Shown: positions 1-64,000 of the stretch, in pieces
Position numbering within the stretch: position 1 is the stretch's first letter
Layout of the letters: each line of letters begins with the position of its first letter
Notes under the pieces: model-generated
The model's input: only the letters and a program-made list of their open reading frames with translations
What the model was told of the DNA's origin: nothing
Database searches by the model: none
Assembly: GCA_024123955.1 (NCBI GenBank)
Contig: CP099652.1
Coordinates: forward strand, 434,001-498,000
Length of the DNA: 64,000 nt
Direction: 5' to 3'
From: Oxalobacteraceae bacterium OTU3CINTB1
GTDB taxonomy: Bacteria > Pseudomonadota > Gammaproteobacteria > Burkholderiales > Burkholderiaceae_D
Translations under genes and position numbers: made by a program

Positions 1-1
1 A

Positions 2-1459
2 GGCACGGTTATTTCCGTCGCCGACGGTATCGTCCGCATCCACGGCCTGTCGGAAGTGATGCAGGGCGAAATGCTGGAATTCCCAGGTAACACCTTCGGT
101 CTGGCGATGAACCTGGAGCGTGACTCCGTGGGCGCCGTGATTCTGGGTGCTTACGAGCACATCTCCGAAGGCGACACGGTCAAGTGCACCGGCCGCATTC
201 TGGAAGTGCCGGTCGGTCCTGAACTGCGCGGCCGTGTGGTCAACGCGCTGGGCCAGCCGATCGACGGCAAGGGCGCCATCGAAGCCAAGCTGACTTCGCC
301 CATCGAAAAGATCGCACCGGGCGTTATCGCCCGTGAGTCCGTGTCGCAGCCGATGCAGACCGGTCTGAAATCGATCGACGCGATGGTACCGATTGGCCGT
401 GGCCAGCGCGAGCTGATCATTGGCGACCGTCAAACCGGGAAATCGGCCGTGGCCGTTGATGCGATCATCAACCAAAAAGGCCAGGGCGTGACGTGTATCT
501 ACGTCGCCATCGGTCAAAAAGCCTCGACCATCAAAAACATCGTTCGCTCGCTGGAAACGCACGGCGCGCTCGAGTACACCATCGTGGTCGCAGCGACCGC
601 GTCGGAATCGGCAGCGATGCAATACATCTCGGCCTACTCGGGCTGCACGATGGGCGAATACTTCCGCGACCGCGGCGAAGACGCACTGATCGTCTACGAT
701 GACTTGTCGAAGCAAGCTGTCGCTTATCGTCAAATTTCGCTGCTGCTGCGCCGCCCACCAGGCCGCGAAGCGTACCCAGGCGACGTGTTCTACCTGCACT
801 CGCGTCTGCTGGAACGCGCAGCCCGCGTGAACGCCGACTACGTGTCCGCCTTCACCAACGGCGCCGTCACCGGCAAGACCGGTTCGCTGACCGCATTGCC
901 GATCATCGAAACCCAGGCTGGCGACGTTTCGGCGTTCGTGCCAACCAACGTGATTTCGATCACCGACGGTCAGATCTTCCTGGAAACTTCGCTGTTCAAC
1001 TCGGGTATCCGCCCTGCGATTAACGCCGGTATTTCGGTGTCGCGCGTCGGTGGCGCCGCTCAGACCAAGGTCATCAAAAACCTGTCCGGCGGTATCCGTA
1101 CCGACTTGGCGCAGTACCGTGAGCTGGCCGCGTTCGCGCAGTTCGCCTCGGACCTGGACGAATCGACCCGCAAACAGCTGGACCGTGGCGCGCGCGTCAC
1201 CGAACTGCTGAAGCAAGCCCAGTACTCGCCACTGTCGATCTCGCTGATGGCCGCTTCGCTGTTCGCAGTGAACAAGGGCTACCTGGATGACGTGCCAGTC
1301 AAGAAGGTGCTGTCGTTCGAAGCCGGTCTGCACGCCTACCTGAAGACTAAGCAAGCTGATCTGCTGTCGAAGATTGAATCGTCGAAGCAACTGGACAAAG
1401 ACGGCGAAGCAACGCTGTCGGCCGCTGTTGCCGACTTCAAGAAATCCGGCGCATTTTAA
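2..1459 (+). CDS. atpA: ATP synthase F1 subunit alpha (5' end outside window)
   Basis: This is the regulatory nucleotide-binding alpha subunit of the F1 head of the membrane ATP synthase. The reading frame is open from base 2, so the gene starts before the window. By alignment from memory with E. coli AtpA about 28 N-terminal residues are missing. The P-loop GDRQTGKS lies at fragment residues 141-148, and the family signature [14 protein letters not shown] is present. It is followed by atpG, atpD and atpC in the usual order, so this is the distal part of the atp operon. The identification is certain; only the start is unseen. Confidence 0.98.
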
Positions 1460-1467
1460 GCGGCACG

Positions 1468-1496
1468 GGCGGCACGGGATCAAACCCGGTGCCGCC
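1468..1496 (+). promoter_or_regulatory. intercistronic hairpin between atpA and atpG
   Basis: An 8-bp stem, GGCGGCAC (1468-1475) with GTGCCGCC (1489-1496), is extended by GGG/CCC with one bulged G. No T-run follows, so it does not look like an intrinsic terminator. It sits just before the atpG ribosome binding site (AGAAGGAGTAAGG). It could stabilise or process the operon mRNA; that role is inference. Confidence 0.5.
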
Positions 1497-1521
1497 TTCA
1501 GCGCAGAAGGAGTAAGGACTC

Positions 1522-3827
<2,306 letters not shown>

Positions 3828-3836
3828 TCGTTGAGC

Positions 3837-3860
3837 GCGGTCCCGCCCCGGCGGGACCGC
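3837..3860 (+). promoter_or_regulatory. perfect 10-bp hairpin between atpD and atpC
   Basis: GCGGTCCCGC (3837-3846) pairs perfectly with GCGGGACCGC (3851-3860) around a 4-nt loop. No U-tract follows, so it is probably not a terminator. It lies between the atpD stop and the atpC ribosome site. It is a candidate mRNA stabiliser or a partial attenuator that sets epsilon-subunit dose; the function is inferred. Confidence 0.55.
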
Positions 3861-3881
3861 AGCTAACCCGACAGGACACAC

Positions 3882-4304
3882 ATGGCAAATACTATTCACG
3901 TTGACGTGGTTTCCGCCGAGGAGTTGATCTACTCCGGCGAAGCCGAATTCGTCGCGTTGCCGGGCGAACAGGGCGAGCTGGGGATCTATCCCAAGCACAC
4001 GCCGCTGATCACCCGCATCCGTCCGGGCGCGGTCCGCATCCAGGTACCAGGTCAAGCTGAGGAAGAATTTGTCTTCGTCGCCGGCGGCCTGCTGGAAGTG
4101 CAGCCGGGCGCCGTGACGGTGCTGGCTGACACCGCGATCCGCGGCAAGGATCTGGACGAGGCCAAAGCGACGGCCTCCAAGAAACGTGCCGAGGAAGCGC
4201 TGGCGAACAACACCTCCGGTATCGACTACGCGAAAGCGCAAGCCGAACTGGCGGCAGCGATCGGCCAGCTGGCGGCGATCGCCAAACTGCGCGCCAAGCA
4301 CTAA
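3882..4304 (+). CDS. atpC: ATP synthase F1 subunit epsilon
   Basis: The epsilon subunit binds gamma, links the rotor to the c-ring and can inhibit ATP hydrolysis. The 140-aa product starts [20 protein letters not shown] and holds the beta-sandwich signature [21 protein letters not shown]-terminal two-helix region (residues 85-140) is rich in Ala and Lys. It is the last gene of the atp operon and a strong hairpin terminator follows at once. Length and sequence are typical. Confidence 0.98.
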
Positions 4305-4337
4305 GCAACGCAAACCATCGGCTGCACAGCAGCACAG

Positions 4338-4367
4338 CAAAAAAGGCAGCCTCGGCTGCCTTTTTTT
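4338..4367. terminator. bidirectional intrinsic terminator after atpC
   Basis: A-run, then GGCAGC (4345-4350), loop CTCG, GCTGCC (4355-4360), then seven T. The matching A-run and T-run make it work on both strands. It closes the atp operon on the plus strand and the convergent HTH gene on the minus strand, whose stop codon lies in the T-run. Confidence 0.92.
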
Positions 4368-4704
4368 ATGGCACTAGTGTTTCTTGAGTCCGGTTCGCTA
4401 CGGCGACCAATGCTTCGGGATGGTTGAGGGCGATGGCGATCAGGGTGCGTACGGCGCCGTCCGGTTGTTGACGCTCTTGTTCCAGCTCCGTGAGCTCACC
4501 TGGGGTGATTCCCAACAAAGCTGAGAATTGTTCCCGTGTGAGACCGGTATTTTCACGGGCCGCAATCAGCGGTGAGTACACGACCCGTCCCAGACCCGCC
4601 TTCATTTCCTTGCCCGCCTGTAGCAGCTCGGCGCCCAAGTTACGGGTCGCTTCGAAGACTTCCAACTCTTCGTCGCTGAGAGGCAATTTTCTATTCGTAG
4701 ACAC
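4366..4704 (-). CDS. HTH transcriptional regulator, NadS/HigA-like antitoxin fold
   Basis: The product is a 112-aa XRE-type DNA-binding protein. Residues about 45-90 form a helix-turn-helix (LTREQFSALLGITPGELTELEQ), followed by QQPDGAVRTLIAIALNHPEAL. An EMKAG segment precedes it, the layout seen in NadS/HigA antitoxins. The start is GTG (upstream codon context CGCC-GTG-TCT). Such antitoxins usually follow a RelE-like toxin gene, but no intact partner is present. Only a 43-codon frame without ATG (minus strand, ending at the TAG in 4694-4696) overlaps its start. It may be an orphan antitoxin or a plain regulator. Confidence 0.75.
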   Translation of the reverse strand: MSTNRKLPLSDEELEVFEATRNLGAELLQAGKEMKAGLGRVVYSPLIAARENTGLTREQFSALLGITPGELTELEQERQQPDGAVRTLIAIALNHPEALVAVANRTQETLVP

Positions 4705-4830
4705 GGCGAATTTCCTTAAGTATCGCGGCTATCTTGAAGAAGTATAGTCGTTTTAGGGCGGTATCAAAGATCCACCATCTTTTGCGCGTGATGCATGTGC
4801 TTGCGGCAGCATGGCTTGGATGCTATATTC

Positions 4831-4844
4831 GTTAACACGTTAAC
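4831..4844. promoter_or_regulatory. palindromic operator candidate before the hydrolase-marR operon
   Basis: GTTAACACGTTAAC is a near-perfect 14-bp palindrome, with only the two central bases mismatched. It lies between a TATATT hexamer (about 4824) and the GTG start at 4859. MarR-family repressors typically bind such sites and control their own operon, so the MarR protein encoded from 5719 is the natural candidate. This is inferred from position. Confidence 0.55.
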
Positions 4845-4858
4845 TATCTCCAGCCATC

Positions 4859-5722
4859 GTGGACAGCGAAAATATCATCATTAACGTGCCTGATGCGGGC
4901 ACCATCTCCGGAACCCACTGGCCGGCTGACAATCCACGCGCACTGGTGCTGCTGCATCCGGCTACCGGCGTGCCGCAGGGCTACTACCAAAGTTTTGCCC
5001 GCTATCTGGCTAACCTGGGAATGAGCGTGCTGACCTACGACTATCGCGGCATCGGACGTTCGCGTCCGGCCTCCTTGCGCGGTTATGACGTCAGCATGTC
5101 GGACTGGATCGATCACGACGTCCCGGCCGTCACGACGTGGGCGCAGGGGCGGTTTCCGCAGTTGCCTCTGCTGGCCATCGGCCACAGCATCGGTGGCCAC
5201 GCGATCGCCTTGTCGCCGTCGAGCGGGGCGCTGCGCGCGGCTGTGATGGTGGCGTCTCATGCAGGTGCCTCGCACACCATCAAGGGCTGGGCCGAGCGGC
5301 AACGCGTGCGTTTCATCATGCGCGTGCTCGCGCCAATACTGGTCGCCTTGACAGGGTACATGCCCAACAAGCGACTGGGCTTCGGCGAAGACCTGCCCGG
5401 GACCGCGATGACGCAATGGCGCCGATGGACCACCTTGCCGCGTTACTTTTTCGACGATCCGGCGATGGCGGCCGAATCGCGCATGGCGCAATTGCGCATA
5501 CCGCTGCTGGTGGTAAGCTTTGAGGACGACCCATGGGCCAACGCCCGCGCCGTCCAGATGCTGATATCTCCGCTGAAAAACGCGCAAATGGAGCGCTGGC
5601 ACCTCGATCCGCGCGTAGCAGGCATGCCGCCGGTCGGGCATATGGGCTTCTTCAAAAAACGCTTCGAGCAAGAGTTGTGGGGCAAGGTGGCGAATTGGCT
5701 ACTGGCGGCGGTGCCCAAATGA
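4859..5722 (+). CDS. alpha/beta hydrolase
   Basis: This 287-aa protein has the alpha/beta hydrolase fold of the serine aminopeptidase (S33) type. The nucleophile elbow GHSIGG is at about residue 116 and a C-terminal His in PPVGHMGFFKKRF completes the likely triad. An early LLHPATGVPQGYYQ segment gives the oxyanion region. The start is GTG, only 14 bp after a palindrome, with no clear Shine-Dalgarno. The end overlaps the marR start by 4 bp (ATGA), so the two are co-translated. The substrate is unknown. Confidence 0.85.
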   Translation: MDSENIIINVPDAGTISGTHWPADNPRALVLLHPATGVPQGYYQSFARYLANLGMSVLTYDYRGIGRSRPASLRGYDVSMSDWIDHDVPAVTTWAQGRFPQLPLLAIGHSIGGHAIALSPSSGALRAAVMVASHAGASHTIKGWAERQRVRFIMRVLAPILVALTGYMPNKRLGFGEDLPGTAMTQWRRWTTLPRYFFDDPAMAAESRMAQLRIPLLVVSFEDDPWANARAVQMLISPLKNAQMERWHLDPRVAGMPPVGHMGFFKKRFEQELWGKVANWLLAAVPK

Positions 5723-6168
5723 GCGCGCCGTCGAAGCCGCCCCGGCTGGTCTTCCTGCTGAACCGCGCCCAGCGCGCGATCCAGAAGTGGATCGAAGGCA
5801 GCCCCGATTCCTGGGAGGGCATTTCCTCGGCGCAGGTGGGGCTATTGTTTCTGCTGACGTCGAAGGATGAGGCTTCGGTCGGCGAAATCGCCGAGGCCTT
5901 GCGGGTGGCGCCGGCGGCGGTCACCAACCTGTCCAAGCGTATGCAGGGCGCCGGCCTGATCGAGCGCGTCGCAGACGCCGCCGATGGCCGCCTGACGCGT
6001 TTGCGGTTGACCTCTGCCGGAAAAGCCGCGAGTACGCAGTCGAGTATGGTCTTACAAGGCCTGAACGGTCAATTGACGAGCGGATTCTCGCAGGAGGAAT
6101 TGGTCATCGTCGCGCGCTGGCTGGATCACGCCGCGAAATTGTCCGGGGACGACGTGCCGGGGGTTTGA
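5719..6168 (+). CDS. MarR-family transcriptional regulator
   Basis: This 149-aa winged-helix regulator has a recognition helix in EIAEALRVAPAAVTNLSKRM (about residues 57-76) and the wing ERVADAADGRLTRLRLT. The ATG overlaps the hydrolase stop (ATGA), so I use 5719 rather than a longer upstream frame. It probably represses its own operon through the palindrome at 4831-4844 and is relieved by a small ligand of the hydrolase pathway; both points are inference. Its end is 30 bp from the convergent kinase gene. Confidence 0.9.
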   Translation: MSAPSKPPRLVFLLNRAQRAIQKWIEGSPDSWEGISSAQVGLLFLLTSKDEASVGEIAEALRVAPAAVTNLSKRMQGAGLIERVADAADGRLTRLRLTSAGKAASTQSSMVLQGLNGQLTSGFSQEELVIVARWLDHAAKLSGDDVPGV

Positions 6169-6198
6169 GGACTCAGGCCGCCGGTGCAGCGAGCCTTA

Positions 6199-7329
6199 TC
6201 AGCGATCACGGGGAAAGCGCACGGTGAACACCGTGCCGTCGGTCTCGTTCGACGTCACGCTGATCGTGCCGCCGTGCGCGGCGGTGATTTCCTGCGCGAT
6301 GAACAAGCCCAGACCCAGGCTGGTCTTGGGACGCGCATCGGGGCCGCCGGCCGGCTCGAGCTGCACCAGCGGCTGAAAGATCGTTTGCAGCGACTCGGCC
6401 GGGATCACCGGTCCGATGTTGGCCACCTTCAACGTAATGGCGTCGGCGTCGCCGTGCGCGGACAACCTCACCGGCGTGCCCTTGTCGCTATGCTGCGCGG
6501 CGTTGATCAACAGGTTGGTGACCAGCTGCAGCAAACGAATATCGTCGAACTCGCCTTGCAGGTCGCCGTCCGCATGGAAGACGATATCGGCGTTCGGGAA
6601 CATGGCTTGCGCATCGGCCACGGCCGTCTTGCAGACCTCGGCGGTTTGCAGCGGCGTGCGCGTGGTCGGCATGCCGGCGGCCATCTGCAGCCGGGCGAAT
6701 CCCAGCAAGTCCTTCACCATCGCGCTCATCAACATGGCGCTGCGCTTGGTGCGCTCGGCCAAGGTGGCGATTTGTTCCGGCGAGGCGTCCTGCCGTGCGA
6801 GCAGCTCGCCCACCAGTGAAATGGTGGCCAGCGGCGCCCGCAGGTCGTGGCCCAGCACGGCCAGGAACAAGTCCCGCGTGCGGTCGGCCCGCTCCGAATA
6901 GGTGACGATGGATTCGGCCAGCGCCTGGTCGATCGCCTCGTTGAAGCGCACCATGTCGTTGATGGTCTGGTCCGACATCTGCGTCACCCGCGGCAACCAC
7001 AGCCGCAAAACGGTCGCCCGCAACGCCCGGAATTCGGAACTGAGCTGAAGCAGCGAGAAGTTGCTGGCGTGGCGCAGCCGTCCGTGGATGGCGGCCGCAC
7101 TTTCCTCGGGGCCCAGATCGATGTCCTCGCCCTGGGATTTGTCGTACTGCTGCTGATCGCTCTGATGCGTGTCTATATCGAGCGCGATTGCGGTCAGGAT
7201 CTGCTGGGCATGGTCGGTGAGCGCCAGCTTGGTCATCTCGCCCTCGGGTGGCGCGGTCTTCTCCGCGAAGGCGGTCCATTCGGCGAGGATCTCCGTCATG
7301 TTGGTGCGTATAAAGGCGGAGATGCTCAT
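6199..7329 (-). CDS. orphan sensor histidine kinase with RsbRD-like N-terminus
   Basis: This 376-aa kinase has no transmembrane segment. Residues 1-150 resemble the RsbRD/RsbT co-antagonist N-terminal helical domain, including TNMTEILAEWTAFAEK and an RLRHASNFSLLQLSSEFRAL-type stretch. The HisKA box is AVLGHDLRAPLATIS, with the phospho-His near residue 161. A HATPase follows with NLLINAAQHS and SLGLGLFIAQEI. I chose the ATG at 7329 because GGAAAG lies just upstream; an ATG at 7371 is also possible. No response regulator is adjacent, so the partner is elsewhere. Confidence 0.88.
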   Translation of the reverse strand: MSISAFIRTNMTEILAEWTAFAEKTAPPEGEMTKLALTDHAQQILTAIALDIDTHQSDQQQYDKSQGEDIDLGPEESAAAIHGRLRHASNFSLLQLSSEFRALRATVLRLWLPRVTQMSDQTINDMVRFNEAIDQALAESIVTYSERADRTRDLFLAVLGHDLRAPLATISLVGELLARQDASPEQIATLAERTKRSAMLMSAMVKDLLGFARLQMAAGMPTTRTPLQTAEVCKTAVADAQAMFPNADIVFHADGDLQGEFDDIRLLQLVTNLLINAAQHSDKGTPVRLSAHGDADAITLKVANIGPVIPAESLQTIFQPLVQLEPAGGPDARPKTSLGLGLFIAQEITAAHGGTISVTSNETDGTVFTVRFPRDR

Positions 7330-7500
7330 ATCACGATTGCTTTCCAGGGTGGCGCGAGGCGCGTCGTGCAATGCAGCGCCTCGAAATTTGGACGCGGCAT
7401 GGCCGCGTGGCTGTGATTAACTTTCAGTGTAACTGAATCCAGGCACCCGGTCTGTCCGCATCGGCGGCGCGCCGCGCTGGGCAGGCGCACCGCCGCGTGC

Positions 7501-8538
7501 TCAACCGCGCCGGGCTTTCGATCTGGCCTGGGCGGCGCGTTGCATGACTTTCCACTTGGCGACATCGGCGATGCGATCGAGCGGCGTCTGCTGGCCGCGC
7601 CGCGCCTCGCGCAACAGCTTGTGATAGTTGCGCAGCCGGTCGGCGTCGATCACGCCCTGCACGGCGCAGCCCGGTTCTCCGTTGTGCCGGCAGTCGCGGA
7701 ACTGGCAATGGGCCGCCAAAGCGTCGATATCCTCGAACGCCGCCGCCAGGCCGGCTTCATCGGTATCGGGTTGCCAGCTGCGCAGCCCGGGCGTGTCGAT
7801 GATGCAGGCGCCGCCGGCGCACCGGTGCAGCGAGCGCGACGTGGTCGTATGGCGGCCACGTCCGTCGCCCTTGCGCACGCCGCCGGTCGATTGGCCTGCC
7901 TGTGCGAGCGTGTTGGTCAACGTGGATTTGCCGGCGCCGGAGGTGCCCAGCATCACCAGCGTCTGTCCCTCACCCAGCCACGGTGCCAGCTGCCGTGCGG
8001 CATCGTCGCTGGTGCCGTCGATGGCCAGCAGCGGAATGCCTGTCGGCAGTCGCTGGCGCAATTGCTCCACGCGTTGCGCCACGTCGTCGCCGATGTCGGC
8101 CTTGCTCAGCACCACCACCGGCTGCACGCCGGCGGTCTGTACGATCGCCAGGTAGCGTTCCAGCCGGCGCGGATTGAAGTCGTGGTCGAGTCCCATCACC
8201 AGCAGCGCCGTGTCGACGTTGCTGACCAGGCGATGATGGCGGCCATCGTTGCCGCGCCGGCCGATGTGGGTGGTGGGCGGCACCAGCGCGCTCAGCCAGC
8301 GCTCGTCATGGTCGCGCACCGTGCTGAGCACCCAGTCGCCGACGGCCAGGTGTTCGTCGTGCAGCGCCGGCAGCGCGCGGGCGCGAAATTCCTCCTCTCC
8401 GTCATGGACGGTGATCCGGTCGCGCTGGATCTCGGTGATACGCGCAAGGTGCGTGTCGTCGGGATATTGGTGAAGTTGGGCCGCGATGGTTTGCGTCAAG
8501 CCGATGCGGCGCAGTAAGGCGAAGTCGATCTCTATCAT
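7501..8538 (-). CDS. rsgA: small ribosomal subunit biogenesis GTPase RsgA
   Basis: RsgA is a circularly permuted GTPase that checks late maturation of the 30S subunit. An N-terminal OB fold covers about residues 30-90. The G motifs run in permuted order: G4 as SKAD (145-148, in place of NKxD), P-loop GTSGAGKST (198-206), and G3 DTPGLR (248-253). The C-terminal zinc site is C278, C283, H285 and C291. The 345-aa length is normal. A 12-codon ORF with a strong ribosome site lies about 120 bp upstream on the same strand. Confidence 0.95.
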   Translation of the reverse strand: MIEIDFALLRRIGLTQTIAAQLHQYPDDTHLARITEIQRDRITVHDGEEEFRARALPALHDEHLAVGDWVLSTVRDHDERWLSALVPPTTHIGRRGNDGRHHRLVSNVDTALLVMGLDHDFNPRRLERYLAIVQTAGVQPVVVLSKADIGDDVAQRVEQLRQRLPTGIPLLAIDGTSDDAARQLAPWLGEGQTLVMLGTSGAGKSTLTNTLAQAGQSTGGVRKGDGRGRHTTTSRSLHRCAGGACIIDTPGLRSWQPDTDEAGLAAAFEDIDALAAHCQFRDCRHNGEPGCAVQGVIDADRLRNYHKLLREARRGQQTPLDRIADVAKWKVMQRAAQARSKARRG

Positions 8539-8656
8539 TGTGTGTGTTTTCCGGTAAGCGAGCAGAATCCTTCGCGCGGGCGCGACAGGAACGGATACGG
8601 GAAGTCAGCTGCGCGTTGCCGCGCGGATCAACACATTGACAGGGAAGTCCGGGGAA

Positions 8657-8695
8657 TCAGGCAGCCGACAGGAGGGCAATATCAACGGTGCGCAT
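8657..8695 (-). CDS. putative 12-aa leader peptide upstream of rsgA
   Basis: On the minus strand an AGGAG (8703-8707) lies 7 nt before an ATG that opens a 12-codon ORF encoding MRTVDIALLSAA, then TGA. The ribosome site is one of the best in the region although no long gene follows it. The ORF lies 118 bp before rsgA in the same direction, and GC-rich inverted segments lie between. It could be a leader peptide that controls rsgA, or a chance ORF. The function is unknown. Confidence 0.4.
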   Translation of the reverse strand: MRTVDIALLSAA

Positions 8696-8742
8696 GAAGT
8701 TTCTCCTGTGGCTTGATAGCGGGACTTGATTTTCTCATAACT

Positions 8743-8756
8743 CCGGGGTCAGGTCC
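8743..8756 (+). repeat. solo arm tip of the inverted-repeat element
   Basis: CCGGGGTCAGGTCC is identical to 32448-32461. No inverted mate is found within 100 bp, so it is either a remnant or a chance match of 14 bp. Confidence 0.5.
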
Positions 8757-8820
8757 ACCATTGCTACACGAGCTCTTGTGTCGTGGGCGTCGCCACGTGG
8801 TTTAGAGCATTTTTGCGGTC

Positions 8821-9642
8821 TCAGGCCGTTGGTGCCTTGCAACTACGGCGGTAGTCGGCTGGCGGTTTGCCGACCAGCTTTTCAAAGTCCGTCGTGAAGT
8901 GCGCCTGGTCATAGTAGCCCAGCGACTGCGCCAAGGTGGCGAGGTCGACGTCGGTGCCGTTGGCCAACTGGTCGGCCGCGTCGAGCAGGCGGTTGCGGCG
9001 GATGACCCACTTCGGACTGGCCCCGACATATTCCTTGAACAGCAGTTGCAGCCGGCGCACACTGATTCCCAGCTGATCGGCAAGTTGCTGTACCTGCGTG
9101 ATGTCGGGATGATCTTTGATCGTCTGCAATATCGCGCCGATGCGGTCGATTTGCGGATCGTGAGGCGGCAGGGCGCCGCGCAGGATGGCGCTGGCGGCGG
9201 CCACCATGCCCGCATCGTCGGGCGCGTCGAGCACTTTGCGTTCTGCCTCGGCGTCATCGCAGCGGAACACCGACGACAGCGGCAGTTCCTGGTCGGTGAT
9301 GGATTGCACCGGCCGCCCAAGAAAACCGCGAAACGCCCCCGGCCGGAACCGTGTGCCCAGCACGCGGCCGCTATCGCGCAGCGTGTATTCGAACGCGCCC
9401 GTCATCACGCCGAACACGCCGCTCCGGCCCCTGTCAAACACCACATGGATGCACGGCGAGGGCAGGGTGCGCTGTACGTGGACCACGCCTAGCGGCAACT
9501 GCCAGGCGACCAGCCAAAAGTACTCGACAAACGGCGCCAGGTCCGGCTCGGGCAGGTAGCGCTCAAGCCGAAAGACCTTGCCCACCGCCGCCGGATGCAC
9601 CACACCTTTGTAGTGACCATCGGCCATCAGCTTATTGGTCAT
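8821..9642 (-). CDS. AraC-family transcriptional regulator
   Basis: This 273-aa regulator has an N-terminal ligand-type domain that starts with the LERYLPEPDLAPFVEYFWLV segment common in AraC proteins with a DUF6597-like domain. The C-terminal double HTH contains LADQLGISVRRLQLLFKEY and SLGYYDQAHFTTDFEKLVG, ending in PPADYRR. It is divergent from the glutathione S-transferase gene at 9724, and an 11-bp dyad sits between them. It likely controls that gene; the inducer is unknown. Confidence 0.9.
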   Translation of the reverse strand: MTNKLMADGHYKGVVHPAAVGKVFRLERYLPEPDLAPFVEYFWLVAWQLPLGVVHVQRTLPSPCIHVVFDRGRSGVFGVMTGAFEYTLRDSGRVLGTRFRPGAFRGFLGRPVQSITDQELPLSSVFRCDDAEAERKVLDAPDDAGMVAAASAILRGALPPHDPQIDRIGAILQTIKDHPDITQVQQLADQLGISVRRLQLLFKEYVGASPKWVIRRNRLLDAADQLANGTDVDLATLAQSLGYYDQAHFTTDFEKLVGKPPADYRRSCKAPTA

Positions 9643-9668
9643 GATCGGGTTCGCGTTTTTACAAGACC

Positions 9669-9694
9669 GCCATGATAGCAGCGGCTATCGTGGC
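9669..9694. promoter_or_regulatory. dyad operator candidate between araC-type gene and gst
   Basis: GCCATGATAGC (9669-9679) and GCTATCGTGGC (9684-9694) are inverted with one mismatch across a 4-bp spacer. The site lies 30 bp before the GST start and 27 bp from the AraC gene start. This is a natural position for an AraC-type regulator to control both. Confidence 0.5.
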
Positions 9695-9723
9695 ATTTTC
9701 CTCACCACCGACAGGAGACGTCC

Positions 9724-10350
9724 ATGGCATCGCAAATCACTTTATATCACTGCCCGCATTCCCGCTCCACCGGCGTCATCACATTGCTGGAGGAACTCAA
9801 GGCGCCATACCAATTACATGTCATGAACATGAAGAAGGGCGAGAACCGCGAGGCCGCCTATCTTTCGATCAATCCGATGGGCAAGGTGCCGGCCATCCGC
9901 CACGGCGACGCCATCGTCACTGAACAGGTGGCGATCTACCCGTATCTGGCGGACCTGTTCCCCGAGGCGAAGCTGGCGCCGCCGATCGGCGATCCACAGC
10001 GCGGCCCGTATCTGCGCTGGATGGCGTTCTACGGCAGCTGCTTCGAGCCGGCGCTGGTCGACCGCTGGCTCAAGCGCGAAGTCGAGGACAAGGCGACCAC
10101 CGGTTACGGCAATTTCGACGACGTCTTCACCACGCTGGTCGGCCAGTTGTCCAAGGGGCCTTATATGCTGGGCGAGCAGTTCACCGCGCTCGATGTGCTG
10201 TGGGGCGGGGCGCTGGGATGGATGACCGCCTTCGACCTGCTGCCCACGCGTCAGGAAATCACCGACTACGTCGCCCGCGTGCAGGGCCGGCCTGCCGCCG
10301 TCGAGGTGCAGCGCCGGGATGACGAAATGGCCGCCGCGCAAGCAGCCTGA
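9724..10350 (+). CDS. glutathione S-transferase family protein
   Basis: This 208-aa protein conjugates or reduces substrates with glutathione in the cytoplasm. The N-terminal thioredoxin-like domain reads ITLYHCPHSRSTGVITLLEEL, with the SRS region in place of a CxxC. It contains the cis-Pro segment NPMGKVPAI and the gamma-glutamyl contact TEQVAIYPYLAD. A helical C-terminal domain follows from about residue 90. The Shine-Dalgarno ACAGGAGACGTCC precedes the ATG. It is divergent from the AraC regulator. Confidence 0.92.
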   Translation: MASQITLYHCPHSRSTGVITLLEELKAPYQLHVMNMKKGENREAAYLSINPMGKVPAIRHGDAIVTEQVAIYPYLADLFPEAKLAPPIGDPQRGPYLRWMAFYGSCFEPALVDRWLKREVEDKATTGYGNFDDVFTTLVGQLSKGPYMLGEQFTALDVLWGGALGWMTAFDLLPTRQEITDYVARVQGRPAAVEVQRRDDEMAAAQAA

Positions 10351-10507
10351 CGAAGACCTGCCACCCCGGAATTGGCATTGGTACAACACCGTTGCTAATT
10401 TCCAATTTATTTTTCATTTTGAACCGTTTACCAGTGGTTCCCGTCGCGCTTTGAGGTATTGTTACTTCAGTTATGCGAGTAGGCAAAATAGCAAAACGGG
10501 GACAAAT

Positions 10508-10699
10508 ATGAAAAAGGCATTCTTTTTGGTTGGGGTGGTGGCGCTGGCTGGCTGCGCGTCGAATGTTCGGCATCAATCGCTGACGGCGGAGTCGGTCGCG
10601 GGTAACAGGACAGCCGCTGTCACGCCCAAAGACACTATCTTTCGCGACGTTCCGCTCAAACCGATGACGGCCAGCCAAAGCGCGGCCAGGATGAACTGA
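10508..10699 (+). CDS. small lipoprotein (63 aa)
   Basis: The 63-aa product has a Lys-rich start, a hydrophobic stretch FFLVGVVALAG and a lipobox LAGC, so the Cys at about residue 17 would be lipidated. The mature part is short, with no recognised domain. The upstream 150 bp is AT-rich and likely carries its promoter. Its TGA directly abuts the stop codon of the convergent speD gene (TGATCA). The function is unknown. Confidence 0.75.
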   Translation: MKKAFFLVGVVALAGCASNVRHQSLTAESVAGNRTAAVTPKDTIFRDVPLKPMTASQSAARMN

Positions 10700-11104
10700 T
10701 CAGTCGAAGCCCGGCGGCGCTCGCCGAACTGTATTGATGTGGCTGGACGCAGGCGCCAAGGCCTGTTCGATGATAGTGAGCGCCAACTCAGGCTGCGCGC
10801 TGCCGCACATAAAGATGTCGGCGGCCGCAAAACCACACTCCGGCCACGTATGGATCGAGATATGCGACTCGGCCAGCAACACCACCCCGGTCACACCCTG
10901 GCCTTCGCCAAATCCGTGAAAATGGCTATGCAGGACATGCGCGTGCGCCGCCTCGGCCGCCGCCCGCAGTAACTTTTCCAGCGCCTCGCAGCTGCTTAAT
11001 TTTTCAGCATCGATTCCGTTCAGATCGGCCAGCACATGAATGCCGACCGGTTGGTGAACGGCCGGCAAAGCCACGCCGGCCTCCTGTAGCGTTTCGCGTT
11101 TCAC
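10700..11104 (-). CDS. speD: S-adenosylmethionine decarboxylase proenzyme
   Basis: It makes decarboxylated SAM, the aminopropyl donor for spermidine-type polyamines. The 134-aa proenzyme belongs to the short prokaryotic class. The self-cleavage site is in ESHISIHTWPE, with cleavage expected between E79 and S80 so that S80 becomes the pyruvoyl cofactor. A catalytic-type Cys follows in DIFMCG. The start is GTG, overlapping the stop of the preceding Gly-rich gene (GTGA). It is the last gene of the DUF350 operon, and the partner synthase is encoded divergently at 14302. Confidence 0.95.
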   Translation of the reverse strand: MKRETLQEAGVALPAVHQPVGIHVLADLNGIDAEKLSSCEALEKLLRAAAEAAHAHVLHSHFHGFGEGQGVTGVVLLAESHISIHTWPECGFAAADIFMCGSAQPELALTIIEQALAPASSHINTVRRAPPGFD

Positions 11105-11274
11105 TTGTGGCCTCCGCCGCCGGAGCCGCCGCCAAAACTGCCGCCGCCGCCGCCCGTGTGCGAACTCCAGGTGCTGCCACGAGAGGCCGCACCGCCACCG
11201 CCGACGAGCCGCCCCCAGCTGTTGCAGGAGGTCAGGACGGTAACAACGACCGCATAAATGAAAAATTTCGTCAT
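11101..11274 (-). CDS. 57-aa Gly-rich lipoprotein-like protein
   Basis: This short gene fills the space between the DUF4178 gene and speD exactly. Its ATG overlaps the DUF4178 stop (ATGA) and its TGA overlaps the speD GTG start. The product starts MTKFFIYAVVVTVLTSC, a single hydrophobic signal ending in a possible lipobox (LTSC). About 40 residues rich in Gly and Ser follow, with runs GGGG and GGGGGSFGGGSGGGG, ending HK. The tight translational coupling supports it as a real gene. The function is unknown; it may be a flexible membrane-tethered partner. Confidence 0.75.
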   Translation of the reverse strand: MTKFFIYAVVVTVLTSCNSWGRLVGGGGAASRGSTWSSHTGGGGGSFGGGSGGGGHK

Positions 11275-12764
11275 GATTTGTCGTTGCTATCTAAAAATGT
11301 CGCCGGCAGGTAGATCGCCAGGGCGCCGATCGCGCTCATGAACCAGGTGCCGGAAAAATTCGTCAGCAGCGGTATCGCATTGATTACCAGCATGAATCCG
11401 ATGATGTATTTGGCGGCGTTGCGGTAGCGGTTTTTGACCGTCAGCGTGCCGCCGGCTGCTTTCGCGGGCATCGCGCTGCCATGGAATTGGGCGCCGAACC
11501 AGGCCTTCAGCTGGTCGACCGCGACCGGCGCGGAGCGCGACCACGTCATTTCCTGTTCGCTGGTCTCGCATGCCAGCCGGATCTGGCCGGCCTGGAATTC
11601 CTCGACCTGCGTATGGTCGCCAACGGCCACGCGCCAGTTGAAGGCGCCGGCGGCGAAGGTGACTTCCGAACCGTAGGCGTACAGCAGCTGGTACTGCGCT
11701 TTTTCCACCACCACGTTTTGCTGTCCCGGCGTGTAGACGACCGGCCACTCCGACATCACCGTGGCGCCGGACCAGCCCTCGTCCGTCTCCACCAGCCATG
11801 AGAAGCCGGCGCGCGCGCCGTACATCAGGTACTCGGTCCACTCGGTGCCCTCGTCGTCCATGCGCCGCATCATGCCGATGATGGTGAAATCCTGTTTGTT
11901 GATGTTGGCCGTGGCGCCCAGATCGAGCGTCGGCCGCGCCGCGGTCACGCGTTCGCCGGCCGCCAGCACCGTCGCCTCGGTGCCCGCCGCGTCGATTTGC
12001 GTCTGGCACGCCGGGCACACCAGCGTCGTCGTCACACCAGGCAGATATTTGATGCCGCTGCCGCAGGACGGGCAATCGAGCGCATCGAGCTTGCCGCGAT
12101 AACGCCCAGCGGAGCGATGGATGGTCTCGTCGTCGCGCAATAGCTGCATGCGCAGGCTGTCGAGCGTGACCGCCATGCCGGTGTAGATGATCGGGCGTGG
12201 CGAATCCGAGCAATCGAGGGTGATGAACTCCGTGCCGCGCCGGAAGTCGGCGACCTTGCTCTGATAGCCTTCGCCCACCTTGAACGGCAACTCGCCCTGG
12301 CCGCCAATGCAATCGGCCAAGCGGATCTCGGCGGCGATATACGGCGCGCCGTTGATGCCATAGCTGGCGCCGGGGCGCAGCTGTTCGAACGCCGGCACGT
12401 TGATCTCGTGCGGCGTGATGCCGTTGCCCTTGTATTCTGCGGTGACGGTGTACATGCCGGACGAATCGCCCAGCCACGAGGTGGCGCCGTCGTCGAACAG
12501 CAGATACCACTCGTTCCACATGCCGGCCGAATAGCGCAACTGGATGCGGCCGACGACCGTGAATTGCCGCTTACCGAGCACGCCGGAGGCGCCGATCTGG
12601 ATCGGCGAATAGTCCTCCAGCACGGAGGACATCTTGCCCAGGTCTTTGACCGAGTCGGCGTCTTTGAGCACGCTGGTGCCGCAATATTCGCAGACGGCCA
12701 TGACCGAGGCGTGCGAGCGGAATTTGACTTCCGCGCCGCAGCTGGGACAGGAAACGATTTGCAT
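11271..12764 (-). CDS. DUF4178 protein with two zinc ribbons
   Basis: This 497-aa protein has an internal duplication. The first half starts with a zinc ribbon (CPSC at 5-8, CEYC at 26-29), then a DUF4178 beta-rich domain with FTVVGRIQLRYSAGMWNEWYLLFDDG. The second half repeats this with CPSC and CPAC, then FTIIGMMRRMDDEGTEWTEYLMY. The C-terminus has one or two transmembrane segments. DUF4178 genes recur next to DUF350, SPFH and polyamine genes. It is the third gene of a five-gene operon; the biochemical role is not known. Confidence 0.85.
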   Translation of the reverse strand: MQIVSCPSCGAEVKFRSHASVMAVCEYCGTSVLKDADSVKDLGKMSSVLEDYSPIQIGASGVLGKRQFTVVGRIQLRYSAGMWNEWYLLFDDGATSWLGDSSGMYTVTAEYKGNGITPHEINVPAFEQLRPGASYGINGAPYIAAEIRLADCIGGQGELPFKVGEGYQSKVADFRRGTEFITLDCSDSPRPIIYTGMAVTLDSLRMQLLRDDETIHRSAGRYRGKLDALDCPSCGSGIKYLPGVTTTLVCPACQTQIDAAGTEATVLAAGERVTAARPTLDLGATANINKQDFTIIGMMRRMDDEGTEWTEYLMYGARAGFSWLVETDEGWSGATVMSEWPVVYTPGQQNVVVEKAQYQLLYAYGSEVTFAAGAFNWRVAVGDHTQVEEFQAGQIRLACETSEQEMTWSRSAPVAVDQLKAWFGAQFHGSAMPAKAAGGTLTVKNRYRNAAKYIIGFMLVINAIPLLTNFSGTWFMSAIGALAIYLPATFLDSNDKS

Positions 12765-12773
12765 GTGTCCTTA

Positions 12774-13808
12774 TCAGCCGATCAGTTTTTTGAGCAGTTC
12801 GGCCTTGGTGCTGTCGTAGTCGGCGGCCGAGATCAGGCCTTTGTCGAGCAGTCCCTTGAGCTTTTCCAGGCGGTTTTCGATCGAGTCCTCGGCCGGCGCG
12901 GCCGGTGCGACAGGCGCCGCGGCCGCAGGCGCCGCCGCGCCGGCCATGGCCTGCCCCATCATCTGGCCGACCGTCATGCCGGCGCCTAGGCCGGCGCCGA
13001 TGCCCGCCAGGCCGCCTTCGTTCGACGCGGCCATCGGGATCGCGCTGGCCACCTGGTAGCGGGTGAAGCCGGCCATTTTGTCGGCGCTCATGCCGCCCTT
13101 CATGCCGGCGGAGATGCGCTCGTCCAGCGCGGCCTGCAGTTCCTCCGGCAGGCTGACGCTGGCGACGTTGAATTCATCGAGTCCGATGCCATAGCGGCCG
13201 AACGCGGTGGACAGGTCGCCCTTGACCTGCTGCGCCATCAGCGCCTGGTTGGCCGCCATATCGAGGAACGGCACCTGCGCGCTACCCAGGGAGCTGGCCA
13301 TGGTCGCCATCAGGATGCCGCGCAGCTGCTCCTCCACCTCGTCGCGGGTGTAGACCTCGCGCGTGCCGCTGATCTCCTTGAAGAACAGGCGCGGATCGGC
13401 CACACGGTACGAATACATGCCGAAGGCGCGCACGCGCACCATGTCGAAGTCCTTGTCGCGGATCGTGATCGGCTGCGGCGTGCCCCATTTACGGCCGGTC
13501 TGCACGCGGGTGCTGAAAAAATAGACATCCGACTTGAACGGCGAGTCGAACAGCTTGTCCCAGTTTTTCAGGTTGGTCAGGATCGGCAGGGTTTGCGTGG
13601 TCAGCTTGTGGGTGCCGGGGCCGAAGACGTCGGCGACCTGGCCCTCGTTGACGAACACCGCCATCTGCGACTCGCGCACCACCAGCACGCCGCCGTTCTG
13701 GATCTCGAAATCCTGCATCGGATAGCGCCAGGCCAGTACGCCGTCGACTTCCTCGTTCCACTGCAGTACGTCGATAAACTGCTTCTTGATAAAGCTGCCG
13801 ATGCCCAT
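12774..13808 (-). CDS. SPFH/Band-7 (virion core-like, YdjI type) protein with SHOCT tail
   Basis: This 344-aa protein has an SPFH-type N-terminal and central domain (GGVLVVRESQMAVFVNEGQV through SLPEELQAALDERISAGM). A Gly/Met/Ala-rich linker follows at about residues 255-300, then a C-terminal SHOCT motif (ENRLEKLKGLLDKGLISAADYDSTKAELLKKL). Relatives such as B. subtilis YdjI work with PspA-like or membrane-stress proteins. It sits between DUF350 and DUF4178 in one operon and probably scaffolds a membrane complex; that role is inferred. Confidence 0.85.
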   Translation of the reverse strand: MGIGSFIKKQFIDVLQWNEEVDGVLAWRYPMQDFEIQNGGVLVVRESQMAVFVNEGQVADVFGPGTHKLTTQTLPILTNLKNWDKLFDSPFKSDVYFFSTRVQTGRKWGTPQPITIRDKDFDMVRVRAFGMYSYRVADPRLFFKEISGTREVYTRDEVEEQLRGILMATMASSLGSAQVPFLDMAANQALMAQQVKGDLSTAFGRYGIGLDEFNVASVSLPEELQAALDERISAGMKGGMSADKMAGFTRYQVASAIPMAASNEGGLAGIGAGLGAGMTVGQMMGQAMAGAAAPAAAAPVAPAAPAEDSIENRLEKLKGLLDKGLISAADYDSTKAELLKKLIG

Positions 13809-13835
13809 GATGGTCCTCGCTTTGGTTTGGCTAAA

Positions 13836-14222
13836 TTAGGAAATGCAGGCGCCGTTGATGACGCCGATGGAAATGGAGATCGCGCCCAGCAGGCCGCCGA
13901 ATGCGGTGTTGTTCGCCTCGATCTGGTCCTTCGACATGTTCAGCACCCGCGTCGTGATCGCATACGCCAGCACCTGCACCAGCATCGCGCCGAAGGCCCA
14001 GGCGAAGAACTCCTGGTAATTCGCAGTATGCATCAGCGCCGAACCGACGGTGATTGAAAAACCGATCAACGCGCCGCCCAGCGATAGCGCCGCCGCCTGG
14101 TTGCCCTGGCGGATCAGCAGCACCTCGTTGGCCGGCGTCGTGCGCGTGTAGACGACGAAAAAGACGGCCAGCAGCACGGCGGCCAGTAAAAGGTGAATCA
14201 GATAGTTTAGGATGGCGGGCAC
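13836..14222 (-). CDS. DUF350 integral membrane protein
   Basis: The 128-aa product has four predicted transmembrane helices: LIHLLLAAVLLAVFFVVYTR, the stretch from AAALSLGGALIGFSITVGSA, the stretch around FAWAFGAMLVQVLAYAI, and AFGGLLGAISISIGVINGA. This matches DUF350 (YjfL-like) proteins, which often neighbour polyamine and PspA-type genes. It is the first gene of the minus-strand operon that ends with speD. It shares an approximately 80-bp divergent promoter region with the spermidine synthase gene. The transport or channel role is unproven. Confidence 0.85.
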   Translation of the reverse strand: MPAILNYLIHLLLAAVLLAVFFVVYTRTTPANEVLLIRQGNQAAALSLGGALIGFSITVGSALMHTANYQEFFAWAFGAMLVQVLAYAITTRVLNMSKDQIEANNTAFGGLLGAISISIGVINGACIS

Positions 14223-14301
14223 GGCGCGCTCTCAGTGGGGTAAAGTGTTGAACCTGTGGTTAAGTTACTAACGCTGAAGCATATTAGTGCAAAAGAGCCA
14301 A
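14223..14301. promoter_or_regulatory. shared divergent promoter region of the polyamine module
   Basis: These 79 bp separate the DUF350 start (minus) from the spermidine synthase start (plus). They must hold both promoters, so the two arms are likely co-regulated. The stretch is AT-richer than its surroundings. I cannot name hexamers with confidence. Confidence 0.5.
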
Positions 14302-15813
14302 ATGAACAAAAAGATTCTTATATTGTCGGTGTTTGTGGTCGCTTCCTGCGGCCTGGCGTACGAATTAATCGCTGGCGCGCTGTCCAGCTACCTGCTGGGC
14401 GACTCCATCCTGCAGTTCTCCACCGTGATCGGCTGCTACCTGTTCGCGATGGGCGTCGGCGCCCACTTTTCCAAGTATGTGCTTGACGAGGATGTGCTGG
14501 CGCGCTTTGTCGATATCGAACTGGCGGTCGGCCTGGTGGGCGGGCTGTCGGCGGCGATCCTGTTCCTGACGTTTTCGTGGATGGCGGCGCCGTTCCGCAC
14601 CATGCTGTACGTGATGGTGTTCCTGATCGGCGCCTTCGTCGGCATGGAGGTGCCGCTGGTGATGCGCGCGCTGAACGCGCGCCAGACCGGCTTCAGTGAA
14701 ATCGTCAGCAAGGTGCTGACCTTCGATTACCTGGGCGCGCTGGCGGTGTCGCTCTTGTTCCCGCTGGTGCTGGCGCCGACCCTGGGCCTGGTGCGCACCG
14801 GTTTCCTGTTCGGGATGCTCAACGTCGGCGTCGCCCTGTGGACAATTCGCGTGTTCCGCACAGAGCTTAAAAACGTCACCGGCCGCATGCTGCGCGCGTC
14901 GGCGGTGATGTTCGTGCTGGTGGCCGGCTTCGCGTCGGCCGACAAGCTCACTTACTGGGGCGAGCATGGCCTGTTCGGCGATGAAATCGTCTTCGCCACC
15001 ACCACGCCTTATCAGCGACTGGTCGTCACGCGCTGGAAGGACGATCTGCGCCTGTACATCAACGGTAACCTGCAGTTCTCGTCGCGCGACGAGTACCGCT
15101 ATCACGAGGCGCTGGTGCATCCGGTGCTGCAGCCCTTGCCGTGGGCGAAGCGGGTGCTGGTGCTGGGCGGCGGCGACGGTCTGGCGCTGCGCGAGATCCT
15201 GCGCTACAAGAATATCGAGCATGTCACGCTGGTCGACCTGGACCCGGCCATGACCGGCGCCTTCACCAACCGTCCGGAGCTGGTCAAGCTGAATGGCGGC
15301 TCGTTCAGCGACAAGCGCGTACGCGTGATCAACGCCGACGCGGCCCTCTGGCTGCGCGAGAACGACGACATGTTCGACGCCATCATCGTCGACTTCCCCG
15401 ATCCGTCCAGTTTCGCGCTCGGCAAGCTGTACTCGGTGCCCTTCTACGGCATGGTGCGCAAACACCTCGCCGCCAACGGCTTGATGACGGTGCAATCGAC
15501 GTCGCCGTTCTTCGCCCCGCACGCCTACTGGACCATCGACGCCACCTTGCGCGAAGTCGGCATGAAGACCTATCCTTATCATGCCTATGTGCCGTCGTTC
15601 GGCGAATGGGGCTTCATACTCGCCACGCCCCAGGCGCAGTACACGCCGCCCGCCGAATACCGTTTGCCGATGCGCTACCTGAACGCCGACACCACGCGCG
15701 AGATGTTCATCTTCCCGCCGGATATGAAGCGGCTGCCGATGGAGCCCAACCGGCTCAATACACAATCGCTGGTGCACGAGTTCGAGCAGGACTGGCGGCG
15801 GGTGATACGCTGA
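14302..15813 (+). CDS. membrane-embedded spermidine synthase (polyamine aminopropyltransferase)
   Basis: It would transfer an aminopropyl group from decarboxylated SAM to a diamine such as putrescine. The first about 200 residues hold about seven hydrophobic helices, starting MNKKILILSVFVVASCGLAY. The C-terminal half is a SpeE-type domain with LVLGGGDGLALREIL (SAM site), VTLVDLDPAM and the DAIIVDFPDPS motif. I use the ATG at 14302; a GTG lies 15 bp upstream. It is divergent from the operon that encodes its substrate-making partner SpeD. The FAD oxidoreductase start overlaps its stop (TGATG). Confidence 0.9.
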   Translation: MNKKILILSVFVVASCGLAYELIAGALSSYLLGDSILQFSTVIGCYLFAMGVGAHFSKYVLDEDVLARFVDIELAVGLVGGLSAAILFLTFSWMAAPFRTMLYVMVFLIGAFVGMEVPLVMRALNARQTGFSEIVSKVLTFDYLGALAVSLLFPLVLAPTLGLVRTGFLFGMLNVGVALWTIRVFRTELKNVTGRMLRASAVMFVLVAGFASADKLTYWGEHGLFGDEIVFATTTPYQRLVVTRWKDDLRLYINGNLQFSSRDEYRYHEALVHPVLQPLPWAKRVLVLGGGDGLALREILRYKNIEHVTLVDLDPAMTGAFTNRPELVKLNGGSFSDKRVRVINADAALWLRENDDMFDAIIVDFPDPSSFALGKLYSVPFYGMVRKHLAANGLMTVQSTSPFFAPHAYWTIDATLREVGMKTYPYHAYVPSFGEWGFILATPQAQYTPPAEYRLPMRYLNADTTREMFIFPPDMKRLPMEPNRLNTQSLVHEFEQDWRRVIR

Positions 15814-17447
15814 TGCTGCGCCGATCCTTTCTTGTGTGGGCCGGCGCCACCGGCCTGGCGGCGGCGGGTACCGTCGCGGCGTTCCAGCGCTGGCAGGAGA
15901 TCACGCCCACGCTGCACTATCCGGGCCGCGACGAGGGCCACTTCCTGCGCGACCTGCGTGGCAAGCCGCTGCCGCTGCCGCCGCCGTCGCAGGTGCTGCA
16001 AACCGATATCGCCATCCTCGGTTCCGGCATCGCCGGCCTGACCGCCGCGTGGAAGCTCAAAAAGCTCGGCAAGACCGACATGCTGATGGTGGACGGCCCG
16101 CAACCGCACGGCAACGCCGCCGGCGGCGCCTTCGGCGAGTACGAGTATCCGACCGGCGCCCACTATCTGCCGCTGCCGTCGCCGGAATCGGTGCACGTGC
16201 GCGAGATCCTGGCCGACCTGGGCATCATCCAGAAAGACCCGATGGGCGAAAAGCCCTACTACGACGAGCTCTTCATCCTGCATGCGCCGGAGGAGCGGCT
16301 GCTGTACAACGGCCAGTGGCAGGAAGGTTTCATGCCGACCGAGGGCGTGCCGCAATGGGAGATCGACGAGCACACGCGCTTTTTCGCAGAGGTGGAACGG
16401 CTGCGGCAAACCCACGGCGCGGACGGCCGGCGCGTGTTCGTGTTCCCGACCGTGATGTCGTCGGAAGACCCGCAGTGGCAGGCGCTGGACCGCATCACCC
16501 TCAAGCAGTGGCTGGAGCAAAGCGGCTACCGCTCGCCTACCCTGCACTGGTATCTGAACTACTGCTGCCGCGACGACTACGGCACCCGCTACGACAAGGT
16601 TTCGGCCTGGGCCGGCCTGCACTACTACTGCAGCCGCTGGGGACAGGCCGCCAACGCTGGCAACGGCACCTGGCTGACGTGGCCGGGCGGCCTGCAACCG
16701 CTGGCCACCGGCATGGAGCGCGCCTCGGGCATCAAGCGCTTGGCCGGCACGGTGGTGTCGCTGAAAAAAACGGCGGACGGCGTCGAAGCCTTGTGCTTCC
16801 AGCTCGAAAACGGCAAACCGGCCACTTATCTGGTGCGCGCGCGCAAAGCCATCTGCGCGATGCCGGTGTATGTGGCCGCGCGGGTTGTGGATAACATCGC
16901 CGCCTACGGTTTCGATCCGGCCAAACATATCCCGGAATACGCGCCGTGGATGGTGGCCAATTTCCTGCTCAAGCGTTTTCCGGAGGAGTTGCAGGAGGGC
17001 GCGCATTCGCCGCCGCTGTCGTGGGACAACGTCGTCTACAGCGAGCCGGGATTGGGTTATGTCGTCTCCACCCACCAGGATATCCGCGTGCGGCCGCCGG
17101 AAAAGACCGTTTTCAGCGCCTATATCGCGCTGTCCGACCGCAAGCCGAGCAGCGCCCGGCACTGGATGGCAGCCGCCAAGCCGGAGGAGTTGCTGGCGCT
17201 GGCCAGCGCCGACCTTAAAACCGCTTACGGCGCGCAGTTCGCGTCCTGCGTCGAGCGGGTCGACATCACCCTGCGCGGCCACGCGATGGCAGCCCCATGG
17301 CCCAACTTCCGCGCCAACGCCGGCATGAAGGCCTTGCGCGAGGTGGACGGGCCGATTCTGTTCGCGCACGCCGACCTGTCGGGCTTCTCGGTGTTCGAGG
17401 AAGCGGCTTGGTGGGGCTACCGGGCAGCCGGACTGGCGGCGAAATGA
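15813..17447 (+). CDS. FAD-dependent oxidoreductase (amine-oxidase-like) with Tat-type signal
   Basis: This 544-aa flavoprotein begins MLRRSFLVWAGATGLAAAG, a twin-arginine motif (RRSFL) with a hydrophobic core, so it is probably exported folded. The dinucleotide-binding motif AILGSGIAGLTAAWKL lies at about residues 68-83. The C-terminal LFAHADLSGFSVFEEAAWWGYRAA fits the FAD-closing region of flavin amine oxidases. It is translationally coupled to the membrane spermidine synthase, so a polyamine or derived amine is a sensible but unproven substrate. No other family assignment fits better by eye. Confidence 0.8.
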   Translation: MLRRSFLVWAGATGLAAAGTVAAFQRWQEITPTLHYPGRDEGHFLRDLRGKPLPLPPPSQVLQTDIAILGSGIAGLTAAWKLKKLGKTDMLMVDGPQPHGNAAGGAFGEYEYPTGAHYLPLPSPESVHVREILADLGIIQKDPMGEKPYYDELFILHAPEERLLYNGQWQEGFMPTEGVPQWEIDEHTRFFAEVERLRQTHGADGRRVFVFPTVMSSEDPQWQALDRITLKQWLEQSGYRSPTLHWYLNYCCRDDYGTRYDKVSAWAGLHYYCSRWGQAANAGNGTWLTWPGGLQPLATGMERASGIKRLAGTVVSLKKTADGVEALCFQLENGKPATYLVRARKAICAMPVYVAARVVDNIAAYGFDPAKHIPEYAPWMVANFLLKRFPEELQEGAHSPPLSWDNVVYSEPGLGYVVSTHQDIRVRPPEKTVFSAYIALSDRKPSSARHWMAAAKPEELLALASADLKTAYGAQFASCVERVDITLRGHAMAAPWPNFRANAGMKALREVDGPILFAHADLSGFSVFEEAAWWGYRAAGLAAK

Positions 17448-17483
17448 TATTCTAGCTAAACCATATAAATCGAATCGACCGCC

Positions 17484-18326
<843 letters not shown>

Positions 18327-18381
18327 ATCACGCTGGCGCACGATGTGGCATAGTCATTCTTTGCATGAGGAGGACTGACCG

Positions 18382-19836
18382 ATGCTGCAACTGAAAGACC
18401 CCACACTGCTGCGCCAGCAAGCCTACATCAACGGCGTCTGGGCCGACGCCGACAACGGCGAGACCCATCCGGTAACCAATCCGGCCACCGGCGAGCAAAT
18501 CGGCACCGTGCCGCGCATGGGCGCTGCCGAAACCCGGCGCGCCATCGACGCCGCGAACGCCGCCTGGCCGGCCTGGCGCAAAAAGACCGCCAAGGAGCGC
18601 GCCGCCATTCTGCGCAAGTGGAATGACCTGATCCTGGAGAACACCGACGACCTGGCGCTGCTGATGACGGCCGAGCAGGGCAAGCCGCTGACCGAGTCGC
18701 GCGGCGAGGTGGCCTACGGCGCCTCGTTCATCGAATGGTTTGGCGAGGAAGCCAAGCGCGTGGCCGGCGAGACGCTGGCGTCGCCCTGGCCGGACCGCCG
18801 CCTGCTGGTGACCAAGGAGCCGATCGGCGTGTGCGCGGCGATCACGCCGTGGAACTTCCCGATCGCGATGATCACCCGCAAGGCCGGCCCCGCGCTGGCG
18901 GCCGGCTGCCCGATGGTGCTGAAACCTGCCGAGTCCACGCCGTATTGCGCGCTGGCGCTGGCCGAACTGGCCGAACGCGCTGGCGTGCCGCCGGGCGTGT
19001 TCAGCGTGCTGACCGGCGCTTCCAAGGATATCGGCGGTGAAATGACGTCCAACCCGATCGTGCGCAAGCTGACCTTCACCGGTTCGACCGCCATCGGCCG
19101 GCTGCTGATGGAGCAAAGCGCGCCGACGATTAAAAAGCTGTCGCTGGAATTGGGCGGCAACGCGCCGTTCATCGTGTTCGACGACGCCGACCTCGATGCG
19201 GCCGTCGAAGGCGCGATCGCCTCCAAGTACCGCAACGCCGGCCAGACCTGCGTGTGCGCCAACCGCCTGTATGTGCAGGACGGGGTGTACGAACAATTCG
19301 CCGAAAAACTGGTGGCCGCCGTCGAAAAACTCAAGGTCGGCAACGGCGTCGAGGAGGGCGTGACGCAAGGCCCGCTGATCGACGAGAAGGCCGTCCAGAA
19401 GGTCGAGGAGCACATCGCCGACGCGCTGTCCAAAGGCGGCCGCCTGCTCACCGGCGGCAAGCGCCACCCACTGGGCCACAGCTTCTTCCAGCCGACCGTC
19501 ATCGCCGATGTCGGCAACGACATGCTGGTCGCCGGCGAGGAGACCTTCGGCCCGCTGGCGCCGCTGTTCCGCTTCAAGACCGACGAGGAAGTCATCGCGC
19601 TGGCCAACGATACGGAGTTCGGCCTGGCCAGCTATTTCTACTCGCGCGATATTGGCCGGATCTGGCGCGTGGCCGAGGGACTCGAATGCGGCATCGTCGG
19701 CGTCAATACGGGCCTGATCTCCACCGAAGTGGCGCCGTTTGGTGGCGTCAAGCAGTCGGGCCTGGGTCGCGAAGGCTCGCAACACGGCATCGACGAGTAT
19801 CTGGTGGTGAAGTACATTTGCCTCGGCGGCGTTTAG
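18382..19836 (+). CDS. gabD: NAD(P)-dependent succinate-semialdehyde dehydrogenase
   Basis: It oxidises succinic semialdehyde to succinate, the last step of GABA and putrescine breakdown. The 484-aa ALDH contains TPWNFPIAMITRKAGPALAAGC, the catalytic Glu in ELGGN (E256) and the nucleophile in NAGQTC (C290). The C-terminal FGGVKQSGLGREGSQHGIDEY is the GabD signature. The ribosome site AGGAGGAC is strong. Placement shortly after the polyamine module fits a polyamine catabolic link, though a separate promoter in the 55-bp gap is possible. Confidence 0.93.
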   Translation: MLQLKDPTLLRQQAYINGVWADADNGETHPVTNPATGEQIGTVPRMGAAETRRAIDAANAAWPAWRKKTAKERAAILRKWNDLILENTDDLALLMTAEQGKPLTESRGEVAYGASFIEWFGEEAKRVAGETLASPWPDRRLLVTKEPIGVCAAITPWNFPIAMITRKAGPALAAGCPMVLKPAESTPYCALALAELAERAGVPPGVFSVLTGASKDIGGEMTSNPIVRKLTFTGSTAIGRLLMEQSAPTIKKLSLELGGNAPFIVFDDADLDAAVEGAIASKYRNAGQTCVCANRLYVQDGVYEQFAEKLVAAVEKLKVGNGVEEGVTQGPLIDEKAVQKVEEHIADALSKGGRLLTGGKRHPLGHSFFQPTVIADVGNDMLVAGEETFGPLAPLFRFKTDEEVIALANDTEFGLASYFYSRDIGRIWRVAEGLECGIVGVNTGLISTEVAPFGGVKQSGLGREGSQHGIDEYLVVKYICLGGV

Positions 19837-19927
19837 CGCCTGACGGCGTTTGCGATTTTGCATGCTCGTCAGGCAAGTTCCGGCGGATTGGCATAGAATG
19901 ATTTTTTTACTCTAAGCGACCTCGACC

Positions 19928-20536
19928 ATGTCCAAGACAATTGCCCAGTTGTGCGTAGTTTCCTCGCTGACCTTCTTGGCGGGCGCCCATGCGTTCGCGC
20001 AAGCTCCCGCCGTGGCGGCCGGGACGGCCCCTGCGGCGACGGCCGCGCCGGCCAATTGCCCTGCCATCCTCAAGCAAACGTTCAAGCGTTTGCAGGACGA
20101 GGCGCCGCAGGACCTGTGCCAGTACTCCGGCAAGGTGATTCTGGTGGTCAATACCGCGTCATATTGCGGCTTCACCAACCAGTACGAGGGGCTGGAGGCC
20201 ATGTACGCCAAGTACGGTAGCAAGGGGTTGGTGGTGCTGGGCTTCCCGTCCAACGACTTCGGCCAGCAGGAGCCCGGCAGCAGCAAGGAAATCGCCGATT
20301 TCTGCTACAACACCTATGGCGTGAAGTTCCCGATGTTTTCCAAATCGGTGGTGTCGGGCAAGGAGCCGAATCCGCTTTTCGCCAACCTGATCAAGGCGAC
20401 CGGCAAGGCGCCGGCCTGGAACTTCCACAAATACCTGATCGACCGCAACGGCAAGGTTGTGGATAACTTCGGCAGCAAAGTCAAACCGGACGACAAGCAA
20501 CTGGTCGGCGCGGTCGAAAAAGCGCTGGCGATGTAA
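19928..20536 (+). CDS. exported glutathione peroxidase (Cys type)
   Basis: This 202-aa protein reduces peroxides with thiol reductants. A signal peptide ends near HAFAQA (residue 25), followed by an Ala/Pro linker, so it likely acts in the periplasm. The active-site Cys is C80 in VNTASYCGFTNQYEGLE, Gln in FPSNDFGQQEPG and Trp in WNFHKYLI. It is Cys-based, with no in-frame TGA. The stop abuts the convergent rhodanese stop (TAATTA). The gene is monocistronic. Confidence 0.93.
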   Translation: MSKTIAQLCVVSSLTFLAGAHAFAQAPAVAAGTAPAATAAPANCPAILKQTFKRLQDEAPQDLCQYSGKVILVVNTASYCGFTNQYEGLEAMYAKYGSKGLVVLGFPSNDFGQQEPGSSKEIADFCYNTYGVKFPMFSKSVVSGKEPNPLFANLIKATGKAPAWNFHKYLIDRNGKVVDNFGSKVKPDDKQLVGAVEKALAM

Positions 20537-20962
20537 TTAATCCTCCTGCGGCGCGCCGGCGGGCGCGGTGGCGAGGGCGAAGCCTTCGTCGAGCCAGCCG
20601 GTGATGCCGCCTGGCATCAGTTTGACGGGCCGGCCCAGCTGCGCCAGCCGCACGGCGGCGCGCGCCGCGCCATTGCAGTGCGGGCCGGCGCAATAGACCA
20701 CGAATAGCGTATCGTCCGGGAATTCGGCGATCTTCGAGCCGATGATCTTGCGGTGCGCCAGATCCAAGGCGCCCGGCACGTGGCCGGCGGCGTACTTCTC
20801 CGTGCCGCGCACATCCAGCAACACGAAATCCTGCTTGCCGCCGGCGAGCGCGTCGTGCACGTCCCAGCAGTCGGTTTCGTAGCTGAAGCTGGCTTCGAAG
20901 TGGGCCAGGGCGGCGGCGCTGGGGGCGGCCGGGATGGCGGTAACGAGGGATTTGGCGGACAT
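20537..20962 (-). CDS. rhodanese-like domain protein
   Basis: This 141-aa single-domain sulfurtransferase-type protein has the CH2A-like segment LLDVRGTEKYAAGHVPGALDL and the active-site Cys C91 in VVYCAGPHCNGAARAA, with C96 nearby. The chosen ATG has an ideal AAGGAG 6 nt upstream; a longer frame runs into a palindromic repeat and is not real. It is divergent from an FtrA-type regulator, a pairing I recall from other proteobacteria. It probably acts in sulfane sulfur handling. Confidence 0.88.
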   Translation of the reverse strand: MSAKSLVTAIPAAPSAAALAHFEASFSYETDCWDVHDALAGGKQDFVLLDVRGTEKYAAGHVPGALDLAHRKIIGSKIAEFPDDTLFVVYCAGPHCNGAARAAVRLAQLGRPVKLMPGGITGWLDEGFALATAPAGAPQED

Positions 20963-20995
20963 TGCTATCTCCTTGGTGGATGAGCTCCTGGGATC

Positions 20996-21089
20996 CACGT
21001 AGGGCGGATTAGCGCAGCGTAATCCGCCAGGCGCCGTCGGCGGCTCGTGCATGGTGGATTACGGCGTGCCGCCTAATCCCCCCTACGTG
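20996..21089. repeat. palindromic intergenic repeat, copy A
   Basis: This approximately 94-bp element starts CACGTAGGGCGGATTAGCG and ends GCCTAATCCCCCCTACGTG, so its outer arms are inverted. It also holds an inner inverted AATCCGCC/GGTGGATT pair. Copies B (28254-28345) and C (43743-43829) share the arms. It lies between the divergent rhodanese and ftrA genes. It is REP/MITE-like and non-coding. Confidence 0.88.
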
Positions 21090-21169
21090 TTTGAACAGTA
21101 ACGCCATTGTCCACGCGCCCCGCCAATGCCATCAGTGGCGCATCGGCCATTCTGCGTTAAGATTACGCC

Positions 21170-22126
21170 ATGAAAAAACATCTCGTTGTCGCGCTGGCCT
21201 ACGACCGGCTGTGCACCTTCGAGTTCGGCTGCACGGTCGAACTGTTCGCCCTGGAGCGTCCCGAGCTGGACGTCGACTGGTATGACTTCGCCGTCTGCGC
21301 CGTCGAGCCGGGGCCGATCCGCGCGGCCGGCGGCATCGTCGTGCAGGCGCCGTACGCGCCCGAGTTGCTGGCGCTGGCCGACACCATCGTCATCCCCGGC
21401 TGGCGCGACGCCGATGAAGCCCCTCCACCGGCGCTGCTGGAGCTGATCCGCGCCGCGCACCGGCGCGGCGCGCGCCTGTGCTCGATCTGTTCCGGCGTCT
21501 TCGTGCTGGCCGCCGCCGGCGTGCTCGACGGCCAGCGCGCCACCACCCACTGGCGCTACGCCGACAAGCTGGCCAAGCGCTATCCGAAGATCGATGTCCA
21601 GCCGGACCACCTGTACGTGGACACCGGCCAGGTCATCACCGCCGCCGGTTCGGCCGCCGGGCTCGACATGCTGCTGCACGTGGTGCGGCGCGATCATGGC
21701 GCCCGCATCGGCAATCTGGTGGCGCAGCGGCTGGTTGTGGCGCCGCACCGGGAGGGCGGGCAGGCGCAGTTCCTGCCGCGGCCGATGGCGCAGGGCGAGC
21801 AGGGCCGGCTGTCGAAGCTGATGGACTGGCTGCGCAGCCATCCCGAGCTGGCGCACACGGTCGCCAGCATGGCCGAGCGCGCCGCGATGAGTCCGCGCAC
21901 CTTGCAGCGGCAGTTCCAACAGGCAACGGGACTGGGTGCGGTCGAGTGGCTGATCCGCGAGCGGGTGGCGATCGTCAAGGAGATGCTGGAAGTGCCGGAT
22001 GTGCCGCTGGCGCAGATCGTCGAGCGGGCCGGCTTCGGTTCCGAAGAATCCCTGCGGCATCATTTTCGCCGGCTGGCCGCGACCACGCCCGGCGCCTACC
22101 GGAAACGTTTCGTCGACGCCCGCTGA
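21170..22126 (+). CDS. ftrA: FtrA-type (GlxA family) transcriptional regulator
   Basis: This 318-aa regulator fuses a DJ-1/PfpI-like domain (residues 1-185, with the elbow SICSGVFVLAAAG) to an AraC-type double HTH. The HTH reads MAERAAMSPRTLQRQFQQAT and, later, IVERAGFGSEESLRHHFRR. It matches FtrA. The neighbour on the other strand is a rhodanese-like gene, a likely target. A TAAGAT hexamer lies 6 nt before the ATG and no Shine-Dalgarno is visible, so the mRNA may be leaderless. Confidence 0.88.
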   Translation: MKKHLVVALAYDRLCTFEFGCTVELFALERPELDVDWYDFAVCAVEPGPIRAAGGIVVQAPYAPELLALADTIVIPGWRDADEAPPPALLELIRAAHRRGARLCSICSGVFVLAAAGVLDGQRATTHWRYADKLAKRYPKIDVQPDHLYVDTGQVITAAGSAAGLDMLLHVVRRDHGARIGNLVAQRLVVAPHREGGQAQFLPRPMAQGEQGRLSKLMDWLRSHPELAHTVASMAERAAMSPRTLQRQFQQATGLGAVEWLIRERVAIVKEMLEVPDVPLAQIVERAGFGSEESLRHHFRRLAATTPGAYRKRFVDAR

Positions 22127-22223
22127 AATAATGAATCGGGTTGATGTTCATTAAGCTATGTCGCTTGTCATCCGCCGCTTAGTTGACTAATCTGGTTGTT
22201 CACCCGATAACCAGGAGACAGTC

Positions 22224-22583
22224 ATGGCATATGTCGATGGATTTGTGATTCCGGTACCCAAAGAGAACATCGAAGCGTACAAAAAAATGTCGTTGGCCTG
22301 CGGCGCGGTCTGGAAGGAATACGGCGCGCTGGAGTTCCGTGAAACCATCGGAGACGATGTCCCGCCCGGCAAGGTCACCTCGTTTCCGATGAGTGTGGAC
22401 CTGAAGGAAAACGAAGTGGTGGCGTTTTCCTGGATCGTCTACGAATCGCGTGCCAAGCGCGACGAAATCAACGAAAAAGTCATGAAAGACCCGCGCCTGG
22501 CCGAGTTCATGGACCCCAAGAGCATGCCCTTCGACGGCAAGCGCATGATCTACGGCGGCTTCGAGATGATCGTCGACCTTTAA
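22224..22583 (+). CDS. DUF1428 domain protein
   Basis: The 119-aa product begins MAYVDGFVIPVPKENIEAYKK and carries PKSMPFDGKRMIYGGFE, both typical of DUF1428, a ferredoxin-like alpha/beta-barrel family of unknown function. The Shine-Dalgarno CCAGGAGACAG is good. Its TAA overlaps the stop of the convergent pabB gene (TTAA). It is not in an operon, and a small-molecule-binding role is only a guess from the fold. Confidence 0.9.
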   Translation: MAYVDGFVIPVPKENIEAYKKMSLACGAVWKEYGALEFRETIGDDVPPGKVTSFPMSVDLKENEVVAFSWIVYESRAKRDEINEKVMKDPRLAEFMDPKSMPFDGKRMIYGGFEMIVDL

Positions 22584-24538
22584 AGTGTCGCCTTCACCGC
22601 GCCGCGCAGGGCATTGCAGACGACGATGTCCTGCGCGCGCTCCAGCATTTCGCGCGTGATCACGGCTTCGCTGGCGTTCCATTCCGGATCGTCGAGCAAC
22701 ACGCCGCGCATCACGCCGGGCAGCACGCCGCAGGGCAGCGCAGGCGTCAGCCAGCGGCCGTCGACGCGCACGAAGACGCTGCTGCGTCCACCCTCGGTCA
22801 GTTCCCCGCGCTCGTTGAAGAACAGCGTGTCGAACGCGCCTCGCGTCTCGGCGTCGCGCCAGGCGTCGTCGTAACGGGTGCGGATGCTGGTTTTATGGCG
22901 CAGGAATACATCGCCGGAAGCGGTGGCGTCGCCGGCCAGCAGCACGCGCACCGGTTGCGTCAATGGCGCCAGCGGCGCGTGCTGCACCGAGAAAGCTCCC
23001 GATGAACCCAGCGCCAATCGCAGGCGGTATGCCGCGCCGGCCGCCGGCGGCTGAAGTATGTCGTCCGCCAGCATGTGGCAGGCGGTGTCCAGGTAGGCGT
23101 TGGCCGCCGCCTCGTCCCACGCGTAGCCGAAGTAGGCGGCCGACGCGGCGAGCCGCTTGAGGTGACGTGCGCGGTGGCGCACGCCGCCCTGTGGCGTCGC
23201 ATACATCGTCTCGAAAATCTCGAAGTCGTTTTTCAGGCCGGTGAGGAAGCGCGCCTTCAACTGGCACTCGGCGTACTCCCCGGCGGCGTCGCTGTCGAAG
23301 ACGATGCCGGCGCCGACGCCCATTTCGCCCCGGCGCACGCCGTCGATGCCGTCCGGCGCGTCCAGCGCCAGGGTGCGGATCGGCACCGACATGCAGAAGT
23401 CGCCGACCTTGCCTTCCTTGTCTGGATCGAACCAGCCGATGGCGCCCGTGTAGATGCCGCGCGGGTCCGGTTCCAGCTCGCCGATGATTTCCATCGTGCG
23501 GCGCTTTGGCGCGCCGGTGATCGAGCCGCATGGATAGAGCGCGTCGAAGATGTCGGCCAAGGTGGCGTCATCGCGCAGTTCGGCGGTGACGGTCGACGTC
23601 ATCTGCAGCACGCTGCTGTAGCGGTGCACCTCGAACAGCGCCGGTACCTTCACGCTGCCGGTGCGGGCGATGCGGCCGATGTCGTTGCGCAGCAGGTCGA
23701 CGATCATCAGGTTCTCGGCGCGGTTCTTCGGATCGGCCGCCAGCACGGTGGCCCGCAGGATGTTCTCGGCCGCCTGCGCCGGCGGCGCGGCCGGCGCGGT
23801 GCCCTTCATCGGCCGCGCCGTCAGCACGCCGTCCTGGTGGCGCACGAACAGCTCCGGCGACAGCGACAGGATAGCCGAGCCGTCTTCCAGCCCGACCAGC
23901 GCGCCGTAGGGCACCGGCTGGCGCCCGCGCAGGCGGGCGTACAGCGCGTGAATGCCGCCGAAGGCGTCGAAGCGCAAGCGGTAGGTGTAGTTGACCTGGT
24001 AGGTGTCGCCGGCCTCGATGTAGTCGTGGATGCGCGCCAGCGCGGCGTCGAAGGCTTGGCGGTCGACGTTGGGACGGACGTTGGCGATGCCGGCCGGCCG
24101 GTCGATCGGGAACGAGCGCGCGGCCAGCCAGTCGCCCACTTCGGCGCTGGTCAGCGACGCGCAATCCTTGAACAGCAGGATTTGGGCCAGCGGCGCGCCG
24201 GCGGGCGGGGTGGCGCCGATATCGAGCAGCGCCGCGCCCAGCTCATAGGCGCACAGCGTGATCGCGTACTCGCCGCGCTTCAGCGCCGCGCGCATCTGCT
24301 CGAGCACTTGCGGCCATTGGCCGATGTCGTCGCAGCGCAGCGTGCCCAGATGGCCGGTGTAGAGGCGCGAACGCGGACCATCGCCGTGCGCACCCCCTGC
24401 GTTTAGCGATGCGCCCGCGTCACCACTTAAGGGTCGTACCCCATGCGGGGTACGACCCTGCTCGGCCGTGCGGGTTTCAAATCCGCTACTCGGACTGGCG
24501 TCGTCCAGCAGTGCGAAACATTCAGCGTTCATTTCCAT
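22580..24538 (-). CDS. pabB: fused aminodeoxychorismate synthase I / aminodeoxychorismate lyase
   Basis: This 652-aa folate-pathway enzyme makes 4-aminobenzoate from chorismate. The PabB domain (about residues 60-410) has YQVNYTYRLRF, RPMKGTAPA and the KRRTMEIIGELEP motif. The PabC lyase domain (about 430-652) ends in AVITREMLERAQDIVVCN and holds HKTSIRTRYD with the PLP Lys. The N-terminal segment at about residues 15-55 is unusual: it is encoded by an inserted palindromic DNA stretch (24430-24459) kept in frame. The start directly follows the slmA stop. Confidence 0.9.
   Translation of the reverse strand: MEMNAECFALLDDASPSSGFETRTAEQGRTPHGVRPLSGDAGASLNAGGAHGDGPRSRLYTGHLGTLRCDDIGQWPQVLEQMRAALKRGEYAITLCAYELGAALLDIGATPPAGAPLAQILLFKDCASLTSAEVGDWLAARSFPIDRPAGIANVRPNVDRQAFDAALARIHDYIEAGDTYQVNYTYRLRFDAFGGIHALYARLRGRQPVPYGALVGLEDGSAILSLSPELFVRHQDGVLTARPMKGTAPAAPPAQAAENILRATVLAADPKNRAENLMIVDLLRNDIGRIARTGSVKVPALFEVHRYSSVLQMTSTVTAELRDDATLADIFDALYPCGSITGAPKRRTMEIIGELEPDPRGIYTGAIGWFDPDKEGKVGDFCMSVPIRTLALDAPDGIDGVRRGEMGVGAGIVFDSDAAGEYAECQLKARFLTGLKNDFEIFETMYATPQGGVRHRARHLKRLAASAAYFGYAWDEAAANAYLDTACHMLADDILQPPAAGAAYRLRLALGSSGAFSVQHAPLAPLTQPVRVLLAGDATASGDVFLRHKTSIRTRYDDAWRDAETRGAFDTLFFNERGELTEGGRSSVFVRVDGRWLTPALPCGVLPGVMRGVLLDDPEWNASEAVITREMLERAQDIVVCNALRGAVKATL
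24430..24459. repeat. palindrome inserted in frame inside pabB
   Basis: GGGTCGTACCCC (24431-24442) and GGGGTACGACCC (24447-24458) form a perfect stem around ATGC, extended by one A-T pair. It lies in the coding sequence of the pabB N-terminus and translates to part of the segment RTPHGVRPL. It is REP-like in form. I did not find a second copy in the window. Confidence 0.8.
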
Positions 24539-25114
24539 CTACGATAACAGCAGCGCGATTTGCAGGGGGGCGTCCTGCGAGGGGTTGTTCTTGAATCCAC
24601 TCTTGGCATAACGGTGCCAGCGGCCGATGACAAAACTGGTCAGCATGCCGGCGCGGGCCTGTACCTCGTTCTCGTGCGCCTGCCCCTCCGCCACCGACTG
24701 CCGCAACGCCTGTTTGAGCGCCAGGTCGACGCGGTCGTAGAACTGGTTCATGCGCAGCTGCAGGCGTTCGTCCTCGTTGACCAGCGCCTCGCCGATCAGC
24801 ACCCGCGTCATGCCCGGATTCTGGCTGGCGAATTGCAGCAGCATGCCGACGATGTCGCGCGCCTGCGTCAGGCCGTCGGCCTGGCGTTCGGCGATCTGAT
24901 TGATCAGGCCGAAAACGGTGGACTCGATGAATTCGATCAGCCCCTCGAACATCTGCGCCTTGCTGGCGAAGTGCCGGTACAGCGCGGCCTCGGAAAACGC
25001 GAGCTTGCGCGCCAGCGCGGCCGTGGTGATCTTGTCGCCCTTGGGCTGTTCCAGCATCTCCGCCAGCGCTCGGAGGATTTCAAGGCGGCGCTGGCCCGGC
25101 GGTGTGCTTGCCAT
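24539..25114 (-). CDS. slmA: nucleoid occlusion factor SlmA (TetR family)
   Basis: SlmA binds DNA and blocks FtsZ ring assembly over the nucleoid. The 191-aa protein starts MASTPPGQRRLEILRALAEM. It has the HTH KITTAALARKLAFSEAALYRHFASKAQMFE split across residues 29-55 and the SlmA-typical FIESTVFGLINQI. I trimmed a longer upstream frame to the ATG at 25114. Gene order (argB, nucleotidase, slmA) matches other Burkholderiales. Its TAG is followed at once by the pabB ATG, so the two are probably co-transcribed. Confidence 0.93.
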   Translation of the reverse strand: MASTPPGQRRLEILRALAEMLEQPKGDKITTAALARKLAFSEAALYRHFASKAQMFEGLIEFIESTVFGLINQIAERQADGLTQARDIVGMLLQFASQNPGMTRVLIGEALVNEDERLQLRMNQFYDRVDLALKQALRQSVAEGQAHENEVQARAGMLTSFVIGRWHRYAKSGFKNNPSQDAPLQIALLLS

Positions 25115-25149
25115 GTGATCTCGCGGATAGGTGTCGAAAAAGAGGTGAA

Positions 25150-25902
25150 TCAGCGCAGATGATGCAAGCGTGCCGGCAGATTCCTGACAGATTTTACTTT
25201 GACATCGACATAAGCGGGGCGAATTAACCTTTTTTGGGGATGCGCCAGGCCGGCGGTGTCGCCAATGGTCAGGTACTGGGTGATCCACGCGGTGCGCATG
25301 CCGAGCGCGTGGGCGCTGCGCAGATTGGCCAAGGTGTCCTCGACCAGGATGCAGCGCTCGGGCGTCAGGCGGTGGCGGCGCATCAGGTTACGCAGCATCA
25401 GCTTGGACGGCTTGGGGCGCATCTGCCGGTGCACCGTCATCGATTCGACCGAGACGTGATGGCCGAATTCGCGGTGCAGGCCGAGATGCCGCAGCACTTG
25501 GGTCGAATAGCGGTGCGGCGCGTTGGTCAGCAGGATTTTGCGCCCGGGCAGGCGGCGCATCAGCTGGCGCAGTCCGCGCTCGGCGCGGATCATCTCCGTC
25601 ATCTCGGCGATCGTGTGGGTCTCGTGCAGGAAATGGGCCGGAATGACGCCGTGATGCTTGACCAGTCCCAGTATCGTTGCGCCATACCTGCGCCAGTAGC
25701 TGGTGCGCGCGGCGTTGACGATATCCTCGCTGGCCGGCGTGACGCCGTCTCCCAGCACGCGGGCGATATAGACGTTCATGTTCGCCATGATCGCGGGGAA
25801 GATGGCGTGGGAGGCGTTGTGTAGCGTGTTATCGAGATCGAACAACCACACGGGCGGGTTACGAGTAATATTCACGGGAGACCAATCAACAAAGGAAGCC
25901 AT
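25150..25902 (-). CDS. pyrimidine 5'-nucleotidase (HAD superfamily)
   Basis: This 250-aa HAD phosphatase has motif I WLFDLDNTLH, motif II in ILLTNAPHRYS, a conserved Lys in MRPKPSKLML and motif IV in ILVEDTLANL. The helical cap between motifs I and II fits YjjG/SDT1-type pyrimidine nucleotidases. The ATG at 25902 overlaps the divergent TraB-gene ATG (CATG). A TATAAT lies 10 nt upstream on this strand, so this mRNA would be nearly leaderless. A GTG at 25875 is the alternative start. Confidence 0.88.
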   Translation of the reverse strand: MASFVDWSPVNITRNPPVWLFDLDNTLHNASHAIFPAIMANMNVYIARVLGDGVTPASEDIVNAARTSYWRRYGATILGLVKHHGVIPAHFLHETHTIAEMTEMIRAERGLRQLMRRLPGRKILLTNAPHRYSTQVLRHLGLHREFGHHVSVESMTVHRQMRPKPSKLMLRNLMRRHRLTPERCILVEDTLANLRSAHALGMRTAWITQYLTIGDTAGLAHPQKRLIRPAYVDVKVKSVRNLPARLHHLR

Positions 25903-26806
25903 GCGACGCCAGATTATAGTGATGTTCTGCAGTTTGTTCTGCTTTGCCCTCGGTCCCACTTGGGCGGCGGACCCTGGACAGGCGCCCAACCGCGGCGCGC
26001 TGTTCAAGGTGCGCAGCGGCGAACATGCGCTATACCTGTTCGGCACCATCCACGTCGGCTCCAGGGACTTCTATCCGCTCGAGCCGCGCGTGGCCGGCGC
26101 GTTGAAGCAGGCGCCCGTGCTGGCGCTGGAAATCGATCCGCTGGGCGATCCGCAAAAACTGGCGCGGGCGGTGCAGAAGTATGGCCTGGTCGGCCCCGGC
26201 GCGGCGGCGCCGTCGTTGTCGCCGGAATGGCGGCGCCGGCTCGACGCGCTGCTCAAGCAGTACAAGATCGAGCCGGAGACCGTGGCGGCGATGAAGCCAT
26301 GGCTGCTCGCCAGCCTGCTGACGGTGAGCGAATTCGCCAGCCAGGGCTACGACGCCGCGCAGGCGGTCGATGCGCACTTGGCCAAACAGGCACACGACCG
26401 TGGCCAGAAAGTCATCGAGCTGGAATCGCCCGAGGGCCAAATGGGCTTGTTCGGCAATCTGTCGCCGGCCGAGCAGCTGCTGTTCCTGCAGGAGACCATC
26501 GCCGGCATCGAGGACAAGGAACAGGCCAGGCAGGCGCGCGAGATCGCCGAGGCCTGGCGCAACGCCGACATCAAGGCGCTGGACGCGCTGGCGGCCCAGG
26601 CGGAGCGCGACGACACCTTCTCCGGCCGCTTCGTGCAGAAGGTGCTGCTGGACGGACGCAATCCGGCGCTGGCCGACAGCATGGTCAAGCTGATGGCGCG
26701 TGAAAACAACAGCGTTGCGGCGATCGGCGTGCTGCATTTGATCGGCAAAGGAAGCGTGCCGGAACTGCTGCGCCAACGCGGCATGACGGTGGAGCGGATT
26801 TATTGA
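25901..26806 (+). CDS. TraB/GumN family protein, exported
   Basis: The 301-aa product has a signal peptide (MRRQIIVMFCSLFCFALGPTWA) and the family start FLFGTIHVGS-type block, here YLFGTIHVGSRDFYPL. It also carries LEIDPLGDP, IELESPEGQ and the terminal AAIGVLHLIGKGSVPELL. TraB/GumN proteins share a metal-dependent protease-like (Tiki-related) fold; the substrate is unknown. The ribosome site AAAGGAAG lies inside the divergent gene. The ATG overlaps the ATG of the opposite nucleotidase gene. Confidence 0.88.
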   Translation: MRRQIIVMFCSLFCFALGPTWAADPGQAPNRGALFKVRSGEHALYLFGTIHVGSRDFYPLEPRVAGALKQAPVLALEIDPLGDPQKLARAVQKYGLVGPGAAAPSLSPEWRRRLDALLKQYKIEPETVAAMKPWLLASLLTVSEFASQGYDAAQAVDAHLAKQAHDRGQKVIELESPEGQMGLFGNLSPAEQLLFLQETIAGIEDKEQARQAREIAEAWRNADIKALDALAAQAERDDTFSGRFVQKVLLDGRNPALADSMVKLMARENNSVAAIGVLHLIGKGSVPELLRQRGMTVERIY

Positions 26807-26857
26807 AGAGTTAAGGACAAGCGGGGGAGGGTGCTGCGGGAGGGGCAATGCGGGAGA

Positions 26858-26932
<75 letters not shown>

Positions 26933-26944
26933 GTACTGGTATGA

Positions 26945-26987
26945 CGATGCACTCAAAAACGCGGCTAAAAGTGCATCGCCGTTTTTT
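26945..26987 (+). terminator. hairpin with T-run between tRNA-Thr and argB (plus-strand terminator)
   Basis: CGATGCACT (26945-26953) and AGTGCATCG (26970-26978) form a 9-bp stem with a 16-nt loop. Six T follow from 26982 on the plus strand. It would end plus-strand transcripts coming from the TraB gene. The large loop lowers confidence. Confidence 0.5.
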
Positions 26988-27910
26988 CAGTGAGACCGGA
27001 TCATAGTTCCAAATGCCTGTTCGGTCAACACCTCGAGCAATAAAGAGTGTTCAATTCGCCCATCGATGATGTGAACCGTGTTGACGCCGGACTTCGCAGC
27101 GTCCAGCGCTGATGAAATTTTAGGCAGCATACCGCCGGAAATCGTCCCGTCGGCGAACATCTCGTCGATCTCGCGCGCCGACAGGTCGGTTACCAGGTTG
27201 CCCTGTTTGTCCTGAACGCCGGCGATGTTGGTCATCATGATCAGCTTTTCGGCCTTGAGGATTTCGGCGATTTTGCCGGCGACGACGTCGGCGTTGATGT
27301 TGTACGCCTGGCCATCCTGGCCGAAGCCGATCGGCGAAATGATCGGGATGAAGGCGTCGTCCTGCAGCGCCTTGACGACGGCCGGGTTGATCGCGTCGAT
27401 CTCGCCGACGAAGCCGATGTCGAGGAACTGGCCTGGATTTTCCTTATCCGGCATCGCCATCTTCTTGGCGCGGATCAGGCCACCGTCCTTGCCGGTCAGG
27501 CCCACGGCCTGGCCGCCGTAGTGATTAATCAACATCACGATGTCCTGCTGGACTTCGCCGCCGAGCACCCACTCCACCACTTCCATGGTTTCTTCGTCGG
27601 TGATGCGCATTCCTTGGACGAACGTGCCCTGCTTGCCGATTTTTTTCAGCGCGTTGTCGATTTGCGGACCGCCGCCGTGCACCACGACCGGATTCATGCC
27701 CACCAGTTTGAGCAAAATGACATCACGGGCGAAGCCATGTTTCAGGCGCTCGTCGGTCATCGCATTGCCGCCGTATTTGATGACAATGGTCTTGCCATGG
27801 AAATTGCGGATGTAGGGCAGGGCCTCGGCCAGAATCTGTGCCTTGATCTGCGGCGACACCGCGGTCAAGTCGTCATTCATGCCTAAGTTAAGGTTAGTCA
27901 GTTGGGTCAT
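26987..27910 (-). CDS. argB: acetylglutamate kinase
   Basis: ArgB phosphorylates N-acetylglutamate, the second step of arginine synthesis. The 307-aa protein has the amino-acid kinase motifs [20 protein letters not shown] and [13 protein letters not shown]. It ends in the typical [21 protein letters not shown] region. The extra N-terminal approximately 15 residues ([15 protein letters not shown]) allow an alternative start at the second Met. It lies upstream of tRNA-Thr on the same strand. Confidence 0.97.
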
Positions 27911-28054
27911 GGCGAGTCCGGTTAAAAATTTTGTGCAATTTTACAGCCTGTGGCTGCGATCGCTGCGATCAGTTACGCATTATAGGGCTATCCGGTTGTA
28001 TTTTCCGAGATCATCCGATACGCTGGACCGCATGACCAGCCAACTTGCCGCCAT

Positions 28055-28270
28055 ATGAGTACCTGCTCGCGTTGCGGCGCCGAATTCTCGTGCGCCATGG
28101 TGGACGCCGATCCCGCCACGGCGGCCCAGCCCTGCTGGTGTACCTATCTGCCGGCGGCGTTGCCGGTGCCGTCGGCGCCGGGCGCCAGTTGCTGGTGCCC
28201 GGCGTGCCTGAAACAGCATATCGCCGACACGGAACCGAACCAGACCCCGGAGGCACGTAGGGCGGATTAG
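28055..28270 (+). CDS. cysteine-rich CWC family protein
   Basis: The 71-aa product carries the family's Cys pattern: CSRCGAEFSCA, then CWCTYLP and CWCPACL. It probably binds zinc, and the function is unknown. The last residues (from about EARRAD) are encoded by the palindromic repeat copy B that starts at 28254, so the repeat supplied the present stop codon. No strong ribosome site is seen before the ATG. Confidence 0.85.
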   Translation: MSTCSRCGAEFSCAMVDADPATAAQPCWCTYLPAALPVPSAPGASCWCPACLKQHIADTEPNQTPEARRAD

Positions 28271-28345
28271 GCGAAGCCGTAATCCGCCATGCATGCGTCG
28301 CCGACGGCTCGATGGCGGATTACGCTGCGCTAATCCGCCCTACGT
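28254..28345. repeat. palindromic intergenic repeat, copy B
   Basis: This 92-bp element starts CACGTAGGGCGGATTAGGCG and ends GCTAATCCGCCCTACGT. It shares its arms with copies A and C and has an inner AATCCGCC/GGCGGATT pair. It overlaps the last five codons of the CWC gene and lies before the end of the convergent PHA depolymerase gene. Confidence 0.9.
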
Positions 28346-28372
28346 CTCTCCAGACCTCATCCCGGACGAGGC

Positions 28373-29701
28373 CTAGCTCACCGTGCGGAAAAACCGCACC
28401 ATCTCACGGCTGGCGTCCGGCCCCTTGGCGTCGGTGTAGGTGCCGTGGGAGCTGCCGCCCGACCATGCGTGGCCGGCGCCATGCACCACCCAATGTTCGC
28501 CCAGCGGCGAGCCGTCGGCCTTGGTGTGCGTCGTCTGCGTGTAGCGATAGCCATTCGGCACGCTGCCCGACTGGATCGACGGCGCGCCCTTGTGGCTGTG
28601 CAGGCTCTGCTCGATCACCTGCTCGCCGTTGCGCGGATTGACGGTGGTGTCGCTATCGCCGTGGAACACGATGATCGGCTGCGAGCCATTGCCGGCCTTG
28701 CGCGAGCTGCTGGCGCCGCGCTTCATGGCGCTCAGCGCCGACGGCAAATCCTGCGCCGAGGCGAACGGCAGACCCGAATGCACGCCCACCGCCGCGAACA
28801 GCTCGGGGTACAGGGTGCCGACGATGACGGCCATCGCGCCGCCGGCCGACAGTCCGGCCACATACACCTGGCGCTCGTTGACCGGATATTCGTCGATGAT
28901 CTGCTGCGCGATGCCGGCGATGATGGATGGCTCGCCCTGGCCATGCTGCTGGTCGATGGCATTGAACCAGTTCCAGCACTTCGAGTGGTTGGCGCCGGAC
29001 GTTTGCTCCGGATAGGCGACGAAGCAGCCCATTTCCTCGGCCACCTGGTTCATTTGCGTGCCGGCGGCGAAATCGTCGGGGTTCTGCGTGCAGCCGTGCA
29101 GCATGACCAGCAGCGGCATGGCCTGGCCGGTGTAGGTCGACGGCACATACAACTTGTAATTGCGGCTGCCGGCGTGGTTGGCGTAGCTGCCGCTGATGAA
29201 CTTTGCGCCTTCCGGCAGCGGCGCGGCCTGGGTGGGATTCATGAACGAACCCATGTCCATGCCAAAGTTGGACTGCAGATCCATGGACTGCAAATCGATC
29301 TTGATGCCCATCCGGTTCAACATGTCCTGCGCGTACTCGGTTGGATTGGTGGCCGGATTGGGCATGCTGGCCGGCGTGGCCTGCTGCGGCGGTTCAGTCG
29401 CAGCTTGGGCGGTCGGTTTCGCCGCCGATTCGGTGTGAACGCGCGCGCTGTCGGCGGCCGGTTGCGGCGCCGAACGCGGCGCCACGTATTCCGGCGGCGG
29501 ATTAATGTCACGCATATGCGGTTGCGACGACGGCTGGGGCGCCGACGGCGATGCCGGTTGTGGCCCGGCGGCGCGTTGTTGCTGCTGCTTTTGCTGCAGT
29601 TCGACCATGCTTTCCATGGCTTTTTGCACGGCGGCCGTGGCGCCCTTGTTAATGAGCTTTTGTGCGGCACTGCGCACGCTCGACATAAACGGTAATTTCA
29701 T
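28373..29701 (-). CDS. intracellular-type poly(3-hydroxyalkanoate) depolymerase / PHB depolymerase-family esterase
   Basis: This 442-aa esterase belongs to the extracellular-catalytic-domain type 1 family. The lipase box GLSAGGAM has S285, the oxyanion region is MLHGCTQNPDDF, the Asp is in FHGDSDTTV (about 352) and the His in GAGHAWSGG (about 413). There is no signal peptide. Instead residues 1-150 are a helical Gln/Ala/Pro-rich extension that could contact the granule surface. It lies 9 bp after an RHH regulator gene in the same operon, with the good ribosome site AAAGGACAAC. Confidence 0.87.
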   Translation of the reverse strand: MKLPFMSSVRSAAQKLINKGATAAVQKAMESMVELQQKQQQQRAAGPQPASPSAPQPSSQPHMRDINPPPEYVAPRSAPQPAADSARVHTESAAKPTAQAATEPPQQATPASMPNPATNPTEYAQDMLNRMGIKIDLQSMDLQSNFGMDMGSFMNPTQAAPLPEGAKFISGSYANHAGSRNYKLYVPSTYTGQAMPLLVMLHGCTQNPDDFAAGTQMNQVAEEMGCFVAYPEQTSGANHSKCWNWFNAIDQQHGQGEPSIIAGIAQQIIDEYPVNERQVYVAGLSAGGAMAVIVGTLYPELFAAVGVHSGLPFASAQDLPSALSAMKRGASSSRKAGNGSQPIIVFHGDSDTTVNPRNGEQVIEQSLHSHKGAPSIQSGSVPNGYRYTQTTHTKADGSPLGEHWVVHGAGHAWSGGSSHGTYTDAKGPDASREMVRFFRTVS

Positions 29702-29710
29702 AGTTGTCCT

Positions 29711-30124
29711 TTAGTGGATTCGTTGGGCTAACGCGGTTTTGATCACCGCGCTGGCGTGGAGCGAACCTAATACAAAAATCGAATCGATGGTCGCCAGTGC
29801 CAGTTCGACCGAAACGTCGCTGGCGATGCTGGCCAAACCAAGTACCTGTATCTGCAGCCGCTGGCCGGCCGCCTGCACCGCTTCAAGATCCGAGCGGGTG
29901 TAATGTTGCATTCCGAGCACCAGGCTTTTGCGCGCCACCGTTTGCTTCACCACGTCGGCGTGCTCGTTTAACTGATTGCGGATCGCCGTCCGGATCAAAT
30001 CGGTGCGGTTGGAGTAAAACCCCTCCTGCACCAGCAAATCGATCTGCCCCAGGTCGATGGGCCCGAGGTTGATCGTGATCTTTTCCGACTCGGCGGTCTT
30101 CAGTTTTAGTTCTTGCTTAGCCAT
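29711..30124 (-). CDS. CopG-type ribbon-helix-helix regulator
   Basis: This 137-aa protein has an N-terminal RHH domain (KITINLGPIDLGQIDLLVQE then YSNRTDLIRTAIRNQL) and a C-terminal approximately 80-residue domain of unknown fold. It is the first gene of a two-gene operon with the PHA depolymerase. A 7-bp dyad (30140-30159) just upstream fits an autoregulatory operator. I use the ATG at 30124, with GGAGATGT before it; an ATG 21 bp upstream is possible. Confidence 0.85.
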   Translation of the reverse strand: MAKQELKLKTAESEKITINLGPIDLGQIDLLVQEGFYSNRTDLIRTAIRNQLNEHADVVKQTVARKSLVLGMQHYTRSDLEAVQAAGQRLQIQVLGLASIASDVSVELALATIDSIFVLGSLHASAVIKTALAQRIH

Positions 30125-30139
30125 ACATCTCCATCTGGT

Positions 30140-30163
30140 TACCATCTACATGGATGGTAGTAT
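30140..30163. promoter_or_regulatory. dyad operator and -10 for the RHH-phaZ operon
   Basis: TACCATC (30140-30146) and GATGGTA (30153-30159) are inverted around 6 bp. A TATACT hexamer on the minus strand (30158-30163) overlaps the outer arm. An RHH protein bound here would block RNA polymerase, which suggests autorepression of the operon. Confidence 0.55.
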
Positions 30164-30210
30164 AGGCTTCGCGTTCCCCAAGTCAAGCGCATTCGGTCCA
30201 TAATGGCGCC

Positions 30211-30453
30211 ATGAGTGATCCAACTAACTTAGCCCTTCCAGGCGCTGCTCCCGAGCTCGCCTCCCCAGTCCCGTCGCCCTGCGTCAGCCTGTGCAAGATG
30301 GATGCCGAGCGCCGTTATTGCATGGGATGCCTGCGCACCATCGAGGAAATCGTTAACTGGTCCAAGGCGGACGACGACTACAAGCGGGGCGTCTGGGCCG
30401 AAATCCGCCGGCGCGAGCTGACGGTGAATTTCGACGACGATTTCGCGGAATGA
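30211..30453 (+). CDS. DUF1289 domain protein
   Basis: The 80-aa product has four Cys in the DUF1289 pattern: SPCVSLCKMD (C24, C28) and YCMGCLRTIEEI (C37, C40), followed by W in VNWSKADDDYKR. It probably binds a metal or Fe-S centre. The ATG has no Shine-Dalgarno but a CATAAT hexamer 6 nt upstream, so it may be leaderless. It overlaps the MBL-fold hydrolase start by 4 bp (ATGA). Confidence 0.9.
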   Translation: MSDPTNLALPGAAPELASPVPSPCVSLCKMDAERRYCMGCLRTIEEIVNWSKADDDYKRGVWAEIRRRELTVNFDDDFAE

Positions 30454-31358
30454 TCGCGCTGCCGGCCTCGATCCAGGTGTTCGAGCGGGGCTGGCTGTCC
30501 TCCAACAACGTGCTGTTGTTGGGACGCGACGACACGGCCTTGATCGACACCGGCTACCTGACCCACGCGCCGCAAACGCTGGCGTTGGTGCGGCACGCCT
30601 TGCAAGGCCGGCATCTCGACCTGGTGCTCAACACCCACCTGCATTCCGACCATTGCGGCGGCAACGCCGCGCTGCAGGCGCATTACGGCAGCCGGATCGC
30701 GATTCCGGTCGCCGAGGCGGACAAGGTGCGGGACTGGGATGTCGACGCGCTCAGTTTCAAGGCCACGGGCCAGCGCTGCGAGCGATTCACCTTCGACACG
30801 ACCATCGCGCCGGGCGACGTGCTGGCCTTTGGCGGAATGGAGTGGCAGGCGCTGGGCGCGCCGGGGCACGATCCGCATTCGCTGATTTTTTACTGTCCGC
30901 AGGAGCGCGTGCTGGTGTCGGCGGACGCGCTGTGGGAAAACGGCTTCGGCGTGATTTTCCCGGAGCTCGAAGGCGAATCCGGTTTCGCGGAGGAGCGGGC
31001 CACGCTCGATGTCATCGCGGGGCTGGATGTGCGGCTGGTGATTCCGGGGCATGGCCGGCCGTTCGGCGATGTGGAGGGCGCGCTGGCGCGGGCCAGATCC
31101 CGCCTGGCATATCTGGAGGCGGACCCCGTGCGCAACGCGCAGAACGCCATCAAGGTTCTGCTGAAGTTCTTGCTGCTGGAGCGGCAGCGGATAGCGTTGA
31201 GCGAAGTGCCGGCGCTGCTGCTGGCGATGCCGGTATTCGAAGCGGCCAATGCGCGCTTTTTGAAGGAGACGCCGGAAGCGCTGGGAACATGGGCGATAAA
31301 ACAGCTAGTAAGGAGCCTGGCGGCCCGCATCGAAGGTGAGCACTTACTTAACCAGTGA
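30450..31358 (+). CDS. MBL-fold metallo-hydrolase
   Basis: This 302-aa metallo-beta-lactamase-fold enzyme has the metal motif THLHSDHCGG (HxHxDH) near residues 60-69, a GAPGHDPHS segment, a metal Asp in VSADALWENG, and a final His in VIPGHGRP. A C-terminal helical extension of about 90 residues resembles the DNA- or lid-binding tails of LACTB2-like members. It is translationally coupled to the DUF1289 gene. The substrate is unknown. Confidence 0.88.
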   Translation: MIALPASIQVFERGWLSSNNVLLLGRDDTALIDTGYLTHAPQTLALVRHALQGRHLDLVLNTHLHSDHCGGNAALQAHYGSRIAIPVAEADKVRDWDVDALSFKATGQRCERFTFDTTIAPGDVLAFGGMEWQALGAPGHDPHSLIFYCPQERVLVSADALWENGFGVIFPELEGESGFAEERATLDVIAGLDVRLVIPGHGRPFGDVEGALARARSRLAYLEADPVRNAQNAIKVLLKFLLLERQRIALSEVPALLLAMPVFEAANARFLKETPEALGTWAIKQLVRSLAARIEGEHLLNQ

Positions 31359-31438
31359 GCTGCTACCGGGCCGCCACTATCCGGTGCAAACTCTAGAGCA
31401 ATCCACCTATTTTTGGCACGATCGTACTATTTCCGGCT

Positions 31439-31444
31439 TATAAT
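31439..31444 (+). promoter_or_regulatory. -10 box for the nitronate monooxygenase gene
   Basis: A consensus TATAAT lies 46 bp before the ATG at 31491. The best -35 (TTGGCA, 31413-31418) has a 20-bp spacer, longer than usual, so the -35 assignment is weak. Confidence 0.45.
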
Positions 31445-31490
31445 CTTCCGAGACCTTACACTCCGATCAACTTACGTCAGCGAGTTCGCC

Positions 31491-32444
31491 ATGGCCCTGC
31501 CTGCAGCGTTGCAAAATCTTTCACTCCCAGTAATCGCCTCCCCGATGTTCATCGCCAGCGGTCCCGCGCTGGTGGCGGCGCAGTGCAAGGCCGGCATCGT
31601 CGGCTCTTTCCCGGCGCTGAACGCCCGTCCGGCGGAAATGCTCGACGTCTGGCTGACCGACCTGCAAAAGGAACTGGCCGATTACCAGATCGCCAATCCG
31701 GACAAGCGCGTGGGTCCGATCGCCGTCAACCAGATCGTCCACCAGTCGAACGACCGACTGGCGCATGACGTCGAAGTCTGCGTCAAGCACCAGGTTCCGA
31801 TCATCATCTCGTCGCTGCGCGCGCCGCCGAAGGAAATGCTGGACGCGATCCACAGCTACGGCGGCATCGTCATGCACGACATCGTATCGATCCGCCACGC
31901 CGAAAAAGCGCTGGAAGCCGGCGTCGATGGCCTGATCTTGGTCGCCAGCGGCGCCGGTGGCCACGCCGGCACCTTGTCGCCGTTCGCGCTGGTGGGCGAA
32001 GTGCGCAAATTCTTCAAAGGCCCGATCGCCCTGTCCGGCGCGATCGCCACCGGCGACGCTATTTTGGCGGCGCAGGCGATGGGCGCCGACTTCGCGTACA
32101 TCGGTTCGCGCTGGCTCGCGACGAAGGAATCGAACGTCAGCGACGACTACCGCGACGCCATCGTCGAATCGTCGGCCGCCGACATCGTTTATTCGAGCCT
32201 GTTCACGGGCGTGCATGGCAACTACCTGAAGAAATCCATCATCAACGCCGGCCTCGATCCGGACGCGCTGCCGCAGGCCGACAAGAGCTCGATGAACTTC
32301 GGCTCCAGCAGTGCCAAGGCATGGCGCGACATCTGGGGCGCCGGCCAGGGCGTGGGCCTGATGGACGACGTACCGACCACCGCGGAAATGGTCGCGCGCC
32401 TGAAAGCCGAATACGACGCGGCCCGCGCACGCCTCGCGCTCTAA
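31491..32444 (+). CDS. nitronate monooxygenase-family flavin oxidoreductase
   Basis: This 317-aa TIM-barrel FMN enzyme resembles NMO/2-nitropropane dioxygenases. It starts PVIASPMFIASGPALVAAQC, has the FMN phosphate site VASGAGGHAGTLSPFALVGEV and a GDAILAAQAMGADFAYIGSRWLA block split over residues 195-217. I trimmed to the ATG at 31491 because upstream codons overlap the promoter. A repeat element follows 6 bp after the stop. Confidence 0.88.
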   Translation: MALPAALQNLSLPVIASPMFIASGPALVAAQCKAGIVGSFPALNARPAEMLDVWLTDLQKELADYQIANPDKRVGPIAVNQIVHQSNDRLAHDVEVCVKHQVPIIISSLRAPPKEMLDAIHSYGGIVMHDIVSIRHAEKALEAGVDGLILVASGAGGHAGTLSPFALVGEVRKFFKGPIALSGAIATGDAILAAQAMGADFAYIGSRWLATKESNVSDDYRDAIVESSAADIVYSSLFTGVHGNYLKKSIINAGLDPDALPQADKSSMNFGSSSAKAWRDIWGAGQGVGLMDDVPTTAEMVARLKAEYDAARARLAL

Positions 32445-32447
32445 ACC

Positions 32448-32569
32448 CCGGGGTCAGGTCCGACATTCGGACAAATGGCGATAATGGGGAACTTTTTCAA
32501 CGCTTAAAAGTTCCTGAATGTCCGAATGTCGGACCTGACCCCCGTTTTGCCGTGACCCCCGTTTTGCCG
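32448..32569. repeat. inverted-repeat element with 22-bp perfect arms and a 17-bp tandem tail
   Basis: Bases 32450-32471 (GGGGTCAGGTCCGACATT...) are the exact reverse complement of 32521-32542, and the match extends two more bases inward. About 45 bp lie between the arms. Next to the right arm a 17-bp unit, TGACCCCCGTTTTGCCG, is repeated exactly twice (32536-32552, 32553-32569). The arm tip also occurs alone at 8743-8756. It looks like a REP/MITE-type element and contains no ORF. Confidence 0.85.
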
Positions 32570-32641
32570 GCGCAGCAGCGTAGGGCATGGTCTAGCGAAA
32601 GCACTTATAATAAATTCAACCTTGCGAAAAAAATGGATTGA

Positions 32642-33859
32642 ATGATGAATAAAGTGCGCGCGCTGTCGCTGTCCCTCTCCATGTCTTTTTCGTTGCTGTG
32701 CTTCGCGCCCACGGCCACCGCGCAAATACCCATCAACGACGCTGCCGCCGCGCTGGTCAAGCAAGGCGACATGCAGCTGTCCCAGCGCAAGCCCGGGGAG
32801 GCATTGCGCAGCTTTGAAGCGGCCGTGAAGGCGGATGCGACATCCTCCGTGCCCTTGTCGCGGCTGGCAAACGCAATCTACGTTTTATCGATAGTGCAAC
32901 CCGACGCCGAGAAAAAAAACCAATGGCGCGCGCAGTCGGAGGCCGTCGCGCGGCAGGCGTTGAAGCTTGAACCGCGCGATCCGATTGCGCAGGAGGTGCT
33001 GCGCATGCTCTCCGAGGAAAAGCCGGCGCCGTTGCACGTGCCGACCGAGCAGGCGTCAAACCTGAAGCGTGAAGCCGAACAGCTGTTCATCGCCGGAAAA
33101 CTGGACGAGGCGCGCGAAAAATACCTGCAGGCGGCGCAGGCCGACCCGTTGTATTCCACCGCCTGGATTTACGCCGGCGATTGCTACTTCGCGCAGAAAA
33201 AATATGCCGAGGCCGAGGAGCTTTTCCGCAAGGGCGTGACGATCGAGCCGTTGAATAGCCAGGGCTGGCGCTTCCTGTTCGACGCGCTGGCGTACCAGGG
33301 CAAGCGCGCGGCCGCCGAGGAGGCGCTGTTCAACGGGATCGCCGCGCAACCGAGCCAGATGCCCAACTGGGGCAAGCTGGCACACATGCGCGCGGCGGCC
33401 GGCACGCCGCTGAAGCCCTTGGGTTTGGTGCGCAAGGTCGGCGTGACGCTTGAACCGGCAACCGGCAAGCCGTCCGTCCAACTCGATTCCACTTTCAGCG
33501 GCGGGCCGGGCGAGCAGAAAACGGCCGATGGCGGGGCGTGGCTGATGCTGGGCATGAGAGAGGCGGCCATCCGCGTTAAAAATCGCGAGGACAATATCGC
33601 CAGCACGCCGTTCGCCATCGAGCTGGCGTCATGGGAGGGGGCGATGAAAGCGGCCAGCGAAATCGAGGCCAAGGGCGGCGAAGCGCTCACCGATCCAGGC
33701 TTGATCGCCATGCAGACATTGGCCAAGGCCGATCAGCTGGAGGCGGGCCTTCTGATCTTGCGGTACAAGGAATCCTACCGCCCCGAGTTCGAGGCGTGGA
33801 AGAAGGCGCATCCCAACGGTATTCGCAAATTCGTCGATACGTGGGGGCTGCAGCCCTAG
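32642..33859 (+). CDS. exported TPR-repeat protein
   Basis: The 405-aa product has a signal peptide (MMNKVRALSLSLSMSFSLL, cut near ATAQ). Tetratricopeptide units follow at residues about 35-75, 135-170 (LFIAGKLDEAREKYLQAAQADP) and 170-205 (YFAQKKYAEAEELFRKGVTIEP). The C-terminal third is non-repetitive and ends PNGIRKFVDTWGLQP. It probably forms a periplasmic protein-interaction scaffold. Its TAG abuts the convergent hpt stop (TAGTTA). No partner is evident. Confidence 0.85.
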   Translation: MMNKVRALSLSLSMSFSLLCFAPTATAQIPINDAAAALVKQGDMQLSQRKPGEALRSFEAAVKADATSSVPLSRLANAIYVLSIVQPDAEKKNQWRAQSEAVARQALKLEPRDPIAQEVLRMLSEEKPAPLHVPTEQASNLKREAEQLFIAGKLDEAREKYLQAAQADPLYSTAWIYAGDCYFAQKKYAEAEELFRKGVTIEPLNSQGWRFLFDALAYQGKRAAAEEALFNGIAAQPSQMPNWGKLAHMRAAAGTPLKPLGLVRKVGVTLEPATGKPSVQLDSTFSGGPGEQKTADGGAWLMLGMREAAIRVKNREDNIASTPFAIELASWEGAMKAASEIEAKGGEALTDPGLIAMQTLAKADQLEAGLLILRYKESYRPEFEAWKKAHPNGIRKFVDTWGLQP

Positions 33860-34432
33860 TTACTGCTTCTCGGTCTGGATCGCCCACAGGCCGGGCAAAT
33901 TGCGCCAGTAGCCGTATGCGTCCATGCCGAATCCGACCACGAAGCGGTTCGGGATCGTGATGCCGACGATGTCCGCCTTGACCGGCTTGGGCTTGCCGAT
34001 CGCCTTGTCGGCGAAGACGGCCAGCACCACTTCGGCCGCGCCCATGTCCAGCAGGCGCTGTTTGACGTGGGCCAGCGTTTCGCCTTCGTCCAGGATATCG
34101 TCCAACACGATGACGACGCGGCCGGCCACGTTCGAACGCGGCACCACTTTCCACACCACTTGTCCGCCCTGGTCGTCGTCGCCGTAGCGGCTGACGTGGA
34201 TGTAGTCGAATTCGAGCGGGAACGTCAGCTGCGGCAGCAGGTTGCCGGTGAAGACCACCGCGCCGCCCATCACCCCCAGCACCAGCGGGAATTCCTCGCT
34301 GTCGGCCTGGTTGAAGCGGGCGTTGAGGGTGTCCGCCATCGCGGTGACGGCGCCGTCGACGGTCTCTTTATTGAACAGTTCTTCCGCGTTCTCCAGCAGG
34401 GCGCGGGCGCGGTTGTGGTGGAAGTCTTGCAT
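33860..34432 (-). CDS. hpt: hypoxanthine-guanine phosphoribosyltransferase
   Basis: This purine salvage enzyme makes IMP or GMP from PRPP and the base. The 190-aa type I PRTase has the PRPP loop VVIVLDDILDEGETLAHVK (about residues 106-124), GVMGGAVVFTGNLLPQL near the N-terminus and FVVGFGMDAYGYWRNLPGLW at the C-terminal base-binding hood. It is a single gene, and its end touches the stop of the TPR gene. Confidence 0.93.
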   Translation of the reverse strand: MQDFHHNRARALLENAEELFNKETVDGAVTAMADTLNARFNQADSEEFPLVLGVMGGAVVFTGNLLPQLTFPLEFDYIHVSRYGDDDQGGQVVWKVVPRSNVAGRVVIVLDDILDEGETLAHVKQRLLDMGAAEVVLAVFADKAIGKPKPVKADIVGITIPNRFVVGFGMDAYGYWRNLPGLWAIQTEKQ

Positions 34433-34534
34433 GGTCTTCTTCGGCTTTTAAAAACATGTTGAAGAACGATATTATCCGCCATATCACCGCGCACCGCTCA
34501 CCGTTGCTATCCCGCCACAGGATTTGCCTTGGCC

Positions 34535-35788
34535 CTACGTGTAATCCCTTACGTCGTCGATCACCTTGCCGTCGCCGGGCAGGCTGCCGATGGCGGTGAA
34601 GCGCACCTCGCCGCGCAATTTGGTGAGCTCGCGGATCGATTCGACGATGGCCGCGTCGCTGGCGGTGGCGGGATCGGCCACCTCGCAGTGCAAGGTCATC
34701 ACGTCCTGCGCCATGCGGCCGGAGACCACCAGCCGCGCCTTGACGATTTCGGGATGGCGGCGTGTCACCTCGTGCAACTGCGACGGATGGACGAACATCG
34801 CGCGCACCTTGGTGGTCTGGTCGGCGCGGCCCATCCAGCCCTTGATGCGGGTGTTGGTGCGGCCGCACGGCGAATCGGGCACGCCGGTCAACACCGCCGA
34901 CAGGTCGCCGGTGGCGAAGCGGATCAGCGGATAGTCCGGATTGAAAACGGTGACCACCACCTCGCCGATTTCGCCGGCGGCCACCGGATCGCCGCTGCCG
35001 GGACGGACGATTTCCAGGATCACGTCTTCATCGAGCACCATGCCGGGGTGGCGCACGTCGCCGCTGCGCGTTTCGAAGGCGATGCTGCCGATATCGGCGG
35101 AGGCGTAGGTTTGCAGCACATGCGGCACGCCGTTGTCGGCGAACCACTCGCGCAGCGATTCGGGCAGCGCCTCGGCGCCCATCAGCGCTTTGGTCATGCT
35201 GCTGATGTCGGCCCCCATTTCCTGCGCCTTCTCGATGATGATCTTCAGGAAGGAAGGCGTGCCGACGTAGGTGTCAGGCCGCAGTTCGCTGATCGCTTGC
35301 ACCTGCATCTCGGTCTGGCCGCTGCCCGCCGGGATGACGGTGCAGCCGATGCGCGCGGCGCCGCCTTCGACCATGAAAGCCGCCGGCGTGAAATGATAGG
35401 AGAAGCAGTTTTGCAGCAAACCTCCGGGACGCACGCCGGCCGCGTACATGGGACGGGCAAAGCGCCACCAGTCCTTGCCTTTGCCTTCGGGGTCGAAGAT
35501 CGGCCCGGGTGACATGTACAGGCGCGCCAACTGCCCCACCGGCGTGGTATTCAGGCCGCCGAACGGAGGCTGGAGTTTTTGCAGCGCGTGCAGTTCGGAT
35601 TTGCGCGTCACCGGCAAAGTCGCCAGCGCGGCGCGGCTGGTGATGTCGGCCGCGTTCACGTCCCGCAGGATGCGCGACCAGCCGGCGGCAGCCTTTGCGC
35701 GCGCAACCAGTTGCGGCAGGCGCGCCATCAGTTCGCGCTCGCGTTGTTCGGGGGGGCGTACTTCCAGGCTGTCCAGGGTATCCGTCAT
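34535..35788 (-). CDS. phenylacetate-CoA ligase-like protein with altered P-loop
   Basis: This 417-aa AMP-binding enzyme is of PaaK type. It has QTYASADIGSIAFET, RFATGDLSAVL and the C-terminal KVRAMFVHPSQL. The usual adenylation P-loop (SSGTTGKP) is absent; the matching place reads YMSPGPIFDPEGKGKDWW, so ATP handling may differ. The ATG at 35788 has GGAGGACGG upstream; a much longer upstream frame is a shadow. It is the last gene of the acyl-CoA synthetase / Liv transporter operon. Confidence 0.85.
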   Translation of the reverse strand: MTDTLDSLEVRPPEQRERELMARLPQLVARAKAAAGWSRILRDVNAADITSRAALATLPVTRKSELHALQKLQPPFGGLNTTPVGQLARLYMSPGPIFDPEGKGKDWWRFARPMYAAGVRPGGLLQNCFSYHFTPAAFMVEGGAARIGCTVIPAGSGQTEMQVQAISELRPDTYVGTPSFLKIIIEKAQEMGADISSMTKALMGAEALPESLREWFADNGVPHVLQTYASADIGSIAFETRSGDVRHPGMVLDEDVILEIVRPGSGDPVAAGEIGEVVVTVFNPDYPLIRFATGDLSAVLTGVPDSPCGRTNTRIKGWMGRADQTTKVRAMFVHPSQLHEVTRRHPEIVKARLVVSGRMAQDVMTLHCEVADPATASDAAIVESIRELTKLRGEVRFTAIGSLPGDGKVIDDVRDYT

Positions 35789-35835
35789 GATTGCCGTCCT
35801 CCGATCTCTTGATTGATATTCATGCGCGAGGGTCC

Positions 35836-36639
35836 TCAGGCCAGCCAGCGTTTGCGGCGGCGGTAAAATTTCATGTCGCGGAAGCTCTTGCGGCCCGCGC
35901 CGGACACGCCGAGGTAGAACTCCTTGACGTCCTCGTTGCTGGCCAGGTCGGCGGCCGCACCTTCCATCACCACTCGGCCGTTTTCCAGGATGTAACCGAA
36001 ATCGGCGTAGCGCAGCGCGATGCTGGTGTTCTGCTCGGCCAGCAGGAAGGATACGTTCTCCTTGCCGTTCAAGTCCTTCACGATGCCGAAAATCTCGTCG
36101 ACGATTTGCGGCGCGATGCCCATCGACGGCTCGTCCAGCAAAATCATTGACGGCTTGGCCATCAGCGCCCGGCCGATCGCGCACATCTGCTGCTCGCCGC
36201 CGGAGGTGTAGCCGGCCTGGCTGGTGCGGCGCTCCTTCAATCGCGGGAAGTAGTGGTATACCTTGTCCAGCGATTCCTTGAGCTCCGCGCGCGACAGGCT
36301 GCGCGTGTAGGCGCCGGTCAGCAGGTTTTCCTCGATGGTCAGGTGGCCGAAGCAGTGGCGGCCCTCCATCACCTGCGACAGGCCGCGCTTGACCAGTTCA
36401 TTGGGCGTGAGCTGGTCGACGCGTTCGCCCTTGAACTGCACGTCGCCTTTGGTGACGTCGCCGCGCTCTCCGCGCAGCAAGGTGGAAATGGTCTTCAAGG
36501 TGGTCGATTTGCCGGCGCCGTTGGCCCCCAGCAGCGCGACGATTTTCCCTTGCGGGACCTGCAGCGACACGCCCTTCAGCACCAGGATCACATGGTCGTA
36601 GATCACTTCCACGTTGTTGACGGACAGGTAGGGCGTCAT
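35836..36639 (-). CDS. livF: branched-chain-type ABC transporter ATP-binding protein LivF
   Basis: This 267-aa ATPase energises a HAAT-type importer. Walker A is GANGAGKSTT (residues 38-47), the signature is TSGGEQQM, and Walker B is MILLDEPSMGIAPQ. It has a C-terminal tail of about 20 basic residues (FYRRRKRW) not common in LivF. Its ATG overlaps the stop of the substrate-binding protein gene (ATGA). Other components (G, H, M, K) lie upstream on the same strand. Confidence 0.93.
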   Translation of the reverse strand: MTPYLSVNNVEVIYDHVILVLKGVSLQVPQGKIVALLGANGAGKSTTLKTISTLLRGERGDVTKGDVQFKGERVDQLTPNELVKRGLSQVMEGRHCFGHLTIEENLLTGAYTRSLSRAELKESLDKVYHYFPRLKERRTSQAGYTSGGEQQMCAIGRALMAKPSMILLDEPSMGIAPQIVDEIFGIVKDLNGKENVSFLLAEQNTSIALRYADFGYILENGRVVMEGAAADLASNEDVKEFYLGVSGAGRKSFRDMKFYRRRKRWLA

Positions 36640-37946
36640 TTTGCGCAGGCCGGGGTGATTTTTTTCTCGGCCGCGTAGGCTGCGGAGCTTTCTTCCAACA
36701 GCTTGCGGGTCAGCGCCTTGTCGCCCACCACCCAGTTGGGCGTGATGGCATTCCATTTTTTGCCGTCCCATTGCTGGACCTTCACCGCGCCGGAGCCCTC
36801 ATGATCGTCGCAGCTGGTCTTCACCACCGGTAGCATGCCGAGCGCGCCGATAGCCTTCTGACGCGCTTCGTCGACGTTGAGGTTTTCCAGGCCCCAGCGC
36901 ATTTGTTCGCCGGTGACCGCTTTGCCTTTGCCGAACTTCTCCTGCGCGGTGCGCATCGCCTCCACCCACAGGATGGCCGCGCTGACGCCGCGCATGTGGT
37001 ACACGGAGCCGATGCGGTTGCGGTCCGCCAGATTACCCTTGCCGGCTTCGTAGAGTTTTTTTCTGATGTCGTCCATCACCGGGTAGTTGCCAGGGGTGTT
37101 GAAGGTCATCGCGCTGTAGCCCTTGGCGGCGTCGCCGGCCGGCACGGTGTCTTCTTCCGACCCCGCCCACCACACCCCGAGCATTTTCTCGCGCGGGAAG
37201 CCGTTGCGCTGCGCGGTCTTGATCGCCACCGCGTTCATCGAACCCCAGCCCCACAGGATCACGTGGTCCGGCTTGGCCTGGCGGATTTGCAGCCATTGCG
37301 ACTGCTGCTCGCTGCCCGGCGGCGTGACGGGGATTTTGATCAGTTCAAAGCCATACTGCTTGGACAGCGCCTCCAGCACCGGCAACGGCTCCTTGCCGAA
37401 GGCCGAGTCGTGGTACAGGTGGACGATCTTTTTGCCTTTGAGTTTGTCCATGCCGCCGTTTTTGTCGCCCAGGTACTTGATCATGCCGGCGGCCTGGTTC
37501 CAGTAGCTGGTGATGAGCGGGAAGACGTAGGGGAAGACCTTGCCGTTGGCGGCGTCGGAACGGCCGTAGCCGATCATCGTCATCGGGATTTTATCGGTCG
37601 GCAGGCGGTCGAGCACACCGTAGGCGACGCCGGTGGACAGCGGTTCGACCAGAGTCGCACCGCCGTTCTTGGTCTTCAGCCGCTCGTAGCATTCGACGCC
37701 GCGCGACGGGTTGTATTCGGTTTCGCATTCCTCCCAGCCGATCTTGACGCCATTGATGCCGCCCGCCAGGTTGACCAGGTTGAAGTAGTCGATGATGCCT
37801 CCGTAAAAACCGGAACCGCCCGCCGCGTAAGGGCCGACGCGGTAGGAGGGAAGGGCGACGTACTGTCCGGCGGCCTGCTGCGCCAGCGCGGGCGCGATGG
37901 TTGCGACAAGTGCGGCGCCAATTACAAACGATGCCATGATTTTCAT
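36636..37946 (-). CDS. ABC transporter substrate-binding protein (Liv/HAAT family)
   Basis: This 436-aa periplasmic receptor has a signal peptide (MKIMASFVIGAALVATIAPA, cut after ALAQ). The type I fold contains GGINGVKIGWEECETEYNP, GYGRSDAANGKVFPYVF and FGKEPLPVLEALSKQYGFE. It resembles receptors for aromatic or fatty acids found next to acyl-CoA ligases, more than classical LivK. I trimmed the start to 37946. The ligand is unknown. Confidence 0.9.
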   Translation of the reverse strand: MKIMASFVIGAALVATIAPALAQQAAGQYVALPSYRVGPYAAGGSGFYGGIIDYFNLVNLAGGINGVKIGWEECETEYNPSRGVECYERLKTKNGGATLVEPLSTGVAYGVLDRLPTDKIPMTMIGYGRSDAANGKVFPYVFPLITSYWNQAAGMIKYLGDKNGGMDKLKGKKIVHLYHDSAFGKEPLPVLEALSKQYGFELIKIPVTPPGSEQQSQWLQIRQAKPDHVILWGWGSMNAVAIKTAQRNGFPREKMLGVWWAGSEEDTVPAGDAAKGYSAMTFNTPGNYPVMDDIRKKLYEAGKGNLADRNRIGSVYHMRGVSAAILWVEAMRTAQEKFGKGKAVTGEQMRWGLENLNVDEARQKAIGALGMLPVVKTSCDDHEGSGAVKVQQWDGKKWNAITPNWVVGDKALTRKLLEESSAAYAAEKKITPACAK

Positions 37947-37997
37947 TGTTGTCTCCTCTTGGGTATTACGCTGCAAGGTTGCATCCAATTGCTGCGT

Positions 37998-39056
37998 TCA
38001 GTGCGGGAAGGGCCACAGACGCAGTTTCTCTTTACCGATTTGCCACAAACGCGCCAGGCCGTGCGGCTCGACGATCAGGAAAAATATGATCAAGGCGCCG
38101 AACACCATCAACTCCAGGTTGGACGCCACGCTGTTCGGCAGCGACAGGCTGTGTGCCAAAATATTGAGCAGCACCGGCAGCAGCACGATGAAGGCAGCGC
38201 CCAGGAAGGAGCCGAGTATCGAGCCGACGCCGCCAATGATGATCATGAACAGGATGCGGAACGACAGATCGAGGTTGTAAGCCTCCGGCTCCACGGTGCC
38301 GAGATAGGCGAAGGCGTACAACGCGCCGGCCACGCCGCAGTAGAAGGAGCTGACCGCGAACGCCAGCAGCTTGGTGCGCATCAGCCGGAAGCCGATGACC
38401 TCCGCCGCCACGTCCATGTCGCGCACCGCCATCCAGGAGCGGCCGACGTTGGAGCGCACCATGTTCTTGGCCAGCAGCGCCATGACCGCCACCACGCCCA
38501 GCACCAGCAGGTATTTGCGGTCCGGCGTGTCGAACTGGTAGCCGAGGATGACTATTTTCTGCGCGGTGATGACGCCGGACGCGCTGTAATTGGTCAGGTA
38601 GGGGATCTTGGTCAGGCACCAGATCACGAAGAACTGCGTGGCCAGCGTCGACGCGGCCAGGTAGAAACCGCGTATGCGCAGCGACGGCAGGCCGAAGGCG
38701 ATTCCCACCGCCGCAGCGCTTAAGCCCCCGAGCACGAACGCCACCAGCACCGGAATGCCTGGAATGCGGGCGACGAAGTTATACGAGGCGAAGGCGCCCA
38801 CCGCCATGAAAGCAGCGGTGCCGAGCGAGAGCTGGCCCGCGTAGCCGGTCAGGATGTTGAGTCCAAGCGCGGCGAGCGAGAAGATTAAAAACGGGATCAG
38901 GATCGCCGACAGTGCGTACGGCGACGCCACCAGCGGCACCACCACGATGGCGACGATCAGCAGCGCGAGCATCGCTACGCGGTCCTGCAGAATAGGGAAG
39001 ATCTGGCTGTCGGCCTGATAGCTGGTCTTGAATTGTCCTGCTTCGCGGTAGAGCAT
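37998..39056 (-). CDS. livM: branched-chain-type ABC transporter permease LivM
   Basis: This 352-aa inner-membrane permease has about 9-10 hydrophobic helices. The signature is LGLNILTGYAGQLSLGTAAF near residue 85 and the EAA-like loop is VRDMDVAAEVIGFRLMRTKLL. The ribosome site AAGAGGCGAAC is duplicated just upstream by a 14-bp tandem repeat. It pairs with LivH to form the channel. Confidence 0.93.
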   Translation of the reverse strand: MLYREAGQFKTSYQADSQIFPILQDRVAMLALLIVAIVVVPLVASPYALSAILIPFLIFSLAALGLNILTGYAGQLSLGTAAFMAVGAFASYNFVARIPGIPVLVAFVLGGLSAAAVGIAFGLPSLRIRGFYLAASTLATQFFVIWCLTKIPYLTNYSASGVITAQKIVILGYQFDTPDRKYLLVLGVVAVMALLAKNMVRSNVGRSWMAVRDMDVAAEVIGFRLMRTKLLAFAVSSFYCGVAGALYAFAYLGTVEPEAYNLDLSFRILFMIIIGGVGSILGSFLGAAFIVLLPVLLNILAHSLSLPNSVASNLELMVFGALIIFFLIVEPHGLARLWQIGKEKLRLWPFPH

Positions 39057-39057
39057 G

Positions 39058-39085
39058 TTCGCCTCTTAAAATTCGCCTCTTAAAT
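39058..39085. repeat. 14-bp tandem duplication at the livH-livM junction
   Basis: On the plus strand TTCGCCTCTTAAAA (39058-39071) is followed by TTCGCCTCTTAAAT (39072-39085), 13 of 14 identical. On the coding strand the unit carries AAGAGGCGAA, so the livM Shine-Dalgarno exists in two copies. The outer copy also provides the livH stop codon. Confidence 0.85.
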
Positions 39086-39982
39086 TCTGCGGATGATTTT
39101 TTCGCCGAACAGCCCTTCCGGCCGCACCAGCAGGAACATCAGCGCCAGCACGTACGGGAACCAGCCTTCGATACCCCCGCCGACCAGCGGGCCGATATAC
39201 ACCTCGGCCAGTTTTTCCGACGCGCCGATAATCAGGCCGCCGACGATTGCGCCTGGCATCGACGTGAAGCCGCCGAGGATCAGCACCGGCAGCGCCTTCA
39301 GCGCCACGAAGGTCAGCGCGAACTGCACGCCATTGCGCGCGCCCCACAGCAGGCCGGCCACCAGCGCGACCACGCCGGCCACCGCCCACAGTACCGCCCA
39401 GATGCGTTGCAATGGAATGCCCACCGCCAGCGCGGCCTGGTGATCGTCTGCGACGGCGCGCAGCGCGCGGCCCACCTTGGTCTTGGAGAACAGCAGCGCC
39501 AGGGAGGTGACCAGGATGCCGCACACCGCCGCCGCCATGATGTCGAACTGCGACACCAGCAGGTTGAAGTTCTCCATCAGGTACTCCGACGGCACGTCCT
39601 CGATCGGCAGTTCCAGCTTGTGCACCTGATTGCCCCACATTAGCTGCGCCAGCCCTTCGATGAAGAAGGCCAGTCCGATGGTGGCCATGAACAGCGTGAT
39701 CTCGGGCTGGTTCACCAGCGGCCGCAAAACCACCCGCTCGATCGCTATCCCGAGCAGTATCATCACCACGATCGTCAGCGGGATCGCCACCCACAGCGAC
39801 ACGCCGAATTTATCCATGATGCCGACGCAAGTCAGCGCGGCGAAAAATACCATCGCCCCCTGCGCGAAGTTGAACACGCCGGACGCTTTGTAGATCAGCA
39901 CAAAGCCGATCGCCACCAGCGCGTACATGACGCCGGACAGCAGGCCGCCGATCAGCACCTCGAAGAAGAAATTGATGTTCAT
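39080..39982 (-). CDS. livH: branched-chain-type ABC transporter permease LivH
   Basis: This 300-aa permease begins MNINFFFEVLIGGLLSGVMY and contains ALVAIGFVLIYKASGVFNFAQG, ALRAVADDHQAALAVGIPLQ (EAA loop) and LGGFTSMPGAIVGGLIIGASE. About eight transmembrane helices are visible. The ATG overlaps the livG stop by 4 bp, which fixes the start against a longer upstream frame. Confidence 0.93.
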   Translation of the reverse strand: MNINFFFEVLIGGLLSGVMYALVAIGFVLIYKASGVFNFAQGAMVFFAALTCVGIMDKFGVSLWVAIPLTIVVMILLGIAIERVVLRPLVNQPEITLFMATIGLAFFIEGLAQLMWGNQVHKLELPIEDVPSEYLMENFNLLVSQFDIMAAAVCGILVTSLALLFSKTKVGRALRAVADDHQAALAVGIPLQRIWAVLWAVAGVVALVAGLLWGARNGVQFALTFVALKALPVLILGGFTSMPGAIVGGLIIGASEKLAEVYIGPLVGGGIEGWFPYVLALMFLLVRPEGLFGEKIIRRI

Positions 39983-40830
39983 GCGTGCGCGACTCCGAGG
40001 TAGGCGTTGATCACATCCTGATTGCCTCGCACCTCGTCCGGCGTGCCGTCGCCGATCTTGCGGCCGTAGTCGAGGACCACTACGCGGTCCGAGATATCCA
40101 TCACCACGCCCATATCGTGTTCGATCAAGACGATGGTGGTGCCGAATTGGTCGTTGACGTCGAGGATGAAGCGGCACATATCCTGTTTCTCCTCGACGTT
40201 CATGCCGGCCATCGGCTCGTCCAGCAGCAGGATCTCCGGTTCGGCGGCCAGCGCGCGGCCCAGTTCCACGCGCTTTTGCAGGCCGTACGGCAGGCGTCCA
40301 ACGGGCGTTTTGCGAATCGCCTGGATCTCCAGGAAGTCGATGATCTCCTCGGCCTTGACGCGGTGCGCGATCTCCTCGCGGCGTGCCGGCCCCCAGTACA
40401 GCGCCTGCATCAGGAAGTTGGACTTCATCTTCAGGTTACGGCCGGTCATGATGTTGTCGAGGACCGTCATCCCCTTGAACAACGCGATATTCTGGAAGGT
40501 GCGCGCGATGCCCGCCTTGGCGGCGCTGTGGCAGTCCATATTCCTGCGGTGCTGGCCGCGAAAAACGATCTCCCCCTGCTGCGGGCGATAGACGCCGTTG
40601 ATCACGTTCAGCATCGAGCTTTTGCCGGCGCCATTGGGGCCGATGATGGCGCGGATCTCGTGCTTTTTCACGTCGAAGGAGATATCCGTCAGCGCCTTCA
40701 CGCCGCCGAACGACAGCGAGATGTTTTTCAGGTCGAGTATCACGTCGCCGATGACGCGGCGCCCGCTACTGATGTCTGCGCCGAAGTGGACGTCTGGTTC
40801 GTTCATCTGCATGGTCGCTCTCTCCGTCAT
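39979..40830 (-). CDS. livG: branched-chain-type ABC transporter ATP-binding protein LivG
   Basis: The 283-aa ATPase has Walker A GPNGAGKSSM, the signature region LPYGLQKRVELGRAL (LivG proteins often have this LPYGxQR form) and Walker B ILLLDEPMAGMN. The N-terminal approximately 25 residues precede the first beta strand. The start at 40830 is supported by a 4-bp overlap (ATGA) with the acyl-CoA synthetase stop. A second Met lies 18 bp downstream. Confidence 0.93.
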   Translation of the reverse strand: MTERATMQMNEPDVHFGADISSGRRVIGDVILDLKNISLSFGGVKALTDISFDVKKHEIRAIIGPNGAGKSSMLNVINGVYRPQQGEIVFRGQHRRNMDCHSAAKAGIARTFQNIALFKGMTVLDNIMTGRNLKMKSNFLMQALYWGPARREEIAHRVKAEEIIDFLEIQAIRKTPVGRLPYGLQKRVELGRALAAEPEILLLDEPMAGMNVEEKQDMCRFILDVNDQFGTTIVLIEHDMGVVMDISDRVVVLDYGRKIGDGTPDEVRGNQDVINAYLGVAHA

Positions 40831-42770
40831 GCCGCTGCTTGGACCGCAGGGAAGGTCTTGCAGCGCTTTATCGTCAGATCCGCCGCCACCAGGCCCGTTC
40901 GGCCATCTTCAAACTTCACCTGCGTCTCGATGTATTGAGACGTTTTGCCGCCGTAGAGGGCATCGATCAGCACCGCGTACTTCTCGGCGATGAATTTTCG
41001 CCGCACCTTGCGTGTCCGGGTCAACTCGTCGTCGTCCGGATCGAGCTCCTTGTGCAGCACCAGATAGCGGTGGATTTGCGTGTCGCCCATCATCGGTTCG
41101 GCGGCCAGGTCGGCGTTGACCTGCTCGATGCAGTCGCGGATCAGGCCATAGACTTGCGGATGCGCCGCCAGGTCCGTGTAGCCGGAATAGGCGATGCCGC
41201 GCCGCTCGGCCCAGTTACCCACCGCCTCGATATCGATATTGATGAAGGCGCAGACCTCGTCGCGCTCATGGCCGAACGCCACCGCCTCTTTAATGAACGG
41301 GAAGAATTTGAGTTTGTTCTCGATGTAGTTCGGCGCGAAGATGGCGCCGCCATTCATCCTGCCGACATCTGCCGCCCGGTCGATGATTTTCAGATGGCCT
41401 TCGGGATCGAACAAGCCAGCGTCGCCGGTGTGGAAGTAGCCCTGCGCGTCGATCGCGTCGCGGGTGGCGTCGGGACGCTTGTAATAGCAATCCATCAGTG
41501 TTGGCGATTTCACCAGCACCTCGCCGTTGTCGGCCAGTTTGACCTCCACGCCGGGCGCCGGCAGGCCGACGCTGTCGAATTTGATCTGGCCGTCCGGTTG
41601 CAGGCAAATATAGGCGCAGGTTTCGGTCGAGCCGTAAAACTGCTTCAGATTGACGCCGATGGAGCGATAGAACCGGAACAGATCGGGTCCTATCGCGGCG
41701 CCGGCGGTGTAGGCGACCCTCACACGCGACAATCCGAGCACGTTTTTCAGCGGCCCGTAGACCAGCACCCGGCCCAGCGCGTACGACAGGCGGTCGGTCA
41801 GCGGCACTGCTTTGCCATCCAAAATCGCGGCGCCGCTGCGGCGCGCCACCGCCATGAAGTAATGGAACATTATGCGTTTGATGGCGCCCGCGTCCTCCAT
41901 CCGTATCATCACGGTAGTGAGCATGTTTTCGAACACGCGCGGCGGGGCGAAGTAATAAGTAGGACCGATTTCGCGCATGTCGGTCATGACGGTGTCGCCG
42001 GATTCGGGGCAGTTGACGGTGAAACCGGCCGTCATCGCCTGCGCAAAGGAGAACAGGCAGTCGCCCACCCACGCCATCGGCAAGTAGGACAGGATGTCTT
42101 CGGCGTCGGTGAGGTTCTCGAAACCGACGCCGCCGGTGCCGGCCGCGATCAGCGCGGCGTGGGTCTGGCACACGCCTTTCGGCTTGCCGGTGGTGCCGGA
42201 GGTGTAGAGGATGATGGCGTTGTCGCCGCCCTGTCCGGCATCGACGGCGGCGTCGAACATGCCGGGATGGGCTTTGTCCCAGTCGCGCCCCAGCTCCTGC
42301 AGGCGGGAGAAGGACAGCAAACCTGGCTGGCGGTAGTGGCGCATGCCGCGTTCGTCGTCGTAGGCGATATGGCGAACGTGCGGATACAACGTTTGCAATT
42401 CCATCAATTTGTCGACCTGTTCCTGGTCTTCGACGATGGCATAGTGGATCTCGGCGTTTTCCAGCACGTAGGCCATGTCGGCCGCCGGCGCGTCCTGGTA
42501 CAGCGGCACCGGCACGCCGCCCAGGCATTGCGCGGCCAGCATCGCCCAATAAAGGCGCGGGCGATTGTCGCCGATGATGGCCAGGTTCATACCGCGTTCG
42601 AACCCCAGCGCCGCCAGTCCGCAGGCCAGCGCGCGCACTTCGTCGTTCACCTGCGCCCAGTTCCAGCTTTGCCAGATGCCCAGGTGTTTTTCGCGGAACG
42701 CGGGCTTGCCGGGTCTGACCTGGCCGTGCGCGAGCAGGCGGCGAGGAAAAGTCTCTTGATTGTTTTGCAC
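40827..42770 (-). CDS. long-chain acyl-CoA synthetase-like AMP-binding enzyme
   Basis: This 647-aa enzyme activates a carboxylic acid to its CoA thioester. The P-loop is ILYTSGTTGKPKGV, A5 is FYGSTETCAY, A7 is YFHTGDAGLFDPEGHLKIIDR and the C-terminal Lys region is LTRTRKVRRKF. I take the GTG at 42770 because GGAG lies 7 nt before it and QETFPRRLL is the family start; the longer frame extends into the promoter. It is the first gene of the operon with the Liv-type transporter and the PaaK-like gene, and is divergent from a Crp/Fnr regulator. Confidence 0.88.
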   Translation of the reverse strand: MQNNQETFPRRLLAHGQVRPGKPAFREKHLGIWQSWNWAQVNDEVRALACGLAALGFERGMNLAIIGDNRPRLYWAMLAAQCLGGVPVPLYQDAPAADMAYVLENAEIHYAIVEDQEQVDKLMELQTLYPHVRHIAYDDERGMRHYRQPGLLSFSRLQELGRDWDKAHPGMFDAAVDAGQGGDNAIILYTSGTTGKPKGVCQTHAALIAAGTGGVGFENLTDAEDILSYLPMAWVGDCLFSFAQAMTAGFTVNCPESGDTVMTDMREIGPTYYFAPPRVFENMLTTVMIRMEDAGAIKRIMFHYFMAVARRSGAAILDGKAVPLTDRLSYALGRVLVYGPLKNVLGLSRVRVAYTAGAAIGPDLFRFYRSIGVNLKQFYGSTETCAYICLQPDGQIKFDSVGLPAPGVEVKLADNGEVLVKSPTLMDCYYKRPDATRDAIDAQGYFHTGDAGLFDPEGHLKIIDRAADVGRMNGGAIFAPNYIENKLKFFPFIKEAVAFGHERDEVCAFINIDIEAVGNWAERRGIAYSGYTDLAAHPQVYGLIRDCIEQVNADLAAEPMMGDTQIHRYLVLHKELDPDDDELTRTRKVRRKFIAEKYAVLIDALYGGKTSQYIETQVKFEDGRTGLVAADLTIKRCKTFPAVQAAA

Positions 42771-42897
42771 CAGTTGTCTCCGGTTGCTTTTCTTGTACTT
42801 GTGTACAGCTTCTTGTGTGATGATATTAGCCTGCCGCAAAGACCTGTGTTGTCGTTTCGATGACAATTGACCGACTTTTCTATGGTGCGACGCAATA

Positions 42898-43584
42898 ATG
42901 TCTCAACATCAAATCTCCCTCAAAGACGCTTTGCGATCTGCAATTTGGGCGCAAAGCCTGACGCCCGAGCAAATGGCGCGCGTCGAAGCCGATACCTTTG
43001 AAACCTTCGTCCCCAAAGGCGGTTACGTTTGCCGCAAAGGGGATATGGTCGAGAATTGGCTCGGTATTATCGACGGCATGGTCAAGATGAATAACTTTTC
43101 GCGTTCCGGTAAAAGCGTGACTTTTACCGGCGTGCCCGCCGGCGGATGGTTTGGCGAAGGTTCGATATTAAAGAACGAGATACTTAAATATGATGCGATG
43201 GCGTTGCGCGACGCGCGCATCGCGCGCATGCCGGCTTCCACATTTATGTGGCTGCTGGATTCCAGTTTGCCGTTTACCAGGTTCCTGTTAATGCAATTGA
43301 ATGAACGTCTCGGTCAATTTATTGGCATGGTGGAAAATGATCGGCTGCTAAATCCAGATACCCGCGTGGCCCGATGCCTGGCGTCGATGTTCAATTCCCA
43401 CCTTTATCCGGGTCTGGAAAAATTGATTCAAATATCGCAGGAAGAATTGGGCCTCCTTTCGGGCGCATCGCGCCAGCGCGCGCATCAGGCTTTGCACCTG
43501 CTGGAGAAACAAGGCCTGCTGCGCGTCGACTATGGCGGCATCCGCATACTCGATCTGGAAGGTCTGCGTCGCTACGAAGCCTGA
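42898..43584 (+). CDS. Crp/Fnr-family transcriptional regulator
   Basis: This 228-aa protein has a cyclic-nucleotide-type beta barrel (residues 20-125, with GGYVCRKGDMVENWLGIIDG and GGWFGEGSIL). A dimer helix follows, then a winged helix with ISQEELGLLSGASRQRAHQALHLLEKQGLL. It has no Cys cluster of Fnr type. It is divergent from the acyl-CoA synthetase/transport operon with a 127-bp gap and probably controls it. Confidence 0.92.
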   Translation: MSQHQISLKDALRSAIWAQSLTPEQMARVEADTFETFVPKGGYVCRKGDMVENWLGIIDGMVKMNNFSRSGKSVTFTGVPAGGWFGEGSILKNEILKYDAMALRDARIARMPASTFMWLLDSSLPFTRFLLMQLNERLGQFIGMVENDRLLNPDTRVARCLASMFNSHLYPGLEKLIQISQEELGLLSGASRQRAHQALHLLEKQGLLRVDYGGIRILDLEGLRRYEA

Positions 43585-43742
43585 GTCCGCGTGCTGAAAA
43601 TTGGCGAATACACGCCAATACTTGGCACGAATAGCCCGGCAATACGCTCCCGAGTCTCCTTTACGCGCTGGTCGGTACGGTTCCGCCATCGGCACGGATT
43701 TTCCGACGAAATAAAATCATTAAAACTTTCTATTAGACATTT

Positions 43743-43829
43743 CGTAGGGCGGATTAGGCGGAACGCCGTAATCCGCCATGAGCCGCCGACGGAGCCTGGC
43801 GGATTACGCTACGCTAATCCGCCCTACGT
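43743..43829. repeat. palindromic intergenic repeat, copy C
   Basis: This 87-bp element starts CGTAGGGCGGATTAGGCGG and ends GCTAATCCGCCCTACG, with the same inner AATCCGCC/GGCGGATT pair as copies A and B. It lies after the Crp/Fnr gene and before a LysR gene remnant. Confidence 0.9.
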
Positions 43830-43874
43830 GATTTAAATAGGCGCTTAATTAGTTGCATCAGGCGATGACAAGGC

Positions 43875-44100
43875 TCCAGGATCCCCTTCTTATCAATACG
43901 TAGCAGACTGGCGCTGCTTCCACAAGGCCGGCAGTTTGGTGGAAGTATTACCCCGTTTAATTCGGGCGGCACCGAGGAGATTCAAGCGATCTTCCGCAAC
44001 CGGCGCCACATGCCGCAGCGTGCGGGTGTTTATCGGCTATCTGGTCGAGAAAATGGGCAGTGCCGTTTTCGGTGCGGCGCCCCGCATGCTTCAACGGTGA
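43875..44100 (+). pseudogene. remnant of a LysR-type regulator C-terminus
   Basis: One frame reads QYVADWRCFHKAGSLVEVLP, the usual late effector-domain block of LysR proteins. After a frame change EEIQAIFRNRRHMPQR follows, and then back in the first frame VRVFIGYLVEKMGS up to a TGA at 44098-44100. This matches the last approximately 70 residues of a LysR protein broken by two frameshifts, with no start or HTH. It lies next to repeat copy C, which may mark the deletion. Confidence 0.65.
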
Positions 44101-44181
44101 TGGCAAACCAGGCGTAGGGCAATCGCGGTATCATAGCGACTAGCTATGCCGCATCGGCGGCGCACCGGATTCAAGCTACCC

Positions 44182-45996
44182 ATGGATATTTCAGATACCA
44201 CCCACGTCACCGAGCGCCTGGCGCTATTGCGGGCGGCGATGCGTCGGCGCGGCATCGACTCGCTGATGGTGCCGTCGGCCGATCCCCACCTGTCCGAATA
44301 CCTGCCGGCCCGCTGGAAGGGCCGCGAATGGCTGTCCGGTTTCACCGGCTCGGTCGGCACCTTCATCATTACCACCGATTTCGCCGGCGTCTGGACCGAC
44401 GCCCGCTATTGGACCCAGGCCGAGCAAGAGCTGGCCGGCACCTCGATCCGGTTGATGAAGCTGACCTCCGGCGCCAGCGTGCAGTATGTCGACTGGCTGG
44501 CCGCCAATCTGCAAGCCGGCCAGACCCTGGCCGTGGACGGCGCGGTACTGGGCCTGGCGATCGCGCGCCTGCTGCGGCAGGCGCTGGAAGCCAAGGACGT
44601 CACCCTGCGCACCGATCTCGATCCGCTCGACGAGATCTGGCCCGATCGTCCCGCGCTGCCGGCCGCGCCGGTCTACGAACACCAGCCGCCGTACGCCTCG
44701 AAAAGCCGCAGCGAAAAACTGGCCGAGCTGCGCGACGCGATGCAGCGGCTGGGCGCCGACCGGCACCTGATCTCGACCCTGGACGATATCGCCTATCTAT
44801 TCAACCTGCGCGGCGCCGACGTCAATTTCAATCCGGTGTTCCTGGCGCACGCGCTGATCACGCCGACCCGCGCGACCTTGTATGTCGCCGACGGCAAAAT
44901 CGCCGCAGAACTCATCAAGCAACTGGCGGAGCAGGATATCTACGTCGCCCCATACGGCGCCATCGCCGGGGCGCTGGCCGACTTGCCGCACGACGCCACC
45001 TTGTTGATCGATCCGCGCCGCGTCACCTTCGGCACCCGCCAGTGCGTGCCGGTGGAAGTGCGCGTGATCGAGGCGGTCAACCCCACCACCTTCGCCAAAT
45101 CGCAAAAGAGCGCGCAGGATGCAAGCCACATCCGCGCGACGATGGAGCAGGACGGCGCCGCGCTGTGCGAGTTCTTCACGTGGCTGGAGCAGACGCTGGC
45201 CGATCCGCAGCGCGCGCCGCTCACCGAAGTGGCGATCGACCACCACATCACCGCTGCCCGCGCGCGCCGGCCGGGATTTATCAGTCCGAGTTTCGCCACC
45301 ATCGCCGGCTTCCGCGCCAACGGCGCGATCATGCACTACCGCGCCAGCGAGGCGCACCAAGCGGTGATCGAGGGCGACGGCCTGCTGCTGATCGACTCCG
45401 GCGGCCAGTATTTGGGCGGCACCACCGACATCACGCGCGTGGTCGCCGTCGGCGCCATCACCGCCGAACATAAACGCGACTTCACCCTGGTGCTCAAGGG
45501 CTTAATCGCTCTGTCGTCCGCGCGCTTCCCGCGCGGAACCAAATCCCCGATGCTCGACGCCATCGCCCGCGCGCCGCTATGGGCCGAAGGGCTCGATTTC
45601 GGCCACGGCACCGGCCATGGCGTCGGCTATTTCCTCAACGTGCACGAAGGCCCGCAGTCGATTTCGCAATCGGCGATGCCGGAGCCGCACACCGCTATGG
45701 AACCAGGCATGATTACATCGATAGAACCGGGCCTTTACCGCCCGGGCAAATGGGGCATCCGGATTGAAAACCTGGTGCTCAACCGGCCCGCCGGCCAGAC
45801 CGATTTCGGCGATTTCCTGCAGTTCGAGACGTTGACGCTGTGCCCGATCGACACCCGCTGCATCGAGCCCTCGCTGCTGCGCGACGACGAAAAGCGCTGG
45901 CTCAACGACTACCACGCCACGGTGCGCGGCCGTTTGCTGCCGCTGTTGTCCGGCGACGCGCTGGCCTGGCTGGAAAACCGCACGGTGGCGCTATGA
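44182..45996 (+). CDS. aminopeptidase P family protein (Xaa-Pro aminopeptidase)
   Basis: This 604-aa metallopeptidase of the long, eukaryote-like XPNPEP type removes N-terminal residues before proline. Two creatinase-like N-terminal domains (about 1-310) precede the pita-bread domain. Metal ligands lie in LLIDSGGQYLGGTTDITR (two Asp), GHGTGHGVGYFLNVHEGP (His), SIEPGLY (Glu) and RIENLVL (Glu). I use the ATG at 44182; an ATG 36 bp upstream is possible. The stop overlaps the next gene (ATGA). Confidence 0.9.
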   Translation: MDISDTTHVTERLALLRAAMRRRGIDSLMVPSADPHLSEYLPARWKGREWLSGFTGSVGTFIITTDFAGVWTDARYWTQAEQELAGTSIRLMKLTSGASVQYVDWLAANLQAGQTLAVDGAVLGLAIARLLRQALEAKDVTLRTDLDPLDEIWPDRPALPAAPVYEHQPPYASKSRSEKLAELRDAMQRLGADRHLISTLDDIAYLFNLRGADVNFNPVFLAHALITPTRATLYVADGKIAAELIKQLAEQDIYVAPYGAIAGALADLPHDATLLIDPRRVTFGTRQCVPVEVRVIEAVNPTTFAKSQKSAQDASHIRATMEQDGAALCEFFTWLEQTLADPQRAPLTEVAIDHHITAARARRPGFISPSFATIAGFRANGAIMHYRASEAHQAVIEGDGLLLIDSGGQYLGGTTDITRVVAVGAITAEHKRDFTLVLKGLIALSSARFPRGTKSPMLDAIARAPLWAEGLDFGHGTGHGVGYFLNVHEGPQSISQSAMPEPHTAMEPGMITSIEPGLYRPGKWGIRIENLVLNRPAGQTDFGDFLQFETLTLCPIDTRCIEPSLLRDDEKRWLNDYHATVRGRLLPLLSGDALAWLENRTVAL

Positions 45997-46256
45997 GCGG
46001 CCGCGCAACCCGGGCCACGTCGGCCGTCGACCGCCTCAAGGTCCGCAGCGGCAATGCCAAGTATTCGATGTCGCGCACCGGCAGCGGCCACTTCTTCCTG
46101 ACCGAGGGCCCCGGCGAGCCGCCGCTGTGCGCGCCGTTGGAGCTCGACGATTTCGTCGCCTTCGTCAACGGCATTTCGCCCGGCCCGCCAAGGCGCGTGA
46201 GCAAGCTCGATGTGGCGTTTGAAAAGCAGCTCGTCAAAAAAGCACCCAAAGAATAA
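45993..46256 (+). CDS. hypothetical protein (87 aa) coupled to aminopeptidase P
   Basis: I do not recognise this family. The 87-aa product is basic at both ends, with a central KYSMSRTGSGHFFLTEGPGEP and an acidic LELDDFVAFVNGISPGPP. It has no signal or membrane segment. Its ATG overlaps the aminopeptidase stop and mgtC follows 9 bp later, so it is part of the operon that runs on to 48461. Confidence 0.7.
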   Translation: MSGRATRATSAVDRLKVRSGNAKYSMSRTGSGHFFLTEGPGEPPLCAPLELDDFVAFVNGISPGPPRRVSKLDVAFEKQLVKKAPKE

Positions 46257-46265
46257 AGGCTCGAC

Positions 46266-47012
46266 ATGCCCGCCATCGATTTCCTGAGCGCCTACTGGTC
46301 GCACGACGAGCTAGCGACCAACGCCGTCATCCTGCTCAATCTAATGGGTGCGCTGGCCCTGGGGCTGATGGTCGGCTACGAACGCTCGTACCACGGGCGC
46401 GCGGCGGGCATGCGCACCTATGGCCTGGTGTGCATGGCGTCGGCCGCGCTCACCGTCATCGGCGGCTATCCGGGGCACTGGTTCGGCGGCCACGTGTCGC
46501 AATATCTGATCAACTCCGACCCGACCCGCATCGTGCAGGGCATCGTCACCGGCATCGGCTTCCTCGGCGCCGGCGTGATCATGCGCGAGGGCTTCAATAT
46601 CAGCGGCCTGACGACGGCCGCATCGATCTGGGCCTCGTCGGTGATCGGCGTGATGGTGGGGGTGGGCTTCTATCTGGGCGCGATCGGCCTGGCGATATTG
46701 TGCGCCGGCTCGATGATCTTCCTGACCCGCGTGGAGAGGTGGTTGCCGTCGCGGCATGCGATCGCCATCACCATGCGTTTCAAGGCGGGGTATATGCCGC
46801 AAGAGCCGGCGCTGCGGGCGATGGCGCTGCAGCGCGGCTACGAGATCGCCGGCGGCTCGCTGATGATCGGCAGCGACGGCGGCCAGCAGGAGTGGCGCTT
46901 CGTCGCCATCGCATTGAGCAAGCGCAGTGGCGCGCCGATGGCGGTGCTGTCGGCCGAACTGGCCGCGTTTGACGGCATCCACAGCTTCCAGCTATCGCAC
47001 GCGAGGAACTAA
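46266..47012 (+). CDS. MgtC/SapB family membrane protein
   Basis: The 248-aa product has an N-terminal domain of four to five helices: LLNLMGALALGLMVGYERSYHGR (family signature, split), AGMRTYGLVCMASAAL, IVTGIGFLGAGVIMREG and GLTTAASIWASSVIGVMVG. A soluble C-terminal ACT-like domain follows from about residue 160. MgtC proteins modulate magnesium stress and membrane ATPases. It lies in a run of closely spaced plus-strand genes. Confidence 0.9.
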   Translation: MPAIDFLSAYWSHDELATNAVILLNLMGALALGLMVGYERSYHGRAAGMRTYGLVCMASAALTVIGGYPGHWFGGHVSQYLINSDPTRIVQGIVTGIGFLGAGVIMREGFNISGLTTAASIWASSVIGVMVGVGFYLGAIGLAILCAGSMIFLTRVERWLPSRHAIAITMRFKAGYMPQEPALRAMALQRGYEIAGGSLMIGSDGGQQEWRFVAIALSKRSGAPMAVLSAELAAFDGIHSFQLSHARN

Positions 47013-47016
47013 GACG

Positions 47017-47628
47017 ATGAATGAACAAGCCCAAGCCGTATTCGATTTCTGGTTTCAGCCCGGTCCCGGCCAGCCTGCCGACGCCCCGCGCCGCGAGTGG
47101 TTCCAGAAGGACGACGCCTTCGACCGCGAAATCGGCAACCGTTTCGGCGCGCTGATCGCGCTGGCGCTGGCCGGCGGCCTGCTGGAATGGGATGCGGAAG
47201 GTCCGCCATCGCGACTGGCGCGCATCCTGCTGCTCGACCAGTTCACCCGCAACGTCCATCGCGGCACGCCGCAGGCCTTCGCCGGCGACGCGCTGGCGCT
47301 GCAAGCGGCGCAGGCAATGGTCGACGCCGGCCACGATGAGGCGCTGCCGCCGCTGCAGCGCGCATTTGTCTACCTGCCTTTCGAGCACGCCGAGGACATG
47401 GCGATGCAGGAGCTGGCCGTGGCGCTGTTCACGTTGATGGAAAACGAAGAACGCGATGTCGTATCCGCGGCCACCCTCAAGGGCATCGGGGGTTCGCTCG
47501 ACTACGCGCAGCGCCACCGCGAGGTGATACGCCGCTTCGGCCGCTTCCCGCACCGGAACGCGATCCTGGGCAGGCCATCGACCGCTGAAGAACAGGCCTA
47601 TCTCCAGCAGCCCGGATCGGGATTCTGA
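47017..47628 (+). CDS. DUF924 family protein
   Basis: This 203-aa all-helical, TPR-like protein starts with AVFDFWFQPG and RREWFQKDDAFDREI. It holds the DUF924 core ARILLLDQFTRNVHRGTPQAF and ends with KGIGGSLDYAQRHREVI and RFGRFPHRNAILGR. The function is unknown. The start is 4 bp after mgtC and the stop overlaps the next start (TGATG), so it is co-translated. Confidence 0.92.
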   Translation: MNEQAQAVFDFWFQPGPGQPADAPRREWFQKDDAFDREIGNRFGALIALALAGGLLEWDAEGPPSRLARILLLDQFTRNVHRGTPQAFAGDALALQAAQAMVDAGHDEALPPLQRAFVYLPFEHAEDMAMQELAVALFTLMENEERDVVSAATLKGIGGSLDYAQRHREVIRRFGRFPHRNAILGRPSTAEEQAYLQQPGSGF

Positions 47629-48461
47629 TGACGCCGGGTTTGAATGTGATCGGCGCCGGCCATGTGGGCCGCGTGCTGGGGCGTCTGTTCGCGCTACAAG
47701 GCTGCTTCACCATCCAGCAGGTGCTCACGCGCTCCGTGGCTTCCGCCCGCGACGGCGTGGCCTTCATCGGCGCCGGCGACGCGGTCGAGCGCTACGATCA
47801 GTTGCAACCGGCGGCGGTGCACGTGCTGGCCGTCGGCGACGACCAGATCGCCGGCGCCTGCGCGGCCTTGGCCCAAGCCGTGCCGCTGGCCGGCAGCGTG
47901 GTCTTCCATTGCAGCGGCGCGCTCGCATCCGGCCAGTTGCAGGCCGCGCGGGAAGCCGGCGCGCTGGTCGCCAGCGTGCATCCGATCCGCAGTTTCGCCG
48001 ACCCGGCGGCGGTGGCCGCGCAATTCGCCGGCACGTTTTGCGGCATCGAGGGCGATGCCGGCGCGCTGGCCGTGCTCACGCCGGCCCTGACGGCGATCGG
48101 CGCGCAACCGGTGCCGATCGATGCCGCCGCCAAAACCGTGTACCACGCGGCCGCCGTCTTCGCCAGCAATTACCTGGTCACGGTGCTGGACGCCGCGCTG
48201 CGCGCCTACCAGGCAGCCGGCATACCGGAGCCGGTGGCGCGCCAAATGGCGCAGCCGCTGGCGGCCGAATCGATGGCCAATGTATTCCGGCTGGGCGCCG
48301 CCGCCGCGCTCAGCGGGCCGGTCGCGCGTGGCGACATGGCGACGGTCGAGCGCCAGCAGCGCGCCGTGGCCGGCTGGGACGCCGCTACCGGCGAGCTGTA
48401 CCAGGCACTGGTGGCGCCGACGACCCTGCTGGCGCGCAGAAAACATCAAAAAATGCCCTGA
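47628..48461 (+). CDS. Rossmann-like / DUF2520 dehydrogenase-type protein
   Basis: This 277-aa protein has an N-terminal NAD(P)-binding fold (LNVIGAGHVGRVLGRLF) and a C-terminal helical DUF2520 domain (AAKTVYHAAAVFASNYLVTV). The middle has VVFHCSGALASGQL and ASVHPIRSFADP, as in ketopantoate-reductase-like oxidoreductases. The substrate is unknown. It is the last gene of the aminopeptidase-mgtC-DUF924 run. Confidence 0.88.
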   Translation: MTPGLNVIGAGHVGRVLGRLFALQGCFTIQQVLTRSVASARDGVAFIGAGDAVERYDQLQPAAVHVLAVGDDQIAGACAALAQAVPLAGSVVFHCSGALASGQLQAAREAGALVASVHPIRSFADPAAVAAQFAGTFCGIEGDAGALAVLTPALTAIGAQPVPIDAAAKTVYHAAAVFASNYLVTVLDAALRAYQAAGIPEPVARQMAQPLAAESMANVFRLGAAAALSGPVARGDMATVERQQRAVAGWDAATGELYQALVAPTTLLARRKHQKMP

Positions 48462-48495
48462 GGCGTCCCCCGTACACGCTTTGGCACTTATCTCC

Positions 48496-48523
48496 TTGCA
48501 AATTACTACATAACAACTATATT
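48496..48523 (+). promoter_or_regulatory. sigma-70 promoter for the 120-aa protein gene
   Basis: TTGCAA (48496-48501), a 16-bp spacer and TATATT (48518-48523) form a good promoter in an AT-rich stretch. The likely start near 48530 gives a 5' leader of about 205 nt before the ATG at 48736, which includes a short TTCTCA/TGAGAA hairpin (48645-48668). Confidence 0.6.
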
Positions 48524-48735
48524 TTAGACAGGGTTGCCTGTGGTCTGGCGCCGTGTATGGTCATGCGTTGCAGTTTTATTGGTACGAATTCACAAATAAG
48601 TGGCGGGATTTGTCGACAAACGCGGCGATTCACAATAAGCTTGTTTCTCAGAATGTTTTCTTTGAGAATCAAGAAGTACACGATACAACACGTCAGCAAG
48701 ACTGCAGCCGGCGCCAATTGGATAGGGGTAAGAAC

Positions 48736-49098
48736 ATGTTATTTTTGAAAAGTACGACCGTCACTAAGGCGCCAGGCATTTACGACGTCGACATCGCCGC
48801 CAAGCCGCCAGGCAAAACCTTCGGCGTCTTCATGGCCACCGATCCGGACAATCCGCCGGCCGAAGTGCTGGCAGCGCTGGCCGCGATGGGCTTCAAGAAC
48901 ACCTACAGCGGCGGCTACACCCACAAGGACCGCGGAAAGGTGCTGGACCTGCACTTCCAGAAGGACGGCACCGACCTGTTCCAGGGTTGGAAGGCCGAGG
49001 AAATGGAAGCCAACATGGCCGCCATCACCGCGCTGTTCAGCGGCATCGGCATCACCATCACGCCGCGCGTGATGACCTTGGCCGAAGCGTACGCTTAA
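48736..49098 (+). CDS. hypothetical protein (120 aa)
   Basis: I do not recognise this family. The 120-aa soluble product begins MLFLKSTTVTKAPGIYDVDI. It contains VFMATDPDNPPAEVLAALAAMGF and a Gly/Tyr-rich KNTYSGGYTHKDRGKVLDL, ending in GIGITITPRVMTLAEAYA. No signal peptide or membrane helix is visible. The upstream frame is open to 48553 but AT-rich and lacks coding character, and AGGGGTAAGAAC precedes the chosen ATG. It is monocistronic with a long 5' leader. Confidence 0.75.
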   Translation: MLFLKSTTVTKAPGIYDVDIAAKPPGKTFGVFMATDPDNPPAEVLAALAAMGFKNTYSGGYTHKDRGKVLDLHFQKDGTDLFQGWKAEEMEANMAAITALFSGIGITITPRVMTLAEAYA

Positions 49099-49114
49099 AA
49101 CCTTCCGCGCGGCG

Positions 49115-49711
49115 TCACGCCGCCACCTCGATGTGATACAAGGCCCACGGGCAGGAGCCAAACCGCTCAGGCAGCGGTTTGCCTGCCATGTCGGGCACTT
49201 TGTCGGCATCGTAGATCGCCCATAGCGGACCAAGCCCGCCCAGCGCCATCGCCGTCCCGTCCAGATGGGTGGCGACGATGTAGCGCTGCGCGCGCGCCTG
49301 CGCCACCGTAATCGAGGCCGCGTAGCCATCCACCGCCCGCAGCACCAGCCTGACGTTGTCGCCGAGCGCGCCGCCGGCCGCCTTGACCACGTCCAGCAGC
49401 AGCGGGCCACTCAGCGTGTGCGCCTTGGCGTCGTATTCCAGGGTCGGCTTGATGGTGACGGCGGGCAGCGCGGCCAGCGCCGCGAACGTGAACGCGTGCG
49501 CCTTGTCGAAACCCAGCTTTTGCTTGAACATCATCTGGTCGCGCACCGGGTCGAACCTGTCCCGGTTGGGCTTGCCGATAGCGCCGGTGACGGTCAGCAA
49601 GGCCGGGCCGGCGGTGGCGACGGCCGGGGCGGCGGCGCCGGCCCGGCCAGCGGGCAGGGCGGCGGCCAGGCCGCCGGCGACGGCGCTGCCCAGGAACTGG
49701 CGTTTTTTCAT
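49115..49711 (-). CDS. small molybdopterin-oxidoreductase-fold protein, exported
   Basis: The 198-aa product starts MKKRQFLGSAVAGGLAAALP, a Tat-like signal with KR in place of RR. The mature part resembles the oxidoreductase molybdopterin-binding fold: LTVTGAIGKPNRDRF, a HTLSGPLLLDVVKAAG block and RYIVATHLDGTAMALGGLGPL. The Cys that holds molybdenum in YedY-like enzymes is not in the expected place; the only Cys is near the C-terminus (FGSCPWAL). It may be non-catalytic. It is divergent from alkB. Confidence 0.7.
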   Translation of the reverse strand: MKKRQFLGSAVAGGLAAALPAGRAGAAAPAVATAGPALLTVTGAIGKPNRDRFDPVRDQMMFKQKLGFDKAHAFTFAALAALPAVTIKPTLEYDAKAHTLSGPLLLDVVKAAGGALGDNVRLVLRAVDGYAASITVAQARAQRYIVATHLDGTAMALGGLGPLWAIYDADKVPDMAGKPLPERFGSCPWALYHIEVAA

Positions 49712-49737
49712 GCGGTTTCTCCTCGATCGCGTAGTGC

Positions 49738-49750
49738 CGGTATCATACCG
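49738..49750. promoter_or_regulatory. 13-bp palindrome before alkB
   Basis: CGGTATCATACCG has perfect 6-bp arms around one C. It contains a TATCAT hexamer 7 nt before the alkB ATG, so it could be both a -10 box and an operator. No Shine-Dalgarno fits between it and the ATG, so alkB may be leaderless. Confidence 0.4.
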
Positions 49751-49753
49751 CGC

Positions 49754-50350
49754 ATGGACTTATTCGCCGACGACACCGCCCTGACGCCGATCCCCATCGA
49801 CGATGGCGAACTGTGGTTTCAGCAACGGCTGGCGCTGGACTGCCCGCCGGCCGAGGTCATGCAACGCCTGCTCGACGAGACCGATTGGCGCCACGAACAG
49901 GTGCAGGTCTGGGGCAAACTGCACATGCAGCCGCGCCTGACGGCCTGGCATGGCGAGGCGAGCTATCGCTATTCCGGCAAGACCTTCCATCCGCTGCCGT
50001 TCACGCCGCTGCAACTGCACATCAAAGAGGCCGTCGAGCGCGCCACGGGACGCCGCTTCAACAGCGTGCTGCTGAACTACTACCGCGACGAGCGCGACAG
50101 CATGGGCTTCCACGCCGACCACGAGCGCGAACTGGGGCCGGACCCGGCCGTCGCCTCGGTCAGCTTCGGCGCGCCGCGCACCTTCATCCTCAAGCACCGG
50201 CGCCTGCCGAAGACCGTCAAGCTGGCGCTGGGCGACGGCTGCCTGCTGTTGATGGCGGGCACCCTGCAGCAGCACTGGCTACACGGCATCAACAAAGAAC
50301 GCACGCCGCGCGGTCCGCGCATCAACCTGACCTTCCGCATGATCCGCTGA
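49754..50350 (+). CDS. alkB: alpha-ketoglutarate-dependent dioxygenase AlkB (DNA repair)
   Basis: It oxidatively removes alkyl lesions from DNA bases. The 198-aa protein has the iron site GFHADHERELG (HxD) and a later His in WLHGINKER, with the 2-oxoglutarate Arg in PRGPRINLTFRMI. NSVLLNYYRDERDSMG and SVSFGAPRTFILKHR are typical of the ALKBH2/3-like group. The ATG at 49754 is chosen; a much longer frame upstream runs opposite another gene. It probably has its own promoter at the palindrome 49738-49750. Confidence 0.93.
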   Translation: MDLFADDTALTPIPIDDGELWFQQRLALDCPPAEVMQRLLDETDWRHEQVQVWGKLHMQPRLTAWHGEASYRYSGKTFHPLPFTPLQLHIKEAVERATGRRFNSVLLNYYRDERDSMGFHADHERELGPDPAVASVSFGAPRTFILKHRRLPKTVKLALGDGCLLLMAGTLQQHWLHGINKERTPRGPRINLTFRMIR

Positions 50351-50581
50351 ACCGTTGGTCAACGGCAACAGCTTGCAAGGTGCAAGACCAAATAAGCGGG
50401 TCACGACCGCCGGCCCGATGTGTTGAACAAACCCGCGCCTGCCGCCGTTTTTTGATGCAGTGCGCCTCGATGTTCTGGACAACTTCCCAAGGCGCCGCGC
50501 CGCCGTCGTTTGACGCGGTTTTTCGAGGAATACAGCCGCCGTTTCCGCTGCTATCTTTGCCTTCTCAAAACGGGAGGCGTT
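50351..50581. other. 231-bp intergenic region before the MCP gene
   Basis: It contains two small inverted repeats just after alkB (CCGTTG/CAACGG at 50352-50365 and CTTGCA/TGCAAG nearby) that might end transcription. I searched by eye for a sigma-28 motif before the chemoreceptor gene and did not find a clear one. Confidence 0.4.
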
Positions 50582-52297
50582 ATGTTTAGAAGCATGAAAG
50601 TGGGTACCAAGCTGATCGCGGGATTTGTGTTCGTCTCGATACTGGGCGCGATCGTCGCCTGCATCGGCATCTTCAGCATGGGCGATATCAACGACCAGGC
50701 CGACAGCATGTACTCGGAGGACCTGATGGGCCTTTCGTACATCAAGGAAGCCAATATCAACCTGATCTACGCGGGCAGGTCGCGCAACAGCTTCCTGCTG
50801 GCCACCACCACCCAGGAGCGTGCCGGGCATCGCCGCGACATCGACAAATACCTGTCCACGGTCGACGACTATTTGCAGAAGGCGCGCCCCTTGTTCATCA
50901 GCCAGGAGGGGAAAAAACTGCTCGACGACTACACCAGCTCTTCGCGCGAGTACAAGCAATTGCTGTCGCGCGCGCTCGCCCGGGCGGAGGCCGAGCCGCT
51001 GGCGCAGCGCAGCGATGAACTGACCGGGATGCTGGTGGCCGCGCGCAAGCAGGCCGACGTGCTGGACGACATGCTGACCGCGATGACCAGGATCAAGGAG
51101 GCACGCGCCAAGCAGAAATCTGACGAGACTACCGAGCTGTTCGAATCGAGCCAGGAACTGATGATCGGCCTGGTGCTGGGTAGTTTGTGCCTCGGCCTCG
51201 GTCTGGGTGCGCTGATCGCCCGCGCGCTCACGCGCCAGCTGGGCGGCGAACCCGCCTATGCCGCCGACGTGGCCGGAAAAATCGCCGGCGGCGACCTCAC
51301 CGTCGACGTCGCGCTGCGCCACAACGACCACGACAGCGTGCTGTTCGCCATGAAAACCATGCGCGACAGCCTCGGCGGCATCGTCGGCGAGGTGCGCGCC
51401 GGTACCGACATGATCGCCACCGCCTCGTCGCAGATCGCCAGCGGCACCCAGGACCTGTCGGCGCGCACCGAGCAGCAGGCCGGCGCGCTGGAGGAGACCG
51501 CCTCCTCGATGGAGGAGCTGACCTCCACCGTCAAGCAGAACGCCGACCACGCGCGCCAGGCCAACCATCTGGCGCTGTCGGCCTCGGAGGTGGCGCAAAA
51601 GGGCGGCGCGGTGGTGGACGAGGTGATCGGCACGATGGGTGCGATCAACGAATCGTCCGGCAAGATCGCCGACATCATCGGCGTCATCGACGGCATCGCC
51701 TTCCAGACCAATATCCTGGCGCTGAACGCGGCGGTTGAGGCGGCGCGCGCGGGCGAGCAGGGCCGAGGTTTCGCCGTGGTGGCCACGGAGGTGCGCAACC
51801 TGGCGCAGCGCTCGGCGGCGGCGGCCAAGGAAATCAAACAGTTGATCGACGATTCGGTGAGCAAGGTCGACGCCGGCGCCAAACAGGTCGACCAGGCCGG
51901 CGTGACGATGCGCGAGATCGTTGCCAGCATCCAGCGGGTGACCGACATCATGGCCGACATCCAGGCGGCCAGCAGCGAGCAAACCACGGGTATCGAGCAG
52001 ATCAACGAGGCGATCGTCCAGATGGACCAGGTGACGCAGCAGAACGCGGCGCTGGTGGAGCAGTCGGCGGCGGCGTCGGAATCGATGCAGGACCAGGCCA
52101 GGAGGTTGTCGCAGGTGGTCAGCGTGTTCCGGCTGGAGCAGCGGCACGTGGCGCTGGCCGCGCCCGCCGCGCCGGTGTCCCGTCCGGCACTTGCCAAGCC
52201 GCCCGCCCGACCGGCCAAGGCGCCGCTACGTGTGACCGATGCCGGCAAAACCAAGGCTGCGGCAAGCACCGCAACCTCCGATTGGGAGGAATTCTAA
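50582..52297 (+). CDS. methyl-accepting chemotaxis protein
   Basis: The 571-aa chemoreceptor has TM1 at about 10-32, a four-helix periplasmic sensor (35-190) and TM2 at about 192-213. A HAMP follows, then a cytoplasmic coiled coil with the hairpin tip [33 protein letters not shown] split across 386-418. The extreme C-terminus DWEEF fits the xWxxF tether for CheR/CheB, so it can act as a major receptor. The ribosome site ACGGGAGGCGTT is good. No other chemotaxis gene is adjacent. Confidence 0.95.
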
Positions 52298-52302
52298 GAC
52301 TT

Positions 52303-52322
52303 CTTAAGCTTGGCTTAAGTTT
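52303..52322 (+). terminator. weak terminator candidate after the MCP gene
   Basis: CTTAAGC (52303-52309) and GCTTAAG (52313-52319) form a 7-bp stem with a 3-nt loop and only three T after it. The stem is AT-rich, so termination is uncertain. Confidence 0.35.
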
Positions 52323-52492
52323 GGTGAAGCGGCTATTATACCATGAAACATATGGCTTACACTTGGTCACACTTATTACTAATTCGGTCGTGACGGACGA
52401 TGGTCGGAGTGCTATCTTGAACACATCGCAATTCAAAGAACTGCGATCCCAAGCAAGTCCCACTTCAATCATTTTGCTGAAAGATCGATATC

Positions 52493-53077
52493 ATGAAAAA
52501 AATTCTGTTCGCATTAGTCGCTTCCGCTGCCGCCCTGAGCGCCACTTCCGCCTTCGCCGATGACGCAGGCACCGGTTACATCGGCGCCGGCGTGGTGGGC
52601 AGCCGTTACGAGTTCAACGCGCCAAACGCGCTGAGCGGCGACAACCACAGCGGCTACAAGGCCGGCGGCAAGGTCTACGGTGGTTACAACATCGACCAGA
52701 CCTGGGCTGTGGAAGCGGGCTATACCGACTTCGGTAAAAAGTCGTACAACTACACCTCCAACGGCCTGCCTGGCGGCGTGCGCACCGATGCGCACTCCTA
52801 CTACCTGGCCGGCAAGGGCACCTGGCCTGTGAACCAGCAGATCGCGCTGTTCGGCAAGCTGGGCGTGGCGCGCAACACCAACGAAGTGACCACCACCGGT
52901 TTCTCGACGGTGAGCGGCGACAAGGACAAGACCGCGCTGTACGCGTCGGTCGGTGCTGAATATGCCGTCAACAAAAACGTCAAAGTCTCGCTGGAATATG
53001 AAAACTACGGCAAGAACGACATCGATACCGGTCGCAAGAGCGGCGCTGTGACGGCGGGCCTGCGTTACGCGTTCTAA
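52493..53077 (+). CDS. outer-membrane beta-barrel protein (OmpA-like domain)
   Basis: The 194-aa product has a signal peptide (MKKILFALVASAAALSATSA, cut at FADD). An 8-stranded barrel pattern follows: GYIGAGVVGSRYEF, KVYGGYNIDQTWAVEAGYTDF, YYLAGKGTWPV, FGKLGVARN, ALYASVGAEYAV and LEYENYG. It ends AGLRYAF with the terminal Phe that BAM recognises. It has no C-terminal peptidoglycan-binding domain. A strong terminator follows, so it is monocistronic and probably well expressed. Confidence 0.9.
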   Translation: MKKILFALVASAAALSATSAFADDAGTGYIGAGVVGSRYEFNAPNALSGDNHSGYKAGGKVYGGYNIDQTWAVEAGYTDFGKKSYNYTSNGLPGGVRTDAHSYYLAGKGTWPVNQQIALFGKLGVARNTNEVTTTGFSTVSGDKDKTALYASVGAEYAVNKNVKVSLEYENYGKNDIDTGRKSGAVTAGLRYAF

Positions 53078-53106
53078 GTTTCAAGCGTTCAAGCAATAGC
53101 AGCAAG

Positions 53107-53131
53107 AAAGCCACCGCGAGGTGGCTTTTTT
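53107..53131 (+). terminator. intrinsic terminator after the outer-membrane protein gene
   Basis: AAA-GCCACC (53110-53115), loop GCGA, GGTGGC (53120-53125), then six T. It is 30 bp after the stop codon. The A-run on the left lets it also act on the convergent HxlR gene. Confidence 0.9.
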
Positions 53132-53154
53132 CGTTCCGCGCCGCGTGCGCGATG

Positions 53155-53574
53155 TCAGCGTAGCTTGTTGATCAGCCGGCGCGGCGCCTGTTCCACATCC
53201 TCCTCGGGCAAACTGGCGCGGCGGGCGAAGATGGCCGCCATTTCGGCCATGTGCTCGCTTCCCCACGTGCACAGCGGGACGATGGCCTCGGCCAAGCTGC
53301 CCCCCAGCGGCGTCAGCGAGTAATCCACGCGCGGCGGCACCTCCCGGTAGTCGTTCCGTGCAATCACGTGGTCGGCCTCCAAATCCTTCAATTGCTGGAT
53401 CAGCACCTTGTCGCTGACGCCTTGGGTCAGCCGTTTGAGCTCTCCGTAGCGCTTGGGGCCGTCGCGCAGGAAAAACAGGATCAGCGGTTTCCACTTGCCC
53501 GAGATGATGCGCAAGGTGGCGTCGAGCCCGCAGGAAAAACCACCGGTGCCGCAGGTTTCATAGGTCGTCATCAT
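53155..53574 (-). CDS. HxlR-family transcriptional regulator
   Basis: This 139-aa winged-helix protein has Cys residues near the N-terminus (ETCGTGGFSCGLDATLRII), then the signature GKWKPLILFFLRDGPKRYGEL, LTQGVSDKVLIQQLKDLE and VDYSLTPLGGSL. N-terminal Cys in HxlR/YodB-type members sense thiol-reactive electrophiles. It is divergent from an SDR-led redox cluster and probably represses it. ATG pairs at 53574 and 53571 are both possible starts. Confidence 0.92.
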   Translation of the reverse strand: MMTTYETCGTGGFSCGLDATLRIISGKWKPLILFFLRDGPKRYGELKRLTQGVSDKVLIQQLKDLEADHVIARNDYREVPPRVDYSLTPLGGSLAEAIVPLCTWGSEHMAEMAAIFARRASLPEEDVEQAPRRLINKLR

Positions 53575-53589
53575 TTTTCCAAAAAAGGG

Positions 53590-53640
53590 GTACTTACCAA
53601 AAAGTGCATACTTGTCCTTAGGTTAGCAGCTCGTTATATT
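53590..53640 (+). promoter_or_regulatory. promoter and HxlR site region of the redox cluster
   Basis: TTGTCC (53612-53617), a 17-bp spacer and TATATT (53635-53640) form a good sigma-70 promoter 58 bp before the SDR start. Just upstream, overlapping the -35, are repeated TACTT units (GTACTTACC and GCATACTTG) like known HxlR/YodB sites. HxlR repression is inferred. Confidence 0.6.
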
Positions 53641-53697
53641 GGCCGTCAAGGAAGCAATCCCTGCTTCCTTCACCCTGCAACGAAAAGGACACCTGTC

Positions 53698-54432
53698 ATG
53701 ACCAGACTGAATGGAAAAACCGCCGTCATCACCGGCGGCGCCACCGGCATCGGCCGCGCCGCCGCCAAACGCTTCATCGAGGAGGGCGCCTTCGTCTTCC
53801 TCTACGGCCGCCGCCAGGACGCGCTCGACGCCGCCGTCGCCGAGCTTGGCCCCAACGCCCGCGCGGTGAAGGGCTCGGTCTCGGACGAGGCCGACCTCGA
53901 CCGGCTGTACGCGGCGGTCAAGGCCGAGCGCGGCACCCTGGACATCGTCTTCGCCAATGCCGGCGCGGGCAGCCAGGGCCGGCTTGGCGAAATCACCGCC
54001 GCCCACATCGACGAAACCTTCGACACTAATGTCAAGGGCACGATCTTCACAGTCCAGAAGGCGTTGCCGCTGATGGGCCAGGGCGGGTCGATCATCCTGA
54101 CCGGCTCGAGCGCCGGCACCACGGGCGCCCCGACCATGAGCGCCTACAGCGCCAGCAAGGCGGCGGTGCGCAACCTGGCCCGCACCTGGGCGGAAGATCT
54201 GAAGGGCACCGGCATCCGCGTCAACGTGCTGTCGCCCGGGGCGACGGCGACCGAGCTGGCGAAGGCGGCGTTGGGCGAGGAGGGGCAAAAGGTCTACGCC
54301 GCGATGACGCCGCTCCAGCGCATGGCCGATCCGGCCGAGATCGGCGCGGCCGCCGCCTTCCTGGCGTCGCCGGACAGCAGCTTCATGACCGCCAGCGAGC
54401 TCGCCGTCGACGGCGGCCTGGCTCAACTGTGA
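53698..54432 (+). CDS. SDR-family NAD(P)-dependent oxidoreductase
   Basis: This 244-aa classical short-chain dehydrogenase has the cofactor motif TGGATGIGRAA (12-22), NAG in VFANAGAG, the catalytic Ser in ILTGSSAGTTG, YSASK (Tyr/Lys) and SPGATATEL, ending in ASELAVDGGLAQL. It is the first gene of a four-gene plus-strand cluster under an HxlR-linked promoter. I trimmed a longer frame that runs opposite the HxlR gene. The substrate is unknown. Confidence 0.93.
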   Translation: MTRLNGKTAVITGGATGIGRAAAKRFIEEGAFVFLYGRRQDALDAAVAELGPNARAVKGSVSDEADLDRLYAAVKAERGTLDIVFANAGAGSQGRLGEITAAHIDETFDTNVKGTIFTVQKALPLMGQGGSIILTGSSAGTTGAPTMSAYSASKAAVRNLARTWAEDLKGTGIRVNVLSPGATATELAKAALGEEGQKVYAAMTPLQRMADPAEIGAAAAFLASPDSSFMTASELAVDGGLAQL

Positions 54433-54463
54433 TGCGCCAGGCAGGCGCACGAAAGGAGCATCT

Positions 54464-55063
54464 ATGACTTACGCAATTATCGGCTTCGGCAGCGTCGGCA
54501 AGGCGCTGGCCAAGGCATTCGCCCGCAGCGGCATCGAGGTAGCCGTCGCCACCACGCGCGACCCGGCCAGCTTTGCCGCCGACGCAGCCGCGATCGGTCC
54601 CGGGATCAAGCCGGCCACACTGGCGCACGCCGTCGAGGCCGACGTCATCTTTTTGGCGGTCCGGTTCGAGTCGCATTCGGATGTCGCCAGGGCGCTGTCG
54701 AGCTGGAAGGGCAAGACCATCGTCGACGTCACCAACGCGTATGGCGTGCCGCCCGAGCAACTGGGCGGTCAGCCCTCCGCCAAGGTGGTCGCACAGGCGT
54801 TCACCGGTGCAAAACTGGTCAAAGGCTTCAACCATCTGGTCGCCGGCGTGCTTGAGCAAGATCCGGCCGTCCACGGCGGCAAGCGCGTGGTCTTCCTGGC
54901 CAGCGACGACGACGGCGCGGCGACGGAAGTCGCCACGCTGGCGCAAAAGTTCGGCTTCGCGCCGGTCAAACTGGGCGGTCTCGCGGAAGGGGGATTGCTG
55001 GTGCACGCGCGCGGCAATAGCTGGGGCCAGCTGATCTTCAAGGACCTGGTCAAGTTCGACTGA
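54464..55063 (+). CDS. NADPH-dependent F420-reductase-like protein (NAD(P)-binding)
   Basis: This 199-aa Rossmann protein begins MTYAIIGFGSVGKALAKAFAR. It contains the VEADVIFLAVRFESHSDVA and TIVDVTNAYGVPPEQ segments of F420-dependent NADP reductase-like proteins. In organisms without F420 these likely act on other carriers. It lies 31 bp after the SDR gene. A strong hairpin follows its stop. Confidence 0.88.
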   Translation: MTYAIIGFGSVGKALAKAFARSGIEVAVATTRDPASFAADAAAIGPGIKPATLAHAVEADVIFLAVRFESHSDVARALSSWKGKTIVDVTNAYGVPPEQLGGQPSAKVVAQAFTGAKLVKGFNHLVAGVLEQDPAVHGGKRVVFLASDDDGAATEVATLAQKFGFAPVKLGGLAEGGLLVHARGNSWGQLIFKDLVKFD

Positions 55064-55088
55064 CGCTGAAGTCCCGGCGTATTGCGAT

Positions 55089-55118
55089 CGTGTCCGCGCT
55101 GTTCGCGGACACGGTTTC
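55089..55118 (+). terminator. strong hairpin after the F420-reductase-like gene
   Basis: CGTGTCCGCG (55089-55098) pairs perfectly with CGCGGACACG (55104-55113) around CTGTT, followed by GTTTC. The stem is strong but the T-run is short, so it may be a partial terminator inside the cluster. Confidence 0.55.
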
Positions 55119-55143
55119 TGGTAACGAATAGGGAGGAATTTCG

Positions 55144-55566
55144 ATGGGCACCGAAGAGAATATCCAGCTTGTGAAAGATGCGTTTGACGCGCTCCGAAGC
55201 GGTGACCTGCAAGCTTTGCTGGCGTCCACCGCCAGCGATGTCGAGTGGATCGTTCCGGGCGAGTGGGCGCTGGCCGGCACGCATTGCGGGCACGCGGGAT
55301 TGACCGCATTGTTTAAGAAGGCTGGCGACGTGGTGGACATCTCCTACCCAGAGCCGCTCGAATTCATCGCGCAGGCGGACCGCGTTGTCGTCGTCGGCTT
55401 TGCCAGGGGAACGGTCAAAGCGACGAATAAGGCATTCGATGACCGTTTTGTCTTCGCCATCACCGTTCGAAACGGCAAGGTGGCGAAGATCCGCGAATAT
55501 ATCGATACGCTGGCGTTGGCGCTGGCCTCCGGGACGGCAGAGAACCCGCGTCCCGGCGGAGCCTGA
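55144..55566 (+). CDS. nuclear transport factor 2-like / SnoaL-like protein
   Basis: This 140-aa cone-shaped NTF2-fold protein starts NIQLVKDAFDALRSGDLQALL and has SDVEWIVPGEW and FVFAITVRNGKVAKIREYIDT. Such proteins bind small ligands or act as simple isomerases or hydrolases. The ribosome site GGGAGGAATTTCG is good. The next gene starts 2 bp after its stop. Confidence 0.9.
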   Translation: MGTEENIQLVKDAFDALRSGDLQALLASTASDVEWIVPGEWALAGTHCGHAGLTALFKKAGDVVDISYPEPLEFIAQADRVVVVGFARGTVKATNKAFDDRFVFAITVRNGKVAKIREYIDTLALALASGTAENPRPGGA

Positions 55567-55568
55567 CA

Positions 55569-56168
55569 ATGGCGCTCGAACAATGGCAAGAGCGCCAGCG
55601 CGTCGACTGCCTCGTCATCGGCGGCGGCCCCGGTGGACTGACGGCCGCGCTCTATCTCGCGCGCTTCCGGCTGACCGTCCAGGTCGTTGACCGGGGCGCG
55701 GGCCGGGCGGCGTCGATCCCGCTGACGAGAAACTACCCGGGTTTCCCCGACGGCATTAGCGGCCGCGACTTTGTCCGCCGCATCGGCGAGCAGGCCGTGC
55801 GCTACGGCGCGCGCATCGCCGCTGCCGAAGTCGAGGCGGTGGAGCGGTCCGGCGACGGCTTTCTCTGTCACACGGGTAAGGGGCTGATCGAGGCGTCGAC
55901 GGTGATCCTCGCCACCGGCATACGCGACGTCCGCCCGCCCATCGATGACGCGCTACACGACGCCGCGCTAGCGGCCGGGATGATCCGTTACTGTCCCATC
56001 TGCGACGGCTTCGAGGTGGTCGGCCGCGTCGGCGACGTCGTCGCCGGCCTGAACCAGATCAGCCGCGCGACCGCACAGGCCGCGACAGCCGCCACGGCGT
56101 TGCGCAACGATCTGGCCGCGAGACCGGCAGGAAAACGGCCGGCCGCGCTAATACCGCTTATACCGTAA
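55569..56168 (+). pseudogene. thioredoxin-reductase-like flavoprotein with internal deletion
   Basis: The 199-aa product starts like a TrxB-family enzyme: CLVIGGGPGGLTAALYLARF (FAD site), RNYPGFPDGISG, VILATGIRD and the redox motif RYCPICDGFEV at about 142-152. It then jumps directly to the C-terminal FAD block GDVVAGLNQISRATAQAA. About 110 residues, the NADPH-binding domain, are missing, yet the frame is intact. It cannot accept electrons from NADPH in the normal way. It is either a decaying gene or a shortened flavoprotein fed by a partner. It overlaps the convergent ettA end by 11 bp. Confidence 0.75.
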
Positions 56169-57825
56169 GCGGTTTGTAACGGATACGTTTCGGCTTGGCG
56201 CCTTCTTCACCCAGGCGTTTCTTCTTGTCGGCTTCGTATTCCTGATAGTTACCGTCGAAGAAGGTGACCTGCGAGTTGCCTTCGAACGCCAGGATATGCG
56301 TGGCGATACGGTCCAGGAACCAGCGATCGTGGGAGATCACCAGCACGGAACCGGCGAACTCGAGCAGCGCGTCTTCCAGCGCGCGCAAGGTTTCGATGTC
56401 CAGATCGTTCGACGGTTCATCGAGCAGCAGCACGTTGCCGCCCTTGAGCAGGGTCTTGGCCAGGTGCAAACGGCCGCGTTCGCCGCCGGACAGGTTGCCG
56501 ACGATCTTCTGCTGGTCGGAACCCTTGAAGTTGAAGCGGCCCAGGTAGGCGCGCGACGGCATGTCGAAGCGGCCGACGGTGAGCATGTCGGCGCCGCCGG
56601 AGACGTCCTCGAACACGCTCTTGCTGTCGCTCAGGGTGTCGCGGTTCTGGTCCACCAGCGAGACGCGGGCGGTCTGGCCGATGACCACTTCGCCGCTGTC
56701 CGGCTGGTCCAGGCCGGCCACCATCTTGAACAGCGTCGATTTACCGGCGCCGTTCGGGCCGATGATGCCGACGATGGCGCCAGGCGGGATGGTGAACGAG
56801 ATGTTGTCCATCAGCAGGCGGTCGCCGAACGCTTTCGAGACGTTCTTGAATTCGATGACTTCGTTGCCCAGACGCTCGGCCACCGGGATGAAGATCTCCT
56901 GGGTCTCGTTGCGCTTCTGGTATTCGTATTCGCTCAGCTCGTTGAAGCGGGCCAGGCGGGCCTTCGACTTGGCCTGGCGCGCCTTTGGATTCTGGCGCGA
57001 CCATTCCAATTCCTTGGCCAGCGCTTTTTGACGCGCCGATTCGGTCGATTCTTCCTGCTTCAGGCGGTTGGCCTTCTGATCCAGCCACGACGAATAGTTG
57101 CCCTTCCATGGAATGCCATGGCCGCGGTCCAGTTCCAGGATCCATTCGGCGGCGTTGTCGAGGAAGTAGCGATCGTGGGTGATGCCGACCACGGTGCCGG
57201 GGAAGCGCAGCAGGAACTGCTCCAGCCATTCGACGGACTCGGCGTCCAGGTGGTTGGTCGGTTCGTCGAGCAGCAGCATGTCGGGCTTCGACAGCAGCAG
57301 CTTGCACAGCGCCACGCGGCGCTTCTCGCCGCCCGACAGCACGCCGATCTTGGCGTCCCATGGCGGCAGGCGCAGCGCGTCGGCGGCCATTTCCAGTTGC
57401 AGGTTCAGGTTGCCGCCGTCGGAGGTCGAGATGATCGCTTCCAGACGGGCCTGCTCGGTGGCCAGCGCGTCGAAATCGGCGTCCTCTTCGGCGTAGGCGG
57501 CGTACACGGCCTCCAGCTTGGCTTGCGCCTCGAACACTTCGCCCAGACCCGATTCGACTTCTTGGCGCACGGTTTTTTCCGGATCGAGCTGCGGTTCCTG
57601 CGGCAGGTAGCCGATGTTCAGGCCCGGCATTGGCACGGCTTCGCCCTGGATGTCGGTGTCGATGCCTGCCATAATTTTCAGCAAGGTCGACTTACCCGAG
57701 CCGTTCAGACCCAGCACGCCGATTTTTGCGCCTGGGAAGAAGGACAGCGAAATATCTTTCAGAATCTGGCGCTTGGGCGGGACGATTTTGCCCACGCGGT
57801 TCATGGTGTAGACGTAATTTGCCAT
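56158..57825 (-). CDS. ettA: energy-dependent translational throttle protein EttA
   Basis: EttA is a cytoplasmic ABC-F ATPase that binds the ribosomal E site and gates the first elongation steps by ATP/ADP level. The 555-aa protein has two ABC domains: Walker A GLNGSGKST, signature LSGGEKRRVAL and Walker B MLLLDEPTNHLD, then GPNGAGKST, LSGGERGRLHLA and VLLLDEPSNDLD. An arm lies in domain 1 and the linker is rich in Arg/Lys. It matches EttA length and start (MANYVYTMNRVGK). It is a single gene. Confidence 0.96.
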   Translation of the reverse strand: MANYVYTMNRVGKIVPPKRQILKDISLSFFPGAKIGVLGLNGSGKSTLLKIMAGIDTDIQGEAVPMPGLNIGYLPQEPQLDPEKTVRQEVESGLGEVFEAQAKLEAVYAAYAEEDADFDALATEQARLEAIISTSDGGNLNLQLEMAADALRLPPWDAKIGVLSGGEKRRVALCKLLLSKPDMLLLDEPTNHLDAESVEWLEQFLLRFPGTVVGITHDRYFLDNAAEWILELDRGHGIPWKGNYSSWLDQKANRLKQEESTESARQKALAKELEWSRQNPKARQAKSKARLARFNELSEYEYQKRNETQEIFIPVAERLGNEVIEFKNVSKAFGDRLLMDNISFTIPPGAIVGIIGPNGAGKSTLFKMVAGLDQPDSGEVVIGQTARVSLVDQNRDTLSDSKSVFEDVSGGADMLTVGRFDMPSRAYLGRFNFKGSDQQKIVGNLSGGERGRLHLAKTLLKGGNVLLLDEPSNDLDIETLRALEDALLEFAGSVLVISHDRWFLDRIATHILAFEGNSQVTFFDGNYQEYEADKKKRLGEEGAKPKRIRYKPLTV

Positions 57826-57999
57826 TCAGGGGGAGCTTTCAAGAGAGTAAGGGATAATCCGTATCCAGCATTATAGGCGCAGCGGACAGCGCCGGACACA
57901 TTGCGCGCGCATCCGGACACCCGGTTTCAGCAAATTCAAGGACTTAGCGATGGCACGGATCGTGCTCATCACGACTGTTCTTTATTCACATCAACATCC

Positions 58000-59892
58000 A
58001 TGAAAAATACGATTTGCGCAGTCCTGTTTTGCATCGCCGCGGCAGCGGCCACGGCGGGCACCGCCGCCTTGCCGGCGCCGCGCGACATCCCCTTCAAGGG
58101 CGAGATCAAGGTGAGCGTCGATGCCACCGACCAGGTTCATAAAATCCTGCGCGTGCGCCAAACCATCCCCGTCCAAGGCCGGGGGAAGATGGTGCTGATG
58201 TATCCTCAGTGGGAAACCGACAGCCACTCGGCCACCCAGGAGCTGACCGGGCTGGCCGGCCTGATCGTCAAGGCCGGCGGGCGGCGCATCGAATGGCTGC
58301 GCGATGGCGGCGATCCCTACGCCTTCCATATCGACGTTCCCGCCGGCGCGCGCGAACTGGAGGTGGAATTCCAGTTCCTGTCGCCCACCGCCGGCAACGT
58401 GCTGATGAGCCGCGACATGCTGACCTTGCCGTGGCAAAAAGTCGCGCTGTATCCGGCCGGCTGGTTCATCCGCAACATCGCCGTGCGGGCGGAACTGAAA
58501 CTGCCGGCGGAATTCCAGTACGCCACCTCGCTGGAGACGGCCGCCGTCCACGACCAGCTGGTGTCGTTCAAACCCACCACGTTCGAGGACCTGGTCGATG
58601 CGCCGGTGCATGCGGGGCGCTACTTCAAGCGCATCGAACTCACGCCCGGCGCCGCCCGTCCGGTGCGTCTGAACATGATCGCCGACAATGAAGCCGCGCT
58701 GGCCATCCCGCCGGCCCTGCTGGACAAATACCGCGCGCTGGCCACCGCGCTGCCCGGCTTGTTCCGCTCGCAGCACTACCGCCATTACGATTTCCTGCTG
58801 ACCTTGTCCGACATCCTGCCGTCTGCCGGAGGGCGCGAACATCAGGAGTCGAGCGAGAACAACCTCGCGCTCGACTTTTTCACCCGGCCGGACGCGCATC
58901 TGCCGATGGCCGACCTGATCGTGCATGAGTACGCGCACTCGTGGAACGGCCGCTTCCGCCAGCCGGCCGACCTGTGGTCGCCGACGATGAACCAGCCGGT
59001 GCGCGGCAGTCTGCTCTGGGTGTACGAGGGGCAGACCGAATTCTGGGGCCGCGTGGTGGCCGCGCAACTGGGTTTCCGCACCCGCCAGCAAACGCTGGAC
59101 GCGCTGGCCGTCGATGCCGCCAACGCCGTCGCCCGCAGCGGGCGCGAGTGGAAGTCGCTGGCGGACAGCACCAACGACCCGCTGTACATGCCCGGACGCC
59201 AGATGCAATGGCGCGACTGGCAGCGGCGCGAAGATTACTACGGCGAGGGCGTGCTGCTGTGGCTGGACGTCGACATGCTGCTGCGGGAGCGCACCGGCGG
59301 CAAGAAAAGCCTGGCCGATTTCGCCGGCGCCTTCTTCGGGGTGGGTGGCAACGCGCTGGCCACCAGCACCTACAGCTTCGCCGACGTCTGCAAGGGACTC
59401 AACGCCATCGCGCCCCACGACTGGGCCGGGTATTTCAACACGCGCCTGCGCGCCCACGATGACAGCCACCTGCTCGACGGCCTGGGGCGCGCCGGCTACC
59501 GCCTGGTCTACACCGACGAGCCGACCGAATATTTCGTTCAAAACGAGGGCTTCAACGTCCGCGGTATGGATTTGAGCGCGTCGCTCGGGCTCACCGTGGG
59601 CAAGAAAGGCGTGGTCAGGACGGTGGCGTGGGAGGGACCGGCGTTCCGCGCCGGCGTCGGCATCGGCGCCAAACTGACCACGGTCGGCGGACAGCCGTAC
59701 AGCGACGACGCGCTCAAGCAGGCGATCAAGACGGCGGCCGCGACCAACCAGCCGATTTCGCTCGGCTTCGAGGCCGACGGCCAGCAGCAAACCGTGCTGA
59801 TTCCCTATTACGGCTCATTGCGCTACCCGCGTCTGGAACGCGTCCCCGGCAAACCCGATCAGCTGGAACACCTGCTGACGCCCATTCGTTAA
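58000..59892 (+). CDS. M61 glycyl aminopeptidase-family protein with PDZ domain
   Basis: The 630-aa exported peptidase has a signal peptide (MKNTICAVLFCIAAAAATAG) and an N-terminal beta domain. The gluzincin core carries HEYAHSWNGR (H309, E310, H313) and a downstream Glu in WVYEGQTEFWG (E343 or E347). A C-terminal PDZ-like domain (about 525-600) has KKGVVRTVAWEGPAFRAGVGIGAKL split. M61 enzymes prefer N-terminal Gly or Ala. I trimmed upstream codons to the ATG at 58000. The gene stands alone. Confidence 0.9.
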   Translation: MKNTICAVLFCIAAAAATAGTAALPAPRDIPFKGEIKVSVDATDQVHKILRVRQTIPVQGRGKMVLMYPQWETDSHSATQELTGLAGLIVKAGGRRIEWLRDGGDPYAFHIDVPAGARELEVEFQFLSPTAGNVLMSRDMLTLPWQKVALYPAGWFIRNIAVRAELKLPAEFQYATSLETAAVHDQLVSFKPTTFEDLVDAPVHAGRYFKRIELTPGAARPVRLNMIADNEAALAIPPALLDKYRALATALPGLFRSQHYRHYDFLLTLSDILPSAGGREHQESSENNLALDFFTRPDAHLPMADLIVHEYAHSWNGRFRQPADLWSPTMNQPVRGSLLWVYEGQTEFWGRVVAAQLGFRTRQQTLDALAVDAANAVARSGREWKSLADSTNDPLYMPGRQMQWRDWQRREDYYGEGVLLWLDVDMLLRERTGGKKSLADFAGAFFGVGGNALATSTYSFADVCKGLNAIAPHDWAGYFNTRLRAHDDSHLLDGLGRAGYRLVYTDEPTEYFVQNEGFNVRGMDLSASLGLTVGKKGVVRTVAWEGPAFRAGVGIGAKLTTVGGQPYSDDALKQAIKTAAATNQPISLGFEADGQQQTVLIPYYGSLRYPRLERVPGKPDQLEHLLTPIR

Positions 59893-59961
59893 ATTAATAT
59901 AATGATAATTAACTTTTAGATATGTTACATTGTAATTTCCATAACCAATACGGGGATTACA

Positions 59962-60561
59962 ATGTTTATTCGCACACTGGCCCTTGCGGCCGCTCTGCTT
60001 GGCGCGCAGGCGGCGCAAGCCGGCACCATCTTTTACGACGATTTCAACAACGATTACGCGGCAGGCAACAAGACCGATTTCCTGCATGGCTGGAAAGTGC
60101 CGGTCGGCACGGTGGATGTGGAAACCCCAGGCTGGTATCCACAGGTATCGAACAGCGGCAATTTCGTCGATCTCGACGGCACGAGCTATGTCGGCGGCCT
60201 GTTCGTGAACTCGGTGTACGTGACCGCCGGGACCACCTACGAATTGCGCTTCGACCTGGCCGGCAATCAGCGCTCGTGGGGCGTGGACACGGTGGTGGTG
60301 GCCTTCGGCAGCACGTCGCAGATTTTCAACGTGCAGGACAATCAACCGCTGACCACGCTGTCCTTGTGGTACACCCCGCTGATCGACGGCGTGGCGTCGT
60401 TCAGTTTCCATAACCTGGGCGGCGACCTGCGCGGCGCTTTGCTCGACAACGTGTCGGTCTCGGACGGCGTATCGGCCGTGCCGGAACCGTCCACCTACGC
60501 GATGCTGCTGGCCGGCCTCGCAGGCGTGGGCGCCATGGCGCGCCGCCGCCGCGAAGGCTGA
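59962..60561 (+). CDS. PEP-CTERM sorting-domain protein
   Basis: The 199-aa protein has a signal peptide (MFIRTLALAAALLGAQAAQA) and a beta-rich carbohydrate-binding-like body (FYDDFNNDYAAGN to GALLDNVSVSDG). The C-terminus is VPEPSTYAMLLAGLAGVGAM followed by ARRRR: a PEP motif, a helix and a basic end. Exosortase EpsH-type systems process such tails. The AT-rich 70 bp upstream carries a TTACA-T-TGTAA dyad (59925-59935). Confidence 0.93.
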   Translation: MFIRTLALAAALLGAQAAQAGTIFYDDFNNDYAAGNKTDFLHGWKVPVGTVDVETPGWYPQVSNSGNFVDLDGTSYVGGLFVNSVYVTAGTTYELRFDLAGNQRSWGVDTVVVAFGSTSQIFNVQDNQPLTTLSLWYTPLIDGVASFSFHNLGGDLRGALLDNVSVSDGVSAVPEPSTYAMLLAGLAGVGAMARRRREG

Positions 60562-60583
60562 TCGCCAGCCGACAACTTGGCAA

Positions 60584-61465
60584 CTAGGCAGCCGGCGCCC
60601 GCCGGCTGCTCCACAGTCCCTCTGCCACGTACAGCGCCAGCGCGGCCCAGATGATGACGAAGCCGAGCAGGCGCGCCGGCGGAAACGCTTCGTGGAACAC
60701 CCACACGCCCAGCAGCGCCTGCATGGTCGGCGACAGGTATTGCAGCAGTCCCAGCGCGGCCATTGGAATCTTGCGCGCGCCGGCGGCGAACAGCAGCAGC
60801 GGAATGGCCGTGATCGGCCCGGCCGCCGCCAGCAGCCAGCGGGTGCTGTCGAACTCGCTGTTGACGAAGGTGTTATGGCCGTTCATCGTCAGCCAGACCA
60901 CATAGATCAGCGCCAGCGGAAACAGGATCATCGTTTCCAGCGACAGGCCCTCGAGCGCGGCGAGCGCAGCCGTTTTGCGCAGCAGGCCATAGGAGCCGAA
61001 AGTGATGCCCAAAATCAAGGCAATCCACGGCACTTGGCCGGCCGTCCACGTCAGCCACAGCACGCCGCAGGCCGCCACGCCGATCGCCACCCATTGTGCG
61101 CGCCGCAGTTTTTCCTTCAGCACCACCACGCCCAGCAGCACATTGACCAGCGGATTGATAAAGTAACCGAGGCTGGCGTCGATGACGTGGCCGTTGTTGA
61201 CCGACCAGATATAGACGAACCAGTTGGCCGACAGCAGCACGGCGCTGGCGACGAAGCTGGCCAGCACGCGCGGCCGGCCTAGGGTTTGCGGCAGCCACTT
61301 CCACTGGCGCCGCGCGGTCAGCACGATGGCCAGGAACAGCAGCGACCACAGCATGCGGTGCGCCAGCATTTCCAGCGCCGGCACCTCGGCCAGCGCGTGG
61401 AAATACAGCGGGAACAGTCCCCAGCAAAAGAACGCAAAGGCGGCGTAGGCAATACCTGGATTCAT
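60584..61465 (-). CDS. rarD: EamA-family transporter RarD
   Basis: This 293-aa inner-membrane protein has ten hydrophobic helices in two EamA halves. The RarD signature is AFFCWGLFPLYFHALAEVPA near the start, then HRMLWSLLFLAIVL, WSVNNGHVIDASLGYFINPL and LGLLQYLSPTMQALLGVWVF. I use the ATG at 61465, which gives the normal MNPGIAYAAF start; Met codons at 61498 and 61540 are upstream. RarD proteins export small molecules; the substrate is unclear. Confidence 0.9.
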   Translation of the reverse strand: MNPGIAYAAFAFFCWGLFPLYFHALAEVPALEMLAHRMLWSLLFLAIVLTARRQWKWLPQTLGRPRVLASFVASAVLLSANWFVYIWSVNNGHVIDASLGYFINPLVNVLLGVVVLKEKLRRAQWVAIGVAACGVLWLTWTAGQVPWIALILGITFGSYGLLRKTAALAALEGLSLETMILFPLALIYVVWLTMNGHNTFVNSEFDSTRWLLAAAGPITAIPLLLFAAGARKIPMAALGLLQYLSPTMQALLGVWVFHEAFPPARLLGFVIIWAALALYVAEGLWSSRRAPAA

Positions 61466-61697
61466 GGTGCGCAGCGGCGTAAAGGGGCGGGCCGACATTA
61501 TCGCCCAATTAACCCGGGCTTGCTGGCCGCAGGGCAACAACGACGTCCCGGCAGCGCGCCATGCTCGCGCTCGCGGCCACAGCAGCGTACACTGACGCTA
61601 TTGACTAATTGGAATGCCTGCGTATGCCAAAATCTCCTTGCCTTTTGCAAATAGTTATCCTATTGTGCAACGCACCAAAACAACAACAGGTGCAATC
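61466..61697. other. 232-bp divergent region between rarD and kup
   Basis: It holds the promoters of both genes. On the rarD side an ATAATG-like hexamer lies near 61496-61502. I see no clear operator. Confidence 0.35.
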
Positions 61698-63578
61698 TTG
61701 ACCGAGCAACACAAGAAAAGCAGTGTCGCCGCCCTTACCCTGGCGGCGGTCGGCATCGTCTACGGCGACATCGGTACCAGCCCCCTTTACACCCTCAAGA
61801 CCATCTTCGACCCCGATCACGGCCTGGTGTTGAACGAATTCAACCTGCAGGGCATCATTTCGCTGATTTTCTGGGGCCTGACGATGATCGTCTCGCTCAA
61901 GTACGTCACCCTGGTGCTGCGCGCGGACAACCGCGGCGAGGGCGGCATCATGGCGCTGATGGCGCTGGCGCTCAATTCCGTCACCAAGGCCGCGCCGCGC
62001 TGGCATTTTCCGCTGATGCTGGTGGGCGTGTTCGGCGCCACCATGTTCTACGGCGACAGCGTCATCACGCCGGCCATCTCGGTGCTGGGCGCGATCGAGG
62101 GCCTGGAAGTGGCCGCGCCGGGCCTGGAGCAGTACATCGTGCCGCTGTCGATCATCGTTCTGGTGTCGCTGTACGCGCTGCAAAGCCAGGGCACGGCCGG
62201 CATCGGCCGCTGGTTCGGGCCGATCATGGTGATCTGGTTCGTGGCGCTGGCCGTCATGGGCGTGATCAACATCGTCGCCGCGCCGCAAATCCTGTACGCG
62301 CTCAACCCGCTGCACGCCTTCCACTTCATGCTGGCGAACCGCATGATCGCCTTCGTCGCGCTGGGCGCGGTGGTGCTGGCCTTCACCGGCGCCGAGGCGC
62401 TGTACGCCGACATGGGCCACTTCGGCAAAAAACCGATCCGCGCGGCCTGGTTTTTGATCGTGTTCCCGGCGCTGGCGCTGAACTACCTGGGCCAGGGCGC
62501 GCTGCTGCTGACGCACCCGGAGGCGGTGTCCAACCCGTTCTTCAACCAGTTGGGTTCATGGAGCGTCTACCCCCTGGTGGTGCTGTCGACGATGGCGGCG
62601 GTGATCGCCTCGCAGGCGACCATCTCCGGCACCTTCTCGATGACCAAGCAGGCCATCGCCCTGGGCCTGTTGCCGCGCATGCGCATCCTGCACACCTCCG
62701 CCACCGAGATCGGCCAGGTCTACATCCCGGCGGTCAACTGGCTGCAGCTGGTGGTGGTGCTGATGGCGGTGATCGGCTTCGGCTCGTCGGACAAGCTGGC
62801 CGGCGCCTACGGCATCGCGGTCACGGCCACCATGCTGTGCACCACCGTGCTGACGTTCTTCGTGATCCGCTACCGCTGGCACCTGCCGCTGTGGCTGTGC
62901 TTTGGCGCCACCGGCTTCTTCGTCGTCATCGACATCCTGCTGTTCTCGGCCAGCACGCTCAAGCTGTTCCACGGCGGCTGGTTCCCGCTGCTGCTGGCGA
63001 TCATCCTGTTCACCATCATGCTGACCTGGAAGCGCGGGCGCGAACTGGTGTTCAAGAATCTGCAAAAGCACGCGATTCCGCTCGAGGAGTTCCTGTCGTC
63101 GCTGTTCGTGGCGCCGCCCACGCGCGTCTACGGCACCGCGATCTTCCTGCGCGGCGAAAGCGACGGCGTGCCGCACGCGCTGCTGCACAACCTGTCGCAC
63201 AACAAGGTGCTGCACGAGCGGGTGGTGTTCTTCACCGTGCATATCGTCGAGGAGCCGTGGGTGTCGGAGGCCGAGCAGGTCAAGGTGATCGACCTCGGAC
63301 ACCAGTGCTACCAGGTCAATGTGTTCTACGGCTTCAAGGACGAACCGGATATTCCGAAGGTGCTGGCGCAGTGCGAGTGTCTGGGCCTGCCGTTCGAGAT
63401 GATGGAAACGTCGTTCTTCATCGCCCGCCAGACGGTCATCTCGACCCCCGGCCACGGCATGGCGCCATGGCGCGAGCATCTGTTCGTGACGATGTCGCGC
63501 AACGCCCGCGGCGCGGCCGACTACTACCAGATTCCGCCCAACCGCGTCATCGAACTTGGCACGCAAGTGGAAATATAA
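61698..63578 (+). CDS. kup: potassium transporter Kup
   Basis: Kup imports K+ by proton symport. From a TTG at 61698 the 626-aa product starts MTEQHKKSSVAALTLAAVGI and has GDIGTSPLYTL, the usual Kup N-terminal signature. About 12 helices (to residue 450) precede a soluble C-terminal domain with TRVYGTAIFLRGESDGVP. An ATG at 61614 would add 28 residues that do not look conserved, so TTG is preferred, with AACAGG upstream. The 626-aa length is close to E. coli Kup (622). Confidence 0.93.
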   Translation: MTEQHKKSSVAALTLAAVGIVYGDIGTSPLYTLKTIFDPDHGLVLNEFNLQGIISLIFWGLTMIVSLKYVTLVLRADNRGEGGIMALMALALNSVTKAAPRWHFPLMLVGVFGATMFYGDSVITPAISVLGAIEGLEVAAPGLEQYIVPLSIIVLVSLYALQSQGTAGIGRWFGPIMVIWFVALAVMGVINIVAAPQILYALNPLHAFHFMLANRMIAFVALGAVVLAFTGAEALYADMGHFGKKPIRAAWFLIVFPALALNYLGQGALLLTHPEAVSNPFFNQLGSWSVYPLVVLSTMAAVIASQATISGTFSMTKQAIALGLLPRMRILHTSATEIGQVYIPAVNWLQLVVVLMAVIGFGSSDKLAGAYGIAVTATMLCTTVLTFFVIRYRWHLPLWLCFGATGFFVVIDILLFSASTLKLFHGGWFPLLLAIILFTIMLTWKRGRELVFKNLQKHAIPLEEFLSSLFVAPPTRVYGTAIFLRGESDGVPHALLHNLSHNKVLHERVVFFTVHIVEEPWVSEAEQVKVIDLGHQCYQVNVFYGFKDEPDIPKVLAQCECLGLPFEMMETSFFIARQTVISTPGHGMAPWREHLFVTMSRNARGAADYYQIPPNRVIELGTQVEI

Positions 63579-63698
63579 GCACACAATCGGCGCTAAAAGA
63601 TGTAACCGAATGTAGTGCTTGGGGCGGCGGTGCCGGCGTCTGCTAAACTTCTGCTCCTAAAAGCTTGCACGAATATGAACTGTTCATCAAAGGTCATC

Positions 63699-64000
63699 AT
63701 GAAATCGAAGTTTCACATTATTGTTGCTGTTGCCTGCCTGGCGATCTTGACGGCCTGCGGTGGCGGTTCGAAAAAATCCGATCCGGTCGTGGTGCCGCAG
63801 CCGGCCTACGCGGTCAAGGATGTCACGGTCGGTCCGGCCAGCGCTCCTGTGGCGGAGAAGGGCGACCTGGTCGCCGTCGCCTACACCGGCTACCTGTACA
63901 ACGCCGCCAAGCCGGACGGCATCGGCGACAAGGTGGAAAGCTCGATCGACAGCGGCACCACGGCGCCGCCGTTCACGCTGGGCGTGGGCGGCATCGTGCC
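63699..64000 (+). CDS. FKBP-type peptidyl-prolyl isomerase lipoprotein (3' end outside window)
   Basis: The first 100 residues are visible. The signal HIIVAVACLAILTACGGG has a lipobox (LTAC), so the protein is lipidated at about Cys20. A Lys/Pro linker follows, then an FKBP-like entry GDLVAVAYTGYLYN and FTLGVGGIV, which match the first strands of an FKBP domain. The window ends inside this domain. The gene lies 120 bp after kup, with its own promoter likely in that gap. Confidence 0.8.
   Translation, partial: MKSKFHIIVAVACLAILTACGGGSKKSDPVVVPQPAYAVKDVTVGPASAPVAEKGDLVAVAYTGYLYNAAKPDGIGDKVESSIDSGTTAPPFTLGVGGIV

Follow-up and report, generated by a model that had tools for sequence, protein, structure and literature searches.

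A conserved lysine-ended tail protein as a candidate acceptor for a membrane aminopropyltransferase in an Oxalobacteraceae bacterium

In the window, a 64,000-nucleotide stretch of the Oxalobacteraceae bacterium OTU3CINTB1 genome, we identified a gene cluster that makes and uses decarboxylated S-adenosylmethionine (dcSAM) and belongs to a known type still lacking an explanation; new here is a 57-aa exported tail protein with a conserved C-terminal lysine. This lysine, which was missed in an earlier note on the same DNA, is the most conserved point of the tail protein and offers a protein acceptor for the membrane aminopropyltransferase encoded in the divergent arm. Because the terminal lysine is conserved in relatives, the aminopropyl group may be placed on a protein end and not on a free polyamine, and we put at about an even chance the reading of the module as a protein-tail aminopropylation system in which the terminal lysine of the tail protein is the acceptor. 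Directly visible in the sequence are the set of genes, the conservation of the terminal lysine, the intact catalytic site, the Tat motif and the way in which the tail end changes with the type of enzyme.

All seven genes listed in the earlier note were recovered at the same positions from open reading frames and profile searches, and its start-stop overlaps and divergent gap are correct as well (Table 1). The tail protein gene shares an ATGA overlap with the DUF4178 gene and a GTGA overlap with the SpeD gene, and the start of the oxidase gene overlaps the aminopropyltransferase stop. No sigma-70-like promoter was found in a scan of positions 10400–17700, which includes the divergent gap.

Table 1. 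Features of the cluster, with positions in the window
Feature	Positions	Strand	Evidence
SpeD, class 1b S-adenosylmethionine decarboxylase, 134 aa, dcSAM source	10700–11104	-	TIGR03330 equivalog, 124.6 bits (cut-off 75.65)
Exported tail protein, 57 aa, proposed aminopropyl acceptor	11101–11274	-	sequence
DUF4178 protein, 497 aa, two DUF4178 domains	11271–12764	-	PF13785 65.7 bits, 2 stretches
SPFH/band-7 protein with C-terminal SHOCT-like domain, 344 aa	12774–13808	-	PF13421 (Band_7_1) 254 bits; SHOCT 26.4 bits, just below cut-off 27
DUF350 (YjfL-type) integral membrane protein, 128 aa, GTG start	13836–14222	-	PF03994 107 bits
Divergent intergenic region, 79 bp	14223–14301	.	sequence
Membrane aminopropyltransferase, 503 aa: ~7 hydrophobic segments and SpeE-fold catalytic domain	14302–15813	+	NF002956 687 bits (cut-off 472)
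Tat-type flavin amine oxidase-fold enzyme, 544 aa	15813–17447	+	Amino_oxidase 22.9 bits (cut-off 19.8)

The tail protein of this copy consists of an N-terminal membrane segment, an LTSC lipobox (by eye) and a Gly/Ser-rich tail with the C-terminal motif GGHK. A C-terminal lysine was found in all 76 loci with a DUF4178 profile match (68 separate tail proteins and 8 DUF4178 fusions), in a screen that picked Lys-ended frames and so favours lysine; 16 of the 80 nearest loci, three of them untruncated (L054, L065 and L066), had no DUF4178 match in the DNA covered and were not counted. The Lys-favouring choice of frames was therefore countered with a control screen and a truncated-profile test. Applied downstream of five other module genes, the same screen returned lysine in only 3 of 367 cases and His-Lys in none of the 367. 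A profile lacking the last four residues found 130 homologues, and all 120 of those listed, many of them close kin, end in lysine. Among 31 phylum-drawn genomes with a full-length enzyme (the window's own included), 28 encode a Lys-ended protein near the enzyme; the other three have none nearby, although their catalytic residues are intact. Two further stretches of the G057 contig contained no plausible tail.

The Lys-ended carriers are otherwise unlike one another: peptides of ~45–68 aa, transmembrane proteins of 78–100 aa, DUF4178 fusions, and lipoproteins or transmembrane proteins of 311–576 aa, with single-TM peptides among the small ones. The penultimate residue varies (His, Gly, Ile, Val). 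Overlap with the SpeD start fails to explain the lysine, because its codons and the stop codons vary among loci and the residue is kept in L047, where no SpeD was found in the locus; it is likewise kept without the overlap in L015, L016 and L034, and in L073 and L138 another gene follows. The description of this protein as a lipoprotein in the earlier note holds for the present copy by its LTSC box but not for the family, since a strict lipobox pattern occurs in only 1 of the 68 separate tail proteins and the Burkholderia copies with LFSC fail it; we accordingly rejected the label 'conserved lipoprotein'. No title or abstract was found that describes the lysine end, and the word 'lysine' is absent from the main text of PMC11237479, the part of that paper covered by the search.

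In sister modules that encode a GSP_synth ligase, 30 of 38 exported partners end in Gly-Gly and none of the 38 in lysine. Judged from these sequences, the tail end co-varies with enzyme type, lysine going with the aminopropyltransferase and Gly-Gly with the ligase. The genome of OTU3CINTB1 has no match to PF03738 (the GSP_synth ATP-grasp ligase) or to DUF1190, and its tail ends in Lys, not Gly. The E. coli yjfIJKLMC and ygiBC genes similarly encode an exported Ser/Gly-rich tail protein beside a polyamine enzyme, and yjf also has DUF350 and a PspA-type partner, but they pair an ATP-grasp amide ligase with a Gly-Gly-ended tail, whereas here an aminopropyltransferase is paired with a Lys-ended one. 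The peptide-spermidine ligase is credited, by citation, to Pederick 2023.

The catalytic half of the aminopropyltransferase has the SpeE fold (VIA-align covers residues 217–481 only), while its hydrophobic segments span residues 1–213; canonical SpeE is soluble, without a membrane domain. The catalytic residues are invariant in 115 of 115 rows, with D292, D364 and D367 kept, and so are E116, R122 and D142 of the membrane half. Positive-inside counts place the enzyme's N-terminus inside in all 115 rows; seven spans would then put the catalytic domain outside, along with the tail and the Tat enzyme. If so, dcSAM must cross the membrane, for which we know of no precedent. In the AF2 model, however, residues 131–184 are drawn as one continuous helix, and there could then be six spans, with the catalytic domain inside.

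SpeD scores above the equivalog cut-off and carries the ESH..HTWPE motif of class 1b; its ESHISIHTWPE segment aligns with the solved AdoMetDC 2iii, and it is the only SpeD match in the genome by profile search. The flavin enzyme has an amine-oxidase fold with an FAD Rossmann motif (AF2 pLDDT 92.4) and RRSFL at its N-terminus, and its top Foldseek match is putrescine oxidase 2yg6 (E 2.3e-21, TM 0.61 on query). The RR of the Tat motif is present in 69 of 69 rows, one of which (L016) is frame-shifted and of little weight. This enzyme is an accessory at most, because it is absent from many modules. The DUF350 protein is the only DUF350 match in the genome, and both DUF4178 matches of the genome are at the locus; the DUF4178 protein has sub-threshold zinc-ribbon matches and a hydrophobic C-terminal region. 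The earlier note was right that this copy lacks a PspA gene, a profile search of the whole genome returning 0 PspA matches, and its mention of PspA in related modules is borne out by relatives' loci and by the relevant passages of Ravi 2024 (PMC11237479).

The FAD gene and at least three of SpeD, DUF4178, SPFH and DUF350 lie beside the enzyme in 38 of 44 untruncated relatives, a fraction that is biased upward because the loci are nearest relatives. The module genes co-occur far more often than by chance, and the two arms form one conserved unit: the possibility raised in the earlier note, that they rarely occur together, fails among near relatives. When neighbouring ORFs (up to 7.5 kb away) were clustered, the largest clusters reached 20 of the 80 loci, and most were limited to close relatives; one is present in 17 loci, of which 7 lie outside the Oxalobacteraceae-like set, and another is the Acidobacterial tail protein, present in six loci. 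Distant membrane aminopropyltransferase-like proteins with one catalytic Asp changed were excluded from the counts. These were the haloarchaeal plasmid copies (24% identity), with no Lys-ended neighbour in the one copy examined, and G001, with two part matches in one frame, D367 replaced by Val (by eye) and no Lys-ended partner. L132, a stretch with DUF4178 and no enzyme, has no tail protein, but in that genome a different contig (L177) carries both the enzyme and a Lys-ended protein.

Close relatives of the cluster have already been published (Ravi 2024, PMC11237479). In the passages concerned, the second group comprises a 7TM spermidine-synthase-like protein, DUF350, DUF4178 and an exported protein, and the 7TM aminopropyltransferase with DUF350 and DUF4178 is present here too. 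That group, however, has an 8TM DUF350 and a CesT/Tir-PspA pair, whereas the DUF350 here is of the short form and an SPFH protein is found instead of PspA. In a third-group variant, a band-7-SHOCT protein replaces the PspA pair and is accompanied by an AdoMet decarboxylase and a polyamine oxidase; the latter two are matched here (the oxidase by its amine oxidase fold). Of the band-7 protein with 2TM and SHOCT, the features seen here are the Band_7_1 match and a SHOCT match slightly below its cut-off. Parts that are divided between two groups in those passages are combined in the present cluster. The same passages propose polyamine-level sensing or aminopropylation of other substrates. A further relative, SpeE2 of the Pseudomonas ISS locus, shares the N-terminal membrane segments and SpeE-like domain, but its catalytic Asp residues are replaced by T, E and P according to the relevant part of PMC7298707, whereas all are kept here.

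The enzyme pair and DUF350 also resemble an earlier system for which we here propose a concrete acceptor. Li et al. (Biochem J, 2019) are said to have described AdoMetDC with an MFS-SpdSyn fusion and DUF350, to have proposed a substrate other than putrescine, reportedly without naming an acceptor, and to have found thousands of bacterial genomes in which an AdoMet decarboxylase and a membrane aminopropyltransferase fusion do not serve spermidine synthesis.

In the reading that we prefer, SpeD would make dcSAM in the cytoplasm and the membrane aminopropyltransferase would transfer the aminopropyl group onto the side-chain amine of the tail's C-terminal lysine, not onto free putrescine. The lysine side chain, -(CH2)4-NH2, is equivalent to one half of putrescine, and the putrescine pocket could let the Gly/Ser-rich tail thread in. 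The predicted product, N-epsilon-(3-aminopropyl)lysine, would cap the flexible membrane-anchored tail and be displayed there as a hypusine-like mark, perhaps outside the cytoplasm; its side chain would have one carbon fewer than that of deoxyhypusine. In hypusine formation on eIF5A, deoxyhypusine synthase transfers an aminobutyl group from spermidine to an internal loop lysine in the cytoplasm; the likeness is the polyamine-derived alkylation of a lysine amine, whereas here a C-terminal lysine and an aminopropyl group are proposed. The Tat-type flavin amine oxidase may oxidise or remove the cap, and SPFH, DUF350 and DUF4178 may together make up the membrane platform on which the tail is held and the cap is read. 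Acceptor, product, membrane side, oxidase role and output are what we infer. Only tentatively, and as something we rather doubt, can this be widened to a scheme in which dcSAM is carried over the inner membrane by the seven-span half, N-epsilon-(3-aminopropyl)lysine is formed at the anchored tail's C-terminus by the SpeE-fold domain in the periplasm, and the Tat oxidase erases it or turns it into a reactive aldehyde; together with the YgiC/YjfC branch, whose Gly-ended tails would be amidated with spermidine, the module would then make up one broad class of membrane tails that are capped by polyamines and have DUF350, SPFH and PspA complexes as their readers.

Against aminopropylation, a C-terminal lysine can serve peptidoglycan attachment, sorting or binding. 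In Braun's lipoprotein Lpp, another small exported protein, an L,D-transpeptidase joins the side-chain amine of a functional C-terminal lysine to the cell wall. The tail could be such an anchor, tying the membrane complex to the wall while the aminopropyltransferase has another target or adjusts the linkage by making the lysine longer; a short exported protein with a C-terminal lysine and, in this copy, a lipobox would suit this, and most of the larger carriers resemble lipoproteins by eye. Lpp, however, has no known link to polyamine enzymes, whereas the lysine here tracks the aminopropyltransferase and gives way to Gly-Gly in the ligase modules, and we consider a wall anchor very unlikely. 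It is unlikely, too, that the membrane half, DUF350 or a protease recognises the lysine end as a signal, with the lysine itself unmodified and perhaps mimicking a polyamine to gate the enzyme: the variable penultimate residue is as expected of a short end signal, but the switch to Gly-Gly with the amide ligase would be left unexplained.

A further reading, proposed in the earlier note for a modified polyamine and close to Ravi 2024, is that the enzyme's product is a polyamine, free or modified, made at the membrane within an envelope-stress system. The SpeE fold with all canonical catalytic residues, the position of the genome's only SpeD at the locus, and the PspA, TelA or SPFH partners in relatives agree with this. 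A fungal homologue has also been reported as contributing to spermine, which would favour a free polyamine, but PMC12803844, in the passage concerned, doubts that claim. Since the same passage, citing Li 2019, states that bacterial homologues of such fusions are experimentally uninvolved in spermidine or spermine synthesis, and with the conserved C-terminal lysine left unexplained, we hold this reading to be quite unlikely. The membrane setting assigned in that interpretation is correct, and as a whole it is partly supported. Highly improbable, finally, is a membrane lipid amine such as phosphatidylethanolamine as the acceptor, with the Lys tail only a binding or regulatory element; the strict conservation of E116, R122 and D142 suggests that the membrane half is more than an anchor, but a lysine with only a regulatory role would not have to sit at the very C-terminus of such different carriers.

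The conserved C-terminal lysine on a partner protein is a concrete acceptor candidate for membrane aminopropyltransferase fusions. If the preferred reading, aminopropylation of the tail's terminal lysine, is true, bacteria would have their own equivalent of hypusine, which might sit on the membrane's outer face, and it would become easier to see why enzymes of polyamine metabolism recur with PspA, SPFH and DUF350 membrane proteins, including in the E. coli yjf operon.

The seven genes named in the earlier note, and their placement, were confirmed in the window sequence. On the minus strand the order is DUF350, SPFH, DUF4178, a small gene for a 57-aa exported protein (here the tail protein) and SpeD, with overlapping or short junctions: an ATGA overlap joins DUF4178 to the small gene and a GTGA overlap joins the latter to SpeD. 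The plus arm starts 79 bp from the minus arm and encodes a membrane aminopropyltransferase (APT) of 503 aa and, after it, a Tat-type flavoprotein (FAD), whose ATG overlaps the APT stop codon. SpeD, DUF350 and the APT profile have one match each in this genome, the first two located in the module; PF01564 has four, one strong (the module APT) and three weak. The genome search found no match for PspA, DUF1190 or GSP_synth. The aldehyde dehydrogenase encoded after the flavin enzyme could in principle process an amine-oxidase product.

The module is a real, conserved gene set, and close relatives of it are already published. Ravi et al. 2024 (PMC11237479) describe operons with a 7TM spermidine-synthase-like protein, 8TM DUF350, DUF4178, a novel lipoprotein and CesT/Tir-PspA, and, within a different group, variants in which a band-7-SHOCT protein occurs with AdoMet decarboxylase and polyamine oxidase. 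Parts of both descriptions are combined in the window module. A scan of species genomes yielded at least 592 pattern matches and at least 590 relatives, the best 80 of which were used. Counting loci on cut contigs, these contain FAD in 65, DUF4178 in 64, SPFH in 63, DUF350 in 59 and SpeD in 56. Among the 44 loci flanked on each side by 8 kb or more of sequence, DUF350 is divergent from APT in 35, and at least three of SpeD, DUF4178, SPFH and DUF350 lie near APT in 40. The two arms do occur together, as had been supposed: 38 of these 40 (38/44) also have FAD, a rate biased upward because the best 80 are the nearest relatives. FAD and SPFH matches are rarer in the phylum-wide draw, where the profiles used also overlook distant DUF350 and DUF4178, and in distant loci the module genes often all point in the same direction, as on a Novosphingobium plasmid (SPFH-DUF4178-DUF4178-tail-DUF350-APT-FAD-SpeD). 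An Alteromonas mediterranea plasmid carries another version, so the module can be plasmid-borne.

What is new here is an overlooked part of the module: the tail protein, whose C-terminal lysine is conserved. Lysine is the last residue in all 76 loci with a DUF4178 profile match (64 of the best 80 relatives and 12 of 19 further regions), and the last two residues are HK in 65, GK in 9 and IK in 2. The carrier is a short membrane-anchored protein near DUF4178 in 68 loci and the C-terminus of DUF4178 itself in 8 (L118-L122, L055, L057 and L125), where the lysine end follows a hydrophobic segment. Half-length DUF350 proteins of 72-74 aa were seen in L118-L120, L122 and, by eye, L121. The earlier note called the tail protein a lipoprotein; the window copy does have a lipobox, but this is not a trait of the family.

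Because the choice of frames favoured those ending in lysine, an identical screen was run downstream of the other module genes. It returned lysine ends in 0/68 cases for SPFH, 0/97 for APT, 0/73 for DUF350, 0/64 for SpeD and 3/65 for FAD, with no His-Lys end downstream of any of these five genes, as against 68/76 (lysine) and 57/76 (His-Lys) downstream of DUF4178. The last codons of the tail genes vary (CAC or CAT, then AAG or AAA), as do their stops (TGA 43, TAA 18, TAG 7), so it is the protein end and not the DNA that is conserved. A search with a profile of 34 tail proteins, each cut short by its four C-terminal residues, matched 130 proteins, and 120/120 among the matches listed, many of them close kin, end in lysine.

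The phylum sample comprised 299 Pseudomonadota genomes, drawn evenly and including the window's own. A full-length APT, defined as one match of at least 412 bits over almost all 500 profile positions, is present in 31/299, and every one of the 20 genomes in which DUF4178 matched is among them. A lysine-ended exported or anchored protein lies within about 12 kb in 28 of the 31, at about 10 kb in one genome (G207) and nearer in the other positives. Where PspA or TelA are the partners, and in some other lineages, the carrier is a TM protein of 78-100 aa or a protein of 311-576 aa; most of the latter have a lipobox by eye, the bodies of the carriers are unlike one another, and their ends are Ser/Gly/Arg-rich (e.g. 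RRGK, SRGK, FGGK, RSGK). Such partners bear out the PspA proximity that the earlier note ascribed to these families, in some lineages and not in the window genome. No lysine-ended protein was found near APT in three regions: L174, as far as read, with APT at the contig edge; L179, with DUF2170, PspA, a weak DUF4178 match (18.5 bits) and no DUF350 seen; and L180, with no recognised partners either. Lysine ends were found in 5/5 plasmid stretches screened (of six). In two distant membrane APT-like proteins (L194, L197) one catalytic Asp is replaced, judged by eye, and the stretch read in each case shows no lysine-ended partner.

Coordinates of the tail protein, APT and other features discussed in the text
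Feature	Location	Strand	Remarks
Tail protein	window 11101-11274	-	57 aa, ends GGHK
APT	window 14302-15813	+	membrane aminopropyltransferase
PPK2 polyphosphate kinase	window 17484-18326	+	downstream of flavin enzyme, same strand
Aldehyde dehydrogenase	window 18382-19836	+	downstream of flavin enzyme, same strand
Module version	L136:8944-15602		Alteromonas mediterranea plasmid; APT-SpeD-TelA-DUF4178-lipoprotein-DUF350
yjfM, DUF1190	L142:12388-13026		E. coli K-12; Gly-Gly end behind Ser/Gly-rich tail
ygiB, DUF1190	L143:3745-4416		E. coli K-12; Gly-Gly end behind Ser/Gly-rich tail
APT-like protein	L194:5986-7752		haloarchaeal plasmid, beside DUF2617
APT-like protein	L197:8670-10349		genome G001

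A different tail end is found in a sister system. E. coli YjfM ends in HWGG and YgiB in SMGG, and their genes adjoin those of YjfC and YgiC, respectively, which are annotated as peptide-spermidine ligases; these ends and this adjacency suggest that the C-terminus of YjfM or YgiB is the peptide substrate of its ligase. DUF1190 has 42 matches in 39 of the 299 genomes, and GSP_synth matches in 38 of these 39 too. The 38 ends read, leaving out G271 and three weak matches of G187, are GG in 30, GS in 4 (one, L192, from the DUF1190 genome lacking GSP_synth), SS in 3, GT in 1 and lysine in none. The 39 DUF1190 genomes do not overlap with the 31 APT genomes (chance 0.010, kinship ignored), as if DUF1190 and the full-length membrane APT were alternative solutions. 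The exported tail thus ends in lysine alongside an amine-alkylating enzyme, whereas it mostly ends in glycine alongside an amide-making ligase that acts on a carboxylate. The chief reason for taking the tail end as the enzyme's substrate is this co-variation.

A role outside polyamine synthesis was reportedly argued for by Li et al. 2019. According to PMC12803844, it has been shown that bacterial homologues take no part in spermidine or spermine synthesis; a spermine role reported for a fungal homologue is mentioned there with doubt. The modified-polyamine product proposed in the earlier note is therefore unlikely.

Lipoprotein-like carriers would place the tail outside the cytoplasm, with which the N-flank charges of the 68 separate tail proteins agree only moderately (the N-flank exceeds the other side in positive charge in 40, falls below it in 12 and equals it in 16). 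The flavoprotein has a Tat motif in 69/69 rows, one of them frame-shifted, and should therefore be outside as well. For APT, mean K+R is 10.7 inside and 2.0 outside (inside higher in 115/115 rows); with its N-terminus thus inside and seven spans, the catalytic domain would be outside. Two points count against this placement: the AF2 model has residues 131-184 as one helix, and decarboxylated SAM, made by SpeD, would have to cross the membrane.

The flavoprotein has the fold of a flavin amine oxidase, with putrescine oxidase first among structure matches, closely followed by monoamine oxidase, protoporphyrinogen oxidase and SpdH. Its gene has no match in Psychrobacter loci or PspA-type regions, so it appears to be accessory, for example as an eraser or as a maker of a reactive aldehyde. 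For the module as a whole, the most likely mechanism would be aminopropylation of the C-terminal lysine of the tail protein, a reading to which we give roughly an even chance.
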